Positions 1 through 64,000 of a stretch of DNA of 64,000 bases are shown here, piece after piece. The notes below the pieces were generated by a model. That model did not search any database and was not told where the DNA came from. It saw nothing but the letters and a program-made list of their open reading frames with translations. The stretch is taken from NCBI GenBank assembly GCA_903858015.1, contig CAIOGZ010000018.1, forward strand, positions 62,001 through 126,000. Reading direction: 5' to 3'. Each line of letters starts with the position of its first letter. Positions within the stretch are counted from its first letter, which is position 1. A program made the position numbers and the translations under genes. The DNA comes from an uncultured cyanobacterium. GTDB lineage: Bacteria > Cyanobacteriota > Cyanobacteriia > PCC-6307 > Cyanobiaceae.

Positions 1-1224
1 GCCACCCACCAGCGCCTGCTGGCTCTGCTGGAGGAGTTCGGCCTGCGCCGCTTCCCCACCCATTACGACGGCGAGGGGGTGTTCCATTGGAATGGCGCGG
101 CGCGGCGGGCCGGCGTGGAGCACGACTTCGGCTCGAGCCTGCTGTTCTTCCGCCCCGGGGAGCTGGGCCTGCCGGCCGATCAGGTGGCCGCCACGCTGGA
201 GCTGCAGCGGCGCTTTCAGGAGCTGGTGGCCCGGGTGCCGCCCCGGGCGCCCTGGACCGCCCCGGATGCCGAGGAGCTGGATCGGCTGAGCATCGCGGGC
301 TGGCTGGAGCGGCAGGGGGCGGGGGAACTGGCCCGCTACCCCTTCGGCTGGCTGACGCGCATCGGTGGCTCCGGGGGCTTCGAGCCCCATGAGAGCTCCC
401 TGCTTCACCTGGCCTGGACCCAGGCCGTGGCCCCCCAGCAGGAGACCCCCGAGGCCTGGCTGGTGGAGGGGGGGGCCGCCCAGCTGGCGGAGCGGCTGGC
501 CGCCGAGCTGGGGGAGGCGCTGCGGCTGAGGGCGCCGGTGCGGGCGATCGAGCAGGGCGACGGCGGGGTCCGCGTGAGCCATGGCGCCAGCGGGGTGGTG
601 CGGGCGGCGGCGGTGGTGGTGGCCATCCCCCCGCCCATGCGGTTGGGCATCCAGTTCGATCCGTGTCTGCCGCCGGCGTGGCTGGGGCTGCTGCAGCGCT
701 CGCCGATGGGCTCGATGGTGAAGGTGCTGGCGCTTTATCCGCGACCGTTCTGGCGCGAGCGGGGGCTCAATGGCCTGGGCATCGGCAACCTGCCCACCCT
801 GGAGCTCACCGTTGACAGCTCCCCCCCTGGCGGGCCTGGGATTCTCGCGGGCTTCATCGCCGGGGAGCGAGCCGTGCGCTGGCAGCGCCTGGGCGAGGCG
901 GAGCGCCGCAGTGCCGTTCTGCAGGACCTGGTGTGCTGGTGGGGAGCCGAAGCGGCCGAGCCCGCCGATCTGGTGCTTCACAACTGGAATGCCGAGGGCT
1001 GGAGCGGCGGTGCCTTCACCTCCTTCCTGACCCCCGGCGCCTGGACCACCTACGGCGCCATCGCCCAGGAGCCCCATGGCCGGGTGGTGTGGGCCGGCAC
1101 CGAGGCCGCCAGCCGCTGGCCCGGCTACTTCGAGGGGGCGATCGAGGCGGGCCTGGCTGCCGCCGATCGCGTGCGGGGGCTGCTCGGGGATGCCGGCGCC
1201 GGGGAGAGCCTCGCGGGCCTGTAG
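1..1224 (+). CDS. FAD-dependent amine oxidase family protein, C-terminal part (5' end outside window)
   Basis: The reading frame is already open at base 1, so this is the last 407 codons of a longer gene; the GTG at 79 is not needed as a start. The C-terminal region carries the usual flavin amine oxidase ending, with a conserved stretch around WAGTEAASRWPGYFEGA, which in this family closes over the FAD and contributes to the substrate cage, followed by a helix up to residue R/L-rich end. The N-terminal Rossmann GxGxxG is outside the window. Members oxidise amines or reduce carotenoid-like substrates; the substrate cannot be told here. GC-rich codon use matches the chromosomal genes further right. 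The next gene is convergent. Confidence 0.85.
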   Translation, partial: ATHQRLLALLEEFGLRRFPTHYDGEGVFHWNGAARRAGVEHDFGSSLLFFRPGELGLPADQVAATLELQRRFQELVARVPPRAPWTAPDAEELDRLSIAGWLERQGAGELARYPFGWLTRIGGSGGFEPHESSLLHLAWTQAVAPQQETPEAWLVEGGAAQLAERLAAELGEALRLRAPVRAIEQGDGGVRVSHGASGVVRAAAVVVAIPPPMRLGIQFDPCLPPAWLGLLQRSPMGSMVKVLALYPRPFWRERGLNGLGIGNLPTLELTVDSSPPGGPGILAGFIAGERAVRWQRLGEAERRSAVLQDLVCWWGAEAAEPADLVLHNWNAEGWSGGAFTSFLTPGAWTTYGAIAQEPHGRVVWAGTEAASRWPGYFEGAIEAGLAAADRVRGLLGDAGAGESLAGL

Positions 1225-1372
1225 GGCTGGGGGGCTGCGGGAGTCCGGCGGCGCGCAGGCTTTTGCTCAGGCCCTGCGGGCCCGCTCCAGAAGCTCCTCG
1301 TTGCCGGTTGGGGCACGGCGCCGGTGCTGCGATTCAGTGCCGTGATTCAGCGCCGCGATTGAGGGCCGCGAT

Positions 1373-1999
1373 TCATTCGACACGCGGATGGAAGCGGCTG
1401 CTGAAGGCGAGCAGATCGAAGCCGCTGAATAGAAAGCTGATGCCCACGAGGATCCCGATCACGGAGAGCAACCCGGCCGGACTCATCGAGAGGATCATCA
1501 CACCCAGCACCAGGGTGACGATGCCGTTCATCAGTCCCCATCCCCAGCCTTGGGTGGAGCGATGGCTGAGCGAGAGGATGGCCATCACCCCCCCTTCGGC
1601 CAGGAAGACGATGCCGATCGCCGTGGCCAGGGCTTTCACCTGCAGGGCCGCCGGCACGATGCCCGCCTTGAACTGGACGAGCATCCAGATCCCCGTGACC
1701 AGGAACAGGGTGGATACCACCAGCCGCCAGAAACAGTGCCAGCGTCCGAGGCGCTTCGCCCGTGAAAGGTTGTCGATCCAGCCCACCACGCCGCCCACCA
1801 GGAAGGCGATCGCCACCATCACCGTGACCGAAGCGGAGGCCACCACGGGAAAGCCGAGAGCCAGGAGGCCCAGAACGATCATCACGATCCCTTCGGCCTG
1901 GGTCAGGCCCCGCAGGCGGCCCTCCTCCTCAGCCCTGCGCTCCCGGGGAACGGCGGCTGGTTCATCGTCGGCTGTGTTGAAGGTCGCGCCGGAGGGCAT
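1373..1999 (-). CDS. HdeD family (DUF308) membrane protein
   Basis: About 208 residues with a charged N-terminus (roughly 1-45) and then six hydrophobic segments arranged as three pairs, with small-residue-rich helices such as GIVMIVLGLLALGFPVV and LMNGIVTLVLGVMIL that repeat the DUF308 pattern (G-x-x-x-L-G-x-x-L). HdeD-like proteins are inner-membrane proteins linked to acid resistance in enterobacteria; their role in cyanobacteria is not established. The ATG at 1999 is chosen over an upstream in-frame ATG at 2065 because the extra 22 residues are basic and low in complexity. A second HdeD-like gene lies near 57.1 kb. Confidence 0.75.
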   Translation of the reverse strand: MPSGATFNTADDEPAAVPRERRAEEEGRLRGLTQAEGIVMIVLGLLALGFPVVASASVTVMVAIAFLVGGVVGWIDNLSRAKRLGRWHCFWRLVVSTLFLVTGIWMLVQFKAGIVPAALQVKALATAIGIVFLAEGGVMAILSLSHRSTQGWGWGLMNGIVTLVLGVMILSMSPAGLLSVIGILVGISFLFSGFDLLAFSSRFHPRVE

Positions 2000-2117
2000 G
2001 GAGATGGGGTGACGGTTCGAGCTCAACCGTAAGCAGGGCGATGCCCTGAAGGGCCCGCCGGTCATGCACTGTGATCAGGCGCCGAGATCCGTTTGCGCTT
2101 GGACACAGCGATCGGAT

Positions 2118-2225
2118 TCAGTGCCCTGCGGATCTGAAGGTGATCACCGAGATGCTGCCGGAATGCAGCTTGAAGAAGGGGAGGATCGACATACCCGCCA
2201 GCAGCAGGAAGATCGCAGCCACCAC
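2118..2225 (-). CDS. Possible small hydrophobic protein in the last cassette
   Basis: A GTG-started frame of 35 residues begins about 40 bases after the last attC-like site and reads VVAAIFLLLAGMSIL followed by a short polar tail: one membrane segment. The frame can be extended upstream to 2357, but that part runs through the attC-like site and is unlikely to be translated. I do not recognise a family. It may be the terminal cassette gene or chance. Confidence 0.25.
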   Translation of the reverse strand: MVAAIFLLLAGMSILPFFKLHSGSISVITFRSAGH

Positions 2226-2265
2226 ACTCCGGGAGACGGCCGGGTGATGCGCTGGTGGGGCATCC

Positions 2266-2355
2266 TTTGAACGCTGGCCTTCAGCTGGCCGCATGGTGTG
2301 CACAACGAAGAGAATAGCTTTGCGGTGGCGGCTCAGATGTATGGCGATGTTAGAC
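2266..2355 (-). repeat. attC-like recombination site (array position distal)
   Basis: Read on the minus strand the site begins with GTCTAAC (a perfect R'' core, RYYYAAC) and ends with GTTCAAA (degenerate R' core). In between, CGCCATACATCTGAGCCGCC and a later GCGGCCAGCTGAAGGCCAGC are imperfect inverted repeats able to form the bottom-strand hairpin used by integron integrases. Same orientation as the sites further right. Confidence 0.65.
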
Positions 2356-2743
2356 AATTCAAGGGTACCTCGAAAAATGATCTTTACGGCCCGACGAGAC
2401 CGATGCTGGCCAGGCCTTGCAAAGGGTTTGATGGACCTCCTCTGTGAGGATCGCGATTTTTCGAGGTGCCCTCAAGAAGAATATAAAATCATGAAGTTAA
2501 CGATAAATTGTCAGTAGCCCGATCTAAGAACTTCAACTTGCGAGTGCCATGCGGCATTGCTTCGGCTGCTGTGGTGGCCACGGGGACATGTCAATATTAA
2601 TTAATCAGGCTACTTAGCCCTGAATTTCGAAATGCAGGACGGAGGCAAATCAAGCGGCAAGCGATACAATTTGGAGCTGTGTATTGCTGGAACGCCAGCA
2701 TCTGGGGAAAGGCTATCGGCTAATTAAAGAGTGATGCATGCAG
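2356..2743. other. Non-coding stretch within the hypothetical-protein cassette
   Basis: About 390 AT-richer bases between the stop of the small secreted protein gene and the attC-like site. No frame with recognisable protein features was seen on either strand; no clear terminator. An unusually long 3' tail for a cassette, so it may contain decayed sequence. Confidence 0.4.
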
Positions 2744-3115
2744 TTAATAGTCATTGTTGGGAAAATACGTTCTCTCTCTCCAGCTATTACGCGGGTCCTG
2801 CATCTGTCGATTGAGGTCGAAAGTGCCTTTGCGTATGATGGCATCTAATTCTTGGCTTGTGGCTGGCCTTGGCGTATTTGGATTTACATCACCCCTGCAG
2901 TGATCAGGAATGGCGCTAGACGTGTTAGCTCGAGGGTTTATAAGTACACCAATCAGGGTGCCCAAGGTTGCGCCCATGCATTCAGGCGAGGAAGATTGTG
3001 CCATAGCTTTCATTTCTAACCATGATATCATTAGCACCGCAACTGTTAGAGCGTATTTCACGGTTGTAGGGCATATGCCTAACCCATGATATTGGCTGAA
3101 AGAGTGAGGAGCCAT
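2744..3115 (-). CDS. Hypothetical secreted small protein (integron cassette)
   Basis: A 123-residue frame lying alone between two attC-like sites, in the orientation expected for a cassette gene. Residues about 18-40 (VKYALTVAVLMISW then AMAQ) look like a signal peptide with a signal-peptidase-type A-x-A end. The mature part is short and polar, with two cysteines (SPECMG and DHCRGD) that could form a disulfide, and a C-terminal segment rich in Asn, Arg and Asp. I do not recognise the family. Small secreted or membrane hypothetical proteins are common cassette cargo. Start at 3115 chosen as the first ATG; a later start would remove the n-region. Confidence 0.5.
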   Translation of the reverse strand: MAPHSFSQYHGLGICPTTVKYALTVAVLMISWLEMKAMAQSSSPECMGATLGTLIGVLINPRANTSSAIPDHCRGDVNPNTPRPATSQELDAIIRKGTFDLNRQMQDPRNSWRERTYFPNNDY

Positions 3116-3197
3116 TTAGTTGCCAAATCTTTACAAAGTCTTCTTGGGCGGAAGGGGCTTTTCAGGACCGAAAATCGAGGCGTTAACTCACCAGAGC

Positions 3198-3287
3198 GTC
3201 TAACGCTTGCCATCACCTGGCCGCCGTGAACCGCAGTGGCGATTAAGAATCATCTGGAGGCGGCTCAGGTGAATGGCATTGTTAGGC
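3198..3287 (-). repeat. attC site with both cores intact
   Basis: On the minus strand the site starts GCCTAAC (perfect R'') and ends GTTAGAC (perfect R', GTTRRRY). The arms AATGCCATTCACCTGAGCC and GGCCAGGTGATGGCAAGC are imperfect inverted repeats with unpaired bases, the layout of canonical attC sites, where R'' is followed by AAT and R' preceded by AAGC. The TAA stop of the HNH gene lies inside the R'' core. This is the best-preserved attC-like site in the window. Confidence 0.85.
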
Positions 3288-3802
3288 ATTCTCACGCGCC
3301 CTTTGATCGACCTTACGGAAAACCCATGCCCACGTAGCAGGGTTTATCTTTCCCTGTCCCCAATGTCTACTGGTCTTTGGGAAGATGACCTCGACAATAT
3401 CCCTCACCTTTTGAACGAGCTCTTCGCTGTGAGCGAGGCCCAAGAAAGGCTTTTCACCATATATAAGTTCATACTCCCGGATTCCGCGTTCTTGCCAGTA
3501 GCTACCATTAAAGGGAACAGCGTGTGCCCGGAGCCAGTCCTACATAAAATCTGGGTCTGCAACATTAGGGGCTTCCGTATGGCACTTAGCGCATAGAAGC
3601 ACTAGGTGCTGGGTCTCTCATCCCCTCCAAGAGAGCGCGGAATAATGTGGCAACGCTGAAGTTTGCGCATATGCGCACAGCGCCAACATAGAGGTTCTGC
3701 CTCTGCCCAGTCGACAGACAAATCAGTCTCATTTTGATGGCCAACCCAGTAGTCGACAATTTCACGGTGAGTCGTATCCATGATGCTAGTGCCTAAGGCC
3801 AA
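3282..3802 (-). pseudogene. HNH endonuclease family cassette gene, broken by a frameshift and a nonsense codon
   Basis: The N-terminal part (start at 3802, or more likely ATG 3781) contains CWRC and RCHIIPRSLGG, the zinc-knuckle and HNH catalytic region, then stops at 3602. One base appears lost near 3607: restoring it gives SNLVLLCAKCH, the second CxxC pair, in frame. Further on, a TAG at 3540-3542 sits where the family has Trp (FM-W-DWL). Past it the frame is open to the TAA at 3282, ending in the next attC-like site. Without both lesions the product would be about 170 residues. Such HNH proteins often travel in cassettes. The product now is probably only a 60-residue truncated peptide. Confidence 0.75.
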
Positions 3803-3849
3803 GCTTACCTGTGGGCGGTAGATGGTGAATCTTTTTGGGGAACATTAGG
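3791..3849 (-). repeat. Possible decayed attC-like site
   Basis: Minus-strand reading from ACCTAAT to CTTAGGC, each one base from a core consensus, with inner CCAA/TTGG pairing. It lies exactly where a cassette junction is expected between the AlbA_2 gene and the HNH gene. Weak pairing, so only a candidate. Confidence 0.25.
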
Positions 3850-3876
3850 TGGAGCGTGTAGTCAGGCCACACTTTA

Positions 3877-5034
3877 CTAACTCGTGAGCTCGGCGTGCGT
3901 CAGCTCTCTTTCGGTAACTACGAAATTGAGGGACAGAAGTGAACTCACTGGATTGGAGATCTCATCCGCGAAAACCAAGACTGGAAGATCGATGGTTCCA
4001 CTTTGGGTCATCCCCATGAACAATTGCTCCGACGTTAGTTTAGTATCTTTCGCTTGAATCTTCCCGAAGTATGCACAGATCGTCCAGCCTGCGCTTGTCT
4101 TGTGAACTTCGATATCTGGCCCCATCTGATTCATGGAAACTGACCTATTTGACCTAAGATAGTCAATTGGCAACCACTCCCTTCTCGGCTGTTTTGGTCG
4201 ATCTGAGCCCAACTGGAATTCAAGTGAGTGCTCGGGATCCGCGACGTGGGTCGACAACTTTACGCCGGAGGCAATGGCGGTTCCTTCATTGCAAACAGCA
4301 AATCGAATTGGGCGAAGCTTCGCGGAAAAGCGCCAATACTCGGCACGATCTCGAAAGTAGTCCGTGTTTGTGTGTCCTACAGAGTAGATTGTCCTTCCGG
4401 AGTGATCCGTAGACGCAGGCGGTGAGTAGTCGGGAAGGTTCTTTATCTCTAGAGAGTTCAGGTGCACGGCTTCGAAAGTCTCAATCTCGGTCAAATTGGA
4501 CCAGTCAGAGCTCGTCGCAAGCCGCGGAACAAGTATCGGCGCTAGCTTCAGTCCATCGCTTACTGCTTGCCCCATACGCGCTATCTCGTCTGGGAGAGCT
4601 TCAACCGTTGAGGAGCCTCGTCGAAGGTACACGATATTCCGACGAAGTTTGCCGTAATCTCTCTTGAGAAAGGTCGGACGATCCTGTACTGGTATGTTAA
4701 TTACACCGATTTGTTCTCCTCGGAACGATGTAGGGTTGTACGAAAAGTCCACTGGACGATTGGTCTTTGAATTCACAAACTCCTGTAGGCTCGCGTCGTC
4801 GATGTGTTTCGTGATCCCGACTACTTCCGACTCCGCCTCCTTGACCTCCTTGACGCCAATGAGAATGTAGGCGTCGGATCTACGCCAAGCGTTTGAGAAT
4901 GCCAATATGTCTTTCAGTAACTCCGATTTTACGCGGTCATCAGCACCTTCAAATGAGTATTGCTCGCTCTTAAAATCGAGTTCAGCACTTTCGGCCTCGA
5001 AGAGAAGGGCAGAGATTAGTGGATCAAGGTTCAT
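3877..5034 (-). CDS. AlbA_2 / Schlafen-like ATP-binding domain protein (integron cassette)
   Basis: A 385-residue protein. Residues about 10-130 match the AlbA_2 domain: ESAELDFKSE near the N-terminus, a helix KDILAFSNAW, then AYILIGVKE, and later VNIPVQDRPTFLKR and YLRRGSSTVEA, the strand and helix order of this fold shared by Schlafen proteins and bacterial regulators. The remaining 200 residues are beta-rich and not recognised. The family binds nucleotide or nucleic acid; many copies lie in defence islands. ATG 5034 is chosen because the longer frame to 5175 runs back into the 264-bp repeat. A GTTAGGC core lies 9 bases upstream of the start, so translation begins right at the cassette junction. 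Confidence 0.7.
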   Translation of the reverse strand: MNLDPLISALLFEAESAELDFKSEQYSFEGADDRVKSELLKDILAFSNAWRRSDAYILIGVKEVKEAESEVVGITKHIDDASLQEFVNSKTNRPVDFSYNPTSFRGEQIGVINIPVQDRPTFLKRDYGKLRRNIVYLRRGSSTVEALPDEIARMGQAVSDGLKLAPILVPRLATSSDWSNLTEIETFEAVHLNSLEIKNLPDYSPPASTDHSGRTIYSVGHTNTDYFRDRAEYWRFSAKLRPIRFAVCNEGTAIASGVKLSTHVADPEHSLEFQLGSDRPKQPRREWLPIDYLRSNRSVSMNQMGPDIEVHKTSAGWTICAYFGKIQAKDTKLTSEQLFMGMTQSGTIDLPVLVFADEISNPVSSLLSLNFVVTERELTHAELTS

Positions 5035-5042
5035 TTCGTGCG

Positions 5043-5306
5043 GCCTAACTATGATTTGGGAGGTTCCGAGAACCACGCCGAGAACACCCCTCCTTTTCCG
5101 CAAACCACGCTGCAGCATGGGGCTGGAGACTCGAAAACCATTGCAGTGCAGGGCTCCTTGACAACGTTCAGCCAAGTGTAGGGGTGGTTTGCGGGTCCGA
5201 TAACCACATGTTCGCTACGATACACAGGCCGGATCGGATGACCAGATCAGCCACAAGTATGATTGTAGGCCAAGGTGCGAAGTCTGACTAATCTGAGCCT
5301 TCGAAC
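5043..5306 (-). repeat. 264-bp cassette-length repeat, copy 1
   Basis: First of three related units. On the minus strand it starts at the GTTCGAA core that ends an attC-like site and finishes at a GTTAGGC core in front of the AlbA_2 gene. By eye it is about 93 percent identical to copy 2. It contains local hairpins (GTGGTT...AACCAC and GGTTCTCGGAACC). Reading frames are not conserved with synonymous changes between copies, so I treat it as non-coding: either a cassette without a gene or a leader shared by cassettes. Confidence 0.8.
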
Positions 5307-5387
5307 GCTGGCGCTCAGCCGCTGCTGGAAGCCGCAGCGACGCAGGAGCGGAGGCTGTAAGCAGTCGGCTGCAGCGCTTTGTTCAGC
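5300..5387 (-). repeat. attC-like site after the TIR cassette
   Basis: Minus strand from GCTGAAC to GTTCGAA, cores related to but not matching the consensus. Inner arms AAGCGCTGCAGCCG and CGGCTGAGCGCCAGC pair imperfectly, and a second GC-rich inner hairpin (GCAGC/GCTGC type) fills the middle. Position, length (88 bp) and orientation fit the other sites. Confidence 0.6.
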
Positions 5388-5467
5388 TTGGCCTTGGTCC
5401 CACGAGACTCTCGGTTGAGGAAAAGTTGATTCTCACTCTTGATAGAGTGTACAAACCGGACCCCCTA

Positions 5468-6222
5468 CTAGAGCCACCCCAAAAGGCGAAGTGCAAGGAA
5501 AAGCGCGCCCCCGGCAGCTAGCAGTCTCAGAATGATTCCGAATATTGATGGTCGAGCCAAGCGCGCTTGACTCCGTGCTTGCATTGGTGCTGGCGTTAGT
5601 CTGCCACTAGCCAAAGCAGTCGTAATACATCTTTGGAGTACACGTGCTTCTGGGTGACTTGGATACCGGGTGAGGAACTCCTCAACCTTATATAGAACCT
5701 CTTCTAGCTCCCATTCCGACCGTGCAGCAATCATCTGCTGGCGGATAACTGACAGTTCCTCGGACCGCCGTTCTGTGAGGAGGGCACGGCGTAGTTGATC
5801 GTTATTATTGGAAGCTGAGCGTGCTATTGCACGAACCACTTGTTCTGCAACACGTTCTAAAACCTGCTCTGTTGAAACTGCCATCTTTCCTGCAAGTGTT
5901 GGAGAATACGCTAATACATCTTCTTTAGATAGGTTGTGCCATATCGGTAATATAACTTTCTGGTTATCGTCCTCTCTTGCTACAAGGCCATCGAGTTCAC
6001 GATTAGTCCATACCTTTCTAAGAAAATCAGGACTCAAGATCACAAGTCCGAATCTAGACGCAGATAGACCATAATCTATACTACGTCTCAAACTATCGCC
6101 TACCGTCAGTCAAACTCGTCAAGCCATACGCGAAAGCCTCTACTCTCAAGATAGGCTGCTAAAGGCGCGGCAACTTGGACCTTGTCTTCGCTCGCATGGC
6201 TTATAAACACGTCGTAGTCCAT
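5468..6222 (-). pseudogene. TIR-domain protein with C-terminal membrane helix, frameshifted (integron cassette)
   Basis: From ATG 6222 the sequence reads MDYDVFISHASEDK, the first strand of a TIR domain, and continues to VWLDEF before a one-base loss near 6110; restoring it joins to LTVGDSLRRSIDYGLSAS and the long open frame starting at 6091. This frame holds ILSPDFLRKVWTNREL, where the Glu is the usual TIR NADase catalytic position, then a helical region (about residues 110-200) and a last hydrophobic segment IILRLLAAGGALFLALRLL. Restored length is about 250 residues. TIR proteins with a membrane helix are typical NAD-consuming effectors; here the gene is probably off unless the shift is a sequencing error. 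Confidence 0.75.
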
Positions 6223-6341
6223 GTGGTGCCGCTCCGAGAACTGAGAATATTACAAGAGCTGAAGTGACAGAGAAATTGCTAAAAAAACTGTTTGGGAACC
6301 GTGTTTACGCTGTGGGTTACCATTTCCCTCTCTTCATGAGA

Positions 6342-6605
6342 GCCGAACTCTTTATTGGGAGGTTCCGAGAACCATGCCGTGAACACCCCTCCTTTTCCCC
6401 AAACCACACTGCAGCATGGGGCTGGATACTCGAAAACCATTGCAGTGCAAGGCTCCTTGACGACATTCAGCCAAGTATAGGGGTGGTTTGCGGGTCCGAT
6501 AACCACATGTTCCTTGCGATACACATTCCGGATCGGATGACCAGATCAGCCACAAGCATGATTGTAGGCCAAGGTGCGCAGTCTGACTAATCTGATCCTT
6601 CGAAC
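6342..6605 (-). repeat. 264-bp cassette-length repeat, copy 2
   Basis: Same unit as copy 1, with identical length. Bounded on the minus strand by GTTCGAA at one end and GTTCGGC at the other, and followed by 119 bases before the TIR start codon. Near-identity with copy 1 extends across the whole unit and drops outside it, which places the boundaries at the core heptamers. Confidence 0.8.
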
Positions 6606-6684
6606 GCTCATCATCACCCGCCCGCAATTACTCATCACGAAGATCTTCACTTGTCGACGGGTCGGGTGAATGATGTTGTTAGCC
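6599..6684 (-). repeat. attC-like site after the FRG cassette
   Basis: Minus strand from GGCTAAC to GTTCGAA. The arms ACATCATTCACCCGACCCG and GCGGGCGGGTGATGATGAGC are clearly complementary with a few unpaired bases. Directly followed by repeat copy 2. Confidence 0.7.
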
Positions 6685-6875
6685 CTTAGTCACACCGAAT
6701 CAATTTCATACAACGACTGGCCCACAGATAGTTGGACTTTGGGAGCGGGAGCCAAAAAACCTGCCACCCCTTTGCATCCCCCAAGATAGCCTAGCTGCAA
6801 CCAACCACATCTGTTGCTCTTTATGGTTGAGATTAAGCGAGTCTCTTGAGTGGCAATGGAGAACTATCTTCCAGT

Positions 6876-7958
6876 TCAAGGGACGTAGTATATCTTCGAT
6901 AGTAAGTCTTGAATGGCAGGCAACTTGAGACCGCTCTTAAGCCTCAGCATGAACCGAAGAAACTCATCATTCTGCGGATTGGGAAAATAATGCGAAGGCT
7001 GCATGTCGAAATTCCATGCCTCATGATCTACTAGTTTGAATGCGACATAGATTCTCTGGGCGGCGTGGTTCGGAGCGTGACCCCATCCCGTGGAAAAAAA
7101 CATGGCCGATTGCGCGGCCGGCCGGGTGCATAAAAGGCGTGCCGGAGCCAATTTCTCATCTTCGAACAGTTCATGATGGTTAAAGCCACCCAGGCCATAT
7201 ATTATTGGGGCCGCTGAAGAGCTCGCGCGCGTGGCTGTGGTTATTCCCTCGGTACTTGTCTTGAATGTGTGTAGAGCAAAAAACAGGGCTACGTCGATGT
7301 CATGAGTGACGTCCAAGCCTACGCTAGGAAGGCCGTAATGTTGTGCTGTCGCGAAGCCCCACATTCTATATCGATATGAATTTGTGAAATTCAGTAGCTC
7401 CCGCTGCATTCCGGGTTCTCTCGCCAGCTCGTCAACATATAGGTCGAGCAATGCAGACCATGCGCCGAAGCTGTCCGGAAAATACAGATCAGCCCTCGCT
7501 GCTGAAGGCAGTAACGAGGGCTCATCGACGTCCTCCGAACCATACAGTCGGAGCAGTTCATCCTTCGTGCGTCCCTTTTTCTCCGTCGTGTAATGGCTGG
7601 TCTGCCCGCGCCATACGCCACTGAAGTTTGGGTCGCCTGATTTCATCCTTCTCGCGATGGCCCGAACTTCCTCAATAGATCTGACCTGAATGACAGGCAC
7701 TCTGCGGAATGGCACACGTAAATATTCTCCATTCGCAAGTTCATCTAGGGGGCCAATTGGCAGACTTTCTGTTTTCCCGTAGACGGCAGCGCCGTGACTT
7801 GGCGTCCAGCTCCAACAATTTCCGTAGAGTTGATCGATATATCCAGGCGTTCCTACGCTCTTGTCGACCTGTCCGATGTCACAGGCAGGGGAGACCCGAT
7901 CTGCAATCGGATTGACGTTATCCAAGTGGGCGAAGAGATGATCAACGGAGTGCATCAA
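6876..7958 (-). CDS. FRG-domain protein (second gene of a two-gene cassette)
   Basis: A 360-residue protein with an FRG domain: GVWRGQ at about residues 114-119, and AQHYGLPSVGLDVTHD then VALFFAL at about 210-235, the second FRG signature. Residues 1-90 and the C-terminal 100 residues are not recognised; the end contains PNPQNDEFLRFMLRL. FRG proteins have no firmly known biochemistry but recur in phage-defence and toxin contexts. The start overlaps the stop of the upstream gene by 17 bases, so the two are co-translated and probably act together. The following 190 bases to the attC-like site show no gene. Codon use and GC are lower than in the flanking chromosomal genes. Confidence 0.7.
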   Translation of the reverse strand: MMHSVDHLFAHLDNVNPIADRVSPACDIGQVDKSVGTPGYIDQLYGNCWSWTPSHGAAVYGKTESLPIGPLDELANGEYLRVPFRRVPVIQVRSIEEVRAIARRMKSGDPNFSGVWRGQTSHYTTEKKGRTKDELLRLYGSEDVDEPSLLPSAARADLYFPDSFGAWSALLDLYVDELAREPGMQRELLNFTNSYRYRMWGFATAQHYGLPSVGLDVTHDIDVALFFALHTFKTSTEGITTATRASSSAAPIIYGLGGFNHHELFEDEKLAPARLLCTRPAAQSAMFFSTGWGHAPNHAAQRIYVAFKLVDHEAWNFDMQPSHYFPNPQNDEFLRFMLRLKSGLKLPAIQDLLSKIYYVP

Positions 7959-8679
7959 GCATCCTCTGGCTGGCCTGAAAAGCTTTTCCTAGCACGACCG
8001 GGTCTACGGGTGGGAGCGTTTGAATATTGACGGCCCGATAAGCAAAGTCGATGTTGGGCTGTCCTGGCGAAGCAAATTGTGTTCCAACCTCCAAGCCAAG
8101 CGCATAGAAACACGCCGCCTCAATAATGCTGGGTAGGCAACCGTCAGCATAGGGCCTATGGAAGATTCTGGGGCGTCCTCCGGTCTGCTGTTCAGCTTCG
8201 AAAACACTGTTGTGCAATGACTTGGAAAATTCGTATTTATCCAAATAGAGGCTCATTAGGCATCTCAAGGGCGATTGCAGAAGCTGAATCACAGCAGGAT
8301 GATCCTGGATGAAGAATGCTGACTTGTTTTGCATTTTGGGAATAATGCCAACATGAACGGTGGGCCTAAAATGTAAAGACTGCAAGGTAGTCCCAGTCGC
8401 CTCCGTGACCTGTGGGTCTAAGGCGCGACAAACGGCAATCTTTTGGTAAGGAACCACATATCCATTCATCAGGTGTCCAAGCAGGATTGCGAAGATCTGT
8501 CCGAACGCAGGCTCTGGATGTTCAAGAGGCATAAGCAGCAAGCTCTCTGGTCGGTCGCCTGGCACGGTTCGTTCTTCAAGAATGCGCGCCGCGATCAGTA
8601 TGTCGGCTACGGATGTCCAAGCGGAGAGCTCACCCAATATCTCAGCGCTCCTTGCTTCTGGAAAAAGTTCATCGGACAT
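7942..8679 (-). CDS. Unrecognised protein, first gene of the FRG cassette
   Basis: A 245-residue soluble protein I cannot assign. Visible features: an acidic helical N-terminus (ELFPEARSAEILGELSAW), two hydrophobic stretches (FGQIFAILLGHLMNGYVV and IIEAACFYALGLEV) that are amphipathic rather than clear membrane spans, and a conserved-looking RIFHRPYADGCLPS. It starts 36 bases after the attC-like core at 8715 and overlaps the FRG gene, so it is the leading gene of the cassette. The pairing suggests a partner, immunity or sensor role for the FRG protein; that is inference from gene order only. Confidence 0.6.
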   Translation of the reverse strand: MSDELFPEARSAEILGELSAWTSVADILIAARILEERTVPGDRPESLLLMPLEHPEPAFGQIFAILLGHLMNGYVVPYQKIAVCRALDPQVTEATGTTLQSLHFRPTVHVGIIPKMQNKSAFFIQDHPAVIQLLQSPLRCLMSLYLDKYEFSKSLHNSVFEAEQQTGGRPRIFHRPYADGCLPSIIEAACFYALGLEVGTQFASPGQPNIDFAYRAVNIQTLPPVDPVVLGKAFQASQRMLDALR

Positions 8680-8714
8680 CGAAACTCCCTTGTTTTAACC
8701 GGTATGTTTGTTTC

Positions 8715-8800
8715 GGCTAACGGACCAGATCAGAAGTGGGTAGCAACTTGGGGAGTTGAAACTTCTCCTGAATCCCGCCTTCTGGATTTGGATGTTAGCT
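8715..8800 (-). repeat. attC-like site after the Abi_C-like cassette
   Basis: Minus strand from AGCTAAC to GTTAGCC. Both ends show the same order inward: GCTAAC, nine bases, CAGAAG, then G-rich, as inverted copies. The TAA stop of the Abi_C-like gene is inside the R'' core, as at the HNH site. Confidence 0.7.
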
Positions 8801-9769
8801 GGAATTGTCTTCAGGCGAGGAAGACGTCTGTTCCAGCTCAAGAAGAAGACGCATGAGCGTGCCAGTGAGGTAAATCATAAACTCAACTTCCATGCCAGAG
8901 TAATTCTCATCATGCTTAACTGCATTGTTCTGGTACTGAGAGAAACACTTGGCTAAGTGTACATAAAGCGATCTAATTTGTGCGTGAACTCCCTTGTCCT
9001 TAAGCCATGCGCCTAGAATATCCTTTTGATTCTCCAATGACTTATCATTGCTCAATAGGGACTTCAGCAGCTGCTCCAGGGAAAACCTCAAGTCGTCAAG
9101 AATATTCCGATAATGTGTTCTGTCTCCACGCAAGAATTTTGACAATGCTTGGCTAAAAGGCTTATCGGCTTTCGGGTAGCGTTCGATGCCCTCCAGAACG
9201 AAGTCGATAATCATTGAATCAAGGAATGGGTCCCCGTTAGGGCGGACCACAGCTTGCTTTCCTCTAGTGGACACTCTAAATGCCGTCCCTTTCGACATTC
9301 TTCCAGCATCGTTTATCTTTTGTGCAACCTTTGTTGACAACGCCGACGACTCCACTGCGCTAGATCTTTCTAAAGCCCAAAAAAGTATTTGAGTTACTGT
9401 TGCCAACTCTCGCGTCTCAGTCGTGGCCTCAAGCTCCCTATAAACGGCACTGTCTCCAAACCCAGGATTCGTACGTTTGATCATGCTGAAGGTTGTTGCA
9501 AGGGTGCTTCCAGCTCCTAAGCCAAGGGCTTCTGGCTGCACGAAAAGTTGGCTCTTTCGTACTTTAGGGCTCTCTGCTCGCTCTGCTTGGATCATGGCTT
9601 TAAAGTCATTATCAACTTCCTCATGAGCAAGCAAGAAGCCTTCTAATTCTTCGTTCAAAGCCGTTAGAAGCCTGTTCTTAAACTTCGCAAACTGCTCTGG
9701 CTCGCTTAGACGAATATTCCATCTAGCATAATGATTTCTGAGTCTGGAGTGTAGGTTAAACTTGTTCAT
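8795..9769 (-). CDS. Abortive-infection C-terminal-domain-like protein (integron cassette)
   Basis: A 324-residue, mainly helical soluble protein. The last 60 residues, with NNAVKHDENYSGMEVEFM and then a hydrophobic helix TGTLMRLLLELE, resemble the C-terminal HEPN-like domain of abortive-infection proteins (Abi_C type), although the Arg usually found before the His is not obvious. The middle holds STRGKQAVVRPNGDP, and the N-terminal half is not recognised. Its stop codon sits in an attC core and its start follows repeat copy 3 by about 45 bases, so the gene fills one cassette. If the HEPN assignment holds, RNA cleavage in response to infection would be expected; the assignment is tentative. 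Confidence 0.55.
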   Translation of the reverse strand: MNKFNLHSRLRNHYARWNIRLSEPEQFAKFKNRLLTALNEELEGFLLAHEEVDNDFKAMIQAERAESPKVRKSQLFVQPEALGLGAGSTLATTFSMIKRTNPGFGDSAVYRELEATTETRELATVTQILFWALERSSAVESSALSTKVAQKINDAGRMSKGTAFRVSTRGKQAVVRPNGDPFLDSMIIDFVLEGIERYPKADKPFSQALSKFLRGDRTHYRNILDDLRFSLEQLLKSLLSNDKSLENQKDILGAWLKDKGVHAQIRSLYVHLAKCFSQYQNNAVKHDENYSGMEVEFMIYLTGTLMRLLLELEQTSSSPEDNSS

Positions 9770-9812
9770 CGGAGGCTGGCTGCCATCTCTTGGGAACGTC
9801 CATCTTGGATCC

Positions 9813-10078
9813 AGCTAACTCTTAATTGGCAGGTTCCGAGAACCACGCCCCAAGAGCACTCCCCTTTCCGAGAACCACGCTGGGGCATCGGGCTGGCTAA
9901 CCGCAAAACCATAGCGCTGCAGTGCTCCTTGGCGAAGGCCACCGAAGCATAGGCGTGGTTTGCGGGTCCGATAACCACATGTTCGTAGCAATACACAATC
10001 CAGATCGGATGACCAAATGAGCCTTCAGCGCGCTTGTAGGCCAAGCTACGCAGCCTGACTAATCCGAACCATTCGAAC
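9813..10078 (-). repeat. 264-bp cassette-length repeat, copy 3 (divergent)
   Basis: Third copy, 266 bp between a GTTCGAA and a GTTAGCT core on the minus strand. It is clearly related to copies 1 and 2 along its full length but more diverged, with small insertions in the region of the two GGTTCTCGGAA motifs. It precedes the Abi_C-like gene. Confidence 0.75.
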
Positions 10079-10260
10079 CATGATTCGGCGTACTTCTGAA
10101 GCTCACGCTAGATGGCACTGTGCTGAAATCACTACACAGCATTTCCACTACACTCCTTATTTTTCAACATCGCCAGTCCTGTTCTCCTAGGCAGTCTCAG
10201 CTTCAGCCTGATGGATTGAGGAGCCAAAACTCAACACCATGCCCATGCTCGCTATTACTT
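10079..10260. other. Gene-free segment between repeat copy 3 and the perfect hairpin
   Basis: No frame of interest. The first bases after the GTTCGAA core do not show a paired partner core, so the site normally expected here seems to have lost its other half, which would make this segment cassette debris. Confidence 0.35.
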
Positions 10261-10315
10261 CATAACGAACAAGGATAGATCGTGGCTGCGCACGATCTAT
10301 CCTTGTTCGTTAGCC
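10261..10315 (-). repeat. Perfect 22-bp inverted repeat with core ends: attC-like site of the first cassette or terminator
   Basis: Bases 10263-10284 and 10291-10312 are exact reverse complements around a six-base loop. On the minus strand the structure begins with GGCTAAC and ends with GTTATGA, related to integron cores, and the stop codon of the methyltransferase lies within the first arm. Perfect pairing is unusual for attC, which normally has bulged bases; there is no T-run for a classic terminator. Confidence 0.5.
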
Positions 10316-11116
10316 GTCACTTTTCGCGGCCGGGCCAACTTTTTGAAGACAAACACTTGCCACTCGATCTTTCGCGAGTATCCGGGAAGAACTGACTTCT
10401 CCAGCGTCTTTCCTACTGATTGTGGGATTGCGCCCTGCGCACGCGATTGAAGTTGGCTAAAGACGCTCTTCGTTAGCGACTTGAGTCGCTTGCCATATGA
10501 ATCAGCCCACGAGTAGCTCATAACCGGATCACCGATGTCCACGGCTACGCACTTCGCAATCAATTTATAGTTATCGTAGCTCGTTTCTGTGATCAAGCGG
10601 CTTACCTCGGCGTAAACCTCTTCATACTTCGTGTCGGTTCCCCTTGCTCCAACGACAAGCATGATTCCTTTGTGCCGCAGATAACGGGCGCAGTCCTGCA
10701 ACTCTTTTGAGAAGGATTGAACTTGATCCTTTGTGGTCAGGAAATTGCTAAAGACAACCAGATCGTAGCGGTGCTTCTTCGTCACAGGTCTGGTGATAAG
10801 GTCTCCATCGCCGTCGTGTTGAGTCTCATAGTGTGTTGAAGTAAATTTCAACTCCTTGAAGTCATGGAATGAGCCATGATGAAACGGTACCCACCAGGGC
10901 CTACCGCTTCGGCTGGCGACATTGGCGTACTCAGTGAAGTGATGGAGCCAATTTCTGAAGGACTTACTCTTTTCGACATAGTCGATGGCGAAGCCCTGGT
11001 TACCCCAGCCCTCGTCTAGTTTTTCCCCAGTTCCGAGCACGTGCACAAAGAAGTCCGATGCTGCGAACATGGACGGTCCAGGGCCAGTACCAACGTCAAG
11101 AATGTCGATCTTCCTT

Positions 11117-11124
11117 GACCGTAT
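11117..11124. repeat. Target-site duplication, left copy (GACCGTAT)
   Basis: Eight bases directly left of the IS66 end; identical to bases 12835-12842 on the other side. Eight-base duplications are characteristic of IS66. Confidence 0.85.
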
Positions 11125-12834
11125 GTACGCGTTCAGGGGTCGTGACGCCCCTGCGCAGGACTGCATGCCTGATGGCCCATCGCTGAGCGATCAAGTAGCG
11201 GTGCTCTGTCTTGCCGAACTCAGGGCTCCGGCAGCAGTGATGGCATTATCCCGCCACGGTGATGGGCAATCCAGGCCTGCTCCAGGAACTGCCAGACATC
11301 GCGGCCCTGTTGTCTGAGGCTGGTGGTGACGGTGAGCAGGCGGCTACGGCAGATCGCACCCTTTGTGGACTGGACCCCATGGCTGATCTTGCGTTGAATC
11401 ACCGATTGGCGCAGGGCACGCTCAGCGGCGTTGTTCGTGGGCTCAATCCCCTCGATCTCCAGAAAGGTCCAAAGGCCATCGGCCAGCTGCAGGATTTGCT
11501 GGCAGGTGCGGACCGTCTTGGCCCACGGTGTTCGCTCGCCCCGCTGGTAGCCGAGCTCTACAACCCGCTGCAGCGTGACCTCGAATGCCTGGCGAATCGG
11601 CCGGCTGCGGTGTTGCAAGGCGGGCCAGTCGATCGTGCCGTCCTTGTAGCGGTGCCAGAGCCCAAACAGCTGTTGCTGCAGGTCCAGCAGTTCCGCGCCG
11701 AATTCAGCGCTGGCGCCCGGGCGTTCGGCGATGGCGGCCAGATCGCGGATCAGGTGCGCCCAACACAGTTGGCGCTGCTCCAGAGGGAGATGGTTGTAGG
11801 CCGAGAAGCGATCGCTCACTACGATCCCGCCAAAGGCGCTCCCGAGCAGCTCGATCGCGGCAGCTGCGGAGCGGCTCAGACCCTGGATGAACACCGTCAC
11901 CACGGCGGTGACCATGACCCACTGCCAGCCCCGCTTGCCCGTGGGATTGTTGCCGTCGGCGTTGCCGGTGGGGGCGCCGGTTTCATCCACGTAGGCCACC
12001 GGCTGCTGACGGGCAAAGACCAGGGCCTCCTGCATGGGCTGCTCCAGCGTGGCGCTGATCCGCTCGCGGATCGCGGCGATCGCTCCACGACTCATCTCGA
12101 TCCCCAGCAGTTGATCCAGCAGCGCCTGGGTCTTGCTGAAACTCAACGGGAAGGCACTGCCCAGCAGACCCACCAGAGCACTGAGCCTTGGACCATAGTG
12201 ACTGGCCTCCACATCAGCCGGCAGCGTTGCGCAGGTGCTGGTGGAACAGCAGGGGCACACCAGTCGGTGCAGCCGGTGCTCGATCACCACTGGCGTGATC
12301 GGCGGGATCTCAATCACCTGATGGCGCAACGGATCGGGATCCTCGCCATCAAGCAAGGTGCCGCAGCGGCGGCAGGCGTCCGGGTGGTGGTCCAACACCT
12401 CATCCACCCGCTCGATCGGCAGCAGCTCCGGCCCCGATCCGCGATGGCCTGGCTGACCGCCGCGCTTGCTGCCACTGCCCTTGCGCCGTGCCGGCGGCTT
12501 AAACCCGGGCCCATCGCTGGAGGGCGGTTTGGAGGAGTTGCGCGAGCTGCGGCCGATCTGCTCCCGCAGGCTGGCCAGTTCGGTAGCCAAGACGGCGAGC
12601 TGGCCGCGGAGCTGCTCGATCTCCTGCTGCTGGGCCTGCAGCTCAGCCTGCTGGTCCAGGATGAAGGCTCGGACGGCAGTTGGAGTCGCCTGCCAGTCCG
12701 CTTCTGAAATCCCAGCCGGAGTTGCGCTCATCACAGGCGGTCTCTGCCTGAGATGCAATCGGGAATCAAGCAGCCGTCAAGGGTTCAGCAGGGCTGAAGT
12801 TCGTAGTGTGCCGTCCCGGCCCCTGAACAAATAC
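11125..12834 (-). mobile_element. IS66 family insertion sequence, 1710 bp
   Basis: Ends are imperfect inverted repeats: GTACGCGTTCAGGGG at the left and, on the other strand, GTATTTGTTCAGGGG at the right (19 of the first 25 positions match by eye). The GTA start is usual for IS66. It carries a single transposase gene on the minus strand with no tnpA/tnpB accessory genes. It is flanked by the exact 8-bp duplication GACCGTAT, which shows a single insertion event without later rearrangement. Confidence 0.9.
11220..12731 (-). CDS. IS66 family transposase
   Basis: About 503 residues from ATG 12731 (an alternative ATG is at 12758). Domains in order: N-terminal coiled coil rich in Gln/Glu/Leu with the GRSSRNSSKPPSSDGP linker; an IS66 zinc finger (CRRCG...CPCCSTSTC); then the DDE transposase core with Asp in YVDETG, Asp in VVSDRFSAY and Glu in NNAAERALR; and a C-terminal tail with LLTVTTSLRQQGRDVW. 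All catalytic residues are present, so the protein may be active. A 482-residue open frame on the opposite strand is a shadow of the GC-rich code. Confidence 0.95.
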   Translation of the reverse strand: MSATPAGISEADWQATPTAVRAFILDQQAELQAQQQEIEQLRGQLAVLATELASLREQIGRSSRNSSKPPSSDGPGFKPPARRKGSGSKRGGQPGHRGSGPELLPIERVDEVLDHHPDACRRCGTLLDGEDPDPLRHQVIEIPPITPVVIEHRLHRLVCPCCSTSTCATLPADVEASHYGPRLSALVGLLGSAFPLSFSKTQALLDQLLGIEMSRGAIAAIRERISATLEQPMQEALVFARQQPVAYVDETGAPTGNADGNNPTGKRGWQWVMVTAVVTVFIQGLSRSAAAAIELLGSAFGGIVVSDRFSAYNHLPLEQRQLCWAHLIRDLAAIAERPGASAEFGAELLDLQQQLFGLWHRYKDGTIDWPALQHRSRPIRQAFEVTLQRVVELGYQRGERTPWAKTVRTCQQILQLADGLWTFLEIEGIEPTNNAAERALRQSVIQRKISHGVQSTKGAICRSRLLTVTTSLRQQGRDVWQFLEQAWIAHHRGGIMPSLLPEP

Positions 12835-12842
12835 GACCGTAT
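12835..12842. repeat. Target-site duplication, right copy (GACCGTAT)
   Basis: Matches bases 11117-11124 exactly and sits directly after the right IS end. Confidence 0.85.
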
Positions 12843-13157
12843 GGGCATAAGACCTAATGCATTCAGTCTTTGAAAAATCAGCTGAAAGCGATGGAATCTA
12901 TCCAGAAAGTGCAGGAGAGCGTAAGCCTCTACGGCACCATCCTCTTCATAGGTTATGATGTCGCAACTACCTAGAACGTTCTGTAGTTGAGACGCGATGG
13001 ACTCAGCGCAGTGATCGTCGGCTTCAATTCGTCGCACCAGAAAGTCATCAAGGAGATCTCGAAGTTCGAGGAAGCGCGGTCCTGAATGGCTTTTGCGAGG
13101 GCCTGTCATGTGATTGGGTATCTGAGAGCGGGGGAATAGTTGAGGAGCGTGTGTGAC

Positions 13158-13326
13158 GCCTAACGCTGTATGGGCGGACCGCATAACATCCCACCAGGTC
13201 ATTCCCCTTTCAGCCTATCATGCTTTAACCGGTTTGTACTGATGCCTCAAATCGATTGCACTGCAAGGCTTGTCAAGGATGGGGTCGTTCCGGCCAAGCA
13301 TGATGGACGGTCCGCATAACATCCCA
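13158..13326 (-). other. Candidate attI recombination site of the integron
   Basis: Between the integrase relic and the first cassette. Two direct copies of a 24-base motif containing GATGTTATGCGG (on the minus strand; plus-strand 13303-13326 and 13170-13193) differ at only two or three positions, like the repeated integrase-binding sites of attI. The proximal one is followed after about 13 bases by GCGTTAGGC, a perfect core at 13164-13158 where cassettes would join. Orientation agrees with the array. Identification rests on layout, not on homology to a known attI. Confidence 0.55.
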
Positions 13327-13369
13327 AGCTTAGCCACGGTTTCCCTGCTGTCCTGGTCCTTAGCGCTTG

Positions 13370-13928
13370 CTAGGAAAAGAGAAGATCTGCAGGGCTTTTA
13401 ACATCAACCACTCCACGATTGAGTACATGGGTGTAGATCATCTTGGTTTTTGCGTCGCTATGTCCAAGTGGCTGCACGCATCGCTTTCTGTATCTGGCTG
13501 GCATCGATGTGGTGGTATCTGAAAGATCCTTCTGGTGCAGTTCGTACACGCTCGATAAGTGTGACTTTAACGACGCCTTGAGGCTCTCCGGTAACATGGT
13601 GATTCGATCTTTATCCCCCTTTCTATCCCGAACCACAATGGAGTTTTTCTCCAACTCCACATCCTTAATCCGTAGGCAAAGCGCCTCCATGAGCCTCAAT
13701 CCACTACCGTAAAGTATTTGAGCTACCAAGGCAGGGGTGCCCTGCAGATTACTGAATAGGAGCAGCAATGCGCCAAGGGCCTGATCTTGGCTGGATGCGC
13801 TAGGCTTTTCATTCACTGCGAGGTGGGTAAGGAAGGCATTGATCTGGTCTGATGGTGCGTTTTGCATAACGCCTCACCATTATTTCCTCGCGATAGCGCT
13901 CCAGCAGTCCTGGTGCACGGATGTTGGG
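13370..13928 (-). pseudogene. intI: Integron integrase (IntI) relic with internal deletions
   Basis: The main open frame (13370-13867, 165 residues) contains unmistakable IntI blocks: INAFLTHLAVNEK (N-terminal domain), LYGSGLRLMEAL with the first catalytic Arg, DRKGDKDRITMLPESL, and LGHSDAKTKMIYTHVLNRG with the box II His and the nucleophilic Tyr. Compared with about 320-340 residues in the family, three blocks are missing: most of the N-terminal SAM-like domain, the linker before LYGSG, and the segment that includes the HTLRHSFAT box with His and the second Arg. Upstream in another frame, 13868-13928 reads LLERYREEIMVRRYAKRT, the start of the N-terminal domain. The enzyme must be dead. Confidence 0.85.
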
Positions 13929-14455
13929 ATCATTCATCGCGTCAGGGCTGTTCTAAGAGCAGGGTTCTCTTCCCCCGCCAACCAAGGTATGGGCCAACGC
14001 GAAGGCGCTGGTGAGGTTGAAAGCGACGATTGAAAGCGACGAAATGCATCGCTCGGGGCATGCAGACTTCCTGGCTTGGCATCAGGCCAGCTTGATGCTT
14101 CGAACGGTGAGATTATGGGAACAGCCACTGCCAGCACCACGCCACGGGCGCATTGGGATACTTCCCTCCGCGAGCATCGGGTTGTTGCAACCGGCCATGG
14201 CCCTTAGCCAGATCCCGTTGCTGGATCTGCCGCACTGGCTCAGGCGGTGCAAGGGTCGAAATCGCCGCAGCCAGGCTCCTAGGGCCTGCGGTGCGGGGGG
14301 CCGCCAGGCGCGGCCAACCAGGACACCCATCAACATTCGCCGGGCGGATTCGCCGTGGTTGGCCATCAGTTGTGCCATGGTTTGGATCGTGTTGGGCGCC
14401 TGGGATCGGCACCTGGCGCTGTTGTTGGGTTCTGTCCACTGGCCTTGAGACACCG
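13929..14455. other. Intergenic region between integrase relic and porin
   Basis: About 530 bases. Open frames exist on both strands but none has recognisable motifs, and their composition changes along the stretch. It probably contains the promoter of the porin gene; no clear boxes were identified. Confidence 0.4.
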
Positions 14456-15862
14456 ATGCCGCCAGCGGCTCCCCCTCTCTACCCCCCTCTTGCAGGCCGC
14501 CGGGCCTTCGAAGCTCCGAGAGCCCTCGGTCTGGCCTCCGGCTTGCTCGTCGCCTTGGCCCTCCAGCCCCCCAGCGCCCAGACCAACCCCCTCAGCGCCA
14601 AGGAACTGAAGGCCCCTCCCGCCAGCCAGGCGTTGGAGGCCTTCACAGCCACCAGCACCGTGCGCGTGAACGTGAACGCTGTCATCGGGGGCCTCCGCTA
14701 TGACGGCAGCGCCGTCGATGGGGGCGCCAACACGGCTGCGGGCTTTCCCCTGCTCAATGCCCTGACCATTAGCCACGACGCCCGGCTCACGATCGACACG
14801 AGCTTCACGGGGCAAGACCTGTTTCGGGTGCTGCTGCGCAGTGGCAACTTTGGTTCCTCTGGATTTTTCTCCAATCCCCCCACGCCGCTCAGCCGGCTGG
14901 ATTTCGCCTTTGCAGAGCCCCTTTGCCGCGTCGAGGACGCCAGCTGCAGCCGCAACCTGGTGAGCGTGAACCGGGCCTACTTTCAAATTCCCCTGGGTCC
15001 GGAGATTCGCCTCACCGCGGGCAGCCGCCTGGTGCAGCTCGACCTGCTGCCTGTCTGGCCCAGCCTCGCCAACGACTCCCCCATCCTCGACTTGTTTCAG
15101 CGCGCGGGTGCGGCGGGCGCCTACAGCCGGCGGCTGGGCAGTGGCTTTGGAGCCTGGTGGCAGCCCGAAGGTCGCCTGCGGGGCCTCTCCATCGCCTATG
15201 CCGCCGTGGCTCCCCAGGCAGACAACGGTTCCCCCGGGGAGGGGGGGCTGTTCACGGCCGCCGGCGGCCAGACGAACACGGTGCAGGTGGCCTACACCCG
15301 GCCCACTTGGAACTTCACCGCCGCCTACACCCGCAATGGCCAGCATGCCCTGCTGCGGGGTACCCCTCTGGCCAGCCAGCTCGCCGCCGACTGCCGCGAT
15401 GGCGCCATCCACTCCTGGTCGCTGGCGGGCTATTGGCAGCCTGCCGATGCGGGCTGGATTCCCTCGATCAGCGCCGGCTGGGGGTTGGATCGCTTTGCCT
15501 TCAGCACCACCCCGGTGGCGGGGCTCTCCGGGGTGCGCACCACCTCCTGGAGTGTGGGCCTCAACTGGAGCGATGTGCTCAGCTCCGGGAACAGCGTCAC
15601 GCTGGCGGTGGGCGCGCCGGCCCATGTGATCGGCCTGGAGGGGGTGGCGGGCGTGGACGACTCCGGCCTGGCCCTGGAGGCCTCCAGCCTGATCCCCATC
15701 AGCGACACCTTCAGCCTCACGCCGGCTGTGTTTTGGTTGAGTCGGCCCCGCGGCGCGATGGGGGCCACCGCCAGCCTCACCGAGGCCCTGGGCCCTGGGC
15801 GCGGACCGGCCGCCACCCTGGGGGTTTGGGGTGGGCTGGTGCGCGCCAGCTTGCGGTTTTGA
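14456..15862 (+). CDS. Cyanobacterial outer-membrane porin (iron-uptake porin / OprB-like)
   Basis: A 468-residue secreted protein: an Ala/Leu-rich signal peptide (about 1-45, ending near PSAQTNP), then the cyanobacterial porin pattern FTATSTVRVNVNAVIGGLRYDG and many short amphipathic strands ending in the aromatic C-terminus ASLRF needed for outer-membrane insertion. The usual N-terminal SLH domain of SomA/SomB-type porins is absent, making the protein short for the family. The repeated GGW/SWSVGLNW strands fit a beta-barrel. It would mediate diffusion of small solutes or inorganic ions. ATG 14456 follows a short gene-free leader; longer frames upstream lack a signal peptide at their start. 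Confidence 0.8.
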   Translation: MPPAAPPLYPPLAGRRAFEAPRALGLASGLLVALALQPPSAQTNPLSAKELKAPPASQALEAFTATSTVRVNVNAVIGGLRYDGSAVDGGANTAAGFPLLNALTISHDARLTIDTSFTGQDLFRVLLRSGNFGSSGFFSNPPTPLSRLDFAFAEPLCRVEDASCSRNLVSVNRAYFQIPLGPEIRLTAGSRLVQLDLLPVWPSLANDSPILDLFQRAGAAGAYSRRLGSGFGAWWQPEGRLRGLSIAYAAVAPQADNGSPGEGGLFTAAGGQTNTVQVAYTRPTWNFTAAYTRNGQHALLRGTPLASQLAADCRDGAIHSWSLAGYWQPADAGWIPSISAGWGLDRFAFSTTPVAGLSGVRTTSWSVGLNWSDVLSSGNSVTLAVGAPAHVIGLEGVAGVDDSGLALEASSLIPISDTFSLTPAVFWLSRPRGAMGATASLTEALGPGRGPAATLGVWGGLVRASLRF

Positions 15863-16029
15863 GGGCGGTTATGTGCCGGGATTGACTGGAGAGATAAAGT
15901 AGACTCTTTATGTTGGTTCATCGCTCTTAGTCCTTTTGCAAACGAGCGAACTGAGCCTTGAGCCCATCGGTATTCAGCCCACATGAACGCCCAATCCCAA
16001 CAGGAAATATTCGAAATGAATGCGCCGAA

Positions 16030-17349
16030 ATGAACCTTGTAAACGGGCAGATTGAGGTTCGCTCGTTCCTTGCGGTCACCCTGGGGATCCTGGTGCTGTT
16101 TGTTGGTAAGGCTCTCAACAAACGCTTCGCTTTCTTGAGGGAATTCACCATTCCAGAGCCCGTCAGTGGCGGCTTGCTGGTGGCCTCGGTGATCGCCCTG
16201 CTCCATCTCGCCTTTGGCCTGGAGATCAGCTTTGGCATGCGGGCCCGCGATCTGCTGCTGGTGTATTTCTTCACCACCGTGGGCATGAATGCCAGCTTCG
16301 CTGACCTCAGGCGCGGTGGCCGCTCCCTGGTGGTGCTGCTTGCTCTCACCATCGTGTTGATGCTGGCCCAAAACCTGTTGGGCCTCACCCTGGCGCGCTT
16401 GGCCGGCCTGCCGGCCGCCACGGGCCTGCTGATGGGCACGGTGTCGCTGATTGGCGGCCACGGCACCACGATTGCGTGGGCGCCCAAGTTTGCAGGCGAC
16501 TACGGCGTGGCCAACGCCATGGAGATCGGCATTGCCGCCGCCACCTTCGGTTTGATCATCGCCAGTGCCAGCGGCGGCCCCATCGCCCGCTACCTGATCC
16601 AGCGCCATCGGCTGGTGGCCCCCGGCGCCTCAGCCGCGACGGAGCGAGGCGACCTCTGCAGCGGTCCAGCCAACGGCGCTGCTCTCGCTTCAGCGCCGGC
16701 GGTTCCAGCCGCTGCGGCCCCCTCGCCTGCGCCTGGGGGAAAGCCTTCCCGGGCCCCAAGCGGCGGGGCGTTGATCGATTCCCACGATTTCCTCGGGGCG
16801 GTGCTGGCGATCAACATCTGCATCATCCTCGGCTCGCTCCTGCAGGAGCTGCTCCGGGAGCGGGGGCTGTTTCTGCCGCTGTTTGTGCCCTGCCTGATCG
16901 TGGGCATCCTGCTCAGCAACCTGCTGCCCAAGCCAGGGCCCAAGTTCCCGTTTCGCTGGCCCTCCCGCACCCCCGCCCTCGACCTGATCGCCGAGATTTC
17001 CCTGGGGGCCTTCCTGGCGATGTCGTTGATGACCATCCAGTTCTGGACGCTGGTGGATCTGGCGGGACCGCTGCTGCTGATCCTGATCGCCCAGTTCCTG
17101 CTGGCCCTGCTGATCAACCTCTTCCTGGTGTTCCCCCTGCTGGGCGGCACCTACGACGCCGCGGTGATCGCCGCTGGCTTCAGCGGCTTCAGCCTCGGCT
17201 CCACCCCCACCGCCATGGCCAACATGACCGCCGTGACCCAGAAGTTCGGCCCCTCCCCCAAGGCCTTCATCGTGCTGCCCCTGGTGTCGGCGTTTTTCAT
17301 TGACCTGCTCAATGCGGTGCTGATCCCCTTTTTCCTGCCCAGGCTTTGA
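16030..17349 (+). CDS. gltS: Sodium/glutamate symporter (GltS family)
   Basis: 439 residues with about ten membrane segments in two inverted halves. Typical GltS stretches: REFTIPEPVSGGLLVA near the N-terminus, the first-half loop LIGGHGTTIAWAP, and the second-half GFSLGSTPTAMANMTAVT, which form the two crossing hairpins of the transport site. A hydrophilic Ala/Pro/Gly-rich linker of about 50 residues separates the halves. The ATG at 16030 is taken rather than 15958, because the family starts close to the first helix. The gene converges with a glutaminase, which fits a role in taking up glutamate or glutamine-derived substrate. Confidence 0.85.
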   Translation: MNLVNGQIEVRSFLAVTLGILVLFVGKALNKRFAFLREFTIPEPVSGGLLVASVIALLHLAFGLEISFGMRARDLLLVYFFTTVGMNASFADLRRGGRSLVVLLALTIVLMLAQNLLGLTLARLAGLPAATGLLMGTVSLIGGHGTTIAWAPKFAGDYGVANAMEIGIAAATFGLIIASASGGPIARYLIQRHRLVAPGASAATERGDLCSGPANGAALASAPAVPAAAAPSPAPGGKPSRAPSGGALIDSHDFLGAVLAINICIILGSLLQELLRERGLFLPLFVPCLIVGILLSNLLPKPGPKFPFRWPSRTPALDLIAEISLGAFLAMSLMTIQFWTLVDLAGPLLLILIAQFLLALLINLFLVFPLLGGTYDAAVIAAGFSGFSLGSTPTAMANMTAVTQKFGPSPKAFIVLPLVSAFFIDLLNAVLIPFFLPRL

Positions 17350-17359
17350 GCCTGGGCCC

Positions 17360-18337
17360 TCAGGCGGGGCTGGCGGGCCTGGAAGCCAACAGGTGAAGGC
17401 CCAGGCGCTCGGAGAGAAAACTCGCCGTGAGCTGGCCCCGCACGCTGTTGCCCGCCCCATCCAGCGGCGGCGAGTAGGTGGCCAGCCCGCCCTTGCCTGG
17501 CGCCACGGTGATCATGCCGCCCGACACCCCGCTCTTACCCGGCAGGCCGATGTCGTAAATCCAATCGCCGGAGGTTTCATAGAGCCCCGCCGTCACCATC
17601 ACCGCCAGCACGACCTGGCAGATCGGCGGCTCCACCACCTGCTCGCCGCTGAGGGGATGGCGCCCCCCATTGGCCAAGGTGGCGGCCATCAGGGCCAAAT
17701 CGTGGCTGGTGACGCTGAGGGCGCACTGGCGGGTGTAGAGGTCGGTGGTGGCCTCCGGATCAAACCAGATGCCCTCCTGCTCCTCCAGCAGGGTGGCGAT
17801 GCCCAGATTGCGCCGGTTGGTGGCCACCTCCGAGGCATACACCTCCCCATCCAGCGCTAGCGGGCGGCCCGCGAAGCGGGAGAAGCCCTCCTGGATGAAG
17901 GCCCATTTGGCCTCGGCCGTGTCGCCCGGCGCCAGGCTCGTGGCGGCAATCGCGCCCGCATTCACCATCGGGTTGGAGAGGCCGTCCTCCGCCCTCTCCA
18001 CCGCCTGCACGGAATTGAACGGCAGCCCCGTGCTGTTCACCCCCAGCTTCTGGCGAGCCTCCCTTTCCCCAATGGCCTGGCAGATCAGGGCAAAGAGAAA
18101 GGGCTTGGAGATGCTCTGGATGCTGAAGGGTTGGTGGGCCTCCCCCGCCTCAAACAGCTGGCCCTGGGTGGAGGCCACGGCGATGCCGAAATCAGCCGGG
18201 TTGGCCGAGGCCAGGGCGGGGATGTAGCGCGCCACCTTGCCCTCGCGCCTTGGGCCATAGCGCTGGTGGGCTTCGGCCACCAATTGGCGCACCACGGCCT
18301 CGTTGGGCAGATGGCCTGTCGAGATCCAGGACTCCAC
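17360..18337 (-). CDS. glsA: Glutaminase
   Basis: 325 residues, full length for the serine-dependent glutaminase family. The catalytic SxxK is seen as SISK at about residues 75-78 (FSIQSISKPF), followed by NPMVNAGAIA, YASEVATNRRN, and the C-terminal GLPGKSGVSGG that completes the active site. It hydrolyses glutamine to glutamate and ammonia in the cytoplasm. It starts two bases after the stop of the proteasome-type protease gene, so both are in one transcript, and converges with gltS ten bases away. Confidence 0.93.
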   Translation of the reverse strand: MESWISTGHLPNEAVVRQLVAEAHQRYGPRREGKVARYIPALASANPADFGIAVASTQGQLFEAGEAHQPFSIQSISKPFLFALICQAIGEREARQKLGVNSTGLPFNSVQAVERAEDGLSNPMVNAGAIAATSLAPGDTAEAKWAFIQEGFSRFAGRPLALDGEVYASEVATNRRNLGIATLLEEQEGIWFDPEATTDLYTRQCALSVTSHDLALMAATLANGGRHPLSGEQVVEPPICQVVLAVMVTAGLYETSGDWIYDIGLPGKSGVSGGMITVAPGKGGLATYSPPLDGAGNSVRGQLTASFLSERLGLHLLASRPASPA

Positions 18338-18339
18338 GT

Positions 18340-19101
18340 TTAGTCCCCGTTCTCCTTTTCCCAGGGGAGGCTGGGCAGGCGGTGGAGGGCCTCCCGCTGG
18401 GCCTCAATCCACACCTCGATCATCGTGTTGAGGCTGGGATCATCCGCTTCGACTTTGATCTGGTGGGCGATGCTCAGGCTGCCCGCCGGGATCACCATCA
18501 GCTCGAAGGGGGGGCCCACCGAGAGATTCGAGCGTTGGGTGAGCACCTGCGACATCAGGCAGAGCTTGGCGGCATCGTCGAGCGAGAGGTTGGCGCGGCC
18601 GATGTTGTCGAGCGGGGGCTTGCCGTATTTGCTCTCGCCGATCTGCAGGTAGGGCGTTTCCGGCGTCGCCATGATCGCGTTGCCCTGGGGATAGATCAGA
18701 TAGAGCCCGTGGGGTTCGTTGCCGATCTGCCCGGCCAGGAGAAATGTCGCCCCGCCGCTGGTCCCCGCCTGCCGCAACGACGCTTCGTTTTCCTTCTGCA
18801 CCGCCCCGCTCACCCGCCCCACATAGGCCGCCGCTTCAAACAGATAGTTGCAGTGGCGTAGATCCTTGCCGGCACCAGCCTCGAGATCCGCGGGGCGGTC
18901 GAGATCGCGGCGGATCCAGCTGATCACCGCGTGGGTGGTGGCCAGGCTGCCCGCCGCCAGGAGCACAAACAGCCGATCGGGAGCGGGCTGAAAGCTGTAC
19001 ATCTTGCTGTAGGTGGAGATGTAGTCCACCCCCGCATTGGTGCGGGAATCGGAGGCCAGCACCAGCCCCTTCTCCAGCCAGTACCCGATGCAGTAGGTCA
19101 T
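18340..19101 (-). CDS. Proteasome-type (Ntn-hydrolase) protease-like protein
   Basis: 253 residues starting MTYCIGYWL; the Thr right after Met would be the N-terminal nucleophile once Met is removed. GLVLASDSRTNAGVD matches the Asp/Ser-rich loop of proteasome beta-like subunits, and LLAAGSLATTHAVI the next conserved strand-helix. This is the bacterial 'predicted proteasome-type protease' family, often found near transglutaminase-like and ATP-grasp genes, but here paired with glutaminase. The longer frame to 19236 adds an Arg/Gly-rich tail that would bury the nucleophile, so ATG 19101 is used. Substrate unknown. Confidence 0.8.
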   Translation of the reverse strand: MTYCIGYWLEKGLVLASDSRTNAGVDYISTYSKMYSFQPAPDRLFVLLAAGSLATTHAVISWIRRDLDRPADLEAGAGKDLRHCNYLFEAAAYVGRVSGAVQKENEASLRQAGTSGGATFLLAGQIGNEPHGLYLIYPQGNAIMATPETPYLQIGESKYGKPPLDNIGRANLSLDDAAKLCLMSQVLTQRSNLSVGPPFELMVIPAGSLSIAHQIKVEADDPSLNTMIEVWIEAQREALHRLPSLPWEKENGD

Positions 19102-19630
19102 CCCTGTTTCAACCAGCGGCTTCGCTTGCCTTGAAGCTAGCGCTTCACCCCCTGGGCCGGCCCTGGCCCCCCGCCCCCCGCTGCGGCGGCCCCGCTGATG
19201 CTCGGGATCGGGGTTGCTCAGCTGCAACTGGCGCACCGCTGCAGAGGAATAGGGTGGGCAGGCCCAGGGGCGCCACGGGCGGTGGGGGACAGCTTGGGCT
19301 TACCGCCAAGTAGCGCTTGACTGCAGACGATCCGAATCCAGGGGTAGCCGTTCACGGCGGGGGAAACGCTGCAGTACTTGGGCGTGAATTCGTTGCACGC
19401 TAGGGACGACCAGCTATTCATGCCGCTCGCCACCATGGCCAATCGAATCGTGGGGATGAAGGCCCTGGCAGACGGGAGCGCCGGCAGCGGGCCCGGCTGC
19501 TGCTGGAGGATGGGGGGCTGACGAACCCAGCGGCGCCCTGGATTCCCGCACCGGCGAGGACGGGATGGAGTTGAATGATGCGGCGGTTGGCGGCCGCAGC
19601 CAAGTTGCCGCCCGGGGTAGGCCAACGCAG
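19102..19630. other. Intergenic region, no supported gene
   Basis: Roughly 530 GC-rich bases between two minus-strand genes. Minus-strand frames here contain stretches of moderate complexity around 19300-19460 but no family I recognise and no good start; possibly the remains of a gene. Confidence 0.35.
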
Positions 19631-20335
19631 CTAGCTGAGCAGCGGATCCATTTGGGCGTGAACAGCAAGGCTGTCACCATTGATTTGATGGACTTGATAA
19701 TGCTGTTGAGTGAGATATTTTTGGAGTAGCTCTAATCTGTCCGCCTGAATGTTGTGATTTTCAAAATAGATTAGCTTTGGTTTTGTGCGCTGGATATCGG
19801 CGGCATAGATCACCGCATCATCGTAGCCTTCCGCGTCGATCTGTAGAATGTCAATTGGCGTGGGCCAGGTTATTTCTGTCAATAGGCTGCCGAGTTGTTT
19901 GGATGGCACCGTGAGGGTTTCAATCGCTTCATCTGGATTAAGGTTTTCTCGCTGCAGGGCGACTTCAAGATGTTCCCTGTGGGCCGAGGTGATTCCGGTA
20001 GCGGCCCTATAGGGTGGCCACCCTTTTGCATAGGCCGGCTGAAAATGGCTAAACCATTCCTGTTTAACCGCGTAAAGGATGAGCTCTCCTTCTTCGCCAA
20101 TTGCACAGTTAGCGATTTGGTGGCTGGGGTGCTGTGAATAGTTTGCTTCGAGGTGTGGGAGCAGAAATTTATTGGGTTCAATCAGGAGTATTTGTGTTTG
20201 CGTACGGTTTTCGAGGGCAAAATTATAGATTGGATCATTGAATCTGCCATCGTTGGCCCCGACAACGACGATATTGAGATGCGCTTGGTTTTCAAGTAGT
20301 GCCTTCAGGGCAACGAGATAGGGATTTGCTTCCAT
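19631..20335 (-). CDS. FkbM-type methyltransferase
   Basis: 234 residues. NIVVVGANDGRFNDP is the SAM-binding motif I region, LLIEPNKFLLPHLEANY the following acidic loop, and DILQIDAEGYDDAVI the FkbM signature (usually KIDVEG). Such enzymes methylate hydroxyl groups of sugars, polyketides or surface polysaccharides. GC content is lower than in neighbouring housekeeping genes, and it lies next to another methyltransferase, as in polysaccharide clusters. Confidence 0.8.
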   Translation of the reverse strand: MEANPYLVALKALLENQAHLNIVVVGANDGRFNDPIYNFALENRTQTQILLIEPNKFLLPHLEANYSQHPSHQIANCAIGEEGELILYAVKQEWFSHFQPAYAKGWPPYRAATGITSAHREHLEVALQRENLNPDEAIETLTVPSKQLGSLLTEITWPTPIDILQIDAEGYDDAVIYAADIQRTKPKLIYFENHNIQADRLELLQKYLTQQHYQVHQINGDSLAVHAQMDPLLS

Positions 20336-20396
20336 TTATTTCTGATGTTGGTTAGCCATCTCAAGTTAGCATGCTCAGTTGCGGCCATCGGTGTTG

Positions 20397-21026
20397 TCAT
20401 TTTCTGGCGATCAGCCAGGTTACAATCGGCCACAATGGATCGTTATGGGTGGCTATTTTGTGCAGTGGGTGCCAGGTTGCATGCGGAATGCCGGCAAATC
20501 TCAAGCCGTCTTGCACGATCGACCAGGCATCGAAATTGCCCCAGCCGCCAACCGCAATGATGTCGCTCCAGTTTTGATGGAGAAGCGCTAGGGCGTCTGG
20601 TGTAAACCGCCAGAAGTCTTTAGGGCAAGCATGGATTGGATTAATGAAGCAGGTGGTAAGTACGGAAATACCCCCTGGCCGAAGGATGCGATGGCATTCC
20701 TGGATGGCTTTGTAGGGATCGCCTTCCACATGTTCGAGTACTTGATCTGAAAGCACGTAGTCGAAGCTGGAATCCGGGAAGCCAAGCGCTAATAAATTAT
20801 GTTCTGGGTAGTCTGCTGTGATCAGTTCGCTGGGTTTGATGCCAAGGACTTCTGCGAGTCTGTCTGAGTGGCTGACTGAAAGAGTTCGACCGGGATGAAA
20901 AGAGTTTTGCTGACCAACTTTCCCTAAGTGATCATACATGTAATAACGGGTGATATGGGGGCCTCGCGCTAGGCCCGTCATCGATGCCTGCCAGCCCAGT
21001 TTGCGTAGATTTCTGTATAGGTTCAT
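20397..21026 (-). CDS. Class I SAM-dependent methyltransferase (Methyltransf_11 type)
   Basis: 209 residues. The middle contains FDYVLSDQVLEHVEG and ECHRILRPGGISVLTTCF, the late motifs of small class I methyltransferases that are often in glycan clusters. The expected motif I Gly-rich loop is poorly visible in the N-terminal third (ITADYPEHNLLALGFPDSSFD carries the equivalent of motif II). Transcribed towards the FkbM gene with a 60-base gap, so probably one unit. Confidence 0.7.
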   Translation of the reverse strand: MNLYRNLRKLGWQASMTGLARGPHITRYYMYDHLGKVGQQNSFHPGRTLSVSHSDRLAEVLGIKPSELITADYPEHNLLALGFPDSSFDYVLSDQVLEHVEGDPYKAIQECHRILRPGGISVLTTCFINPIHACPKDFWRFTPDALALLHQNWSDIIAVGGWGNFDAWSIVQDGLRFAGIPHATWHPLHKIATHNDPLWPIVTWLIARK

Positions 21027-21253
21027 CGGGGTTTTGTTTTAGCTTTTTGGATCACTGATTCACCCAGTTTACACGTTGCCGTAACGCAGGCGGGCGCCCT
21101 TGGCCATTGGACGCTGAACAAGCGCGCCCGTGCCTGAACTGGGGTGCGCTAGCGCAGCGCTGCTGGGAGTGGCGCCAAAGCACGGCCCCAATCGGCGCCG
21201 CGGGGTTGCGAACCATTCATGCCATTGCTGATCAGCCGCTGGTGAATCAGCCG

Positions 21254-21808
21254 TTAGCTGCGGGGCAAGGGAAAGGCGGTGTAGTAGTCGTCGCGCAGCT
21301 CGTCGTGATAACCCCAACCAATCTTGGCCGATGAGTTCATGATTGTTTCAAGTCTCTCCTTGAATGCATCACGGCGCTGATCGGGCAGGCTGCAAATCCT
21401 TTCGATGGCGCGGCGAAACATCAGGTTGAGGGCGGCGTAAAATGCCGCATTGATGTCGCCGTATTCCAGCGTGAAGGCGTTGCCTTGCTCTACAAAAAAG
21501 GTCATCAGCTCTGCTTCTCCCAAGGTATCACCTACGGCCTTGCTGTAGTCGATGATGGCTTTTTTGGCTTTTGAAATCTGAATAGGCTTGTTCTTGTGAA
21601 CATCCGGGTAGATGCAATCATTGATGATTCTCTTGTAGTACTGCAGTGGATCCGCGCCGAGCTCAAGCCGAGCATGCACAAAGGCCTGATTCTCCTTGGA
21701 AAGCCGATAGAGATCTGCCACCAGGTTGAGCAACTCGCACTCGTCCAGCTTCTTAATTTTTGCTTTGGCGGCTGACCAAGTGGGCTCAGGCATCTTCTCT
21801 CGCTTCAT
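21254..21808 (-). CDS. DUF6155 family protein
   Basis: 184 residues, helical and charged. LNLVADLYRLSKENQAFVHARLEL and DPLQYYKRIINDCIYPDV match the DUF6155 pattern; function unknown. The stop codon TAA lies inside AGCTAAC, as for two integron cassette genes, but I could not find a convincing partner arm. DUF6155 genes are mobile in many bacteria. Confidence 0.65.
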   Translation of the reverse strand: MKREKMPEPTWSAAKAKIKKLDECELLNLVADLYRLSKENQAFVHARLELGADPLQYYKRIINDCIYPDVHKNKPIQISKAKKAIIDYSKAVGDTLGEAELMTFFVEQGNAFTLEYGDINAAFYAALNLMFRRAIERICSLPDQRRDAFKERLETIMNSSAKIGWGYHDELRDDYYTAFPLPRS

Positions 21809-21948
21809 GGGTCATGGTTGTGATCGGTGTGTTTTGCCCAAGGCTCAAGACCAGAAGCGGGCCAGGGGAATGACGTCGTCGCAGACTAGCTCCGCTCCTG
21901 CCTTCCGCTTTTTGAATCTGGATGTTGGACTATGCCTTGACTTCATGC

Positions 21949-22554
21949 TTACACATTCTGGAGCAACCCTGAATGCCATGCCAAAAAGGCTGCGACGTTG
22001 ACAACTACGGTGATCCAGAAAACCCCCACGAATTTTGGCTTCGAACACTTGTGGCGTAGTAGCTGTTGAGCAAGTAGGGCGCCAGGCCAGCCGCCAGCCA
22101 CGCTCAGTAGATGCAATGTCTTCTCCGGTGTGCGCCAATCTCCATGGATAGCAGCCGACTTATCGTTTGCGTAGACAAGGAATGCTAAGAGGCTAAGCCC
22201 GATGTACACCGCAAGAACGATAGGCTTGACCTGCCAACGACTTGCGACACAGAGCCAGAGCGAGGCGAAGGCTGGGATCGCCAGTAGCTGCGGCAGAGAC
22301 CATGAAGCAGGAGTCTCCGCTCGAGGAGTCTTTGGGGCTCGGTTACGTACTTGGTGCTGGACTTTGTGAGCGCGCTTCTTGCCGTTCGGGCCTAGTTCAA
22401 CCTCGAAGGTTAACACTTGCCCGATCGTCGGGCGGTCGGTGCCAGCTGGGAAGGCCTTGATATGAACGAAGATATCTTTGCCACCCAGCGCTGGTTCGAT
22501 GAACCCGAAGCCTCGCTCGTCATTCCATGATTTGAGGTTGCCGCTTTGTCGCAT
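21949..22554 (-). CDS. Cold-shock domain protein fused to a DUF1294 membrane domain
   Basis: 201 residues. Residues 1-65 form a cold-shock OB-fold with RGFGFIEP (RNP1) and KDIFVHIKAF (RNP2), able to bind RNA or single-stranded DNA. After a basic linker, three or four membrane segments carry the DUF1294 signature VYANDKSAA and GGWPGALLAQQLLRHK. The fusion is common in Proteobacteria and is often cassette- or island-borne. Function unknown beyond nucleic-acid binding near the membrane. It shares a short upstream sequence with the DUF6155 gene. Confidence 0.85.
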   Translation of the reverse strand: MRQSGNLKSWNDERGFGFIEPALGGKDIFVHIKAFPAGTDRPTIGQVLTFEVELGPNGKKRAHKVQHQVRNRAPKTPRAETPASWSLPQLLAIPAFASLWLCVASRWQVKPIVLAVYIGLSLLAFLVYANDKSAAIHGDWRTPEKTLHLLSVAGGWPGALLAQQLLRHKCSKPKFVGVFWITVVVNVAAFLAWHSGLLQNV

Positions 22555-22699
22555 CGGTGTGTTCTGCGTCCGTCTAATCAGCGTTTGACCTTATCCGTAG
22601 AAGACTCCTTGCCAGCCGTTCTGGCCGCCTTAAAAGGTGGGGCAGCAGGCTGCGAACAAGGGTTCGTTTCGGTTGACTCGCAAGTCGTACAAGTCGAAA

Positions 22700-22857
22700 T
22701 GCTTCCGGGTTTGATGGGCTGACCGCCAAAATCGAGCAGTTCGTGGTGGCCTACAGCAAGACCAAGGCCCCGTTCCACTGGACTGCTACAGCAGACTCCA
22801 TCCTGGATGGAGAAGCTCCAGCGACCTTGTTCGCAACTCTCCGGGGCGACACACTAG
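22700..22857 (+). pseudogene. IS630-type transposase, C-terminal remnant
   Basis: Plus-strand translation gives LTAKIEQFVVAYSKTKAPF and WTATADSIL, the end of IS630 transposases, then needs a frame change to read EKLQRPCSQLSGATH before the TAG at 22855. Only the last 50 residues remain; no matching end or upstream part was seen. Confidence 0.65.
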
Positions 22858-22868
22858 TTCAAAAGGGG

Positions 22869-23108
22869 TCATAGGGATCTCGGCCTTCCTCCCAGAGTGG
22901 GATCACGCGGATTGGCGCACCGGGAAAATCTGAGATCAGAATGAGCGGTATTTCCCCCCCCCCTACGGGATCGCATCCAGGTTGTGCAACCGCCAAATGC
23001 AACCGGCGTCCGGCCTTGCCAGCCACAATTGGGCGGACGCCGCGATTGCGCCAAGCTAGGACCAGCGGTAAGCAAAACGGCAGCGGTGGCAAAGAAAAGA
23101 GCTTTCAA
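22869..23108 (-). CDS. Small secreted hypothetical protein (frame uncertain at its 3' end)
   Basis: 79 residues beginning with a clear signal peptide (MKALFFATAAVLLTAGPSLA, cleavage after LAQS likely). The mature part has Cys in PNCGWQG and GGCTTW. A run of C at 22956-22962 lies in the middle; shifting one base there gives an alternative ending (IPLILISDFPGAPI, IPLWEEGRDPYDPF) that looks more protein-like, so a homopolymer indel may be present. I do not recognise the family. Confidence 0.4.
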   Translation of the reverse strand: MKALFFATAAVLLTAGPSLAQSRRPPNCGWQGRTPVAFGGCTTWMRSRRGGGNTAHSDLRFSRCANPRDPTLGGRPRSL

Positions 23109-23159
23109 GAGAGCCTTAGCGGCAACTTCAACTAACTAGTTAGGCCGTAACTCTGCCGG

Positions 23160-23333
23160 ATGGGTGTCCGACGTCGCACATTCACGGATAGGGCCACCAA
23201 TCTCGCCGCACTGGTGCTGCTCAAGGCGGCGGCTCAGCTCCTGGAGGAAGCTGACCAGGTGCGGCCGCAGGACCTGGAGTGGATTCATCAAGCCGTAACT
23301 ATTCATCAAGCCGTAACTACCCTGGCAGCCTGA
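23160..23333 (+). CDS. Possible 57-residue helical protein with an internal hexapeptide duplication
   Basis: ATG 23160 to TGA 23333. The product is helical and polar with LAALVLLKAAAQLLEEA. Bases 23283-23300 and 23301-23318 are identical, repeating the residues IHQAVT. No recognisable family and no clear ribosome-binding site; could be the tail of a decayed gene. Confidence 0.3.
   Translation: MGVRRRTFTDRATNLAALVLLKAAAQLLEEADQVRPQDLEWIHQAVTIHQAVTTLAA
23283..23318. repeat. Perfect 18-bp tandem duplication
   Basis: Two adjacent identical 18-base units starting ATTCATCAAG; length is a multiple of three and keeps the small open frame intact. Confidence 0.9.
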
Positions 23334-23778
23334 GGTTCCCTAGGGCTTTGCCGCAGCGGATCCGTCTCTAAAGATTGGCTGCGTTAAATAAAAAAAAGGT
23401 CGGCGTGCCCGGCCCCGCCCAGGGGACCACAGTTCAACACTTACATGTCCTTTATTCCATAGGTGCATGCGGATCCTTTATCCCCAAGGCGTAGGCAACA
23501 TACTCCGCGCCTCCTCCATATGGTCCAGCTCCCTTAATAGGGCAACTTTGAACATCAAGGTCATCCACCCGTAGCCGCACCGCCCCCAACCGCTTCGCGG
23601 AAGCCGTTCGCTCCAAGCGAAGTCCTGCGCCGTACAGCACTCCCGCCACCAACGCCTCCACCTCATCCAGCCATCCCATCCAGCCATCCCATCCAGGCAC
23701 CCCAGTACCGCCCCCTCTCCGCCCCCCTCTCCCTCTTTCATCTACCCAACCCCCCCCGCCATCCCAAACTGACCCCCA
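23334..23778. other. Intergenic region upstream of the biotin operon
   Basis: Contains the A-run after 23388, the integrase-like fragment (separate entry), and a pyrimidine-rich stretch with short tandem CATCCAGC-type repeats around 23665-23700. The biotin operon promoter should lie here; no BirA operator-like inverted repeat was spotted. Confidence 0.4.
23548..23667 (-). pseudogene. Possible second integron/tyrosine integrase fragment
   Basis: Minus-strand translation reads DEVEALVAGVLYGAGLRL, then about twelve extra residues, then VRLRVDDLDVQ. LYGAGLRL...RLRVxDLD is the region around the first catalytic Arg of IntI. Nothing before or after matches, so this would be a 40-residue relic with an insertion. 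Minus-strand cassette-like genes (DUF6155, cold-shock/DUF1294) lie downstream in the same orientation. Confidence 0.4.
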
Positions 23779-23899
23779 TCCCTGGCGACGGCACGCCCTG
23801 GCTTCCTCCCCCCCCTGCGCCGACGTTGCCGCCGCCGCGGCCTGGCGCCAGCGGCTGCGCGACGCCCTTGCTGGCATCCCCCCGGAGCGCCTGCGCAGC

Positions 23900-25066
23900 T
23901 TGCGCAGCCTGGAGCCCGCCGCCAGCGCCCAGCTGCGCTACGCAACCAAGGGCGGCGTTGGGCCCGCCTGCTCCGCCCCGTTACTGGATCTCAGCAGTAA
24001 CGACTACCTGGGCCTTAGCCGTCACCCCGCCGTGGTGGGGGCCGCCGCGGCTGAAATGGCTAGCAGCGGCCTCGGTGCCGGCGCCTCGCGGCTGGTGACT
24101 GGCACGCGGCCGGTTCATCGACAGCTGGAGGCGGAACTTGCCGCCTGGCTGGGGCGGCAGCGGGCCCTGCTGTTTCCCAGCGGCTTCCAGGCCAACCTCG
24201 CCGCCGTGGCGGCCCTCGCCGATCGCCACAGCTTGGTGTTGGCGGATCGCTTGATTCACCAGTCGCTGCTCGCCGGTGTCAGGGCCAGCGGCGCCCGCCT
24301 GCAGCGCTTCGCCCACAACGACCCCCTTGATCTGGAACGCCGCCTGCTGGCCGCCCGCCGCAAAGCGCCCAACGCAAGCTTGTTGGTGCTGAGCGAAAGC
24401 GTCTACAGCATGGAAGGCAGCAGTGCGCCCCTGGCGGCGATCGCGGCCCTCTGCGCCCGCCATGGGGCGCCGTTGCTGGTGGATGAGGCCCATGCCCTCG
24501 GCGTGGTCGGCCCGGCTGGGCGCGGCTTGGCCCATGGGCTGGGGGAGGTGGCGATCGTGAGTGGCACCTTCGGCAAGGCCTTCGGCAGTGGCGGCGCCTT
24601 TCTGGCCTGTGATGATTTAGTGGCGGACTGGCTCCTGCAGAGCAGCGGCGCCTTCCGCTACACCACCGCCCTTGCCCCCCCTTTAGCCGCCGGCGCTTTA
24701 GCCGCTCTCGGTTTGTTCCAGGACCAAACCGGGGCGGCCTTAGCCCTGTTGGAGCGTTCCGAGCGCTGGCGGCGGGGGCTGGTGGCGGCGGGTTGGCCCC
24801 GGCCGCCGGGTGTTGGGCCGATCCTTGCGTTGCTACTTGGCGCCGATGCCGCCGCCCTGGCGGCCCAGCAGCGGCTGGAGGCCGCGGGCCTGCTGGCCCT
24901 GGCGATCCGGCCGCCGACGGTGCCGGAGGGCACCGCCCGGTTGCGGCTGGTGCTGCGCCATGGCTTGCCATCCGGCAGCCTGGAGCGGCTGCTGGCGGCC
25001 CTCGGCCCCGGCCCCCTGGGTCCCGGCCCCCTGGGCCCCGGCCCGCTCGCACCCTCCGCCCGCTGA
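23900..25066 (+). CDS. bioF: 8-amino-7-oxononanoate synthase
   Basis: PLP enzyme that condenses pimeloyl-ACP with alanine. SSNDYLGLSRHP, GAGASRLVTGT, LLFPSGFQAN, VDEAHALGVVG and TFGKAFGS (with the PLP Lys) are all in place. No ATG exists near the N-terminus: the frame stays open upstream with family-like helix residues (AAAAAWRQRLRDALAGIPPERL), so the TTG at 23900 may be too late and a non-standard start around 23770-23830 is possible. The C-terminus ends in a short GPGPL tandem repeat. First gene of the biotin operon; the next starts three bases after its stop. Confidence 0.92.
   Translation: MRSLEPAASAQLRYATKGGVGPACSAPLLDLSSNDYLGLSRHPAVVGAAAAEMASSGLGAGASRLVTGTRPVHRQLEAELAAWLGRQRALLFPSGFQANLAAVAALADRHSLVLADRLIHQSLLAGVRASGARLQRFAHNDPLDLERRLLAARRKAPNASLLVLSESVYSMEGSSAPLAAIAALCARHGAPLLVDEAHALGVVGPAGRGLAHGLGEVAIVSGTFGKAFGSGGAFLACDDLVADWLLQSSGAFRYTTALAPPLAAGALAALGLFQDQTGAALALLERSERWRRGLVAAGWPRPPGVGPILALLLGADAAALAAQQRLEAAGLLALAIRPPTVPEGTARLRLVLRHGLPSGSLERLLAALGPGPLGPGPLGPGPLAPSAR
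25018..25047. repeat. Short tandem repeat at the end of bioF
   Basis: Units of about 15 bases (GGTCCCGGCCCCCTG type) encode GPGPL repeated in the bioF C-terminus. Confidence 0.6.
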
Positions 25067-25069
25067 ACC

Positions 25070-25843
25070 ATGGGGCCCTTGGATCCTGGCTCTGCAGCCC
25101 CCCTGCAGCTGATCGCCATGCACGGCTGGGCCGGCACCGCGGCCGGGTGGGATCCCTGGCGCGCTGAAGCCCAGGCGCGGGGCTGGTGCTGGCAGTGCGG
25201 CGAGCGCGGCTATGGCACCGCCCCAGCTGCGTTGCCGGCCTGGCAGCCCGCCGGCCAACGGGTGCTGATCAGCCATTCGCTGGGGCTCCACCTGCTGCCG
25301 GCTGCGCTGCTGGCCGCCGCCGATCGGGTGGTGCTGCTGGCCAGCTTTGGCCGCTTTGTTCCCCCCGGCCGCGCGGGCCGCCAGCTGCGTTCTGCCCTGG
25401 CGGCGATGGCGGCCCAGCTGGCCGAGGGGCCCGATGAAGCGGAAACCGCCGCCCGGGTTCAGCAGCTGCTGCGCTCCTTCCTGGCCCGGGCGATGCGGCC
25501 CGCCGCCGCTGGGCCCCTGCCGCCCGGCCCCGCCGATCGCCCCGTGGGCCCGGCGGCCCGGCAGCGGTTGCGCCAGGATTTGGCCCTGCTGGCGGCCACC
25601 ACCGGTCTGCCGGCCGGCTTCCCCAGCGGTGTGCCGGTGCTGCTGGTGGAAGCGGCCGCCGACCAGATCGTGCTTCCCGAAACCCGCTGCCTGCTTCGCC
25701 TGAGCCTGCCCAATGCCGACTGCATCAGCCTGGCCGGCGCCGGCCATACCTTCTTGGGCCTGGCGCCGGATTCGGGCCTGCCCCAGGCGGCCCTGCTGCA
25801 GGCGGCCGTGCTGCAGTGGCTGGAGCGCCGCCCGACGCCATGA
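25070..25843 (+). CDS. bioK: Pimeloyl-ACP methyl ester esterase (BioK-like alpha/beta hydrolase)
   Basis: 257 residues with an alpha/beta-hydrolase triad: Ser in ISHSLGLHL, Asp in EAAADQIV and His in GAGHTFLG. MHGWAGTAAGWDPW supplies the oxyanion region. Lying between bioF and bioC it should release methanol from pimeloyl-ACP methyl ester, ending the BioC-initiated pimelate route. The S-H-S-L-G nucleophile elbow and the position point to the cyanobacterial BioK type rather than enterobacterial BioH; that subdivision is from memory of the family. Its stop overlaps the next start (ATGA). Confidence 0.8.
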   Translation: MGPLDPGSAAPLQLIAMHGWAGTAAGWDPWRAEAQARGWCWQCGERGYGTAPAALPAWQPAGQRVLISHSLGLHLLPAALLAAADRVVLLASFGRFVPPGRAGRQLRSALAAMAAQLAEGPDEAETAARVQQLLRSFLARAMRPAAAGPLPPGPADRPVGPAARQRLRQDLALLAATTGLPAGFPSGVPVLLVEAAADQIVLPETRCLLRLSLPNADCISLAGAGHTFLGLAPDSGLPQAALLQAAVLQWLERRPTP

Positions 25844-26703
25844 CGCTGCCCCGCCCGAGCGCCCTGCCGAGTGCCCCCCCGTGCAGCCCTGGACTGGTCC
25901 CTGCTGAGCCCGGCAGCCCGGAGCTGTTCAGCCCGGAGCCGTTCAGCAGCCAAGTGCGCGATCACTTCAGCCGCCGCGCCGCCAGCTACGACCACCAGGC
26001 CCGCCTGCAGCAGGGGGTGGCCTGGCGGCTCGGTCGCCTCTGCCGCGACCTTCCCCTACCCCCCGGCCCCAGCGCCGACCTCGGCGCCGGCAGCGGCCTG
26101 CTCAGCCGGGCCCTGCTCGCCCACCGCCCCGACCTCCAGGTCGAGCCGCCCCGCCAGCTCGACCTCTGCCCCGAGCTGCTGGCCCGCAATCCGCTCGCCG
26201 CCAGCGCCCGCCCCTGGGACCTCAATGGCGGCCTGCCGCCCGAGCTTGATGGCGCCGCCCTGCTCGGCTCCAGCTTTGCCCTCCATTGGCTCGACGATCC
26301 GGCCGCCCAGCTGCGCCACTGGGTGGGCCGGCTGGCGCCCGGCGGCTGGTTGGTGCTGGTGGTGCCCCTGGCCGGCAGCTTTGCGAGTTGGCAGGCCGCC
26401 GCCGCCGCCGCCGCCGTGCCCTGCACCGCCCTGCCCCTGCCCGCAGGCCCCACCTTGGTCAACGCCGCCTGCAGCGCCGGCTTGGAGCCCCACCACTGCC
26501 GCCAGCTGCGCTTTAGCCAAGCGCCGTGCGATGGGCTCGCTAGCCTGCGCTGGCTGCGGCAGCTCGGGGCCAGCGCCAGCCGCCAGCCGCCCCTGGGCGG
26601 CGGCCAGCTGCGGCGGTTGTTGGCCCATTGGCCCGCCTCACCGCTGCAGTGGCAGCTGCTGCTGCTGATCGGGCAGAAGCAACGGCAGGCCAGGGGATCT
26701 TGA
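25840..26703 (+). CDS. bioC: Malonyl-ACP O-methyltransferase
   Basis: 287 residues. FSRRAASYDHQARLQ is the BioC N-terminal signature; ADLGAGSGLLSRAL is SAM motif I; LLGSSFALHWLDDP and LAPGGWLVLVVPL follow as in the family. It caps malonyl-ACP as a methyl ester so that fatty-acid synthase can build the pimelate chain. ATG 25840 overlaps the bioK stop by four bases, suggesting coupled translation. The first 40 residues are Pro/Ser-rich and not conserved. Confidence 0.88.
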   Translation: MTLPRPSALPSAPPCSPGLVPAEPGSPELFSPEPFSSQVRDHFSRRAASYDHQARLQQGVAWRLGRLCRDLPLPPGPSADLGAGSGLLSRALLAHRPDLQVEPPRQLDLCPELLARNPLAASARPWDLNGGLPPELDGAALLGSSFALHWLDDPAAQLRHWVGRLAPGGWLVLVVPLAGSFASWQAAAAAAAVPCTALPLPAGPTLVNAACSAGLEPHHCRQLRFSQAPCDGLASLRWLRQLGASASRQPPLGGGQLRRLLAHWPASPLQWQLLLLIGQKQRQARGS

Positions 26704-26746
26704 TGGCGCTGCAGCAGGATTTGGGGATCGCGATGGAGGTCGGCTG

Positions 26747-27370
26747 ATGCGGCTGGTGGTCTGCGGCACCGACACGGATGTGGGCAAAACCGTGGTCAGC
26801 GCCTTGCTGGTGGAGGGGCTGGGCGCCCGCTACTGGAAACCGGTGCAAAGCGGCCTGGAAGGCGGCGGCGACCGCGGCCGGCTGCAGCGACTGCTCGATC
26901 TGCCCGCCGAGCGGCTGCTGCCGGAGGCCTACCGGCTCAATGCAGCGGTGTCGCCCCACTGGGCGGCGGAGCGCGACGGGATCACGATCGAGCCCGGCCG
27001 GCTGGCACTGCCGGCCGGCAACGATCCCTTGGTGGTGGAAACCGCCGGCGGGCTGCTGGTGCCTTACCGCCGCGACTGGCTGCAGATCGATCAACTGGTT
27101 GCCTGGGGGCTGCCGGTGCTGCTGGTGGCCCGCAGCGGCCTGGGCACCCTCAACCACACCTTGCTCTCCCTGGAGGCCCTGGGGCGCCGCGGCCTGCCGC
27201 TGTTGGGGCTGGTGCTCAACGGCCCGCTGCACCCCGATAACCCCCGCACCCTGGAGCAGCTCGGTGGGGTGCCGGTGCTCGCCGAACTGCCGCCGCTCGT
27301 CCCCCTCGATCGCCGGGGCCTGCGGCGGCTATGGCAGGGCTGCCCGGGATTTCGTAGCCTGGAACGATGA
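26747..27370 (+). CDS. bioD: Dethiobiotin synthetase
   Basis: 207 residues. P-loop GTDTDVGKT at 7-15, WKPVQSG with the substrate Lys, ETAGGLLVP, and the late LGLVLNGP strand are all typical. Uses ATP and CO2 to close the ureido ring of dethiobiotin. Follows bioC after 43 bases and overlaps a small downstream frame by ATGA. Confidence 0.92.
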   Translation: MRLVVCGTDTDVGKTVVSALLVEGLGARYWKPVQSGLEGGGDRGRLQRLLDLPAERLLPEAYRLNAAVSPHWAAERDGITIEPGRLALPAGNDPLVVETAGGLLVPYRRDWLQIDQLVAWGLPVLLVARSGLGTLNHTLLSLEALGRRGLPLLGLVLNGPLHPDNPRTLEQLGGVPVLAELPPLVPLDRRGLRRLWQGCPGFRSLER

Positions 27371-27516
27371 GCAAGCGGCACCTGCTGGTCAGCGCCCTGG
27401 TGGCCGCCCTATGCAGTGGAATCCTGGTGCTGTTCACCGACCTGGAAAAGAGCGTCGGCGGCTGGTTCCGCTGCGGCAAGCTCAGCGGTGTTTCCCATGC
27501 GGGCCACTGCCGCTGA
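27367..27516 (+). CDS. Small membrane protein between bioD and bioA
   Basis: 49 residues: one membrane helix (HLLVSALVAALCSGILVLF) then a short polar tail with two Cys (FRCGKL and GHCR). It overlaps the bioD stop (ATGA) and so is likely translated. No family recognised; the position could mean an accessory role in the operon or simple passenger status. Confidence 0.55.
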   Translation: MSKRHLLVSALVAALCSGILVLFTDLEKSVGGWFRCGKLSGVSHAGHCR

Positions 27517-27583
27517 GCTTTAACCGCTGAGATCCCTGCCTCCGAGATCCGGGCCTTTCAGATCACAGCCAGCAACGTCGACC

Positions 27584-29110
27584 ATGGCTCCACCGTTGGA
27601 CGATTCTTTGACTTCGTCTTCTTCGCCTTCGCCTTCTTCGCCTTCGTCTTCGCCTTCTTCGCCTTCGACTTCTTTGGCTTCGCCTTTGTCGTCGTCGTCT
27701 GCGTCGTCTGCGTTGTTGCCTGCTTCGTTAACGCCTTCGCCGACCCCTTCAACTTCAATTCCAAATCCTTCTTCAACTCCTTCTTCAACCCCTTCTCCAA
27801 CTCCTTCTCCAACCCCTTCGCCCTCCAGCGGCTCTGCCGCTGCGCCGGCCTGGCATCCCCACCTCTGGCATCCCTGCACCCAGGTGGCAACGGCCCTTCC
27901 CCCCGAACGGATCGTGGCGGCCCAGGGCGCCGAACTGACCACCGCCAGCGGCCAACGCCTGATCGATGCGATCAGCAGCTGGTGGGTCACCCTGCACGGC
28001 CACGGCGAAGCTTCGATCGCGGCGGCGATCGCCCGCCAGGCCGCCAGCTTGGAGCAGGTGATCTTCGCCGACTTCAGCCATGCGCCCGCCGAGGCGCTCG
28101 CCAGCCGGCTCAGCGCCCGCAGTGGCCTCGATCGGCTGTTTTTCTCCGATAACGGCTCCACCGCCGTTGAAGTGGCCCTCAAGGTGGCCTGGCAGTGGTG
28201 GCGCAACCAGGGCAGCGAGCGCCGCCAGCTGGTGGCCTTCGCCGGGGCGTACCACGGCGACACCTTCGGGGCGATGGCGGTGGGGGAGCGCTCCCTGTTC
28301 TCCGATCCGTTTGAGTCGTTGCTGTTTGATGTGGCCCGGGCGCCCTGGCCCGCCAGCTACTGGCACGACGAGACGGTGGAGGAGCGCGAACAGCTGGCCT
28401 TGGTCGAGCTGGAGCGCCTGTTGGAAACCCCCACCGCCGCCGTGATCCTGGAACCCCTGGTGCAGGGGGCCAGCGGCATGCGCATGGTGCGGGAGGGGTT
28501 TCTCCAGCAGGTGGAGCAGCGGGTGCGGCAGGCCGGTGCCCTGCTGATCGCCGATGAGGTGCTCACCGGTTTCGGACGCAGTGGCCGCCTGTTCGCCAGC
28601 CGCCGCGCCGCCATCCGCCCCGATTTGATCGCCCTGTCCAAGGGCCTCACCGGCGGTTTCCTGCCGATGGGGGTCACCCTGGCCAGCGAAGCGGTGTTCC
28701 AGGGTTTTGTGGGCACCGATCCCAGCCGCACCCTGTTCCATGGCCACAGCTTCACGGCCAACCCCCTGGGCTGCGCTGCTGCGCTGGCCAGCCTCGACCT
28801 GTTGGAGCAGTTCCCGGAGCGCTATCGGGGCATGGAGGCCCGCCACCGGCCCCTGCTCGAGCGGCTGGCGGGCCACCGCCGCCTGGTTCAGCCGCGGCTG
28901 TTGGGGGGCATCGCCGCCTTCGACCTGGTGGTGGAGCGGCCCGGCTACCTCAACCCGCTCGGCAAGCAGCTGCAGGCCCTGGTGCGGCGCCAGGGGGTGT
29001 ACCTGCGGCCGCTGGGGCAGGTGGTGTACCTGCTGCCGCCGCTCGGCATCAGCGACAACCAATTGGAGCAGTGCTATCGGGCGATCGAAACAGCCCTCGA
29101 TCAGCTCTAG
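27584..29110 (+). CDS. bioA: Adenosylmethionine-8-amino-7-oxononanoate aminotransferase with Ser/Pro/Thr-rich N-terminal extension
   Basis: The enzyme core starts near residue 88 (WHPHLWHPCTQV) and has the BioA motifs SSWWVTLHGHG, FSDNGSTAVEVALK, AYHGDTFG, IADEVLTGFGR and ALSKGLTGG with the PLP Lys. It converts KAPA to DAPA using SAM as amino donor. Residues about 8-85 are almost only Ser, Pro, Thr and Ala, encoded by short tandem repeats (CCTTCGTCTT, CCAACCCCTTCT types). No usual BioA has this. Either a long disordered tail or the true start is further in; the ATG at 27584 is the only one before the core. Confidence 0.9.
   Translation: MAPPLDDSLTSSSSPSPSSPSSSPSSPSTSLASPLSSSSASSALLPASLTPSPTPSTSIPNPSSTPSSTPSPTPSPTPSPSSGSAAAPAWHPHLWHPCTQVATALPPERIVAAQGAELTTASGQRLIDAISSWWVTLHGHGEASIAAAIARQAASLEQVIFADFSHAPAEALASRLSARSGLDRLFFSDNGSTAVEVALKVAWQWWRNQGSERRQLVAFAGAYHGDTFGAMAVGERSLFSDPFESLLFDVARAPWPASYWHDETVEEREQLALVELERLLETPTAAVILEPLVQGASGMRMVREGFLQQVEQRVRQAGALLIADEVLTGFGRSGRLFASRRAAIRPDLIALSKGLTGGFLPMGVTLASEAVFQGFVGTDPSRTLFHGHSFTANPLGCAAALASLDLLEQFPERYRGMEARHRPLLERLAGHRRLVQPRLLGGIAAFDLVVERPGYLNPLGKQLQALVRRQGVYLRPLGQVVYLLPPLGISDNQLEQCYRAIETALDQL
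27600..27832. repeat. Low-complexity tandem repeat region in the 5' end of bioA
   Basis: Pyrimidine-rich imperfect units of 6 to 12 bases (TCGCCTTCT, CTTCTCCAACC). Length stays in frame. The opposite strand has a Lys/Glu-rich open frame as a by-product. Confidence 0.75.
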
Positions 29111-29181
29111 GCAGCGCCCCGGCGCCTCCCGGGGCACCCTGGGCAGGATCCGAGCCCTGAAGGGGCCGTGGTTGGGCCGGC

Positions 29182-29448
29182 TCAAGGCCCGGCCAGAATG
29201 GCCGCCTCCACATCGGCGCGGTTGAGGCCGTAGGGAAATCGGCACTGGCTCCCCTGACCCTGACCCTGCCAGGACACCGCCAGGTTTTCGCTCTCCAGCA
29301 CAATCTCGGCCGTCCAGCCTGCATGCTGCAGATCCCAGACCACCGCATGGGGCCCCCGCTGGCGGGCACCGAGCTGGCGCAGCCATTGCTCCAGGGCCGG
29401 CAGGGGGTGGTTGTAGAGCGGCGTTTGCTCAGGCGGCAGGGCGGGCAT
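29182..29448 (-). CDS. DUF3143 family protein
   Basis: 88 residues. TPLYNHPLPALEQWLRQLGA at the N-terminus and LNRADVEAAILAGP at the C-terminus are the two ends of the cyanobacterial DUF3143 family, usually encoded beside a DnaJ-domain gene as here. Function unknown. Its start overlaps the end of the dnaJ-like gene by 20 bases, so translation is coupled. Confidence 0.85.
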   Translation of the reverse strand: MPALPPEQTPLYNHPLPALEQWLRQLGARQRGPHAVVWDLQHAGWTAEIVLESENLAVSWQGQGQGSQCRFPYGLNRADVEAAILAGP

Positions 29449-30073
29449 CGGCGAAGGGGGTGGGAGCTAGCGGCGGCACGGATGGGGTTGGGGCAAACGG
29501 AGGCACGGAGGGGTTCGGGACCAACGGAGGTAGGGCTGGGTTCGGGGTCGCGGCTGGGCTGGAGGCCGACCCGGCCGAGCTGGGATCCGGCCACCAGCTG
29601 GGGGAGCGGACCAGGGCCGTACCCCGCGCCCAGGCGACCCCCAGGCCCAGCACCAAACTCAGCACCAGGGCGAGGCCCAGCAGTAACAGCGCGAACCACT
29701 CGCCCCCCGATAGGGCCCGCCGCACCCCCAGCGGTTTGGGGGCAGCCTGCCGGGGGCCAGCGGCCGGGCCCGGGGGGGGCTTGGCGGGGCTGGCCTGCCC
29801 CAATCTGGCCTGCCGCAATTGGGTGTCGTAGCGGCGCCGATCGAGCGGATCGCTGAGCACCCCATAGGCCTCTTGCAGCAGGCGAAAGGCTTGCTGGGCC
29901 TGCTCCAGCGGCAGCTTGGTGGTGTCGGGGTGGTAGCGCTTGCTGAGGTTGCGGAAGGCCTGGCGCAGCTCCAGGTCGCTGGCGGTGCTGGCAACCTCCA
30001 GTCGCTCGTAGTGGCTGCGACCAACCCCAGCGGCTGAGGGGTCGGCGGGGGTGGGGGGCTCGGGGGTGGCCAT
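29429..30073 (-). CDS. DnaJ-domain membrane protein
   Basis: 214 residues. J-domain at about 21-85 with the HPD at residues 48-50 (KRYHPDTT), which stimulates Hsp70 ATPase. Then a Pro-rich linker, one membrane helix ([20 protein letters not shown], about 128-148), and a long Pro/Thr/Ala tail with repeated [10 protein letters not shown]. The J-domain thus faces the cytoplasm at the membrane. Paired with the DUF3143 gene and divergent from rsmG. Confidence 0.85.
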
Positions 30074-30130
30074 GGCCCTGGAAAAGGCGGACAGGGCAGG
30101 GTGTGCAGGATCCTAGGGAGAGCACGCCCC

Positions 30131-30958
30131 ATGGCCGCAGCAATGGAAGCCGCCCCGATCCCGCTGGATCCGATCCAGCAGGACCTGATCCAGCAGGACC
30201 CGATCCAGCCCCAAGAGTTGTGGACTCGGCTCGGCTGGCAACCGACCCCCCCGCAACGGGACCAATTCGCCCGGCTGCAGGATCTGCTGCGCCACTGGAA
30301 CGGCCGGCTCAACCTCACCCGGTTGGTGGAGGGCGACGACTATTGGGTAGCCCAGGTGTTTGACAGCCTCTGGCCGCTGCGCCGCCTGCTGGCCGCTGCG
30401 TCGCCGCTGGAACCGCTGGCGGCCTTGTCAACCGAACCGCTGCGGGTGATCGATGTGGGCACCGGCGGCGGCTTCCCGGGCCTGGCGGTGGCGATTGCGC
30501 TGCCCCACGCCCAGCTCACCTTGGTGGATTCGGTGGGCCGCAAGGTGGAGGCGGTGCGGGCCATGGTCGCCGAGCTGGGCTTGGCCGGCCAGGTGCGGTT
30601 GCGCTGCGAGCGGATCGAACGCAGCGGCCAATGCGCCGAGCTGCGCGGTCGCTTCGACTGGGGCCTGGCCCGGGCGGTGGCGCGGGCGCCGGTGGTGGCC
30701 GAATATCTGGTGCCGTTGCTGCGCCCCGAAGGGCGGGCGCTGCTCTACCGCGGCCAATGGAGCGACGACGACCAGGCCGAATTGGAGCGGGCGTTGCGGC
30801 CGCTGCGGGCTCGGCTCGAACGGGTGGAGCGCCAGGAGCTGCCGGCCGGCCGGGGGCTTCGCCATGCCCTGCTGTTGGGCCCCACCGGCCCCTGCCCCAA
30901 GGCCTACCCCCGCGCCGTGGGCGTGCCGGCCCGGCTGCCGCTCGGGGCGCCCTCCTGA
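30131..30958 (+). CDS. rsmG: 16S rRNA (guanine527-N7)-methyltransferase
   Basis: About 275 residues. [17 protein letters not shown] is the GidB/RsmG SAM-binding motif, preceded by HWNGRLNLT and followed by [15 protein letters not shown] and [14 protein letters not shown]. It methylates G527 of 16S rRNA. The start is taken as ATG 30131; an ATG at 30143 is also possible. A repeated [12 protein letters not shown] segment near the N-terminus is unusual. Confidence 0.93.
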
Positions 30959-31005
30959 AGCGGCGCCCTCCTGAAGCGGCGCTTTGCTGAAGGGGCTGGC
31001 GGCGC

Positions 31006-31584
31006 TCAGGTGCGGTTGAACACCGGCTGCTGTTGGGCATCGGCCTTGTCCAGCTTCGCTTTGAGGCCGGCCAGATCGACAAAGCGATCGGCGGCATTGC
31101 GCAGCTCCCGCGCCACCATGCCTTCGGTGCTAAACAGCACGATCCGCAGGCCTTGGGCCCGCAGCACCTCCACCAGCCGCTCCAGGTCGCGGCTGCCGCT
31201 GAGCAGCCAGATTTCATCGCTGCGCTCGGCCACGCAGAGCAGGTCGATCGCCACCTCCACATCGAGGTTGGCGCGGGTGAACTGACGCTGGGGTTCGTGC
31301 TCGCCACTGCCGCCGCCATGACTGCCGCCTCCATGACCACCCCCGCCACTGGGCAGCTCCCGTAGCGGCTTGGTGCGCACCGTGTAGCCCAGGCCGGTGA
31401 GGGCATCGCGGAAGGGGCGCTGGTCGGTGGGATCCTTCAAGCCCGCATACCAGAAGGCACTGCAGAGCTCCACCCCTTCCCCTTCCGCCGCCAGGGCCAG
31501 CAGCCGGCGGGGATCAAAGAACCAGCCCACTTTCTGCTGGGCATAAAACATGCTGTGTCCATCCACCGCCAGAACCCTGCGCAT
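31006..31584 (-). CDS. NYN-domain protein (PIN-like nuclease fold)
   Basis: 192 residues. Acidic residues expected at a NYN/LabA metal site are seen in VLAVDGHSMFY (Asp8), NLDVEVAIDLL and LLSGSRDLERL. A Gly/His/Ser-rich loop (PSGGGGHGGGSHGGGSGEHE region) is inserted in the middle. NYN proteins are likely ribonucleases; no substrate evident. Convergent with rsmG, divergent from the GH57 gene. Confidence 0.8.
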   Translation of the reverse strand: MRRVLAVDGHSMFYAQQKVGWFFDPRRLLALAAEGEGVELCSAFWYAGLKDPTDQRPFRDALTGLGYTVRTKPLRELPSGGGGHGGGSHGGGSGEHEPQRQFTRANLDVEVAIDLLCVAERSDEIWLLSGSRDLERLVEVLRAQGLRIVLFSTEGMVARELRNAADRFVDLAGLKAKLDKADAQQQPVFNRT

Positions 31585-31657
31585 TCCTGCTTTCCATGCC
31601 CGTTCAAGCCCCTAACCCTAGGATCAAGCCTTGATCTAAAGAAATCGCGGCACAGCC

Positions 31658-33223
31658 ATGGCCCCTGGCGATCTGGCCTTGGTGCTTCACGCCCATCTCC
31701 CCTACGTGCGTTCGGGCGAGCCCGGATCCCTGGAGGAAGACTGGTATTTCCAGGCCCTGCAGGAGTGTTATCTCCCCCTGCTGCAGGTGCTGGAGGAGGC
31801 CATCGCCGATCCGGCCTGCCAGCCGCGCCTCACCCTGGGCCTGTCGCCCACCCTGCTGGCCCTGCTCAGCGACGCCAGCTTGAACCGGCGCTTTCTGCCC
31901 TGGTTGGAGCAGCGGCAGGAGCTGCTGGCGGGGGTCGAGCCCCAGTTCGCCCAGGCCGCGGCGGCCCTGGCGCTGCAGTTCAGCACCGTGGCGGCCCAGT
32001 TCGAAGCCTGCGACGGCAACCTGCTGCCCCGCTTCCGCCGGCTGCAGCAGCTCGGGGGGCTGGATTTGATCAGCTGCGCCGCCACCCACGGCTATCTGCC
32101 GCTGCTGCGCGATTCACCGGAGGCGGTGCATGCCCAGCTGGTCACGGCGATCCGGGAGCACGAGCGCCTCTTGGGCGAGCGGCCGCTCGGCATCTGGCTG
32201 CCGGAATGCGCCTACTACGAAGGCCTTGATCAGCGGCTGGCCCAGTGCGGCCTGCGCTACAGCCTGCTCGATGGCCATGGCCTGCTCCACGCCCTGCCCC
32301 GCCCCCGTTATGGGGTCTATGCCCCGATCTGTTCGCCCGGTGGCGTGGCCTTCTTCGGCCGCGACAACGAATCCACCTTGCCGGTCTGGAGTGCTAGCCA
32401 CGGCTATCCCGGCGATGGGGTCTATCGCGAGTTCCACCGCGACCTCGGCTGGGATATGGCGGAGGCGGAGCTGCAGCAGGTGGGCATCCGCAGCCGCCGG
32501 CCCCTCGGCCTGAAGCTGCATCGGGTCACCGCCCAGGGCTGCCCGCTGGAGGCCAAGCAGCCCTACGAGCCGCAGCAGGCGGGGCGGCGGGTGGCGGAGC
32601 ACGCCGCTGCCTACCTGGCGGGTCGCGCCGCCATGCTCACAAACCTGGCCAGCGCCATCGATCGCCCCCCCCTGCTGGTGGCCCCGTTTGACGCCGAGCT
32701 GTTCGGCCACTGGTGGTTCGAAGGGCCCCAGTTCCTGGCGGAGCTGTTCCGGCAGGGGCCGGCGGCGGGGGTGCGCTTCACCCACCTGCGGGAGGTGTTG
32801 GGCCGGGGCGAGGTGCTGCAGGTGTGCCGTCCTTCCCCTTCGAGCTGGGGCCAGGGGGGCTATCACAACTACTGGCTCAACGAAACCAACTCCTGGGTGG
32901 TGGCCGAATGGCAACGGGCCTCCGCCGCCATGGTGCGGCGCGTCAACCAGGGCGTGGCCAGCACCGAGCAACGCCGCTGGCTCACCCAAGCCGGTAGGGA
33001 GCTGCTACTGGCCCAGAGTTCGGATTGGAGTTTCATCTTGCGGGCCGGCACCACCACCGAACTGGCCCGGCAGCGGATTGAGCGCCACCTCGATCGCTTC
33101 TGGCGGCTGCTCGATGCCCTGGATCAGGGAACCAGCCTGCCGCCCCATTGGTTGGACGCCTTGGAGCGGGAGGATGGCCTCTTCCCGGAGCTGAATGCGG
33201 CCGACTGGGCGAGTCGCCTCTGA
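31658..33223 (+). CDS. GH57 family 1,4-alpha-glucan branching enzyme-like protein
   Basis: 521 residues, normal for bacterial GH57 branching enzymes. Conserved regions in order: LVLHAHLPYVR, ISCAATHGYLPLL, GIWLPECAYY (the Glu is the usual nucleophile), and APFDAELFGHWWFEG (the Asp is the acid/base), then a helical C-terminal domain with SWVVAEWQRA and SDWSFILRAGTTTELA. It makes alpha-1,6 branches in glycogen. Neighbours are not obviously glycogen genes, but a GH13 enzyme lies at 58 kb. Confidence 0.88.
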   Translation: MAPGDLALVLHAHLPYVRSGEPGSLEEDWYFQALQECYLPLLQVLEEAIADPACQPRLTLGLSPTLLALLSDASLNRRFLPWLEQRQELLAGVEPQFAQAAAALALQFSTVAAQFEACDGNLLPRFRRLQQLGGLDLISCAATHGYLPLLRDSPEAVHAQLVTAIREHERLLGERPLGIWLPECAYYEGLDQRLAQCGLRYSLLDGHGLLHALPRPRYGVYAPICSPGGVAFFGRDNESTLPVWSASHGYPGDGVYREFHRDLGWDMAEAELQQVGIRSRRPLGLKLHRVTAQGCPLEAKQPYEPQQAGRRVAEHAAAYLAGRAAMLTNLASAIDRPPLLVAPFDAELFGHWWFEGPQFLAELFRQGPAAGVRFTHLREVLGRGEVLQVCRPSPSSWGQGGYHNYWLNETNSWVVAEWQRASAAMVRRVNQGVASTEQRRWLTQAGRELLLAQSSDWSFILRAGTTTELARQRIERHLDRFWRLLDALDQGTSLPPHWLDALEREDGLFPELNAADWASRL

Positions 33224-33290
33224 CGCCGCCCCGGCCTTGGCAACGGCGTCGTTAGTGTGTTGAGCGCGACACAATCAAGAGCCAGCGCCG

Positions 33291-33986
33291 ATGAGTCCAT
33301 CCCTGGTCACCCAGTCGTCGCTGTTCGGGATGGGCATCGCCTTCAGCCCCCTGCACATCGGCGTGGTGACCCTGCTGTTGCTCGGCAAAGATCCGCTGCG
33401 CCGCTCCTTCGCCTACGTGCTCGGTTGGAGCCTGGCCAACTTGCTGGCCGTGCTGCTGCTGCTGCTGCTGGGTGGTTCCCTGGCGCTCACCCCCCACCAT
33501 GGCCACCGGGATCAGGTGTTGATTGATCTGATCGGTGCCGGCGGCTTGCTGGCCCTGGGCCTCTACCAGCTCACGCCCCAGGCCTTGATCGGCGAGGAGG
33601 GGATGGCGCTGCGGCTGATGAACAAGTTGCCCGAGATGGCCACCTGGCTGCTGGTGCTGGTGGGGGCCGCCGGCGCCCTGCTAACGCCGGAAAACCTGGT
33701 GTTCTATCTCAAGGAAGCCGGCCTGCTGTTGATCAACCATCCGGGCCTCAAGGCCGATGTGGAGGTCAGCGGCTTGTTTGTGCTGGCGGCGAGTTCGCTG
33801 CTACTGCTGCCGCCGTTGGCCTGGATCGTGAGCTCCGGCTCGATCCGGGGCCCGATTGCCGCCCTGGAGGAATGGCTGCAGCACAAGGCCGAGTGGCTGG
33901 TGGGGGTGTTGGCCCTGGTGTTTGCGGCCTACCTCCTGTACGAGGGGCTGCATGGGCTGGAGCAGATGGCCTCAGGGCTGGTTTAG
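33291..33986 (+). CDS. GAP-family (Sap) membrane protein
   Basis: 231 residues with six hydrophobic segments; GMGIAFSPLHIGVVTLLLLG and LTPENLVFYLKEAGLLLI match the GAP family of LysE-superfamily-like exporters first described in mycobacteria. A transport role is likely; substrate unknown. Its stop overlaps the stop of the convergent gene. Confidence 0.7.
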   Translation: MSPSLVTQSSLFGMGIAFSPLHIGVVTLLLLGKDPLRRSFAYVLGWSLANLLAVLLLLLLGGSLALTPHHGHRDQVLIDLIGAGGLLALGLYQLTPQALIGEEGMALRLMNKLPEMATWLLVLVGAAGALLTPENLVFYLKEAGLLLINHPGLKADVEVSGLFVLAASSLLLLPPLAWIVSSGSIRGPIAALEEWLQHKAEWLVGVLALVFAAYLLYEGLHGLEQMASGLV

Positions 33987-34435
33987 CGCAGGTACTGGCG
34001 GATCGCTGGTCGGCACCAATACACCAAGCTGGCCGCGATCGCGCCCCAGAGCAGCGGCGCGGCCAGGGCCAGGGCCAGTCGGTCTTGTTGCACCAGGATC
34101 AGGCGCACGATGGCGTACGGCAGCGTGACGGCCAGGCTGAGCGAGAGGGCCACGATCGCCAGCACCTGGCCCCAGGGACGCCAACGCAGCAAGGCGATGC
34201 AGGCCACAATCGCCAGCGCCGCGGTGGGCAGCACTGCCGCGGCGACAACGGCGATATTGGTGGTGCGCCAGGTGGGGCTCCAGAGGATGGCCAGCACCGC
34301 TGCGGGGATCGCCAGCGCATTCAGCACCAGGCCCAGCCAGGCGAGCGGGCGGTAGCCCCTGGGGGGATCGAGCTGGGCGCTGGCGGCCAGGTTGGCGTCG
34401 ATGGCCTTGGCGGCGGCTGTCGGCAGGCTGGTCAT
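33983..34435 (-). CDS. Hypothetical four-helix membrane protein
   Basis: 150 residues with four membrane segments (LAWLGLVLNALAIPAAVLAIL; NIAVVAAAVLPTAALAIVACIAL; VLAIVALSLSLAVTLPYAIV; ALAAPLLWGAIAASLVYW). No family recognised. Lies four bases after the upstream gene on the same strand, forming a pair. Confidence 0.65.
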   Translation of the reverse strand: MTSLPTAAAKAIDANLAASAQLDPPRGYRPLAWLGLVLNALAIPAAVLAILWSPTWRTTNIAVVAAAVLPTAALAIVACIALLRWRPWGQVLAIVALSLSLAVTLPYAIVRLILVQQDRLALALAAPLLWGAIAASLVYWCRPAIRQYLR

Positions 34436-34439
34436 GGCA

Positions 34440-34802
34440 TCAGGGCCCGAAGGGCATTGGGCCGTCGCGGTCGGAGCGAAACACCGGCGTCAGGTGGGGC
34501 ATGGTGTCGACCGCCAGTTGCACCATCCGCTCAAAGCGCTCGCGGGTGAGGGGAGCCCCCCGGCCCATCGCTTCGCGGCTCATCAGCACCACCTCGAGCA
34601 CCCGTCCATCCAATTTGGACTGCACGTCGGCGAACAGCTGCAGGCGCAGGTTCTCGGCACCACTCAACATCGCGCTGAGGTGGGCTGGCGTGCGGTGGTC
34701 GATCTCCGCTTCCAGTTCGGTGAGCATCGGGTCCAGTCCTGCGATCAGGGCGGTGGTGTCGAGGGGGGTCCGGGGTTTGAGCACCAGCAGATAGCGGGCC
34801 AT
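34440..34802 (-). CDS. Hypothetical protein
   Basis: 120 residues starting MARYLLVLKPRTPL; soluble, acidic middle, ending SDRDGPMPFGP. Not recognised. ATG 34802 is taken because upstream in-frame sequence to 34919 is low-complexity. Transcribed with the membrane protein gene that follows. Confidence 0.55.
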   Translation of the reverse strand: MARYLLVLKPRTPLDTTALIAGLDPMLTELEAEIDHRTPAHLSAMLSGAENLRLQLFADVQSKLDGRVLEVVLMSREAMGRGAPLTRERFERMVQLAVDTMPHLTPVFRSDRDGPMPFGP

Positions 34803-35225
34803 GGAAGCGGGCGTACTCAAACCATCCTCCCCCCTCGCTCCGCCCCAGCCTCGATGCTGAGCACTCCTGCTGAAAAACAGGCATTTCTGCTTAAGCGGCG
34901 CGCCAGTGGGCCTGCCCATCCACAGCGCGCCAGGGGGGGAGGCCGATTCGGCCAGGGCCTGCCAGCCCAGGCGATCAGGAGCTGGCTGGATGGTGAAGCT
35001 GCCTTCGGGGCGATGCCCGATCCCCCTGTTTCGGTCTTCAGCCCAGCAGGGGATTGATTACCTCTAGGCCTGTGATCCTGCGCCCGTCAACACCGGCGTG
35101 CCTCCCCATAACGGCCGAGCAAATCACGCACCAGGGCGTTCACCGAGGTGTTCTGCTGCAGCGTCAGCCCCCGGGCCCGCTGTAGCGGGGCGTCATCACG
35201 GATCCCGTGGAGCACGGGGTGCCAT
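34803..35225. other. Intergenic region with a ribbon-helix-helix antitoxin relic
   Basis: On the minus strand about 35092-35165 reads LQQNTSVNALVRDLLGRYGEA, the C-terminal helix pattern of CopG/RHH antitoxins, preceded by DDAPLQRARGLT in frame but without a usable start or the N-terminal strand. No partner toxin follows. The rest shows nothing. Confidence 0.45.
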
Positions 35226-35474
35226 TCACCAGCGGGTCTGGCAGCGGAAGGCGGCGAGTTGCCTGTCGGCGGTGATCAGCACCAGCTGTTCTAGTTCCGC
35301 TTGGGCGGCCAGCATCCGATCAAAGGGGTCGCGGTGGGCCTGGGGGTAGGCGCCGGCCCGCAGGCCATGGGCCGCCGTGATCGGCAGATTGCGGAAGCCA
35401 TCGGCCTGCAGCAGCCCCTTGAGATCGTCGCTGGCGCCGGCCAACTGGGGCAGGTGGCCGCCGGTGCCGTTCAC
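35226..35474 (-). pseudogene. VapC-like PIN-domain toxin, N-terminally truncated
   Basis: Contains LPITAAHGLRAGAYPQAHRDPFDRML and VLITADRQLAAF (cited in parts), the C-terminal half of COG3744-type PIN toxins with the later acidic residues. The N-terminal strand with the first catalytic Asp (usually LLDTHxLLW) is missing: the frame begins 4 bases into the antitoxin end and continues directly to the C-terminal half. The toxin should be inactive. Antitoxin gene intact. Confidence 0.7.
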
Positions 35475-35803
35475 TCGGCTTTTGCCATGGAGTCCGCCAG
35501 GGGGGCGAGCGAACCGGCCTCCCAGTCCGCTAGCTCCTCTGGGCTGATGGGCTCGCGTAGCAGATCCGGATGGCTCAGGGGGCCCAGGTGGCGCAGGCGG
35601 CCCGCAAGCCGCCGGGGCGCCTCCGACTCCAGTGGCGCCAGGCGGGCCCAGGGTTTGCCGGCCTTGGCCAGCACAATCGTTTCGCCGCCATGGGCGGCAT
35701 CGATCAGGCGTGACAAATGGCTTTTGGCCTGGTGGACATTGACGATCCGCAGCTGGCCTGGCCGTGGCTCGGCAGGATTGGCTTCCATCCGCTCGACAAG
35801 CAA
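35471..35803 (-). CDS. Phd/YefM-type antitoxin
   Basis: 110 residues with VNVHQAKSHLSRLIDAAHGG and ETIVLAKAGKPWARLAPLE, the DNA-binding N-terminal domain of the Phd family. It would neutralise the PIN toxin next to it and repress the operon. Start at 35803 or at ATG 35785 (MEANPAEP). Stop overlaps the toxin relic start by four bases. Confidence 0.85.
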   Translation of the reverse strand: MLVERMEANPAEPRPGQLRIVNVHQAKSHLSRLIDAAHGGETIVLAKAGKPWARLAPLESEAPRRLAGRLRHLGPLSHPDLLREPISPEELADWEAGSLAPLADSMAKAE

Positions 35804-35967
35804 TCCCCCTTAGTTCAGTCCAAGACTATTTCTTGTGGGCAGGGAGGCCGGGGCCCGTTTTGCCAGCTGATCCGCCCCTGGCCTCGATGGGCCTTCGTTT
35901 GAGCCACAAGCCTCGATTAAGCCCATCTCCGGCGCTGCTGGCCCAGGCCGCCCAGGAGTGCTTGGGC

Positions 35968-36603
35968 TTAGGCCTGGGCAGGCAGGCTGAGCAGGCGGTC
36001 GATCAGGTCGGTGATGCTGGCGGGTTGGGCCGGGGTGTCGCGGTTGGTGCGCAGCTGGCGCCCCACCACCGTGGCCCCCAGGTGGGCCAGCTGGATCCGC
36101 AGCGCCCCCAGCATCTCCAGCCCTGGCCCGCCTGAATGGCTGGCCAGGGCGATCGGGCGGCCGTTGAACAGGCTGCGGAAGTCTTCACCTTGCACCGAGA
36201 GCCAGGCAACGGCGCTGCTGAACACCGGTGGAATCGAGCCGTTGTATTCCGGCGCGCAGATCAGCCAGCGGGGGGCCCGCTTCAGCTCCAGGTTGAGGGC
36301 GTGGGCGGCCGCCGGAATCCCCTGCTCGGCGTGGTGCCGGGGGTTGTAGAGGGGCAGGGGCAGCAGGGTGAGATCGAGCAGCTCGGCGTTCAGCGGCACC
36401 GACCGCTGGCCGGCCAGCTCGATGATCTGTTCGGCCAGGGCGCGGTTGGCGCCGCTGCTGGCGGTGATCACCAGCAGGTCGGGGGGGTGGGGGACAACGG
36501 TTTTAGGCAGGAAGGTCTTTTGTAGCGGCCCTAGGGGCTGGGGTTGGGGTGGTTGGCGCTCAGTTGGTTCGATCCACGGCTGTGCCCTAAGGCTGTGATC
36601 CAC
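35968..36603 (-). CDS. NADPH-dependent FMN reductase family protein
   Basis: About 211 residues in frame; the family fold starts near residue 42 (PDLLVITASSGANRAL) and continues with PLYNPRHHAE, APEYNGSIPPVF and ALASHSGGPG, the FMN phosphate and isoalloxazine contacts. It reduces flavin or quinones. The first 40 residues are Pro/Gln-rich and not family-like, so a later non-ATG start may be real. Divergent from arsS, with the two 5' ends nine bases apart on the frames seen. Confidence 0.75.
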   Translation of the reverse strand: MDHSLRAQPWIEPTERQPPQPQPLGPLQKTFLPKTVVPHPPDLLVITASSGANRALAEQIIELAGQRSVPLNAELLDLTLLPLPLYNPRHHAEQGIPAAAHALNLELKRAPRWLICAPEYNGSIPPVFSSAVAWLSVQGEDFRSLFNGRPIALASHSGGPGLEMLGALRIQLAHLGATVVGRQLRTNRDTPAQPASITDLIDRLLSLPAQA

Positions 36604-36761
36604 GTCAGTGATTGGCGTCGCGAAGGGACGGCAGGGTGCGACCGGCCGGGGGGCGGTGGCGAACTTCCGCTGGCGGCGCTTTTAGGCTCCACCCCAGGAC
36701 CACCGCGGCACCCCAGGGCGCCTCGGGCTTCCCCACCTCCAGCCGCCCTGTTGCCAGCTTG

Positions 36762-37826
36762 ATGTCGATCGCTTCCAGCCCCAGCAGCGCCGGCCGAGCT
36801 GGCAGCCCCAGCAGCGCCCCCAGCCCCAGCAGCGCCGGTAGCCCCACTAGTCCCAGCCCCAGCAGCCCTAATTCCCAGGGCGGCAGCCCCTGCCCGCCCG
36901 CCAGCCCGTTTCCAGCCCTGCGGCGGGCCGCCCTCACCACCCTGCAGGTGAACCTCGGCTACCGCTGCAACCAGGCCTGCAGCCACTGCCATGTGAATGC
37001 CGGCCCCAGCCGCACCGAAAGCCTTGATGCGGCCAATGTGGCCCTGATTCCGGCCGTGCTGCAGGCCCGGGGCCTCGCCTGCCTCGACCTCACCGGCGGC
37101 GCCCCGGAGCTGCATCCGCAGTTTCGGCAGCTGGTGCGGCAGGCCCGCGCCCTGGGGGTGGAGGTGATCGACCGCTGCAACCTCACCATCCTGCAGGAGC
37201 CTGGCCAGGAAGACTTGGCCAGCTTTTTGGCTGAGCAGGGGGTGAGGGTGGTGGCCTCCTTGCCCTGTTATTTGCCTGAAAACGTCGACCGCCAACGGGG
37301 CAGCGGGGTGTTTGAGCGCAGCATCGACGCCCTGCGCCAGCTCAATCGCCTCGGCTATGGCCAAGCCGGATCGGCGTTGGAGCTCGATCTGGTGTTCAAC
37401 CCCCAGGGGCCGGTGCTGCCGCCGCCCCAGCAGCAGCTGGAGCTTGATTACCGGCGGGTGCTGGCCGAGCAGCATGGCGTGGTGTTCAACCGCCTGCTGG
37501 CGTTGGCGAACATGCCGATCCAGCGCTTTGCCGAGGCGCTGCGCCTCCGCGGTGAGCTGGAGACCTACACCGACCTGCTGCGCCGCCAGCATCGGCCCAC
37601 CAACCTGCCCGCGGTGATGTGCCGCAGCCTGGTGAGCGTTGACTGGCGCGGTTTTCTCTACGACTGCGACTTCAACCAACAACTGGGCCTGCCCCTGGCG
37701 GAGCCCCGCCAGCTGCGGGATCTGCTCCGTTGGGATCCAGCCGGCGAGGCCATCCAGGTGGGAGACCACTGTTTCGGCTGTACGGCGGGCGGTGGCTCCA
37801 GTTGTGGTGGCGCCTTGAACTCTTGA
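36762..37826 (+). CDS. arsS: Arsenosugar-biosynthesis radical SAM protein ArsS-like
   Basis: About 354 residues from ATG 36762. CNQACSHCH at about 69-77 is the radical SAM CxxxCxxC motif, then HVNAGPSRTE and LDLTGGAPELHP, and the C-terminal DUF3641 block MCRSLVSVDWRGFLYDCDFNQ with a final Cys cluster (HCFGCTAGGGSSCGG). ArsS is proposed to add the adenosyl group in arsenosugar formation. The first 50 residues are Ser/Pro/Ala repeats and an upstream in-frame ATG (36612) adds more of this, so the start is uncertain. No arsM was seen in the window. Confidence 0.82.
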   Translation: MSIASSPSSAGRAGSPSSAPSPSSAGSPTSPSPSSPNSQGGSPCPPASPFPALRRAALTTLQVNLGYRCNQACSHCHVNAGPSRTESLDAANVALIPAVLQARGLACLDLTGGAPELHPQFRQLVRQARALGVEVIDRCNLTILQEPGQEDLASFLAEQGVRVVASLPCYLPENVDRQRGSGVFERSIDALRQLNRLGYGQAGSALELDLVFNPQGPVLPPPQQQLELDYRRVLAEQHGVVFNRLLALANMPIQRFAEALRLRGELETYTDLLRRQHRPTNLPAVMCRSLVSVDWRGFLYDCDFNQQLGLPLAEPRQLRDLLRWDPAGEAIQVGDHCFGCTAGGGSSCGGALNS

Positions 37827-38474
37827 TCAGCTGGCAGACCTGCCGGCGGGCTTGATCGGCCGGGGGATGGGTGATGGGAAGGGCCCGGAACGAGGATCCG
37901 GGCCCTGTCGCCATGCGGTGGCCATCCGCGAGGGATGTCGGCGTTTGGTGATGGGGATCAGGTGGATCGGTTGTGGGGGGCGGAGCTGCGGAAGGCGGCA
38001 CCTGGGGCCATGGCATCCAAGGAAGCGGTTTCCGTAAACCCGGGGGCACCTGGAACGGTGCATCGGGTGATCCGCTGGGGGAGCTGGAAACCGACGATCG
38101 GAACGAGACTGTTGGAGCAGGGGCCTGCGGTCAGCGCACTCCTGGCACCTGACCGGGCGGGGTGTCTTCCATCGCTGGAGCCTCCTGGTTGAGTACCTCC
38201 ACTGTTGCCCGCCCAGGGGCTGTTGGCGATAGGCATTCCTGCCTCAGATTTGTGGAGATGCTGACCTGCCGCAGCCACGCCCCTACCTGCTCCGCCAGCA
38301 GCGCCCCGCCGGCCGCTGGCGCCCGGACGAGCTTCTAAGGTCTCGCCAGCTGGTCGGGTGATGGCGGTTTGAAGCGCAAGGCTTGTGCCCCCCTCAGCTT
38401 CCGCTTCGATCAGCGCCCAACCTTCTTTCTCCGCTGTCATCTCCGCTGCCATGTCCCCAGCCATGCCCGCTGCC
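37827..38474. other. Long intergenic region upstream of phosphoketolase
   Basis: About 650 GC-rich bases. No protein-like frame on either strand and no recognised riboswitch fold. In-frame extension of the phosphoketolase upstream of 38475 (to GTG 38385) is Ser/Ala/Pro-rich with repeated GCCATGTCC-type units that supply several possible ATG starts. Confidence 0.4.
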
Positions 38475-40895
38475 ATGTCCGCCGTCGCTCCTGCCGATCC
38501 CCTGGCCCATCTCAGCGCTGAGCAAGAACTCGAACGGCTCGACGCCTGGTGGCGGGCGGCCAATTACCTGGCGGTGGGGATGATCTACCTGCGGGCCAAT
38601 CCGCTGCTGGCCGAGCCCTTGTGCCATGGGCATGTCAAGGCACGGCTGCTGGGGCACTGGGGGTCGAGTCCGGGGCAGAGCTTCATCTGGGCCCATGCCA
38701 ATCGCCTGATCCGCCGCCACCAGCTGGAGATGATCTACCTCTCCGGGCCCGGCCATGGGGCGCCGGGGGTGCTCGGCCCCACCTATCTCGATGGCTCCTA
38801 TAGCGAGGTGTATCCCGATAAAAGCGAGGATGCCGAGGGGTTGGAGCGCTTTTTCAAGCAGTTTTCGTTTCCGGGCCAGATCGGTTCCCACTGCACCCCG
38901 GAAACGCCCGGCTCGATCCACGAGGGCGGCGAACTCGGCTATGTGCTCTCCCACGCCTGCGGCGCGGTATTCGATAACCCCAACCTGATTGCCCTGGCCT
39001 GCGTGGGCGATGGCGAGGCGGAAACGGGGCCGCTGGCCACCTCCTGGCACATCAACAAATTCATCAACCCGATCAGCGACGGCGCCGTGCTGCCGGTGCT
39101 GCACCTCAATGGCTACAAAATTGCCAACCCCACCCTGCTGGCCCGCATCCCGAAGGCGGAGCTCGAAAGCCTGTTGGTGGGCTACGGCTGGCAGCCCTTG
39201 TTTGTAGAGGGCCACGAACCGATGGCGATGCACCGCGCCATGGCCGCGGCGATGGATCGGGCCTTGGAGCTGATTCGTTCGATCCAGGCCGACTGCCGGG
39301 CCAGCGGCGAGGCGGTGCGGCCGGCTTGGCCGATGCTGGTGCTGCGCTCCCCCAAGGGCTGGACCGGCCCGGCCGAACTGCATGGCCACAAGCTCGAAGG
39401 CTTCTGGCGCTCCCACCAGGTGCCGTTGCCGGCCCCAAACAGCGACCCCGAACAGCTGGCGCTGCTGGAGCAATGGCTGCGCAGCTACCGTCCCGAGCAG
39501 TTGTTCGATGCCAATGGCAGCCTGATCGCGGAGCTGCGGGCCCTGGCGCCGCCGGGCCGGTTGCGGATGGGCTCCAGCCCCCACGCCAACGGCGGCCTGC
39601 TGCGGCGCCGGTTGCGCCTGCCGGCGATCGAGCCCTATGCGGTGGCGGTGGAGCGGCCGGGGCAGGGGGTGGCGGAGAACACTGCGCCGCTGGGGGATTT
39701 GCTGCGGGATCTGATCGGGCGCAATTCGAATTCGCTGCGGGTGTTCGGACCCGACGAAACCGCTTCCAACCGGCTGCAGGCGATCTATGAGGGCGAGCTC
39801 GGCCAAAAGGTGTGGATGGAGGAGCTGCTGCCCGAAGACAGCGACGGCGGCTTCCTGGCCCGCAACGGCCGGGTGGTGGAGATGTTGAGTGAGCACACGC
39901 TGGTGGGAATGATGGAGGGCTATCTGCTCACCGGCCGCTATGGCTTCTTCCACACCTATGAGGCTTTCGCCCATGTGATTGCCTCGATGTTCAACCAGCA
40001 CGCCAAATGGCTGGAGAGCTGCCTGCACCATGCCCCCTGGCGCGCCCCGATCGGCGCCTGGAACTGCCTGATTTCCTCCACCGTGTGGCGCCAGGATCAC
40101 AACGGCTTCACCCACCAGGACCCCGGCTTCATCGATCTAGCGGGCAACAAAAGTGGTGCGGTGGTGCGGGTGTATTTGCCGGCCGATGCCAACAGCCTGC
40201 TGGCGGTGGCCGAAACGGCGTTGCTGGAAACGAATGTGTGCAATATCATTGTCTCCGATAAGCAGAAGCACCTTCAATATCTAAGCCTGGAGCAGGCGCG
40301 CCAGCATGTGGCCAAGGGGATCAGCCTTTGGAGCTGGGCCAGCAACGACGACCAGGGCCTCGAACCGGATGAACCCGATGTGGTGATGGCCTGCTGCGGC
40401 GATGTGCCCACCAAGGAAACCCTGGCGGCGGTGGAGATCCTGCGCCGCGAGATTCCTAGCCTGCGGCTGCGGCTGCTGAATGTGGTGAAGTTGTTCGCGC
40501 TCACCAATCCGGAGGAGCATCCCCACGGCTTGAGTGATCGTGATTTTGATGGTTTGTTCACCACCAATCGGCCGGTGATCTTTAACTTCCATGGCTACCC
40601 CTGGTTGATCCATCGCCTTACGTATCGCCGCACCAACCATCCCAATTTCCATGTGCGTGGCTACAAGGAAAAAGGCAACATCAATACGCCCCTGGAGCTG
40701 GCGATGAACAATCAAATCGATCGGTTTAATTTGGTGATCGATGTGATCGATCGGGTGCCGCGGCTGGGGTCGAGGGCCGCCCATGTGAAGGAGCGGATGA
40801 AGGAGGAAATTTTGCGCCACCGCCACTATGCCCATGAGCATGGAATCGATGCGCCGGAGATCACCGAATGGCGCTGGACCCCCGGCGGGACCTGA
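38475..40895 (+). CDS. xfp: Xylulose-5-phosphate/fructose-6-phosphate phosphoketolase
   Basis: 806 residues from ATG 38475, full length. [24 protein letters not shown] and [14 protein letters not shown] (thiamine diphosphate and Mg site) are phosphoketolase signatures, as are the later [11 protein letters not shown] and [14 protein letters not shown]. It splits xylulose 5-phosphate (or fructose 6-phosphate) with phosphate into acetyl phosphate plus glyceraldehyde 3-phosphate (or erythrose 4-phosphate). The acetate kinase gene overlaps its last 28 bases, so the two steps from sugar phosphate to acetate plus ATP are co-expressed. Confidence 0.95.
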
Positions 40896-42088
40896 GCGTG
40901 GCCGGGGCTGTGGCGCCGGTGGATCCGCCGATCTTGGTGCTCAATGCCGGCAGCACGGGGCTAAAGGCCTCCTTGCATGGCGGGCTTGGCGCTGAGGGGG
41001 CTGAAGGCGGTTGTCTGTGGCGCGGTCAGCGCCGTTGGGCGGAGCTCGGGAAGTCGGATCTAGGGGAATCGGGGCTGGGGCAGGCAGCTTTTGGGGAGTC
41101 GGCGCTGGGGGGGGCGTTGGCCGCTTGGCTCGATCAGGCCCTGGCCCCCTGGTGCGGTGCCGCGCAGCCCGGCAACCCTGGCGGCGGCCTGGCCCTGGTG
41201 GGCCATCGGGTGGTGCATGGCGGCGAGCGGTTCACGGCGCCAACGCTTTTGGATGGCCCGGTGCTGGCGGCCCTCGCAGACCTCACCCCCCTGGCGCCGC
41301 TGCATAACGGGCCGGCGCTGCGGCTGATCCACTGGGCCCAGCGGCGCTGGCCCGCCCTGCCCCAGTGGGCCTGCTTCGACACCGCCTTCCACGCCACCCT
41401 CCCCCCCGAAGCCCGCACCTACGCGATCCCAGCCGCCTGGCGTCAGCAGGGTTTGCGGCGCTACGGCTTCCACGGCCTCAACCACCAGCATCTGGCCGAG
41501 GTGGTGGCAGAGCGCTTCGGCGTCGTAGGGCCTGGGGGTCAGCTGCGGCTGATCAGTTGCCACCTGGGCGGCGGCTGCTCCCTCTGCGCGATCCGCGGCG
41601 GCCGCAGCATCGCCACCACGATGGGGTTTACGCCGCTGGAGGGACTGGTGATGGCCAGCCGCAGCGGTTCGGTGGATCCGGGCCTGCTGCTGCACCAGCT
41701 GCGGCAGGGGCTGGGCGTGGCCGAGCTGGAGCGGGCCCTGCAGCACGAAGGCGGCCTGCTGGGCCTCTCGGAGCTGAGCGGCAGCATGGAGCAACTGCGC
41801 AGCGCAGCCCTGCCACCCCCCCAGGGGGCGGGCCATGCCGGCGCGGCCCTGGCGATCGCGGTGTTTCGCAGGCGGCTGCTGGAGGGCATCGGCGCCATGG
41901 CGGCCTGCCTGGGGGGCGTGGATGTGATCGCCCTCAGCGGTGGCATCGGCGAACACGACGGGGCGCTGCGGCGGGAGCTGGCGGCTTCCCTGGCCTGGTT
42001 GGGGCGGTTTGAGCTGCTGGTGGTGCCAGCCGATGAGGAGGGGGTGATCGCCAGGGGTTGTCGGCGCGCGGCCGGCGGCAGCCTTTAA
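40868..42088 (+). CDS. ackA: Acetate kinase
   Basis: 406 residues. [15 protein letters not shown] at the start, [40 protein letters not shown] and LSGGIGEHD are the ASKHA-fold acetate kinase motifs; most glycine loops are intact. Residues 45-85 contain an insertion rich in Gly/Glu/Leu with repeated (D/E)LGESGLG units, unusual for the family. Makes ATP from acetyl phosphate supplied by the phosphoketolase. The start overlaps xfp by 28 bases. Confidence 0.92.
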
Positions 42089-42149
42089 GCGAGCGGCGGC
42101 GCGGCCCGTCGCCATGGCCCGTCGCCATGGTGGCTAGAACCTGTCCCCA

Positions 42150-42707
42150 TTGATGGGGATCGCCGCCGCCATGGGCCGCGCCAGCTTGCATCGTTCGCTG
42201 GGCTGGGGGACGGCACGGCAGCTCAGCCCGGGGTTGCTGGGCCTGGGGGCCATGAGCCTTTGGCTCTTGAGCCCCTGGCTCTTGAGTTCGGGATTGTTCA
42301 GTTCGCCCGCTGCCGCCGAAGCGCAGCTCAGCCTGGAGCGCAGCCGCGCCAGCTTCCCGAATGGGGATCCGATTTGGCAGTTGAGGTTGATCGATGGCCC
42401 GAAGCTGGTGCGCAGCTGGCAGGCCGCTTCCGGCGCTGCCAACCGGCAGCGGCTCGATCGCCGCTGGACGCAGGGCAATGGCGCTCCGCTGCCGCCGGGT
42501 TCCTACCGGCTGGGAAAGCCGGAGCCGTGGGGCCACGACCTTTGGATCGAGCTGCAGCCGCAGTTTGCCACCAGCCGTTCGGGCCTGGGCCTGCACCATT
42601 GCATGCCGGGGGTGGGCTGCATTTGCCTACCCAACCGGCAGGATCTCAAGGAGGCGTCGGCAACCATCCAGCGGCTCGGAATCAGGAGGTTGCAGGTGCT
42701 AAATTGA
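42150..42707 (+). CDS. Secreted protein, L,D-transpeptidase-like
   Basis: 185 residues with a hydrophobic N-terminal segment (GLGAMSLWLLSPWLLSSG) followed by AEAQLSL. The C-terminal part has LPPGSYRLGKPEPWGHDLWIEL (cited in part) and LGLHHCMPGVGCICLPN, where the His and the GCIC Cys resemble the H...S/GxGC active site of YkuD-type transpeptidases. Spacing between His and Cys is shorter than usual, so a related but distinct family is possible. Confidence 0.55.
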   Translation: MMGIAAAMGRASLHRSLGWGTARQLSPGLLGLGAMSLWLLSPWLLSSGLFSSPAAAEAQLSLERSRASFPNGDPIWQLRLIDGPKLVRSWQAASGAANRQRLDRRWTQGNGAPLPPGSYRLGKPEPWGHDLWIELQPQFATSRSGLGLHHCMPGVGCICLPNRQDLKEASATIQRLGIRRLQVLN

Positions 42708-42734
42708 AAGGATTGTTTGGTGGGTAGACCCGCT

Positions 42735-43451
42735 TCAGCTGAGGGTATTCACCGCCCGCGTAATCACGATCACCAGCAGCACCAGCATCAGTGAGGAGTG
42801 CAATAACTGCACCAGTTTCAGCCGCGATCCCACCGGCGAATGGTTTTCGGGGGCGCCGAGGGTGTTGCTGGTCATCACGGTGAAATAGAGATAATCGAGC
42901 CAGCCTGGTAGCCAGCAGGCATTGGCTTGGCTCGCCTCATGGGGAAAGATGATCTCGCAGAGATGCTCAGGGTGGTGCAAATGCCGCACCTGGCTTGGAT
43001 AATCGATGAACCAATACCAGAACAGAAAGATCAGATTCAGGGAGCAGTAAAGCCCGATCGCGATCAAGAGTAGATAAAATGAGCCAATCTTGAAGGAATA
43101 GATCCCTACTGTGATCGTGATTAGATTCAGCAATAGATCTAAGGTGGATAAGATGCCAAAGGCAAGCAGGGTTTTGCGGATCTGTCGATGGCCCAGCAGG
43201 AAGGTGCGCAGCAGGTTGACGGTGAAGAGGACAAGGATTGCACCGAGCACAAATTCGGAAAGGCTAAAAATCCAATGGCCGATCGGTAGTTGCTGCTTGG
43301 CCAGGGTGCGAAAATGGCTAAAGCTATTGATGCTGATCGCTAGATTGATCAGCGGTGCCGCCGCCAGGGCTACCAGGTAGAAAGCGTTCTGGGCGGGCCG
43401 CGGCAGGTGATGCAGCGGTATCGGCTCGGTTATCGGGCTGTGATCGGCCAC
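42735..43451 (-). CDS. Membrane protein related to two-helix ion channels
   Basis: 238 residues with six or seven membrane segments. The last pair, LDYLYFTVMTSNTLGAPE and LVQLLHSSLMLVLLVIVI, has the pore-helix-filter-helix layout of potassium-channel-like (Ion_trans_2/DUF1345) proteins, but the TxGxGD filter is replaced by TLGAPE, so selectivity and even channel function are doubtful. Lower in GC than neighbours. Confidence 0.5.
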   Translation of the reverse strand: MADHSPITEPIPLHHLPRPAQNAFYLVALAAAPLINLAISINSFSHFRTLAKQQLPIGHWIFSLSEFVLGAILVLFTVNLLRTFLLGHRQIRKTLLAFGILSTLDLLLNLITITVGIYSFKIGSFYLLLIAIGLYCSLNLIFLFWYWFIDYPSQVRHLHHPEHLCEIIFPHEASQANACWLPGWLDYLYFTVMTSNTLGAPENHSPVGSRLKLVQLLHSSLMLVLLVIVITRAVNTLS

Positions 43452-43823
43452 GTGAGTTTGGGTAGGGAACTGTAACTCTGCCGGCTAGGTTAGATGGGTT
43501 CCGCTACGCACCTACTCGGGGGCTGAGCTTGGGTTCTTTCCATGGCCTGGCTTTGCTCTGGTTGCGCTTTCTGTGCCGCTGCTCACGACCAGATCAACCG
43601 GTGCCTGAAGCCCGATAGAGCGGCATCGCACCAAGATAAGCTATCAAAATAGCGAAGCGATGGCCCATGTTGGCGTTCACATTAAACCGATAGCCAAGGT
43701 GCCGAGAAATACACAACAAGCAGGTTGGCTAATGGGTCAAATCTTTTAAAATAATTCCACAAGGTAGGCATTGAGTTGTGCGCATGTGCTATTTGCTCAA
43801 TTCGCTCAAGAAATCAATGGGCA
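43452..43823. other. Intergenic region at the edge of the AT-rich island
   Basis: About 370 bases. GC content falls sharply from left to right towards the TIR/NDT-like operon. No gene, no convincing attC-like site and no terminator found. Confidence 0.45.
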
Positions 43824-44291
43824 TCAGGTCCACCCCCTTTTTGACAAGCATGAATCAATTAAGTCGAGTGTTTTCGTGTTGAAAATATCCGCTTCAAGTA
43901 GTTCAAAATTGTCATACAATGAATCAAAGCATTGCGACATGTATGGAAGCATTTCTCGAGACGGGGTTATGCACATAATTTTCTTTTTTTTCGCAATCGC
44001 GTAGCCAAGTTCGATTAGCGCACTCGTGGGAGTTTTTTTGGGGTAAATGAAAATGATGACCTTTGCTGAATCAAGTTCAGCGAGGTCGCTTTTGGTTCCA
44101 TGCGTTGGATCATTATAAATTCCACTTGTCGGCATATGTTCAAGAGCGCAATAAACCTTAAGCTTATTATTTGACGAGCGCAGTCGCTGCAACAGGCAAA
44201 ACACAGCATCTTTAAATTTTTCCAAATCTTCACCATCTGGGAATGATGAAATTGGTATGGAAAGAAAAATAGAATCTGATTTTAGCATCAT
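43824..44291 (-). CDS. Nucleoside 2-deoxyribosyltransferase-like domain protein, stand-alone
   Basis: 155 residues. SIFLSIPISSFPDGEDLEKF, YCALEHMPTSG, DLAELDSAKVIIFIYPKK and TSALIELGYAIAKKKKIM form a Rossmann-like domain in which the Glu of LIELGYA is at the nucleophile position of nucleoside deoxyribosyltransferases. It is clearly homologous to the C-terminal half of the upstream TIR protein, so the operon encodes two versions of this domain. It starts six bases after that gene's stop. AT-rich codons point to foreign origin. Possible roles: nucleotide processing or sensing for the TIR effector; inferred only. Confidence 0.7.
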   Translation of the reverse strand: MMLKSDSIFLSIPISSFPDGEDLEKFKDAVFCLLQRLRSSNNKLKVYCALEHMPTSGIYNDPTHGTKSDLAELDSAKVIIFIYPKKTPTSALIELGYAIAKKKKIMCITPSREMLPYMSQCFDSLYDNFELLEADIFNTKTLDLIDSCLSKRGWT

Positions 44292-44297
44292 TTTCCC

Positions 44298-45299
44298 CTA
44301 GGCATGGAAGGATTTGCCTTCGCTCTTTATTCTGGCCAGCAATTTATCAATAGATTGGTATTGAACAATTCTTAGTTTTTCAATTGATTCATCTGCTTTC
44401 CTAAGCATAAACGGCAGCTCAGTTCGTCGACGTGTGAAGATAGTTGTTTTCTTTGATAAAGCTATAGCGTAACCCATCTCTAGCAAGACACTTGAGGCTG
44501 TTTTTTCAGGGTATAAAAAGACATAATGCTCGCTCTCCTTAAGAATTTGGAAGTCCTCGTGTATTGCCCGCCTAGCATCGTCAAACTGTCCACGAGATTT
44601 GATTCGCTCACATGGGCAATAGACTTCCGATGCACCGGTGTTTGCTAAGATTGAATCCCGAATCTTGAGTACATTTTCACGCATACGCGTATACTCGTCT
44701 TTGTTTTGGAGTGATGCCATTGGGGCACCAATGAAAATTTTACCTTTTTTGACAGATGTCACTTGTTCCGGATAAATCACAAAACCAGTATTGTCGTAAT
44801 TTTCACGCACCGTGACAAGTGCAGTATCCAAGTCTGTTGTTAATTTTTTGAAGAATGTTGGCATCAGCTCGGGAAGGTGCCTTTCGGATGGCGTTCTGAA
44901 CCCCCCTTGTTGCTTTAAGTCTAATATTAGTTTTTCTACCTCGTCGCAATTTTGAACGGATATGCTCTGAAGGTGTTGAAATGGACCATTCACTCTGGTT
45001 CGATCAATGTCTATCAACAGGGGTATTGCTAGTTTATCTTTTGTTATTGATATGGCGCCCCCTTCGAAGTTGATCCAAGGTGCGGTTATGTTCATAGGGG
45101 TCAAGCAAATAATTGCGCATTTACAATCTGTTAGTTGTTGTTTTATTGTTGAATGCCAATCAGCTCCAGCAGGTATGTCATGTTCAGACATGAATGGCTC
45201 GATGTCCTCGTCAACAAATACAGTTTCTTTAAGCCATGATTTAACAATTTTCGCGGCTCGCTTGCTTTCATGCCCGGACCAGCTTATGAAAATTTTCAT
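44298..45299 (-). CDS. TIR domain fused to a nucleoside deoxyribosyltransferase-like domain
   Basis: 333 residues. Residues 1-140: MKIFISWSGHES, FVDEDIEPFMSEHDIPAG and TAPWINFEGGAISITK make a TIR domain with the Glu of NFEGGA at the NADase position. Residues about 190-310: KIFIGAPMASLQNKDEY, VYCPCERIKSRGQFDD, DFQILKESEHYVFLYP and SSVLLEMGYAIALSKK form the same NDT-like domain as the next gene. TIR enzymes cleave NAD or make cyclic signals in bacterial immunity. The operon lies downstream of an integrase relic and is far lower in GC than the chromosome around it. Start ATG 45299 directly opens the TIR strand. Confidence 0.8.
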   Translation of the reverse strand: MKIFISWSGHESKRAAKIVKSWLKETVFVDEDIEPFMSEHDIPAGADWHSTIKQQLTDCKCAIICLTPMNITAPWINFEGGAISITKDKLAIPLLIDIDRTRVNGPFQHLQSISVQNCDEVEKLILDLKQQGGFRTPSERHLPELMPTFFKKLTTDLDTALVTVRENYDNTGFVIYPEQVTSVKKGKIFIGAPMASLQNKDEYTRMRENVLKIRDSILANTGASEVYCPCERIKSRGQFDDARRAIHEDFQILKESEHYVFLYPEKTASSVLLEMGYAIALSKKTTIFTRRRTELPFMLRKADESIEKLRIVQYQSIDKLLARIKSEGKSFHA

Positions 45300-45513
45300 C
45301 CGCCTATCCGCAGGTTATTTGTTTGCATAAGTTTTCTCAGAATAGATTTGCAGAGTGTTCAGCGGGGTCCTGGATAGTCATTTGCAGGTTCAGTGAGCCA
45401 CTAGGAGGGACGTTGGAGTAGTTGCCTAAAATTCAGATGATGCATGGCTTTTCACGTTCAACTTCCATTCTCTAACACTGGTTCACGGGTCGGCTATCCA
45501 CCCGTTTGCATTT
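45300..45513. other. Leader of the TIR operon, possible remnant attI
   Basis: About 210 bases between the integrase relic and the TIR start. On the minus strand a GTGTTAGAG core-like sequence occurs at about 45478-45471, 36 bases past the relic stop. No paired arm seen; regulatory sites not identified. Confidence 0.3.
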
Positions 45514-45660
45514 CTACGCAATCTCCGCTGGACTGCGCTCCCCAAGCAGGCCACGGTTGAGCATAGGGGTGTGGATTATGGTAGTTCTCACATCGTCATC
45601 GCCCAGTAAACCCTGAATCGTGCGGATGTATTGGCCGCTTTCCAGCAGCTGGGTGGCTGT
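45514..45660 (-). pseudogene. intI: Integron integrase C-terminal relic with lost catalytic residues
   Basis: Minus-strand translation [20 protein letters not shown] then [20 protein letters not shown] then ERSPAEIA and stop. This aligns block for block with the IntI C-terminus (HLLESGYDIRTVQELLGHxD, MIYTHVLNRG, RSP). The conserved His of LGHxD is Asp and the nucleophilic Tyr of IYTHVL is His (IIHTPML), so it could not work even if complete. Upstream of residue TAT the homology ends abruptly at an IstB-like fragment. Confidence 0.85.
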
Positions 45661-45661
45661 T

Positions 45662-45722
45662 CGGCGGCACCGTGGTGCTGCTGGGCCCACCGGGAGTGGG
45701 CAAGATCCACCACAGAAGCTTC
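45662..45722 (+). pseudogene. IstB-like ATPase fragment (IS21 family debris)
   Basis: Plus-strand translation [17 protein letters not shown] is the Walker A region of IstB helper ATPases, with Ile in place of the usual Thr after GK. Nothing else of the gene remains. Confidence 0.45.
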
Positions 45723-46295
45723 ATTGTATGAGTACAATGATTCTCGATATGCGCCTTGGTCCCGGCTGAGTCGACAAGACTCAAGAGCCGCTCAGCTGGG
45801 TCGGCGAATGCTTCACGCGCAAGCAGGTTGGCGAGCACGCCGCGCAACGCGCGTACCCGTGGTGTCATCTCCACGCCGGCGGCTTGCGCTTCGAGCAAGG
45901 AGAAGAATCCGTTTGACCCTGCAGTAGCGACGCTGTTGAATGACTCCTGGATAACCTCCCTTAAAGTGGCAATGCCGATCGAAGGTCGCTCAGGCCGAAG
46001 CGATTGGATCGGCCCGAAGGGATTGGCTTGGCCCGAAGGGATTGGTGATCTGCAAGGTTTCATCCTCTTGTACCAAGATTTTCCGGGGAATTCTTGGCGC
46101 TCTATCGCCTTGAACAACCGCGCAGCCAACTGCCCTGGAGGCTGTTGCGGTGAGCCTGGGGCAGCCTCCAGAGCACTCAGCACCGAAGGCCGGCCTGGTT
46201 GGGAAACGCAACTTGCCGGGTTCTGCCTCTAGCAAAGTGCGGTGCCTGGACGCCGAGGTGCGGGCGTACAGCCTCTTAGCCCCTCGGCAGCGCCC
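45723..46295. other. Debris region: unassigned open frame and 19-bp repeats
   Basis: A minus-strand frame around 45730-45980 (REVIQESFNSVATAGSNGFF, TPRVRALRGVLANLLAREAF) has protein-like composition but no proper start or known family and runs into the IstB debris, so it is probably a gene fragment. Bases 45993-46045 hold about three 19-base units of the type GGCCCGAAGGGATTGG. Confidence 0.4.
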
Positions 46296-47876
46296 TCAGC
46301 GGCCCACCGGTTCGAGCGGCTGAATATCATTGAGCTGCCAGGATTTGGCAAAGTAAGCCTGCGTGGGGCCGTAAAAGCGGAAGTAGGCAAACCAGCCTTT
46401 GCCGGGAATCGTTTGGATCCAATTGCTGGCCCCAACTGGCTTGCGCGGTGCAAAGACCACATCCACCGAGCCATCGGCATTGCTGACCAGATCGGGTTTG
46501 CGGGAGCTGAGGTCGGCGGCACCCTGGGGGGTGATCACCGGACCGCGGCTGAGGTTGTCGTAGAGGGTGATCGACCAGAACTGCTTCACCGGTGGGTTGG
46601 CCGGCACCCGCATCCGGTAGGTGCGGCCACCATCAAGCCACTGGCCTTTGCCATCTTTGGAGGCCTCCAGATAGACCTGGCCGAATCCCAACAACCGGCC
46701 TTGCATCCCCACCGACATGGCGATCGCCTCGTAGAACCAGGAGCTGCGCTCCTCAAATTGCACCCGGCGTTTGTCGGGGGATTCCTGATCCAGATCAAAT
46801 AACACTGCATACTCCCAGTGCTTGCCCGGATAGACGGTGGCACCGGGGGTGCGCTTGTCGTAGGCGATCGTGCGGGCCATCAGGTCGCCCAGCTGGGCCG
46901 CCTCGCCGAGGATCCGCGCCTGGCGAGCATCGGGATTGAAGGCCTGGCCCGGCGCAATACCGAGCGGCGACAGCATCCCAAACAGCATGCGGTCGCGGGG
47001 GGCGACGGGCTCATTGGCATAGAGCTCACTGAGCAGGCGCCAGTAGTTGAGGTTGGCGGGCTGGGCCGATTGCCAGGGCCGTCCAGCCACTTCGCTGTAG
47101 GTGGTGGCCGTTGGATTGGCCCGCTGGTTCCAGCCGTAGAGGCGGTGCTGACGCACGGTGGCCTCGGCCACGGCCTTGTCCGGTGCCAAGCCGCGGGTGC
47201 CGAACCACACCTGGTTGCTGGGGGAGCGGAAGATGCGGTAGCCAGGTGTCACCACTTCGGGCCCGCCGGGGGGCAGGATCAGGTACTTACCGCCCGCGCC
47301 CTTGTCGGGCCCGGTCTGGCCCAGGTCGGTGATCGGCTGCTGCCAGATGTCGAGCACGCCGCCGGCGGTGAGCCCGGCCGGCACCTCTACCACCAGCGGC
47401 CCTTGGGCGGCCAGGTCCCAGAAGCTGAAGGCGTACAGGGTGGTGATGTTGGGGGTGAGCATCCCCGCCTTGTCCTGCAGGGTGCGATACAGCAGCACGT
47501 CACCGTTGCGCACGGCCATCGTCTTGGCCTGGGCGTCGTAGAGGGCCTTGAAGCCCACCGCCGGCAGGGCCCAGAGGTAGGCCTGGCTAGCCCGCTGCAG
47601 GTCGAGCTCGTCGTAGAGCTTTTGGGCGGTGGCCTTGGTGGGGTAGCCGTTCTCCAGGTCCAGGGCGCCCAGGCGGGTGGTCACGCTGCTGCTGCCGGCG
47701 GCGGCGGAGCTTGCGGCGCCAACGGCCGCCCCAGGGGCAGCAGCAGCCCGCGGCGGAGCTGCCATGCCGCCCAGCGGGGCCAGCAGGGCAAGCCCCACCG
47801 CCAGGCCCAGCCGAGGGCGGCAGACGTTGATCAACTGCTGATTGAACACCTTGGTAAACACCGCTGGGTTGAGCAT
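46296..47876 (-). CDS. DUF1254/DUF1214 domain secreted protein
   Basis: About 526 residues from ATG 47876. A basic/hydrophobic N-terminus (RLGLAVGLALLAPLGGMAA) is a signal peptide followed by an Ala-rich stretch. DUF1254 covers roughly 90-230 (AYLWALPAVGFKALYDAQ, NITTLYAFSFWDLAAQGPLV), and DUF1214 the C-terminus (PVKQFWSITLYDNLSRG, WFAYFRFYGPTQAYFAKSW). These double-domain proteins are periplasmic or exported and of unknown function, found widely in marine and freshwater bacteria. Divergent from the HDAC-like gene. Confidence 0.85.
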   Translation of the reverse strand: MLNPAVFTKVFNQQLINVCRPRLGLAVGLALLAPLGGMAAPPRAAAAPGAAVGAASSAAAGSSSVTTRLGALDLENGYPTKATAQKLYDELDLQRASQAYLWALPAVGFKALYDAQAKTMAVRNGDVLLYRTLQDKAGMLTPNITTLYAFSFWDLAAQGPLVVEVPAGLTAGGVLDIWQQPITDLGQTGPDKGAGGKYLILPPGGPEVVTPGYRIFRSPSNQVWFGTRGLAPDKAVAEATVRQHRLYGWNQRANPTATTYSEVAGRPWQSAQPANLNYWRLLSELYANEPVAPRDRMLFGMLSPLGIAPGQAFNPDARQARILGEAAQLGDLMARTIAYDKRTPGATVYPGKHWEYAVLFDLDQESPDKRRVQFEERSSWFYEAIAMSVGMQGRLLGFGQVYLEASKDGKGQWLDGGRTYRMRVPANPPVKQFWSITLYDNLSRGPVITPQGAADLSSRKPDLVSNADGSVDVVFAPRKPVGASNWIQTIPGKGWFAYFRFYGPTQAYFAKSWQLNDIQPLEPVGR

Positions 47877-48014
47877 CCTTGCCGCTACTGGTGATGGAGT
47901 TAGCTCAAATCTAAGCAGGTGCTTGTACCTTGCCAACGGCCCTGGCACACTTTGGAGCAGCAGTCAGAATTGCAGAATGAAGCCAGAATCTCAGCAACGG
48001 CCAGGATCTCAGCG

Positions 48015-48104
48015 CTGGTGAGAATTTCAGACTTGGTGACAATCTGAGACCTGGTGACAATCTGAGACCTGGTGACAATCTGAGACTTGGTGAGAATCTG
48101 AGCG
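48015..48104. repeat. 18-bp minisatellite, five units
   Basis: Five adjacent units of CTGGTGACAATCTGAGAC type, units 3 and 4 identical, others with one to four changes. On the minus strand an open frame would read SQIVTR repeats, but it has no recognisable gene around it. Lies between divergent genes. Confidence 0.85.
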
Positions 48105-48245
48105 CCGGTCTCAAGATTGAGCAGCAGCCAAAAGAGGCTGCAGCCAAAGGAGCAGAAAGGCCGAAGCAAGCCCTGCAGCCCTGATCTCTCCAACCGAAAT
48201 CAAGCCCCAACCCCCCGCGGGGCTGGGGCCCCCTAGCCTTAGGCG

Positions 48246-49160
48246 GTGCGCCCCCCGCTCGTCTACCACCCGGCCTACTCGGCACCGCTGCCCAGCAGCC
48301 ACCGTTTTCCGATGGCCAAGTTCCGCCTGCTGGCGGAGCACCTGCAACGGCTCGATCTGCTGCGGCCAGCCCAGTTGCACCAGCCCCTGCCGGTGCCGCG
48401 CCGCTGGTTGGAGCTGGTGCACGGGCGCCCCTACCACCAGGCCTTTGCCCGCGGCCAGCTGACAGCCGCGGCAGAGCGCCGCATCGGCCTACCGGCCACC
48501 ACACCCCTGGTGCAGCGCAGTTGGCTGGCGGTGGGCGGCACCGTGCTCACGGCGCGGCTGGCGCTGCAGCACGGCCTGGCCTGTCACCTGGCCGGCGGCA
48601 CCCACCACGCCTTCCCCGATTACGGCAGTGGCTTTTGCATCTTCAACGACCTGGCGATCGCCGCCCGGGTGCTGCTGGCCGAGGGAGCCGTACGCCAATT
48701 GCTGGTGGTGGATCTGGATGTGCACCAAGGCGACGGCACTGCGGCGATCTTCGCGGGCGATTCGAGGGTGTTCACCTTCTCGGCCCACGCCGCCTCCAAC
48801 TTCCCCCTGCGCAAACAAAACAGCGACCTCGATCTTCCCCTCGCCGATGGGCTGGAGGACGAGGCCTATCTGGCCGCGATCGGCGCCCTGTTGCCCGACC
48901 TGCTGGAGCAGGTGCGCCCCGATCTGGTGCTCTATAACGCCGGTGTCGACCCGCACCGCAGCGATCGCTTGGGCCGCCTCTGCCTCAGCGACCTCGGCCT
49001 GCTGCAACGCGATCGGTTGGTGCTCGAAGCCTGCCTGCGGCGCCGCATCCCCGTAGCGAGCGTGATCGGCGGTGGCTACGACGCCCTGCCCAACCTGGTG
49101 GAGCGCCATGCCCTGGTGGTTCGGGCCGCCAGTGAAATGGCGCTGCTGCATGGGCTTTGA
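48246..49160 (+). CDS. Histone deacetylase-like amidohydrolase (class IV type)
   Basis: 304 residues from GTG 48246. GGTHHAFPDYGSGFCIFND has the His pair and charge relay, VVDLDVHQGDGTAAIF the zinc ligands Asp and His, and LYNAGVDPH/GGGYD the final Asp ligand region and active-site Gly loop. Bacterial members deacetylate small molecules such as polyamines or acetoin-type substrates. Next gene converges (GMC oxidoreductase). Confidence 0.9.
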   Translation: MRPPLVYHPAYSAPLPSSHRFPMAKFRLLAEHLQRLDLLRPAQLHQPLPVPRRWLELVHGRPYHQAFARGQLTAAAERRIGLPATTPLVQRSWLAVGGTVLTARLALQHGLACHLAGGTHHAFPDYGSGFCIFNDLAIAARVLLAEGAVRQLLVVDLDVHQGDGTAAIFAGDSRVFTFSAHAASNFPLRKQNSDLDLPLADGLEDEAYLAAIGALLPDLLEQVRPDLVLYNAGVDPHRSDRLGRLCLSDLGLLQRDRLVLEACLRRRIPVASVIGGGYDALPNLVERHALVVRAASEMALLHGL

Positions 49161-49175
49161 ACAAGAACGATCCGC

Positions 49176-50762
49176 CTAGCGGCCCAGCTCGGCCCGGATC
49201 GCCGCCGCGATCCGCAGGGCATTGGCCACGATCGTGAGCCCCGGGCCCACCGACGGACAGCCGGGCAGGATCGAGCCATCGGCGATCCAGAGGTTGGCCA
49301 GCTCGTGGCTGCGGCCCTCCAGATTCACCACCGAGCGGGCCGGATCGCTACCGAGGCGGCAGGTGCCGCAGGCGAAGCCCATCACGCTCTGGGGCGCCTC
49401 GCCGCGGGGGTAGATCGGCGCCCGTTGCACCACGGTGGTGGCCGGATCGCGCTCCACCTGCTGCATCACTGCCAGCCAGCGGTACACCAGCCGGTCGTGG
49501 GCCTCGCGGTTGTTGGGCAGGTCGTTGACCACCACCCGCTCGCCCCGCAGGCTCACCCGGTTCTCCGGATCGGGCCGCACGGCGCTGGCCACCCACCAGC
49601 TCACCGAGCGGTCGGCCAGCCACTCCAGGGCGGGATCGGGCAGCAACCGGCTGACCAGCGACAGCACCGGCGGTGATTCGGCAAAGAGCGGGTCCTGCAG
49701 CACGCCACCGCCGCCGCGCACCACGCCGAGGGCGTAGTCAACGTTGCGATCGCCGTCGTGGAAATCGCTGAGGCCCAGGCCCGGCCCGTAGCGGCCCGAA
49801 TGGACGATGGCGGAGCGCTGCAGCATGGCGGTGAGCTGGGGACGCATCAGGTTGCGGCCGACTTGGCCTGAGCCGTTGGCCATCCCGCGCGGGTGCCGCT
49901 CCGAGGCGGAGCGCAGCAGGATCACGGCGCTGGCGATCGCACCGGCCGCGAGCACCACCTGGTGGGCGCGGAACAACCAGCGCTGGCCCCCAATGCGGGC
50001 CTCGACGCCGCGCACCTCCCGGCCGCTGGCGGAGCCATGCAGCGCCAGCACCTCGGCGCCGGTGCGCAGCTCAAACCTCGGGTAGCGGCGGGCCCGCCCC
50101 AGGCCGAAGCCCTCGGCATCGCCGCTGGGGTCGTCGGCCGATTCGCCCACGCTCAGGGGCAGGCGGTAGGGGTGGAGTCCGTGGCGGCGCAGGTCGTCGC
50201 GCAGCAACTCCTGGAAAGGCTCCAGGGGGCAGGGCGCCAGGGCATAGGGGGCCGAGCGGGGCGGTTCGGTGGCATCGCAGCCGGCCTCGCCATGGACGCG
50301 ATAGAGGGCTTCGGCGCGCTCGTACCAGGGTTCGAGGTCGGCGTAGCGCAGCTCCCAGTCGGGGCCGGGGCCCTCCTGCATCGGCAGGTGGCAGAACTCC
50401 CGCTCGCGCATCCGCTCCAGCACCGCGCCCCAGATCTTGGTGTTGCCCCCCGGCGCCATCACCATCTGGGGGGCGAAGGGGTCGCCATCGGTGCCGATCC
50501 ACTCCTCGCCCGGGTGGTAGCGGCGGCGGCGGAACAGATCGATGTCGGCCACGTTCTGATCGGCCAGCGGCAGGGGGGTGCCCCGCTCCAGCAAAAGCAC
50601 CGCCAGGCCCGCCTCGGCCAGTTCGCCGGCCAGGGTGCCGCCGCCGGCACCGCTGCCCACCACGAGCACATCAAACTGGCGCTCCTCGATCAGCAGGCCG
50701 CCTCCCGTCGCCCCTGCCCCGCTGATCGGCCCGCTGATCGGCCCGCCCATCGGCCCACTCAT
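49176..50762 (-). CDS. GMC family FAD oxidoreductase
   Basis: 528 residues. FDVLVVGSGAGGGTLAGELA is the FAD-binding GxGxxG; APGGNTKIWGAVLERM the GMC signature region; VVLAAGAIASAVILL the second; and the C-terminus LWIADGSILPGCPSVGPGLT with the catalytic-loop pattern. Substrate unknown (sugars, alcohols). It begins on the stop of oxidase subunit III (ATGA) so it is the last gene of the terminal oxidase operon, which suggests it may feed electrons into or be fuelled by respiration. Short MSGPMGGPISGPISG tail at the N-terminus. Confidence 0.88.
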   Translation of the reverse strand: MSGPMGGPISGPISGAGATGGGLLIEERQFDVLVVGSGAGGGTLAGELAEAGLAVLLLERGTPLPLADQNVADIDLFRRRRYHPGEEWIGTDGDPFAPQMVMAPGGNTKIWGAVLERMREREFCHLPMQEGPGPDWELRYADLEPWYERAEALYRVHGEAGCDATEPPRSAPYALAPCPLEPFQELLRDDLRRHGLHPYRLPLSVGESADDPSGDAEGFGLGRARRYPRFELRTGAEVLALHGSASGREVRGVEARIGGQRWLFRAHQVVLAAGAIASAVILLRSASERHPRGMANGSGQVGRNLMRPQLTAMLQRSAIVHSGRYGPGLGLSDFHDGDRNVDYALGVVRGGGGVLQDPLFAESPPVLSLVSRLLPDPALEWLADRSVSWWVASAVRPDPENRVSLRGERVVVNDLPNNREAHDRLVYRWLAVMQQVERDPATTVVQRAPIYPRGEAPQSVMGFACGTCRLGSDPARSVVNLEGRSHELANLWIADGSILPGCPSVGPGLTIVANALRIAAAIRAELGR

Positions 50763-51430
50763 CGGCCCTGCCCCAGGTAGAGGAGCGCGAACAGCACGAT
50801 CCAGATCACATCGACGAAGTGCCAGAACAGGCCCACCGCCGTCACCCCCGCTTCGCCGCCGTCGTAGTTGCCGGGGCGGAAGGAGCGCCAGAGCATCAGA
50901 GCCATCAACAGCACGCCGGTGATCACGTGCAGGCCGTGGAAGCCGGTGAGCAGGTAGAAGCAGGCGCCAAAGACGCCATCCCCCAGGCCGAAGGGCAGCC
51001 CCAGCCACTCCCGCGCCTGCCCCAGCACGAACCAGCTGCCCATCGCCATGGTGAGCAGCCACCAGAGCCGGAAACGCAGCAGCTGGCGGCGGTGCAGCGC
51101 CCGCTCCGCCAGCCAGGCCACGCCGCTGGAGCTCACCAACACAATCGTGTTGATCAGGGGCTCGCGCACCTCCAGCCCCTCCACGCCCGGCGGCAGCCAG
51201 AGCGGCGCCGAGCCCTTGAGCACGATGTAGGCGGCAAACAGCCCAGCGAAGATCAGGCTCTCGGAGGCCAGGAAGATCACAAAACCAGTGAGGTTGTGGC
51301 CGCCGTGGGCGTGCTCCGCAGACCCAGGGCCAGGCCCGTGCTCCGGGCCAGGGCTGCCGGCCGGGCCGCTGGCTGGGGGCCGACTGGAGGGTTCGAGGGC
51401 GCCGGGGGCACCGAACAGGGACTCCGCCAT
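50759..51430 (-). CDS. ctaE: Heme-copper oxidase subunit III (ARTO-type cluster)
   Basis: 223 residues with five membrane segments after a Pro/Gly-rich N-terminal tail ending HAHGGHNLTGF. LASESLIFAGLFAAYIVLKG, FYLLTGFHGLHVITGV and WHFVDVIWIVLFALLYL are the conserved subunit III blocks. The first two helices of long subunit III forms are absent, as usual in bacterial short forms. Four bases downstream of subunit I. Confidence 0.92.
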   Translation of the reverse strand: MAESLFGAPGALEPSSRPPASGPAGSPGPEHGPGPGSAEHAHGGHNLTGFVIFLASESLIFAGLFAAYIVLKGSAPLWLPPGVEGLEVREPLINTIVLVSSSGVAWLAERALHRRQLLRFRLWWLLTMAMGSWFVLGQAREWLGLPFGLGDGVFGACFYLLTGFHGLHVITGVLLMALMLWRSFRPGNYDGGEAGVTAVGLFWHFVDVIWIVLFALLYLGQGR

Positions 51431-51434
51431 CGCC

Positions 51435-53129
51435 TCAGGCCTCCTTCAAGCGCGCTTCATAACGCGCCTGGTCGGCCACCAGCGGATGGCCCAGGCCGTA
51501 GCCGTAGGGGCCGCTGACCACCGTGGGCACGTCGTGCTCGAAGTTCTCGGCGGGTGGCGGCGAGGGCAGCAGCCACTCCAGGCCGATCGCCTGCCAGGGG
51601 TTGGCCGGGGCCGGCGCCCCCCGCACCCAGGAGCTCACCAGGTTGAGCAGGAAGGGGATCATGGCTACCCCGAGCAGGAAGGCACCGAGGCTGGCGAGCA
51701 CATTGGCCAGGGCGAACTCGGGGTCGTAGGAGGCCACCCGGCGCGGCATCCCCATCAGGCCGGCCCAGTGCATCGGCAGGAAGTTGAGCTGGGCGCCCAC
51801 AAACGTGAGAACAAAATGCACCTTGCCGAGGCCCTCGTAGAGCATGCGGCCGGTGAACTTCGCGAACCAGTGGTAGATCGCTGCGTACACACCGAAGGTG
51901 ATCGTGGAGAAGATCACCGTGTGGAAATGGCCGACCACGAAATAGGTGTTGCCCACATGCACATCCACCGGCACGGTGGCGAGCATGATGCCGGTGATGC
52001 CGGCGAAGATGAAGTTGAACACCCCCCCCATCGCGAACAGCATCGCCGTGGTGAGCCAGAGCTTGCCGCGCCAGAGGGTGGCCAGCCAGGCGAACACCTT
52101 GATGCCGGTGGGCACGGCGATCAGCATGGTGGTGACCATAAAGACATGGCGCATCCATTGGGGCGTGCCACTGGTGAACATGTGATGCACCCAGACGATC
52201 AGGCTGAGCAGCACGATGCCAAACGAGGCGATCGCCACCACGTGGTAGCCGAACAGCGGTTTGCGGGCATAGACCGGAAAGATCTCCGAGAAGAAGCCAA
52301 ACACCGGCAGCACCATCACATAGACAGCCGGATGGGAATAAAACCAAAAAAAGTGCTGATAGAGCATCGGATCGCCGCCGCCCTCGGGCTGGAAAAAACT
52401 GGTGCCGAAGCTCAAATCAAACAGCAGCATCACCGCCCCGGCGGTGAGCACCGGCAGGCCCGCCAGCTGGATCGTTTGGGCAGCCAGGGCCGTCCAGCAG
52501 AAGATCGGCATTCGAAACCAACCCATGCCCGGGGCCCGCATCCGGATGATCGTGGTGCAAAAGTTCACCGCCCCCAGGATCGAGCTCACCCCCGAGATCG
52601 CCACCGCCAGGATCCAGAGGAACTGGCCATTGATCAGCAGCCCCAGCGGGTTCTGGGTGCTGAGCGGCGGATAGGCCCACCAGCCGGAGCTGGCCGGTCC
52701 GCCCGGCACCAGGAAGCTGGCCATCAGCACCACGCCGAACACGGGGAACATCCAGAAGGCGAGGGCGTTGAGCCGCGGAAAGGCCATGTCGGGGGCGCCG
52801 ATCATGGGGGGAATCAGCAGGTTGTTGAAGCCATTGAGAATGGGAAAGAGAAACAGAAACAGCATCACCGTGCCATGCATGGTGTAGAGGCCGTTGTACA
52901 CACTCGGATCGACCAGATCCGCCGGCGGTGTGATCAGTTCGCCCCGCATAATCATCGCCAGCAGGCCGCCCACCAGCAGGAACAACAGGGCCAGGGCGAT
53001 GTACTGGATGCCGATCACCTTGGCGTCGGTGTTGAAGCTGAAGAAACGCCGCCAGTTGTCCGGCGCCCCCGGCACCGGATGGGGAGCGCGCAGGGCGCGG
53101 GGATCAAACGGGATTGGGGTGGTGGCCAT
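51435..53129 (-). CDS. ctaD: Heme-copper oxidase subunit I
   Basis: 564 residues, twelve membrane helices. Heme and CuB ligands are in place: YTMHGTVMLFL, YSHPAVYVMVL, WVHHMFTSG, and YFVVGHFHTVIF. In helix VI the motif is Y-S-H-P-A, without the Glu of HPEVY; this is the A2-type proton channel pattern. FGYHVVAIA carries the cross-linked Tyr region. Together with a subunit II that lacks CuA (next entry) it should be a quinol or alternative cyanobacterial oxidase. ATG 53129 is chosen by homology; the frame continues upstream to 53609 through subunit II. Confidence 0.95.
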   Translation of the reverse strand: MATTPIPFDPRALRAPHPVPGAPDNWRRFFSFNTDAKVIGIQYIALALLFLLVGGLLAMIMRGELITPPADLVDPSVYNGLYTMHGTVMLFLFLFPILNGFNNLLIPPMIGAPDMAFPRLNALAFWMFPVFGVVLMASFLVPGGPASSGWWAYPPLSTQNPLGLLINGQFLWILAVAISGVSSILGAVNFCTTIIRMRAPGMGWFRMPIFCWTALAAQTIQLAGLPVLTAGAVMLLFDLSFGTSFFQPEGGGDPMLYQHFFWFYSHPAVYVMVLPVFGFFSEIFPVYARKPLFGYHVVAIASFGIVLLSLIVWVHHMFTSGTPQWMRHVFMVTTMLIAVPTGIKVFAWLATLWRGKLWLTTAMLFAMGGVFNFIFAGITGIMLATVPVDVHVGNTYFVVGHFHTVIFSTITFGVYAAIYHWFAKFTGRMLYEGLGKVHFVLTFVGAQLNFLPMHWAGLMGMPRRVASYDPEFALANVLASLGAFLLGVAMIPFLLNLVSSWVRGAPAPANPWQAIGLEWLLPSPPPAENFEHDVPTVVSGPYGYGLGHPLVADQARYEARLKEA

Positions 53130-53155
53130 CGGCGTGGTGCTCAGCGGGGTGGGGT

Positions 53156-54160
53156 TCAGCCCTCGTGGGCAGCGTTGGGATCGAGGGGCACGTTGACCAG
53201 CGGCGGCGGCGCCGGCGGCACCGTGGCCCAGCCGCGGTTGCCCCGCTGCTGACGCTGGCGCCAGAGCTCGGTGGCGGCGTTGGGGCTCGGGGCCAGGGGG
53301 CTGAGGCGGGCGGCCAGGCGCCAGCGCTCGAAGGCCTCGGCGCTCTCGACCACCACATCGGTTTGGTTGGAGGCGAAGTAGGCGCCGCTGAACAGGGAAT
53401 CGCGCAGGCGGAAGCGGCCCTCGCGGCTGGGGGTGAGGCGGTAGTCGATCACGCTGCCGGGCACCACGTCCTGGCGCAGGCGGAAGGCGGGGATCGACAT
53501 GGCGTGCAGCACGTCGAGCGACAGCAGGCGGAAGCGCACGGGGCGATTCAGGGGCAGGTGCAGCTCGGCGCTGCGCACCCCATCGGGATAGACGAACTCC
53601 CACGACCACTGGCGGGCGATCACCACGATCGGGCCCAGTTCAGCGGCGGGGTCGGTAGCGGGGGCGGTAGCAAGGACGGTGGCGGCAGGGGCAGCCACCC
53701 CCTCAACCCCCACCAGCCGCAGGGCTTCGGCGGCGCCCGCCACCCGCACCTTGCCCCCCAGGCTGGCCAGCTGGCCGTCCACCCTGATCGCCTGGGCGGC
53801 GATCAGCAGCACCACCACCAGGGGGATCACGGTCCAGGTGATCTCCAGCTTCAGGTTGCCCTCGATCGGCTCGCCGTCGTCGCGGTCGTATTTGTCGGCC
53901 CGGTCGAACAGCAGGGTCCAGGCGATCACCGCCGTGCAGCCCAGCAGCAGGAAGCAGCCGATGCCCACCTCCAGGGCGAACAGGTCGTCGACCAGGGGGG
54001 CGGCGGTGGAGGCCTGGGGCGGCAACCAGCGCGGCACCTGGGCCATCAGCCAGCGGCTGGCCAGCAGGGCCAGGCCCACCCCCAACGTGACCAGGAGCAC
54101 CGCGCCCCGATCGATGCCGGGGCCGCCCCGGCCGGGTGAGCCGGAACCGGAAGCACTCAT
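53156..54160 (-). CDS. ctaC: Heme-copper oxidase subunit II without CuA ligands (ARTO-type)
   Basis: 334 residues. N-terminal membrane segments (about 18-40, 60-85 and 108-125) then a cupredoxin domain with WSWEFVYPDGV and LDVLHAMSIPAFRLRQDVVPG. Where cytochrome oxidases have CxxxC...H...M for CuA, this protein has RLRDSLFSGAYFASN: both Cys, the second His and Met are missing. This is the hallmark of cyanobacterial alternative respiratory terminal oxidase (ARTO) or quinol oxidases. The start overlaps the stop of the DUF2231 gene (ATGA). Confidence 0.9.
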   Translation of the reverse strand: MSASGSGSPGRGGPGIDRGAVLLVTLGVGLALLASRWLMAQVPRWLPPQASTAAPLVDDLFALEVGIGCFLLLGCTAVIAWTLLFDRADKYDRDDGEPIEGNLKLEITWTVIPLVVVLLIAAQAIRVDGQLASLGGKVRVAGAAEALRLVGVEGVAAPAATVLATAPATDPAAELGPIVVIARQWSWEFVYPDGVRSAELHLPLNRPVRFRLLSLDVLHAMSIPAFRLRQDVVPGSVIDYRLTPSREGRFRLRDSLFSGAYFASNQTDVVVESAEAFERWRLAARLSPLAPSPNAATELWRQRQQRGNRGWATVPPAPPPLVNVPLDPNAAHEG

Positions 54161-54831
54161 GGCAACACCTGGCGCGGATCGAGGCCGCCGGCGAGCAGCT
54201 GGTCGGCGCTGACATGCACGCCGAATTCGGCCGCCAGCTCGGCGCCAAGGGTGCCGTGCAGACCCAGCAGCGCGAACAGCAGCAGCCCCACCAGCAGGTA
54301 GGACCACTGCACCTGGCGGCCGTAGTCGCGGCGCCAGGCGAAGCGCTGGAAACCGCGCCACACGGCCATCGCCACGATCGCCAGCAGCAGCAGCACACCG
54401 CCCACCCCATGCCAGAGCAGGGTGGTGGTGGCATCGAGGCCGATGGCGCTGCGCACGCCGGGCACCGGATCGGCCAGCAGCATCTCGTAGAAGCCGGCCG
54501 CCACCGTGAGGAAGCTGATTGCCGCACAAATCAGCAGGTTGTACCAGCCCACGTCATGGAAGCCGCCGCGGGTGACGGGCAGGGCCAGGAAGCGGAACAG
54601 GCGCTTTTCCACCGGGTAGAGGGCCCCGACCAGATCGAAGGCGATGGCGATCACGAACAGGCCGATCGTGAGGTGCACCAGGTTGGGGTGGATCGGCAGC
54701 GCGTAGGGGAGATCGTTGGCGCCCAGGCCTAAGGGCCGCAGCGGCTGCACCACGGTCGGTTGCACCACGGTCGGCTGGAGCGTGGCCAGCCAGGGGAGGT
54801 TGTGCACGTTTAGCGGTGGAGGCAACGGCAC
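54157..54831 (-). CDS. DUF2231 membrane protein of the oxidase cluster
   Basis: 224 residues from GTG 54831 (VPLPPPLNVHNLPWLATL). Four membrane segments: LTIGLFVIAIAFDLVGAL; GWYNLLICAAISFLTVAAGF; LLWHGVGGVLLLLAIVAM; YLLVGLLLFALLGLHGTLGA. The conserved VPLxPPLNxHNLPW start and HP near the first helix are shared with the gene at 56.4-56.9 kb, supporting the GTG starts in both. DUF2231 proteins may bind heme or assist oxidases; first gene of this operon. Confidence 0.8.
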   Translation of the reverse strand: MPLPPPLNVHNLPWLATLQPTVVQPTVVQPLRPLGLGANDLPYALPIHPNLVHLTIGLFVIAIAFDLVGALYPVEKRLFRFLALPVTRGGFHDVGWYNLLICAAISFLTVAAGFYEMLLADPVPGVRSAIGLDATTTLLWHGVGGVLLLLAIVAMAVWRGFQRFAWRRDYGRQVQWSYLLVGLLLFALLGLHGTLGAELAAEFGVHVSADQLLAGGLDPRQVLP

Positions 54832-55219
54832 GGGATGCGGCGGTGATCCGCCAGCGATTAAGGCCAGGGTGGCCGATCTGGCGCTGGGCGGGTCTGGCTT
54901 GTGATGGATTACTACAGACAGGTGGGTGTTCCCACATTCAGAGCCCTCACGCCGGCCGGATTGGGCCCCACCCCCGCCGCAGCCCAAGGACCGTGCCAAT
55001 GCCGGCGGTGACAACGTCCGCAGGCTTGCCTGTAGCCGCATGGCTTGGATTACCACTTTCTTGCGTCTAATCGTCTTGGCTTTGAGATTGCTGCCAGCGC
55101 GGCTCGCTTCGCCCTTGAGGTGCTCGATCGCTGTCGGCGACTGGGCGCTGGCTTGGCTGCCGACTCGACCTACTGGTAAGGCTTCTCCAGCCTTTAGTGT
55201 CTATGGTGGGCTGGCTGTT

Positions 55220-56407
55220 GTGTTCGAGCGACCGTTGCACAATCTTTCCAACCGGATCACCAAAACCAACGCACGCCCCCCCGGACCGATCGGCAGCGCC
55301 AGACGCCTGGTCAAGGCCGCCTCGCTGGCCGCCCTGCTCTGGGCCGCGCTGCCGCCAACGGCAGCCCGGGCCGGGGTTGCTTCGCTCAGCAACCTGTTCG
55401 TCTTCGGCGACAGCCTCTCCGACAGCGGCAACAGCGGCCTGCTGACCGGAGGCCTGTTTACACCAGCTCCCTACGCGGGAAACCGCGCTAGCAACGGCCC
55501 CGTGGCTGTGGAATATCTCTGGAAGCTGTTCAACCCTGGCAACAACAATTTCAAACCCTCGCTCAGCGGTGGCACCGGGGCCACGAACTACTCCATCCTT
55601 GGCGCCACCACGGGAAAGAAGAACAACCTTGAGGTTGGCACCGTGCCAGGGCCTCCGCTCAATGGCTACTTCACCGACAAGGGCAACGCTTGGCAACTGG
55701 ACAAATTCACAACTGCGAATCCAAGCTTTGACGCAGAAAGCTCGCTGTTTGTGCTCTGGTTGTTCCCGAACGATCTATTCTACTGCCGCAATACCTACAA
55801 TGCCAGTGACAACACTTGTAACAGTGCTGGCACCAGCGCAGGCGTGGATCCCATAACCACTAATCTCAACGGTGTACCCGGTATAGCGGTAAGCAACCTG
55901 ATCGCCTCGATCAACACGCTGGCTGGCTCCGGGGCCCGCAACTTCCTTGTGGTCAACTCCCCGAATCTTGGCACGACACCGGCCTTCCGCGGCACGGCCA
56001 ATCAGACGCTGATGACCCTGTTAAGCGATGGCTTCAACACAGCCCTCGAAAGCCAGCTCAACGTCCTCGCCAGCACCAAGCCGCAGCTCGATATCGGGCT
56101 GTTCCAGCTCGACGATGCGCTCAACAGCCTGATCGCCAACCCGGGTGGCTCCGGCTTCACCAACGTCACCGATGCCTGTGTCACCAGCACGGCGGTCTGC
56201 AGCGATCCTTCCAGCTATCTCTTCTGGGACACCTTGCATCCCACCACCCGCACCCACGAAATCCTCGCCCAGCAGCTTTACGGCCTCGCCCGCGACCCCG
56301 CGCCGGCTCCGATTCCGTTAGTGGGGGGCCTCGCGGCCCTGGGCTGGAGCCGCCGGCTGCGCCAGCGGCTGCGCCAGGGCAGCCAGGGGCCAAAGCCGCA
56401 GCAGTAA
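55220..56407 (+). CDS. GDSL/SGNH-type lipase/esterase with PEP-CTERM-like tail
   Basis: About 395 residues from GTG 55220; the frame is open further upstream (to 54926), so the start is uncertain. A signal peptide with AASLAALLWAALPPTAARA leads to LFVFGDSLSDSGN (nucleophile Ser block I), LWLFPNDLFY (block with Asn/Asp), and WDTLHPTTRTH (Asp and His). The C-terminus IPLVGGLAALGWSRRLRQR resembles a PEP-CTERM sorting signal (Pro-rich, hydrophobic, Arg-rich) although the PEP is not exact. An exported esterase. Confidence 0.8.
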   Translation: MFERPLHNLSNRITKTNARPPGPIGSARRLVKAASLAALLWAALPPTAARAGVASLSNLFVFGDSLSDSGNSGLLTGGLFTPAPYAGNRASNGPVAVEYLWKLFNPGNNNFKPSLSGGTGATNYSILGATTGKKNNLEVGTVPGPPLNGYFTDKGNAWQLDKFTTANPSFDAESSLFVLWLFPNDLFYCRNTYNASDNTCNSAGTSAGVDPITTNLNGVPGIAVSNLIASINTLAGSGARNFLVVNSPNLGTTPAFRGTANQTLMTLLSDGFNTALESQLNVLASTKPQLDIGLFQLDDALNSLIANPGGSGFTNVTDACVTSTAVCSDPSSYLFWDTLHPTTRTHEILAQQLYGLARDPAPAPIPLVGGLAALGWSRRLRQRLRQGSQGPKPQQ

Positions 56408-56412
56408 CGCGC

Positions 56413-56907
56413 TCACAACCTTCCCTCCCGGGTTGCCGCCACCACCTGAACCGTGTGGAGGCCGTAGGTCCAGATCAACTCGTTGCCCAAGAGGGTCTGG
56501 ACCACGATCAACAGGCTCAGGCCAGCGCCGGCCACCAGGAAGGCGGGCGGCAGCCGCTGCGAATCGCGGCTGCGGATCACGTAGCGCCAGCCCGACAGCA
56601 GCGACAGCACCCCAGCCAGGGACCAGCCCAAGGTGCTGTGCAGGTTGAGCAGGTCGCGGGAGGCGCCATAGGGATTGGCCAGGCCCGCTTCCACCTCGCC
56701 AAACAGGATGGCGACAAAAATGGCCACGGTGGCCACCAGCAGGTTCCAGAAGCCCACCTCAAACAGGGCTGGTCGCTTGCCCCAATAGCCGATCAAATCA
56801 AACAGAAACGCCACCAGGCCCATGGCGATCACAAAGTGCACCACGATCGGATGGATCGTGTCCATCCAGGGCAGGTTGTGCTCGTTCAGCGGCGGCAGCA
56901 ACGGCAC
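56413..56907 (-). CDS. DUF2231 membrane protein
   Basis: 164 residues from GTG 56907 (VPLLPPLNEHNLPWMDT). TIHPIVVHFVIAMGLVAFLFDLIGY has the conserved His-Pro and His pair at the start of helix 1; three more helices follow. Paralogue of the gene at 54.2-54.8 kb. Convergent with the lipase gene. Confidence 0.8.
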   Translation of the reverse strand: MPLLPPLNEHNLPWMDTIHPIVVHFVIAMGLVAFLFDLIGYWGKRPALFEVGFWNLLVATVAIFVAILFGEVEAGLANPYGASRDLLNLHSTLGWSLAGVLSLLSGWRYVIRSRDSQRLPPAFLVAGAGLSLLIVVQTLLGNELIWTYGLHTVQVVAATREGRL

Positions 56908-57053
56908 GGTGGTGGGGCGGCGAACCGCTCGGCGATTGCTCCAGGTTGGCGGCGGCGGGCCTGGAGGCGAGGGGTTGTGAGGGATTGCTACGGGTTGGTG
57001 GGTAGGTCCACACCGGCGGGGCCTGATCGACGACACAGTGATGGTCAGCCCCC

Positions 57054-57587
57054 TTGGCCACAGCCGCCGTGTCTGTTCCAGCTTCGCCGAAACTGCGCTG
57101 GATCACAGCCGGTCTGTTGCTGCTGGCCGCAGCCCTGGCCATCGCCCTGCCCTTCGTCTCCTCGACCCTGCTCACGATCGCCTTGGGCGGGATGGCGATC
57201 GCCGCCGGCAGCTCCCAGCTGCTGCGGCTCACCGCGGTCGAGGGCCGGCGCGGCAAGCTGTTTCGCGGCCTCTCCGCCCTGCTGTATTTGCTAGGTGGCA
57301 TCAGCCTGCTGGCCTTCCCGATCCAGAGCACCCTCAGCCTCACCTTGTTTTTGGGCTTCCTGCTAGCGATCGAAGGCTTGATGGAACTGGCCGCCGCCGC
57401 CGCAAATGGTGGGCCGGCCCGCTGGACGGTGCTGCTCGATGGGATCGTGACGGCGGTGCTCGGTGGGCTGCTGATCGCTGAATGGCCCCTGAGTGGGACC
57501 TGGGCAATTGGCACGATGGTGGGGATTGGCTTGGGTTTTTCGGCGCTGAATCTATTGACCGCGCCGGTTGGCGGGGCAGAGGTTTGA
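57054..57587 (+). CDS. HdeD family (DUF308) membrane protein
   Basis: 177 residues with six hydrophobic segments in the three-pair DUF308 layout (ITAGLLLLAAALAIALPFVS; LLDGIVTAVLGGLLIAEWPL; TMVGIGLGFSALNLL). Start is TTG 57054 or GTG 57069; no ATG fits. Second HdeD-like protein in the window. Confidence 0.7.
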   Translation: MATAAVSVPASPKLRWITAGLLLLAAALAIALPFVSSTLLTIALGGMAIAAGSSQLLRLTAVEGRRGKLFRGLSALLYLLGGISLLAFPIQSTLSLTLFLGFLLAIEGLMELAAAAANGGPARWTVLLDGIVTAVLGGLLIAEWPLSGTWAIGTMVGIGLGFSALNLLTAPVGGAEV

Positions 57588-58165
57588 GATTGGATTGCGG
57601 CGGTTGAAGGGAAAAAATGAAGGGGGATAAATAGTGTATTTTAAGGCCAGTAAACAGGCGCCAACCTTGCCACGCTTATAGTAAAGTAATGCTAAAGACC
57701 GATGATCACGCTACGTCGGTATTCGAAACTCGTTAATCATCGCTTGCAACATAGTCTTGACAGCGACGCCGGCGGGTTGAACGACGGCCCAAGAAGCGCC
57801 AAATCTGATGCATCTGGTAGAGGGCGTTGCCATCGCGAACTGGGATGGTGAGCTGGGATGGTGGTCTGGGGGGCTGCTTCCCGGCGCTCAGTTTTGGGCC
57901 GGGCCGCTGAGCCAGCCGCACCGCTCCGGGCGGGTGTTCCAGCTGCGGCAAGAGCAGTGGTGGAGAGGGTGTTGATGGACATCCCGAGGCTTGGCAGTGG
58001 CGGTGGGCCTGGGCACCAACGAAGCTGATGGCTCCGTCATAGCCAACTCCATCACGGACCTCCAGGCAGGGGGGTAGCTCTTGTCAGGCAATTGTCTTGG
58101 AGCTCTGAACTGGGCAGTCATCCAGAGCTGCCCTAGCCAGAGTGGCAGCAGAGTTTCGTGACGCT
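57588..58165. other. Long intergenic region upstream of the GH13 gene
   Basis: About 580 bases. First 150 are AT-richer (possible promoter region for the downstream gene). Short minus-strand frames around 57730-57950 (TIPVRDGNALYQMHQIW) look partly protein-like but lack a proper start; no family recognised. Confidence 0.4.
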
Positions 58166-60019
58166 ATGGCTTTGCTCCCTGCCGATCAGCTTGGTGTGCA
58201 TATCGATGCCGCTGGCATTCGCTTCGGCATCCTGCTGCCAGGCGTGTCACCCGGTAGCGGCTGTGAGGTGGAGGTGCTGGTGATCCATGCCGCCGATCAA
58301 TTCCTCCAGGCGATTGCCGCCAGCTCCTTTGCCCTCAACCCAACCTCCCTGCCGCCCTGGGGCGATGCCTGGACCCTCTCCTTGCCCCTGACGGATCCTC
58401 TCTTCGCCAGGTCCGGCCAGTACGTCTATCGCTACAAGGTGACCCGCACCCTCCCGGATGGGTCGAAGCTGTATCGGGATTTCCTCTCCGATCCCTTCGC
58501 CCGCGAGTACGGCGTGGGCAAGCTCTCCTCCTTCAGCCTGGGTTACGTGCCCCACGGCTGGTCGGCGGCGGAGGCCAGCTGGCGGACGCCCAACCAGGCC
58601 GATCTGGTGCTCTACGAGCTGAATCTGGCCGAATTCGCCCCTGATCTGGAGCGGGCTGGCGAGCGCCTCCCCTACCTGGCCGACCTGGGCATCAACGGCC
58701 TCAGCCTGATGCCCGTGACCAACGTGCAGGAGACGGTGGACTGGGGTTACCTGCCCATGGGCTACTGGGGGGTGGATGAACGCCTCGGCCAGCGCAACAG
58801 CTTCCAGGCCTTTGTGGACAAGGCGCATCAGCAGGGCATCGCCGTGTTGGTGGATGCCATCTATGGCCACACCAGCAGCGATTTTCTCTATGAAGAGCTA
58901 TACCGCAACCTACAGCTGCCCAATCCGTTCATGGGCAGCTATGCCCAGGATCTGTTCGGGGTGAGCACAGATTGGAGCAAAGATCTGGTGCAGGCCTTCT
59001 TTTTAAGCGTGAATCTGCACTGGCTGCAGGTGTTTCACGTCGATGGCTTCCGCTTTGACTGCGTGCCCAACTATTGGGCAGGTGCCAATGCCGGCTATGG
59101 CTGGCTGGCCTATGCCACCTATCAGGAGGTGAAAAGCCGCGTGGCAGCCAACGACATCACCTTTGAGCGCTTTCGCCGCCCTGATGGGGGTCTCAATCTG
59201 ATCCAGTGCGCCGAGCAGTTGGAGAAGGTGGAGGAGGTGCTGAGAACCACCTACAGCAGCTCCACCTGGCAGAACCGCACCCTGGGAGCGGCACGCCAGG
59301 CGGCGGTGGGTGCAGCCGGAGCCCTCACCGATCTGGGTTTTGCCCTCGCGGCTGATGGCTTGCCCGTGGAAGTCACCTACAACGGCAGCGATGTGATCGC
59401 CAAGGCGCCGCTGCAATACATCGAAACCCACGATCACGCCCGCTTCATCTGCCAGTACGGCCTTAGCGATGGCGATGGTAGTGAGTTGCTGCGGGAGGGC
59501 GATCGGCGCCAGTGGTTCAAGCTGCAGCCCTACCTAATCGGCACCCTGCTGGCCCGGGGAGTGCCGCTGCTGTGGCAGGGCCAGGAGCTGACGGAGAACT
59601 ACTGGCTGCCGGACCAGGGCCGCGGACGGGTGGCGCTGCTGCGGCCGATGCGTTGGCAATACTTCTACGACGACATCGGCCGCGCCACCTTGAAGCTGGT
59701 GCGGCGACTGCTGCGGGTACGGCGCAGTCGAGCTGAGCTGCGGGCCGGGGAGGTGTATTTCTTCAACGATCCCCAGCGCTATCAAAACCGGGGCCTGTTG
59801 TTGTTCGCCCGCTGGCAGGGCAGCTCCTACACCCTGGTGGCGTTGAACATGACTGGCCAGCAGCAATGGGCCCCATTCTGGTTTCCCATCGCCGGCAACT
59901 ATGCCGAGCAGCTGCATGGTGGCCAAGAGCCCCAGCTCAACCTCAACGGCGTGGCGGCCCTGCAGGAAACCTGGCTGGCGATCCCACCCAATTACGGGCG
60001 GGTGTGGAGCAGCGTCTAG
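58166..60019 (+). CDS. GH13 family glycosidase (alpha-amylase/branching-type)
   Basis: 617 residues from ATG 58166. An N-terminal beta-sandwich (about 1-150) then a TIM barrel: LVLYELNLAEFAP, GINGLSLMPVTN (region I), VLVDAIYGH, GFRFDCVPNYW (nucleophile Asp), NLIQCAEQLEKVE (acid Glu) and YIETHDHARFI (transition-state Asp). The N-terminal domain and WGYLPMGYWGVDERLG resemble branching enzymes or maltooligosyltrehalose hydrolases; exact bond specificity uncertain. GTG 58142 is a possible earlier start. Confidence 0.85.
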   Translation: MALLPADQLGVHIDAAGIRFGILLPGVSPGSGCEVEVLVIHAADQFLQAIAASSFALNPTSLPPWGDAWTLSLPLTDPLFARSGQYVYRYKVTRTLPDGSKLYRDFLSDPFAREYGVGKLSSFSLGYVPHGWSAAEASWRTPNQADLVLYELNLAEFAPDLERAGERLPYLADLGINGLSLMPVTNVQETVDWGYLPMGYWGVDERLGQRNSFQAFVDKAHQQGIAVLVDAIYGHTSSDFLYEELYRNLQLPNPFMGSYAQDLFGVSTDWSKDLVQAFFLSVNLHWLQVFHVDGFRFDCVPNYWAGANAGYGWLAYATYQEVKSRVAANDITFERFRRPDGGLNLIQCAEQLEKVEEVLRTTYSSSTWQNRTLGAARQAAVGAAGALTDLGFALAADGLPVEVTYNGSDVIAKAPLQYIETHDHARFICQYGLSDGDGSELLREGDRRQWFKLQPYLIGTLLARGVPLLWQGQELTENYWLPDQGRGRVALLRPMRWQYFYDDIGRATLKLVRRLLRVRRSRAELRAGEVYFFNDPQRYQNRGLLLFARWQGSSYTLVALNMTGQQQWAPFWFPIAGNYAEQLHGGQEPQLNLNGVAALQETWLAIPPNYGRVWSSV

Positions 60020-60045
60020 GAGCGATAGCTGCCCAGCCCTAAGCC

Positions 60046-60885
60046 CTACTTCTTCAACCGCATCAAGCCAATCGGAAGCACCAGCGAAGCAAGCAAGTAG
60101 AGCAGCACCGTGCCGATCACGGTGGCCTGCTGTTCGGGAAAGGCGCCCGAGGCCAGCAGCAGGGCGATGGCGGGATGGCGCGACACCGTGGCCGAGGCGA
60201 GCGCTCCCCGGTTGCCCGGATCAGGGCCGCCGAGCAGCTGACCAAACAAAAGACCAAACACGATCACAACCAGGGTGACGAGCAGGGTGCCCTGGCCGAA
60301 CACCGCCAGGATCTTGGGGCCGTGGACGGCGAGCAGCACCACCGCGCCGAGCAGCAGCACCACGCTGCCCAGCCGGTCGGCAACGGCACCGAGGCGGGGG
60401 GCGGAACCTGGGTAGAAGTGGGCGAGAGCGATGCCGAGGGCCAGGGGCACCACCACGGTGGCCAGAAGCACCTGCACCATCGCCATGGGGTCGAAGCTGG
60501 TGGCCACCCCGAACAGCCGTTCGGCGATCGCGATCATCAGCGGCACCACCAGCAGGGCGACGGCGGTGGAGAGCAGCTGCAGGCTGATCACGTAGTCGGC
60601 CCGGCCGCCGAGCGCCGTTCCCTTCTTGGCCCAAGGCGGCAGCACGGGCGCGACCGCAAACCCCAACAACACCGCGCCTACCCCCTGCCGCAGTGGCAGC
60701 AGCCCCACCAGCAGCAGCACGAAGGCGGGCATTAACACGTACATCGCCAGCAGGGAGCGCAGGGCCAGGGGTGGCTTGCGCAGCAGCATCAGCGGCTCCT
60801 CCAGCTTGACCCGGGTGCCAATGCCGACGACAAGCAGCACGACACCCAGGAGCAGCACCAGCTTGAGCATAGTCTCAGGATTCAC
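60046..60885 (-). CDS. BASS-type (bile acid:sodium symporter family) transporter
   Basis: 279 residues with eight or nine membrane helices. LGFAVAPVLPPWAKKGTALGG corresponds to the first crossover, and LASATVSRHPAIALLLAS to the second, in the BASS fold. Substrates in the family range from bile acids to pantoate, pyruvate and arsenite; none can be chosen here. Convergent with the GH13 gene. Confidence 0.75.
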   Translation of the reverse strand: MNPETMLKLVLLLGVVLLVVGIGTRVKLEEPLMLLRKPPLALRSLLAMYVLMPAFVLLLVGLLPLRQGVGAVLLGFAVAPVLPPWAKKGTALGGRADYVISLQLLSTAVALLVVPLMIAIAERLFGVATSFDPMAMVQVLLATVVVPLALGIALAHFYPGSAPRLGAVADRLGSVVLLLGAVVLLAVHGPKILAVFGQGTLLVTLVVIVFGLLFGQLLGGPDPGNRGALASATVSRHPAIALLLASGAFPEQQATVIGTVLLYLLASLVLPIGLMRLKK

Positions 60886-61225
60886 AGTATCTCGACTCCG
60901 TTAACTGGGGAATAGGGCTGTGCTGATAGTAGATGCCGCGACAAGCAACCGCAACAGCTGACAAGGAAGCCGTTGCGGTTGATGGGATTAGGGTAAATGG
61001 GCGAGACAGATTTGGAATTGATCGCATTTTTTCAACTGTAAACATGAGCCAAGAGTAACACCGGTCGGCCCTGTCTGATCAGCTCTAGTTGTATTAGGCA
61101 TCCCAGTAAGGTCCCGGTATCGCCCCAGCTAAAGCTTGGAGCGATGATCCGCTGTGGGGTGGCTCAGCCGCTAAGGAGCGCTAACGGGGAGTGGCTGGAG
61201 CCACAGCCGCCAGGGTGAGCCGGAA
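60886..61225. other. Intergenic region, nothing recognised
   Basis: About 340 bases, AT-richer at 61000-61060. No frames or repeats of note; probably carries the promoter of the transporter gene and the end of the sulfatase unit. Confidence 0.4.
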
Positions 61226-62737
61226 TTAAGTGTTGCTGGCCATGCCGCTACTCAGCTTTTCCATCACCCGTTCCAGCGAGAAGCTGGCAGCCTTCTGCCG
61301 CGGTGGGTAGGCCTGGAAGCTGGTGAGGAATTCGGCCACGTAGCTCTGGGCCGGCACAAGTAGGAAGGCATGGTCGAGCATCCAGTCCCAATAGGTGTTG
61401 GAGGTGATATCGGCGCGTTCGTAGGGATCGGTGAGCAGGTTGAAGATCTTCGGCACCCGCAGCTCGGTGAACGGTTCCGCCCAGACCTGCAGCGTGCCCT
61501 GGACGCGTTGCTCCTTGAAGACAAACTTCCAGTTGTCGTAGCGAAGGCCCACCAGGTCGCCGTCGTCGGAGAAGTAGAAGAACTCCCGCCGGGGGCTGTC
61601 GTTGGTTTTGCCGGTCCAGTAGTCGAGCTGGTTGTAGCCATCCAGGTGGATGTGGAAGGTTTTGTTGCCCACCTGGTGGCCGCTCAACAGCTTTTCCTTG
61701 ATCGCGGGTTCGCCGGCAGCGGCCAGCAGCGTCGGCAGCCAATCGAGGTGGCTGACCAAGCCGCTGAGGTTGATGCCGGCTGGGATCTGGCCCGGCCAAC
61801 GCACCAGGGCCGGGACCCGAAAGCCGCCTTCCCAATTGGTGTTCTTCTCGCTGCGGAAGGGGGTGGTGCCGGCATCGGGCCAGCTGTTCAGGTGGGGGCC
61901 GTTGTCGGTGCTGTACATCACGATCGTGTCGTCGCTGATGCCCAGCTCATCAACCAGATCGAGCAGTTCGCCGATACACTCGTCGTGATAAATCATCACA
62001 TCGTGGTATTCCGACTGCCAACGGCCGCTGCGGCCCAGATCCTGGGGCCGGGCGTAGGTGCGGAAGTGCATGTGGGTGGTGTTGAACCACACGAAAAACG
62101 GCTCGCCGGAGGCGACCGCATCGCGAATGAAGCGCTTGGCCTCGACTAAAAACTCATCATCGGCCGTTTCCATCCGTTTGCGGGTGAGGGGGCCGGTGTT
62201 TTCGATGCGCTGGCTGCCATCAGCATTGGCCCAGCTATGCAGCACACCGCGGGGTGCAAAGCGCTTACGGAAATTGGGAAACTCGGGGTCGTCTGGCTTG
62301 GGGTAATCGCGCTGTTCGGGTTCTTCTTCGGCGTTGAGATGGTACAAGTTGCCAAAGAATTCATCGAAGCCATGCATCGTTGGCAGGTGCTCGTCGCGGT
62401 CGCCGAAGTGGTTTTTGCCGAATTGGCCGGTGCGATAGCCCAGGGGCTTGAGCAACTCGGCAATCGTGGGATCTTCATCGCGGTACCCCTGCTCCGACCC
62501 GGGTAGCCCCACCTTGGAGAGGCCGGTTCGGAAAACACTCTGACCAGAGATGAAGGCAGAGCGGCCGGCGGTGCAGCTTTGCTCGGCGTAATAATGGATG
62601 AACTTCGCCCCTTCCTTCGCTACCCGGTCGATGTTGGGGGTTGCGTAGCCCATCAGGCCATGGCTGTAGCAGCTGAGGTTGCTCTGGCCGATGTCATCGC
62701 CCCAGAGAATCAGCATGTTGGGTTGGCCGTTAGGCAT
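61226..62737 (-). CDS. Arylsulfatase family protein
   Basis: 503 residues. Cys55 in CTAGRSAF is the formylglycine site (CxAxR); metal ligands appear in LWGDDIGQSN and YSTDNGPHLNSWPD; the C-terminal DLVGLRYDNWKFVFKEQ and DPYERAD are standard. No signal peptide is seen, so it is predicted cytoplasmic. It would hydrolyse sulfate esters, useful for sulfur scavenging. No formylglycine-generating enzyme gene in the window. Confidence 0.92.
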   Translation of the reverse strand: MPNGQPNMLILWGDDIGQSNLSCYSHGLMGYATPNIDRVAKEGAKFIHYYAEQSCTAGRSAFISGQSVFRTGLSKVGLPGSEQGYRDEDPTIAELLKPLGYRTGQFGKNHFGDRDEHLPTMHGFDEFFGNLYHLNAEEEPEQRDYPKPDDPEFPNFRKRFAPRGVLHSWANADGSQRIENTGPLTRKRMETADDEFLVEAKRFIRDAVASGEPFFVWFNTTHMHFRTYARPQDLGRSGRWQSEYHDVMIYHDECIGELLDLVDELGISDDTIVMYSTDNGPHLNSWPDAGTTPFRSEKNTNWEGGFRVPALVRWPGQIPAGINLSGLVSHLDWLPTLLAAAGEPAIKEKLLSGHQVGNKTFHIHLDGYNQLDYWTGKTNDSPRREFFYFSDDGDLVGLRYDNWKFVFKEQRVQGTLQVWAEPFTELRVPKIFNLLTDPYERADITSNTYWDWMLDHAFLLVPAQSYVAEFLTSFQAYPPRQKAASFSLERVMEKLSSGMASNT

Positions 62738-62890
62738 GGCTGAGGGTTCAAGCAGATTGGATCATGATCGATTCTACCAGAGTTGATGGGATCTAAGGTA
62801 ACAATGGCTCGAACCTGCGCCATGGTGAGCCAAGCTGACTTACGCTGAACCAGGTCAAGAGCTGATGATCCGATAAGAATTGCCGACCTT

Positions 62891-63166
62891 TTAAAGGCCG
62901 ATCTGACGTCGCCCCCAGACCATGCCGGCGGCGTAGCTGAGCATGGGCAGCAGCAGCCAGGGGCTGGTGATCGCTGAAAACAAGCCGATCAAGCCCAGCG
63001 CCCAAGGGGTGAGCAGCAACAAGGCCAGGGGCAGCTGGCTCGAGGGCTTGCGACGGATCAGGCCACCCGAGCGCTGGGCCAGCCGCGGCACACCCCGGCC
63101 GAGCCCGTAGCCCAACAGGGCGGTGAGCAGGCTGAGCAGCAGGCTTTCCACGGTCAGCTTGGGCAC
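62891..63166 (-). CDS. Small membrane protein
   Basis: 91 residues with two or three hydrophobic segments (SLLLSLLTALLGYGLGRGV; LPLALLLLTPWALGLIGLF; WLLLPMLSYAAGMVWG). Family not recognised. ATG 63166 gives MPKLTVE. Confidence 0.6.
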   Translation of the reverse strand: MPKLTVESLLLSLLTALLGYGLGRGVPRLAQRSGGLIRRKPSSQLPLALLLLTPWALGLIGLFSAITSPWLLLPMLSYAAGMVWGRRQIGL

Positions 63167-63350
63167 GCATCGGCACCATCTTGACGCCTAGATAGACCGC
63201 CGCCGTGAAGGGCATGGTCAACAGCGCCAACCAAGCTGCGGCAGAGTGGGCGATTGATACAGCGGACCCGAGTCAGCCATGGGCCAGATCTACAATGGCT
63301 TCCGATTTAGAGCGCCTAATTGCTTAGAAAGAGTGCGTGAAAACCTATGG

Positions 63351-63428
63351 GGAGGCACCATGTCAGCAGGCAACACACTAGAAAATGCTATACCAAAAGA
63401 CAACGTGCTAGAAGGTAAGGTGTCATGA
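63351..63428 (+). CDS. 22-residue ORF with strong ribosome-binding site, overlapping the next gene
   Basis: ATG at 63360 is preceded by GGGGAGG at an ideal distance. The peptide MSAGNTLENAIPKDNVLEGK ends VS and stops at TGA 63426-63428, which overlaps the ATG of the next frame (ATGA). It could be a leader for translational coupling or a genuine microprotein; coordinates include the ribosome-binding site. Confidence 0.5.
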   Translation, partial: GGTMSAGNTLENAIPKDNVLEGKVS

Positions 63429-63709
63429 TATCGACCATAGGCTATTCAGCCGCAGAGATCACTCAGGCCTATGCATTCGCCGTAGTGATGTTCGTGGGCT
63501 TGCCCATCAGCTTGTTTTTGGTTATCTTTTTACCCGCTTTGATGCGAACAACGGCTGACACAATCGGTTCGGCAGCCGTAACCGTTGCCACGCGCGGCGC
63601 CGGCCCGAGCCCCGCGTCGAGCTCCGCATCGAATCCAGCGCCGGCTCCGCCGCGAACAGCAAGGTCGCGGCGGAGCCGGCGAAGCCGCACCATGGTTAAG
63701 CGGGCCTGA
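63425..63709 (+). CDS. Small single-span membrane protein with basic tail
   Basis: 94 residues: polar N-terminus, one membrane helix (FAVVMFVGLPISLFLVIFLP), then a Pro/Ser/Ala linker and Arg-rich end (RSRRSRRSR). Unrecognised family. Coupled to the 22-residue ORF through ATGA overlap. Confidence 0.55.
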   Translation: MISTIGYSAAEITQAYAFAVVMFVGLPISLFLVIFLPALMRTTADTIGSAAVTVATRGAGPSPASSSASNPAPAPPRTARSRRSRRSRTMVKRA

Positions 63710-63724
63710 GTCGCTGACCGGCCT

Positions 63725-63746
63725 CCCCCCCGCTGCTGCGGGGGGC
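63725..63746 (+). terminator. Candidate transcription terminator hairpin
   Basis: C-rich arm, TGCT loop and G-rich arm form an eight-pair all-GC stem just after the small membrane protein gene. The following bases are not a T-run, so efficiency is uncertain. Confidence 0.45.
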
Positions 63747-63866
63747 TTGACACTCCTATGGACTGTCAACCCCCCAGCTCACCGACGGGATCGGCTGGTG
63801 GCTGCCCGGTGCTGGAGGTGCCAGGCAGGTCAGCAAGGATGGAGCCGATGCCGCCTTGACTATTGC

Positions 63867-64000
63867 GTGGAGCCCATCACCACATCGAACCAGCTGCTCC
63901 TCTTGGAGGCCATCGATCGGGTACGAAAGGACGTGGATGCTCCACGCTTGCCGCTCGAGGAATTGACCGAGACCACGTTCACCCTGGTGGCCGAGCACTT
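63867..64000 (+). CDS. Possible gene start running out of the window
   Basis: From GTG 63867 the frame VEPITTSNQLLLLEAIDRVR continues with KDVDAPRLPLEELTETTF and stays open to the last base. Charged helical composition looks protein-like. Family not recognised; the opposite-strand frame over the same bases is less convincing. Confidence 0.35.
   Translation, partial: MEPITTSNQLLLLEAIDRVRKDVDAPRLPLEELTETTFTLVAEH

Follow-up and report, generated by a model that had tools for sequence, protein, structure and literature searches.

The analysed stretch of 64,000 nucleotides (G000:C18:62001-126000, hereafter the window) belongs to a draft genome in 100 contigs, with repeats at contig ends, and carries on its minus strand an array in which a short open reading frame (ORF) lies over a decayed integron integrase gene (Table 1). 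In a profile search, this ORF matches the integron integrase family TIGR02249 of NCBIfam with 144.6 bits (E 4e-42), which is below the curated cut-off of 265 bits for a functional IntI; it also matches Pfam Phage_integrase and the N-terminal SAM-like domain. The catalytic set R...HxxR...H...Y is incomplete, HxxR having gone with the fourth of the deletions described below. An initial annotation had read the ORF as an integrase relic with internal deletions that keeps recognisable catalytic blocks, lacks the HTLRH box and has its 5' end in another frame, and the TIGR02249 match together with the alignment to a complete IntI bears out each of these points: LYGSGLRLMEAL, LGHSD and YTHVL are all present, the HTLRH box is removed, and the true N-terminus lies in a different frame. 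On these features, the ORF is assigned as an IntI pseudogene. Another 3' intI fragment lies elsewhere in the window.

The intact relative that the initial annotation proposed to look for is present in the same genome. Contig C15 carries the sole complete IntI found there, IntI-A (327 aa, 457 bits to TIGR02249), which retains the HxxR box and aligns nearly end to end, over residues 12-323, with the solved integrase IntI4 (2a3v). The DNA of the window copy is ~92% identical to the C15 copy, with four blocks missing, and the window unit as a whole (942 bp) aligns at ~92% to the complete unit L038:5712-7056 (1345 bp). IntI relatives occur in Synechococcus, Cyanobium and Vulcanococcus, from which the genus is taken to be picocyanobacterial. 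A second type, IntI-B, sits at the end of contig C37; it is 59% identical to IntI-A, is open over 314 codons according to the search table and lacks ~31 residues around the IntI-specific region. The cassette gene after its attI looks TIR-like by eye.

Table 1 Features of the integrase relic, its array and related copies (window positions unless a contig or locus is named)
Feature	Position	Strand	Remarks
Fragment of another, older intI (residues 173-233)	14292-14104	-	tblastn E 3e-9; stops at CACC|GTT; relatives read CACCGTTGGCGTGACG
Whole intI relic unit (leader, decayed intI, attI)	14105-13164	-	Both edges at G^TT: left GTTCGAAG, right CAGCG^TTAGGC
True 5' end of intI, 29 codons, MNDPNIRAPGLLERYREEIMVRRYAKRTI	13937-13851	-	Other frame; tblastn 83% to complete IntI residues 1-29
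165-codon chance ORF over decayed intI	13867-13370	-	IntI frame except ~16 codons between D3 and D4
D1 junction, 71 bp, frameshift	13849-13850	-	Common to window, C11 and C18-end copies
D2 junction, 108 bp, in frame	13755-13758	-	Common to window, C11 and C18-end copies
D3 junction, 130 bp, frameshift	13513-13518	-	Common to window, C11 and C18-end copies
D4 junction, 107 bp	13468-13471	-	Window and C11 only; removes HTLRH box, restores frame lost at D3
attI-A (putative), downstream of intI	13369-13164	-	Direct repeats 13303-13326 and 13170-13193; crossover CAGCG^TTAGGC at 13164/13163
First cassette ORF after attI, 110 aa	13109-12777	-	Start counted from sequence
IS66-type transposase gene	12758-11220		Adjoins first cassette
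attC hairpin GGCTAAC..GTTATGA	10315-10260	-	Read from sequence
attI-B module copy 1	9819-10078	-	79% over module positions 2-259
attC GGCTAAC-AACATCATTCACCCGACCCG..GGGCGGGTGATGATGAGCG	6684-6604	-	Directly left of module copy 2
attI-B module copy 2	6348-6605	-	Reference copy in module comparison
attI-B module copy 3	5049-5306	-	93%
attC GCCTAAC..GCGTTAGAC	3287-3198	-	Near far end of array; strict attC scan, none in shuffled control
Another 3' intI fragment	45657-45520	-	61% identical to IntI-A residues 279-324
Complete IntI-A	C15 43865-44848		327 aa
IntI-B	L037:8934-9815		Contig C37
~36-bp HxxR insert	L038:10949-10984		Also L041, L165, L168, L170, L174, L223

In the window, the relic unit heads a cassette array that combines intI, an attI and attC sites on one strand. 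Cassettes and intI thus share a strand, and attI comes after the intI stop codon, which is the arrangement of an inverted integron; in the C15 array, too, canonical attC sites follow downstream on the strand of intI. No Pfam family was matched by the longer ORF around the first cassette ORF. Further along the array, cassette genes at 9769-8795, 7958-6876, 6091-5468 and 5034-3877 (-) match PADLOC candidate defence families, namely PDC-S32 (E 3e-36), PDC-S15 (weakly), PDC-S66/ThsB, which is TIR-like (E 5e-36), and PDC-S50 (E 2e-16); the TIR gene looks frameshifted near 6100, and two other cassette genes tested gave no PADLOC match.

The DNA alignment resolves the missing parts of intI into four deletions (D1-D4) in place of the three losses counted at first, and the earlier suggestion that they were in frame holds for the 108-bp loss only, the other three of the four being out of frame. 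The true 5' end is in another frame because the 71-bp loss shifts it, and the ORF stays open and regains LGHSD..YTHVL because the D3 and D4 losses cancel in frame; the ~16 codons between them (DTTTSMPARYRKRCVQ) are non-IntI sequence. Sister copies of the unit lie on C11, at the end of C18 and on C85, the last of which probably holds the continuation of the C18-end copy, itself at a contig end of the draft assembly. D1-D3 are identical in size and place in the window, C11 and C18-end copies, and the C15 parent has none of D1-D4. The C11 copy carries D1-D4, one deletion of its own and a frameshift, and the C18-end copy has an in-frame stop. Identical deletions at other loci mean that an already broken gene was multiplied, and since three deletions are found at one locus and four at two, the frame was broken first and later partly restored by chance. 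Read from these alignments, the order is D1-D3 first, putting the downstream part out of frame, then D4, and then renewed multiplication of D1-D4 copies.

The substitutions fit this order. Differences from C15 that are common to all relics (the stem) fall on codon positions 1/2/3 as 1/2/9, whereas those on single relic branches after the deletions are spread evenly (12/11/12; Fisher p 0.017, on small numbers), and these counts fit a gene that was under selection, then dead, then copied. A 38-bp segment, missing in C15 and the window and present in C11 and the C18-end copy, is at odds with a simple deletion tree; the copies may have exchanged sequence, or the loss may have occurred more than once. 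The sizes of D1-D4 and the extra C11 deletion cluster (71, 107, 108, 123 and 130 bp), and microhomology at their junctions is slight or absent. Separately, decayed intI copies from different lineages and species carry a palindrome-rich insert of ~36 bp (TAGTGGCTCCGCCACGCTGGCCTGCGGCCAGGTAGC) at or near the same HxxR-box codon.

The copied unit extends beyond the gene on both sides. The ~206 bp behind intI belong to it, and this tail ends at CAGCG^TTAGGC, the form of an integron crossover. The fold of this end is no better than that of shuffles (z 0.11), and given its direct repeats and the lack of support for a stable attC-like fold, we treat it as attI; attI sites throughout are putative and were assigned by conservation and crossover. 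At the right edge, 15 units of several species, in G000, G001, G005, G019 and G036, lose similarity at G^TT, and each continues differently. At the left edge, the C15 unit starts G^TTAGAAG directly after a gene-less attI-B module that itself ends at G^TT; this flank and module recur in G005, but there another cassette comes next, which makes the site an empty one. The left neighbour of the C11 unit is the attI-A-like 3' end of another attI. The window unit starts at CACC|GTT inside the older intI, whose relatives read CACCGTTGGCG there. A search of the window and of C18:60000-79999 for a displaced 3' half of this older intI found none, so the left join may represent a deletion scar. When the relic unit and one module were scanned for promoters, each gave a single weak match that did not stand out clearly from shuffles.

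The right edge lies at G^TT in all units. The left neighbour is an attI in C15, C11 and G001 and an attC in G060, while the window, C18-end and G029 units have no clearly recognisable att site there. For attC sites left of the units we used a home-made detection with a terminal-stem score, which replaced a minimum-energy score that did not discriminate. Of the 25 left flanks tested, units and modules together, nine attain a score that 4% of the control GTT positions also show (binomial 3e-7; controls from the same arrays, cut-off chosen after the scores were seen). By this score, only about a third of the tested left edges are attC-like, the others being attI ends or unrecognised.

An independent case is provided by IntI-C, a second integrase 66% identical to IntI-A, whose conserved leader starts at G^TTAGGCGTA in G001, G060 and G029. 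Its left neighbour is the end of an ftsY-like gene (named from the C-terminal peptide read by eye) followed by attI-B in G001, a canonical attC in G060 and unrelated DNA in G029, for which a search for an intact orthologue of an interrupted chromosomal gene found none. G062 and G036 have the same ftsY-attI-B site without the IntI-C unit, so that empty sites exist for this unit as well as for the C15 unit. With three different left neighbours and empty sites, the IntI-C unit has the appearance of a cassette. Against this stands that most intact intI genes of the genus occupy fixed chromosomal positions and lack a left edge of cassette type. Among 80 IntI loci surveyed across many phyla, attC-like sites lay mostly downstream of intI, as read by a detector that cannot tell the strand of palindromes. 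One locus from an Acidobacteria MAG (L094) has an attC-like hairpin ~420 bp upstream of intI and an attC-like site also downstream, a possible integrase cassette in another phylum. In one genome of the genus, G023:C1 carries five copies, of near-equal score, of another tyrosine recombinase gene (1519080, 1984327, 2162496, 2302952 and 2978763).

Gene-less modules of ~257 bp, G^TTCGAAGGATCAGATTAGTCAG...GGTTCTCGGAACCTCCCAATAAAGAG^TT, are present in 11 near-full-length copies with fixed ends in the source genome, and further copies with the same ends occur in other species of the genus. Several stand directly after attC sites of the GGGCGGGTGATGATGAGCG type. They carry attI only, no attC, and good agreement between their attI-B and the attI that follows intI-B on C37 is confined to the two repeats; possibly they are deletion descendants of intI-bearing units. 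Orphan attI sites form a further group, with orthologous loci in G001/G005 (L165/L170, L167/L172), G001/G005/G036 (L168/L171/L174) and G001/G019 (L169/L175). Here, at most the 3' end of intI survives, the upstream regions are ~88-94% identical over ~650-2500 bp, and the sequence directly after the crossover varies from species to species, which suggests cassette exchange at these sites by an integrase in trans after their own integrase was lost.

Quite probably, then, intI+attI units and their deletion derivatives have been moved as gene cassettes by an active IntI, a movement that we infer from the pattern of copies and edges. Since attI follows intI, the leader-intI-attI segment is arranged like a gene cassette, starting at ^TT and ending at a recombination site ...G^. 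As a plausible mechanism, an active IntI, for which the complete IntI-A on C15 is the candidate, would circularise leader-intI-attI and insert the circle at attI, attC or secondary sites. The excised circle would join the attI crossover to the leader, giving CAGCG^TTAGAAG for the C15 unit and AATAAAGAG^TTCGAAGG for the module. Provided that attI is intact, copies lacking parts of intI could still be moved in trans, and a deletion series would lead from the complete unit to the D1-D3 unit, the D1-D4 units (window, C11) and possibly the gene-less 257-bp modules. Mobility of the unit is plausible because attI-ended cassettes work in the laboratory with IntI1 (PMC12901181).

We consider it unlikely that the copies instead reflect ordinary pseudogene decay of resident integrons, in which old platforms were duplicated by segmental duplication or homologous recombination and the right edges arose from cassette turnover at attI. 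Duplicated platforms with different cassettes would also give sharp right edges at attI, many intI pseudogenes have been ascribed to intragenomic duplication (Nemergut et al. 2008, PMC2426708), the distribution of the 38-bp segment, which contradicts the deletion tree, could result from exchange between copies, and several species have orthologous orphan attI sites that retain 3' remnants of intI. However, platform duplication leaves unexplained the left G^TT edges beside attI or attC ends, the empty sites in G005 (C15) and in G062 and G036 (IntI-C), and the fixed 257-bp attI modules after attC sites. Spread of the deletion copies by another mobile element is very unlikely: the IS66-type transposase gene next to the first cassette offers a candidate, but the DNA immediately flanking the unit in the C15 and C11 copies is unrelated, the edges correspond to integron crossovers rather than IS ends, and neither IS ends nor target-site duplications were seen at the unit edges. 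A functional shortened recombinase or regulatory IntI fragment under selection has a negligible probability and is rejected, since the 165 open codons with three retained catalytic blocks lack HxxR, have their N-terminal part out of frame and include 16 foreign codons, the sisters are broken by a stop or frameshift, codon positions show no bias after the deletions, and the 5' leader occurs in no other genome among 41 of the genus, so that the case named by the initial annotation as speaking against a relic, close relatives with the same short protein under purifying selection, was not found.

Cassette movement by IntI could have wider consequences. We give even chances to the idea that integrase-carrying cassettes are self-spreading integrons, in which an inserted leader-intI-attI circle would found a new integron at once and derivatives down to the 257-bp modules would remain as non-autonomous passengers, supplying further attI sites of which some would be orphan sites used in trans. 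The spread of intI+attI platforms is poorly explained, as transposons account for clinical mobile integrons and not for many sedentary ones. If intI travels as its own cassette, the integron's own reaction can create new integrons, intI pseudogenes can multiply, and integrase-less arrays with a usable attI become understandable; intI and its site moving as one cassette, with broken copies still duplicated, would be an unexpected route of integron spread. No description of intI as a cassette was found in the open-licence PMC literature, whose coverage is incomplete.

In being non-autonomous, internally deleted copies multiplied in trans, the relics recall MITE-like transposon derivatives, whereas the proposed process is site-specific integron recombination instead of transposition. 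Among integrons, the delta-attI-type cassettes of mobile integrons carry an attI-derived recombination site instead of attC (PMC12901181, after Partridge et al.), and architectures with two equal attI1 or attC sites are excised at >97% (PMC12901181); there, the cargo is a resistance gene, whereas in these chromosomal arrays of cyanobacteria the place of the cargo is taken by intI itself, which may be complete, decayed or absent. The inverted integrons of Treponema denticola and relatives share the layout, with intI transcribed towards attI in the same direction as the cassettes, and the consulted parts of that account mention no joint movement of intI and attI in cassette form (PMC3607928). 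Pseudo-integrons and intI pseudogenes have a broken intI, often beside a near-identical functional copy, for which intragenomic duplication was proposed (Nemergut et al. 2008, PMC2426708), and the crossover edges and common deletions suggest here a mechanism for that duplication. Finally, Vibrionaceae superintegrons contain short gene-less cassettes, some with promoter activity (PMC11014356); the 257-bp modules differ from these in carrying attI, not attC, and may add insertion points inside the array.
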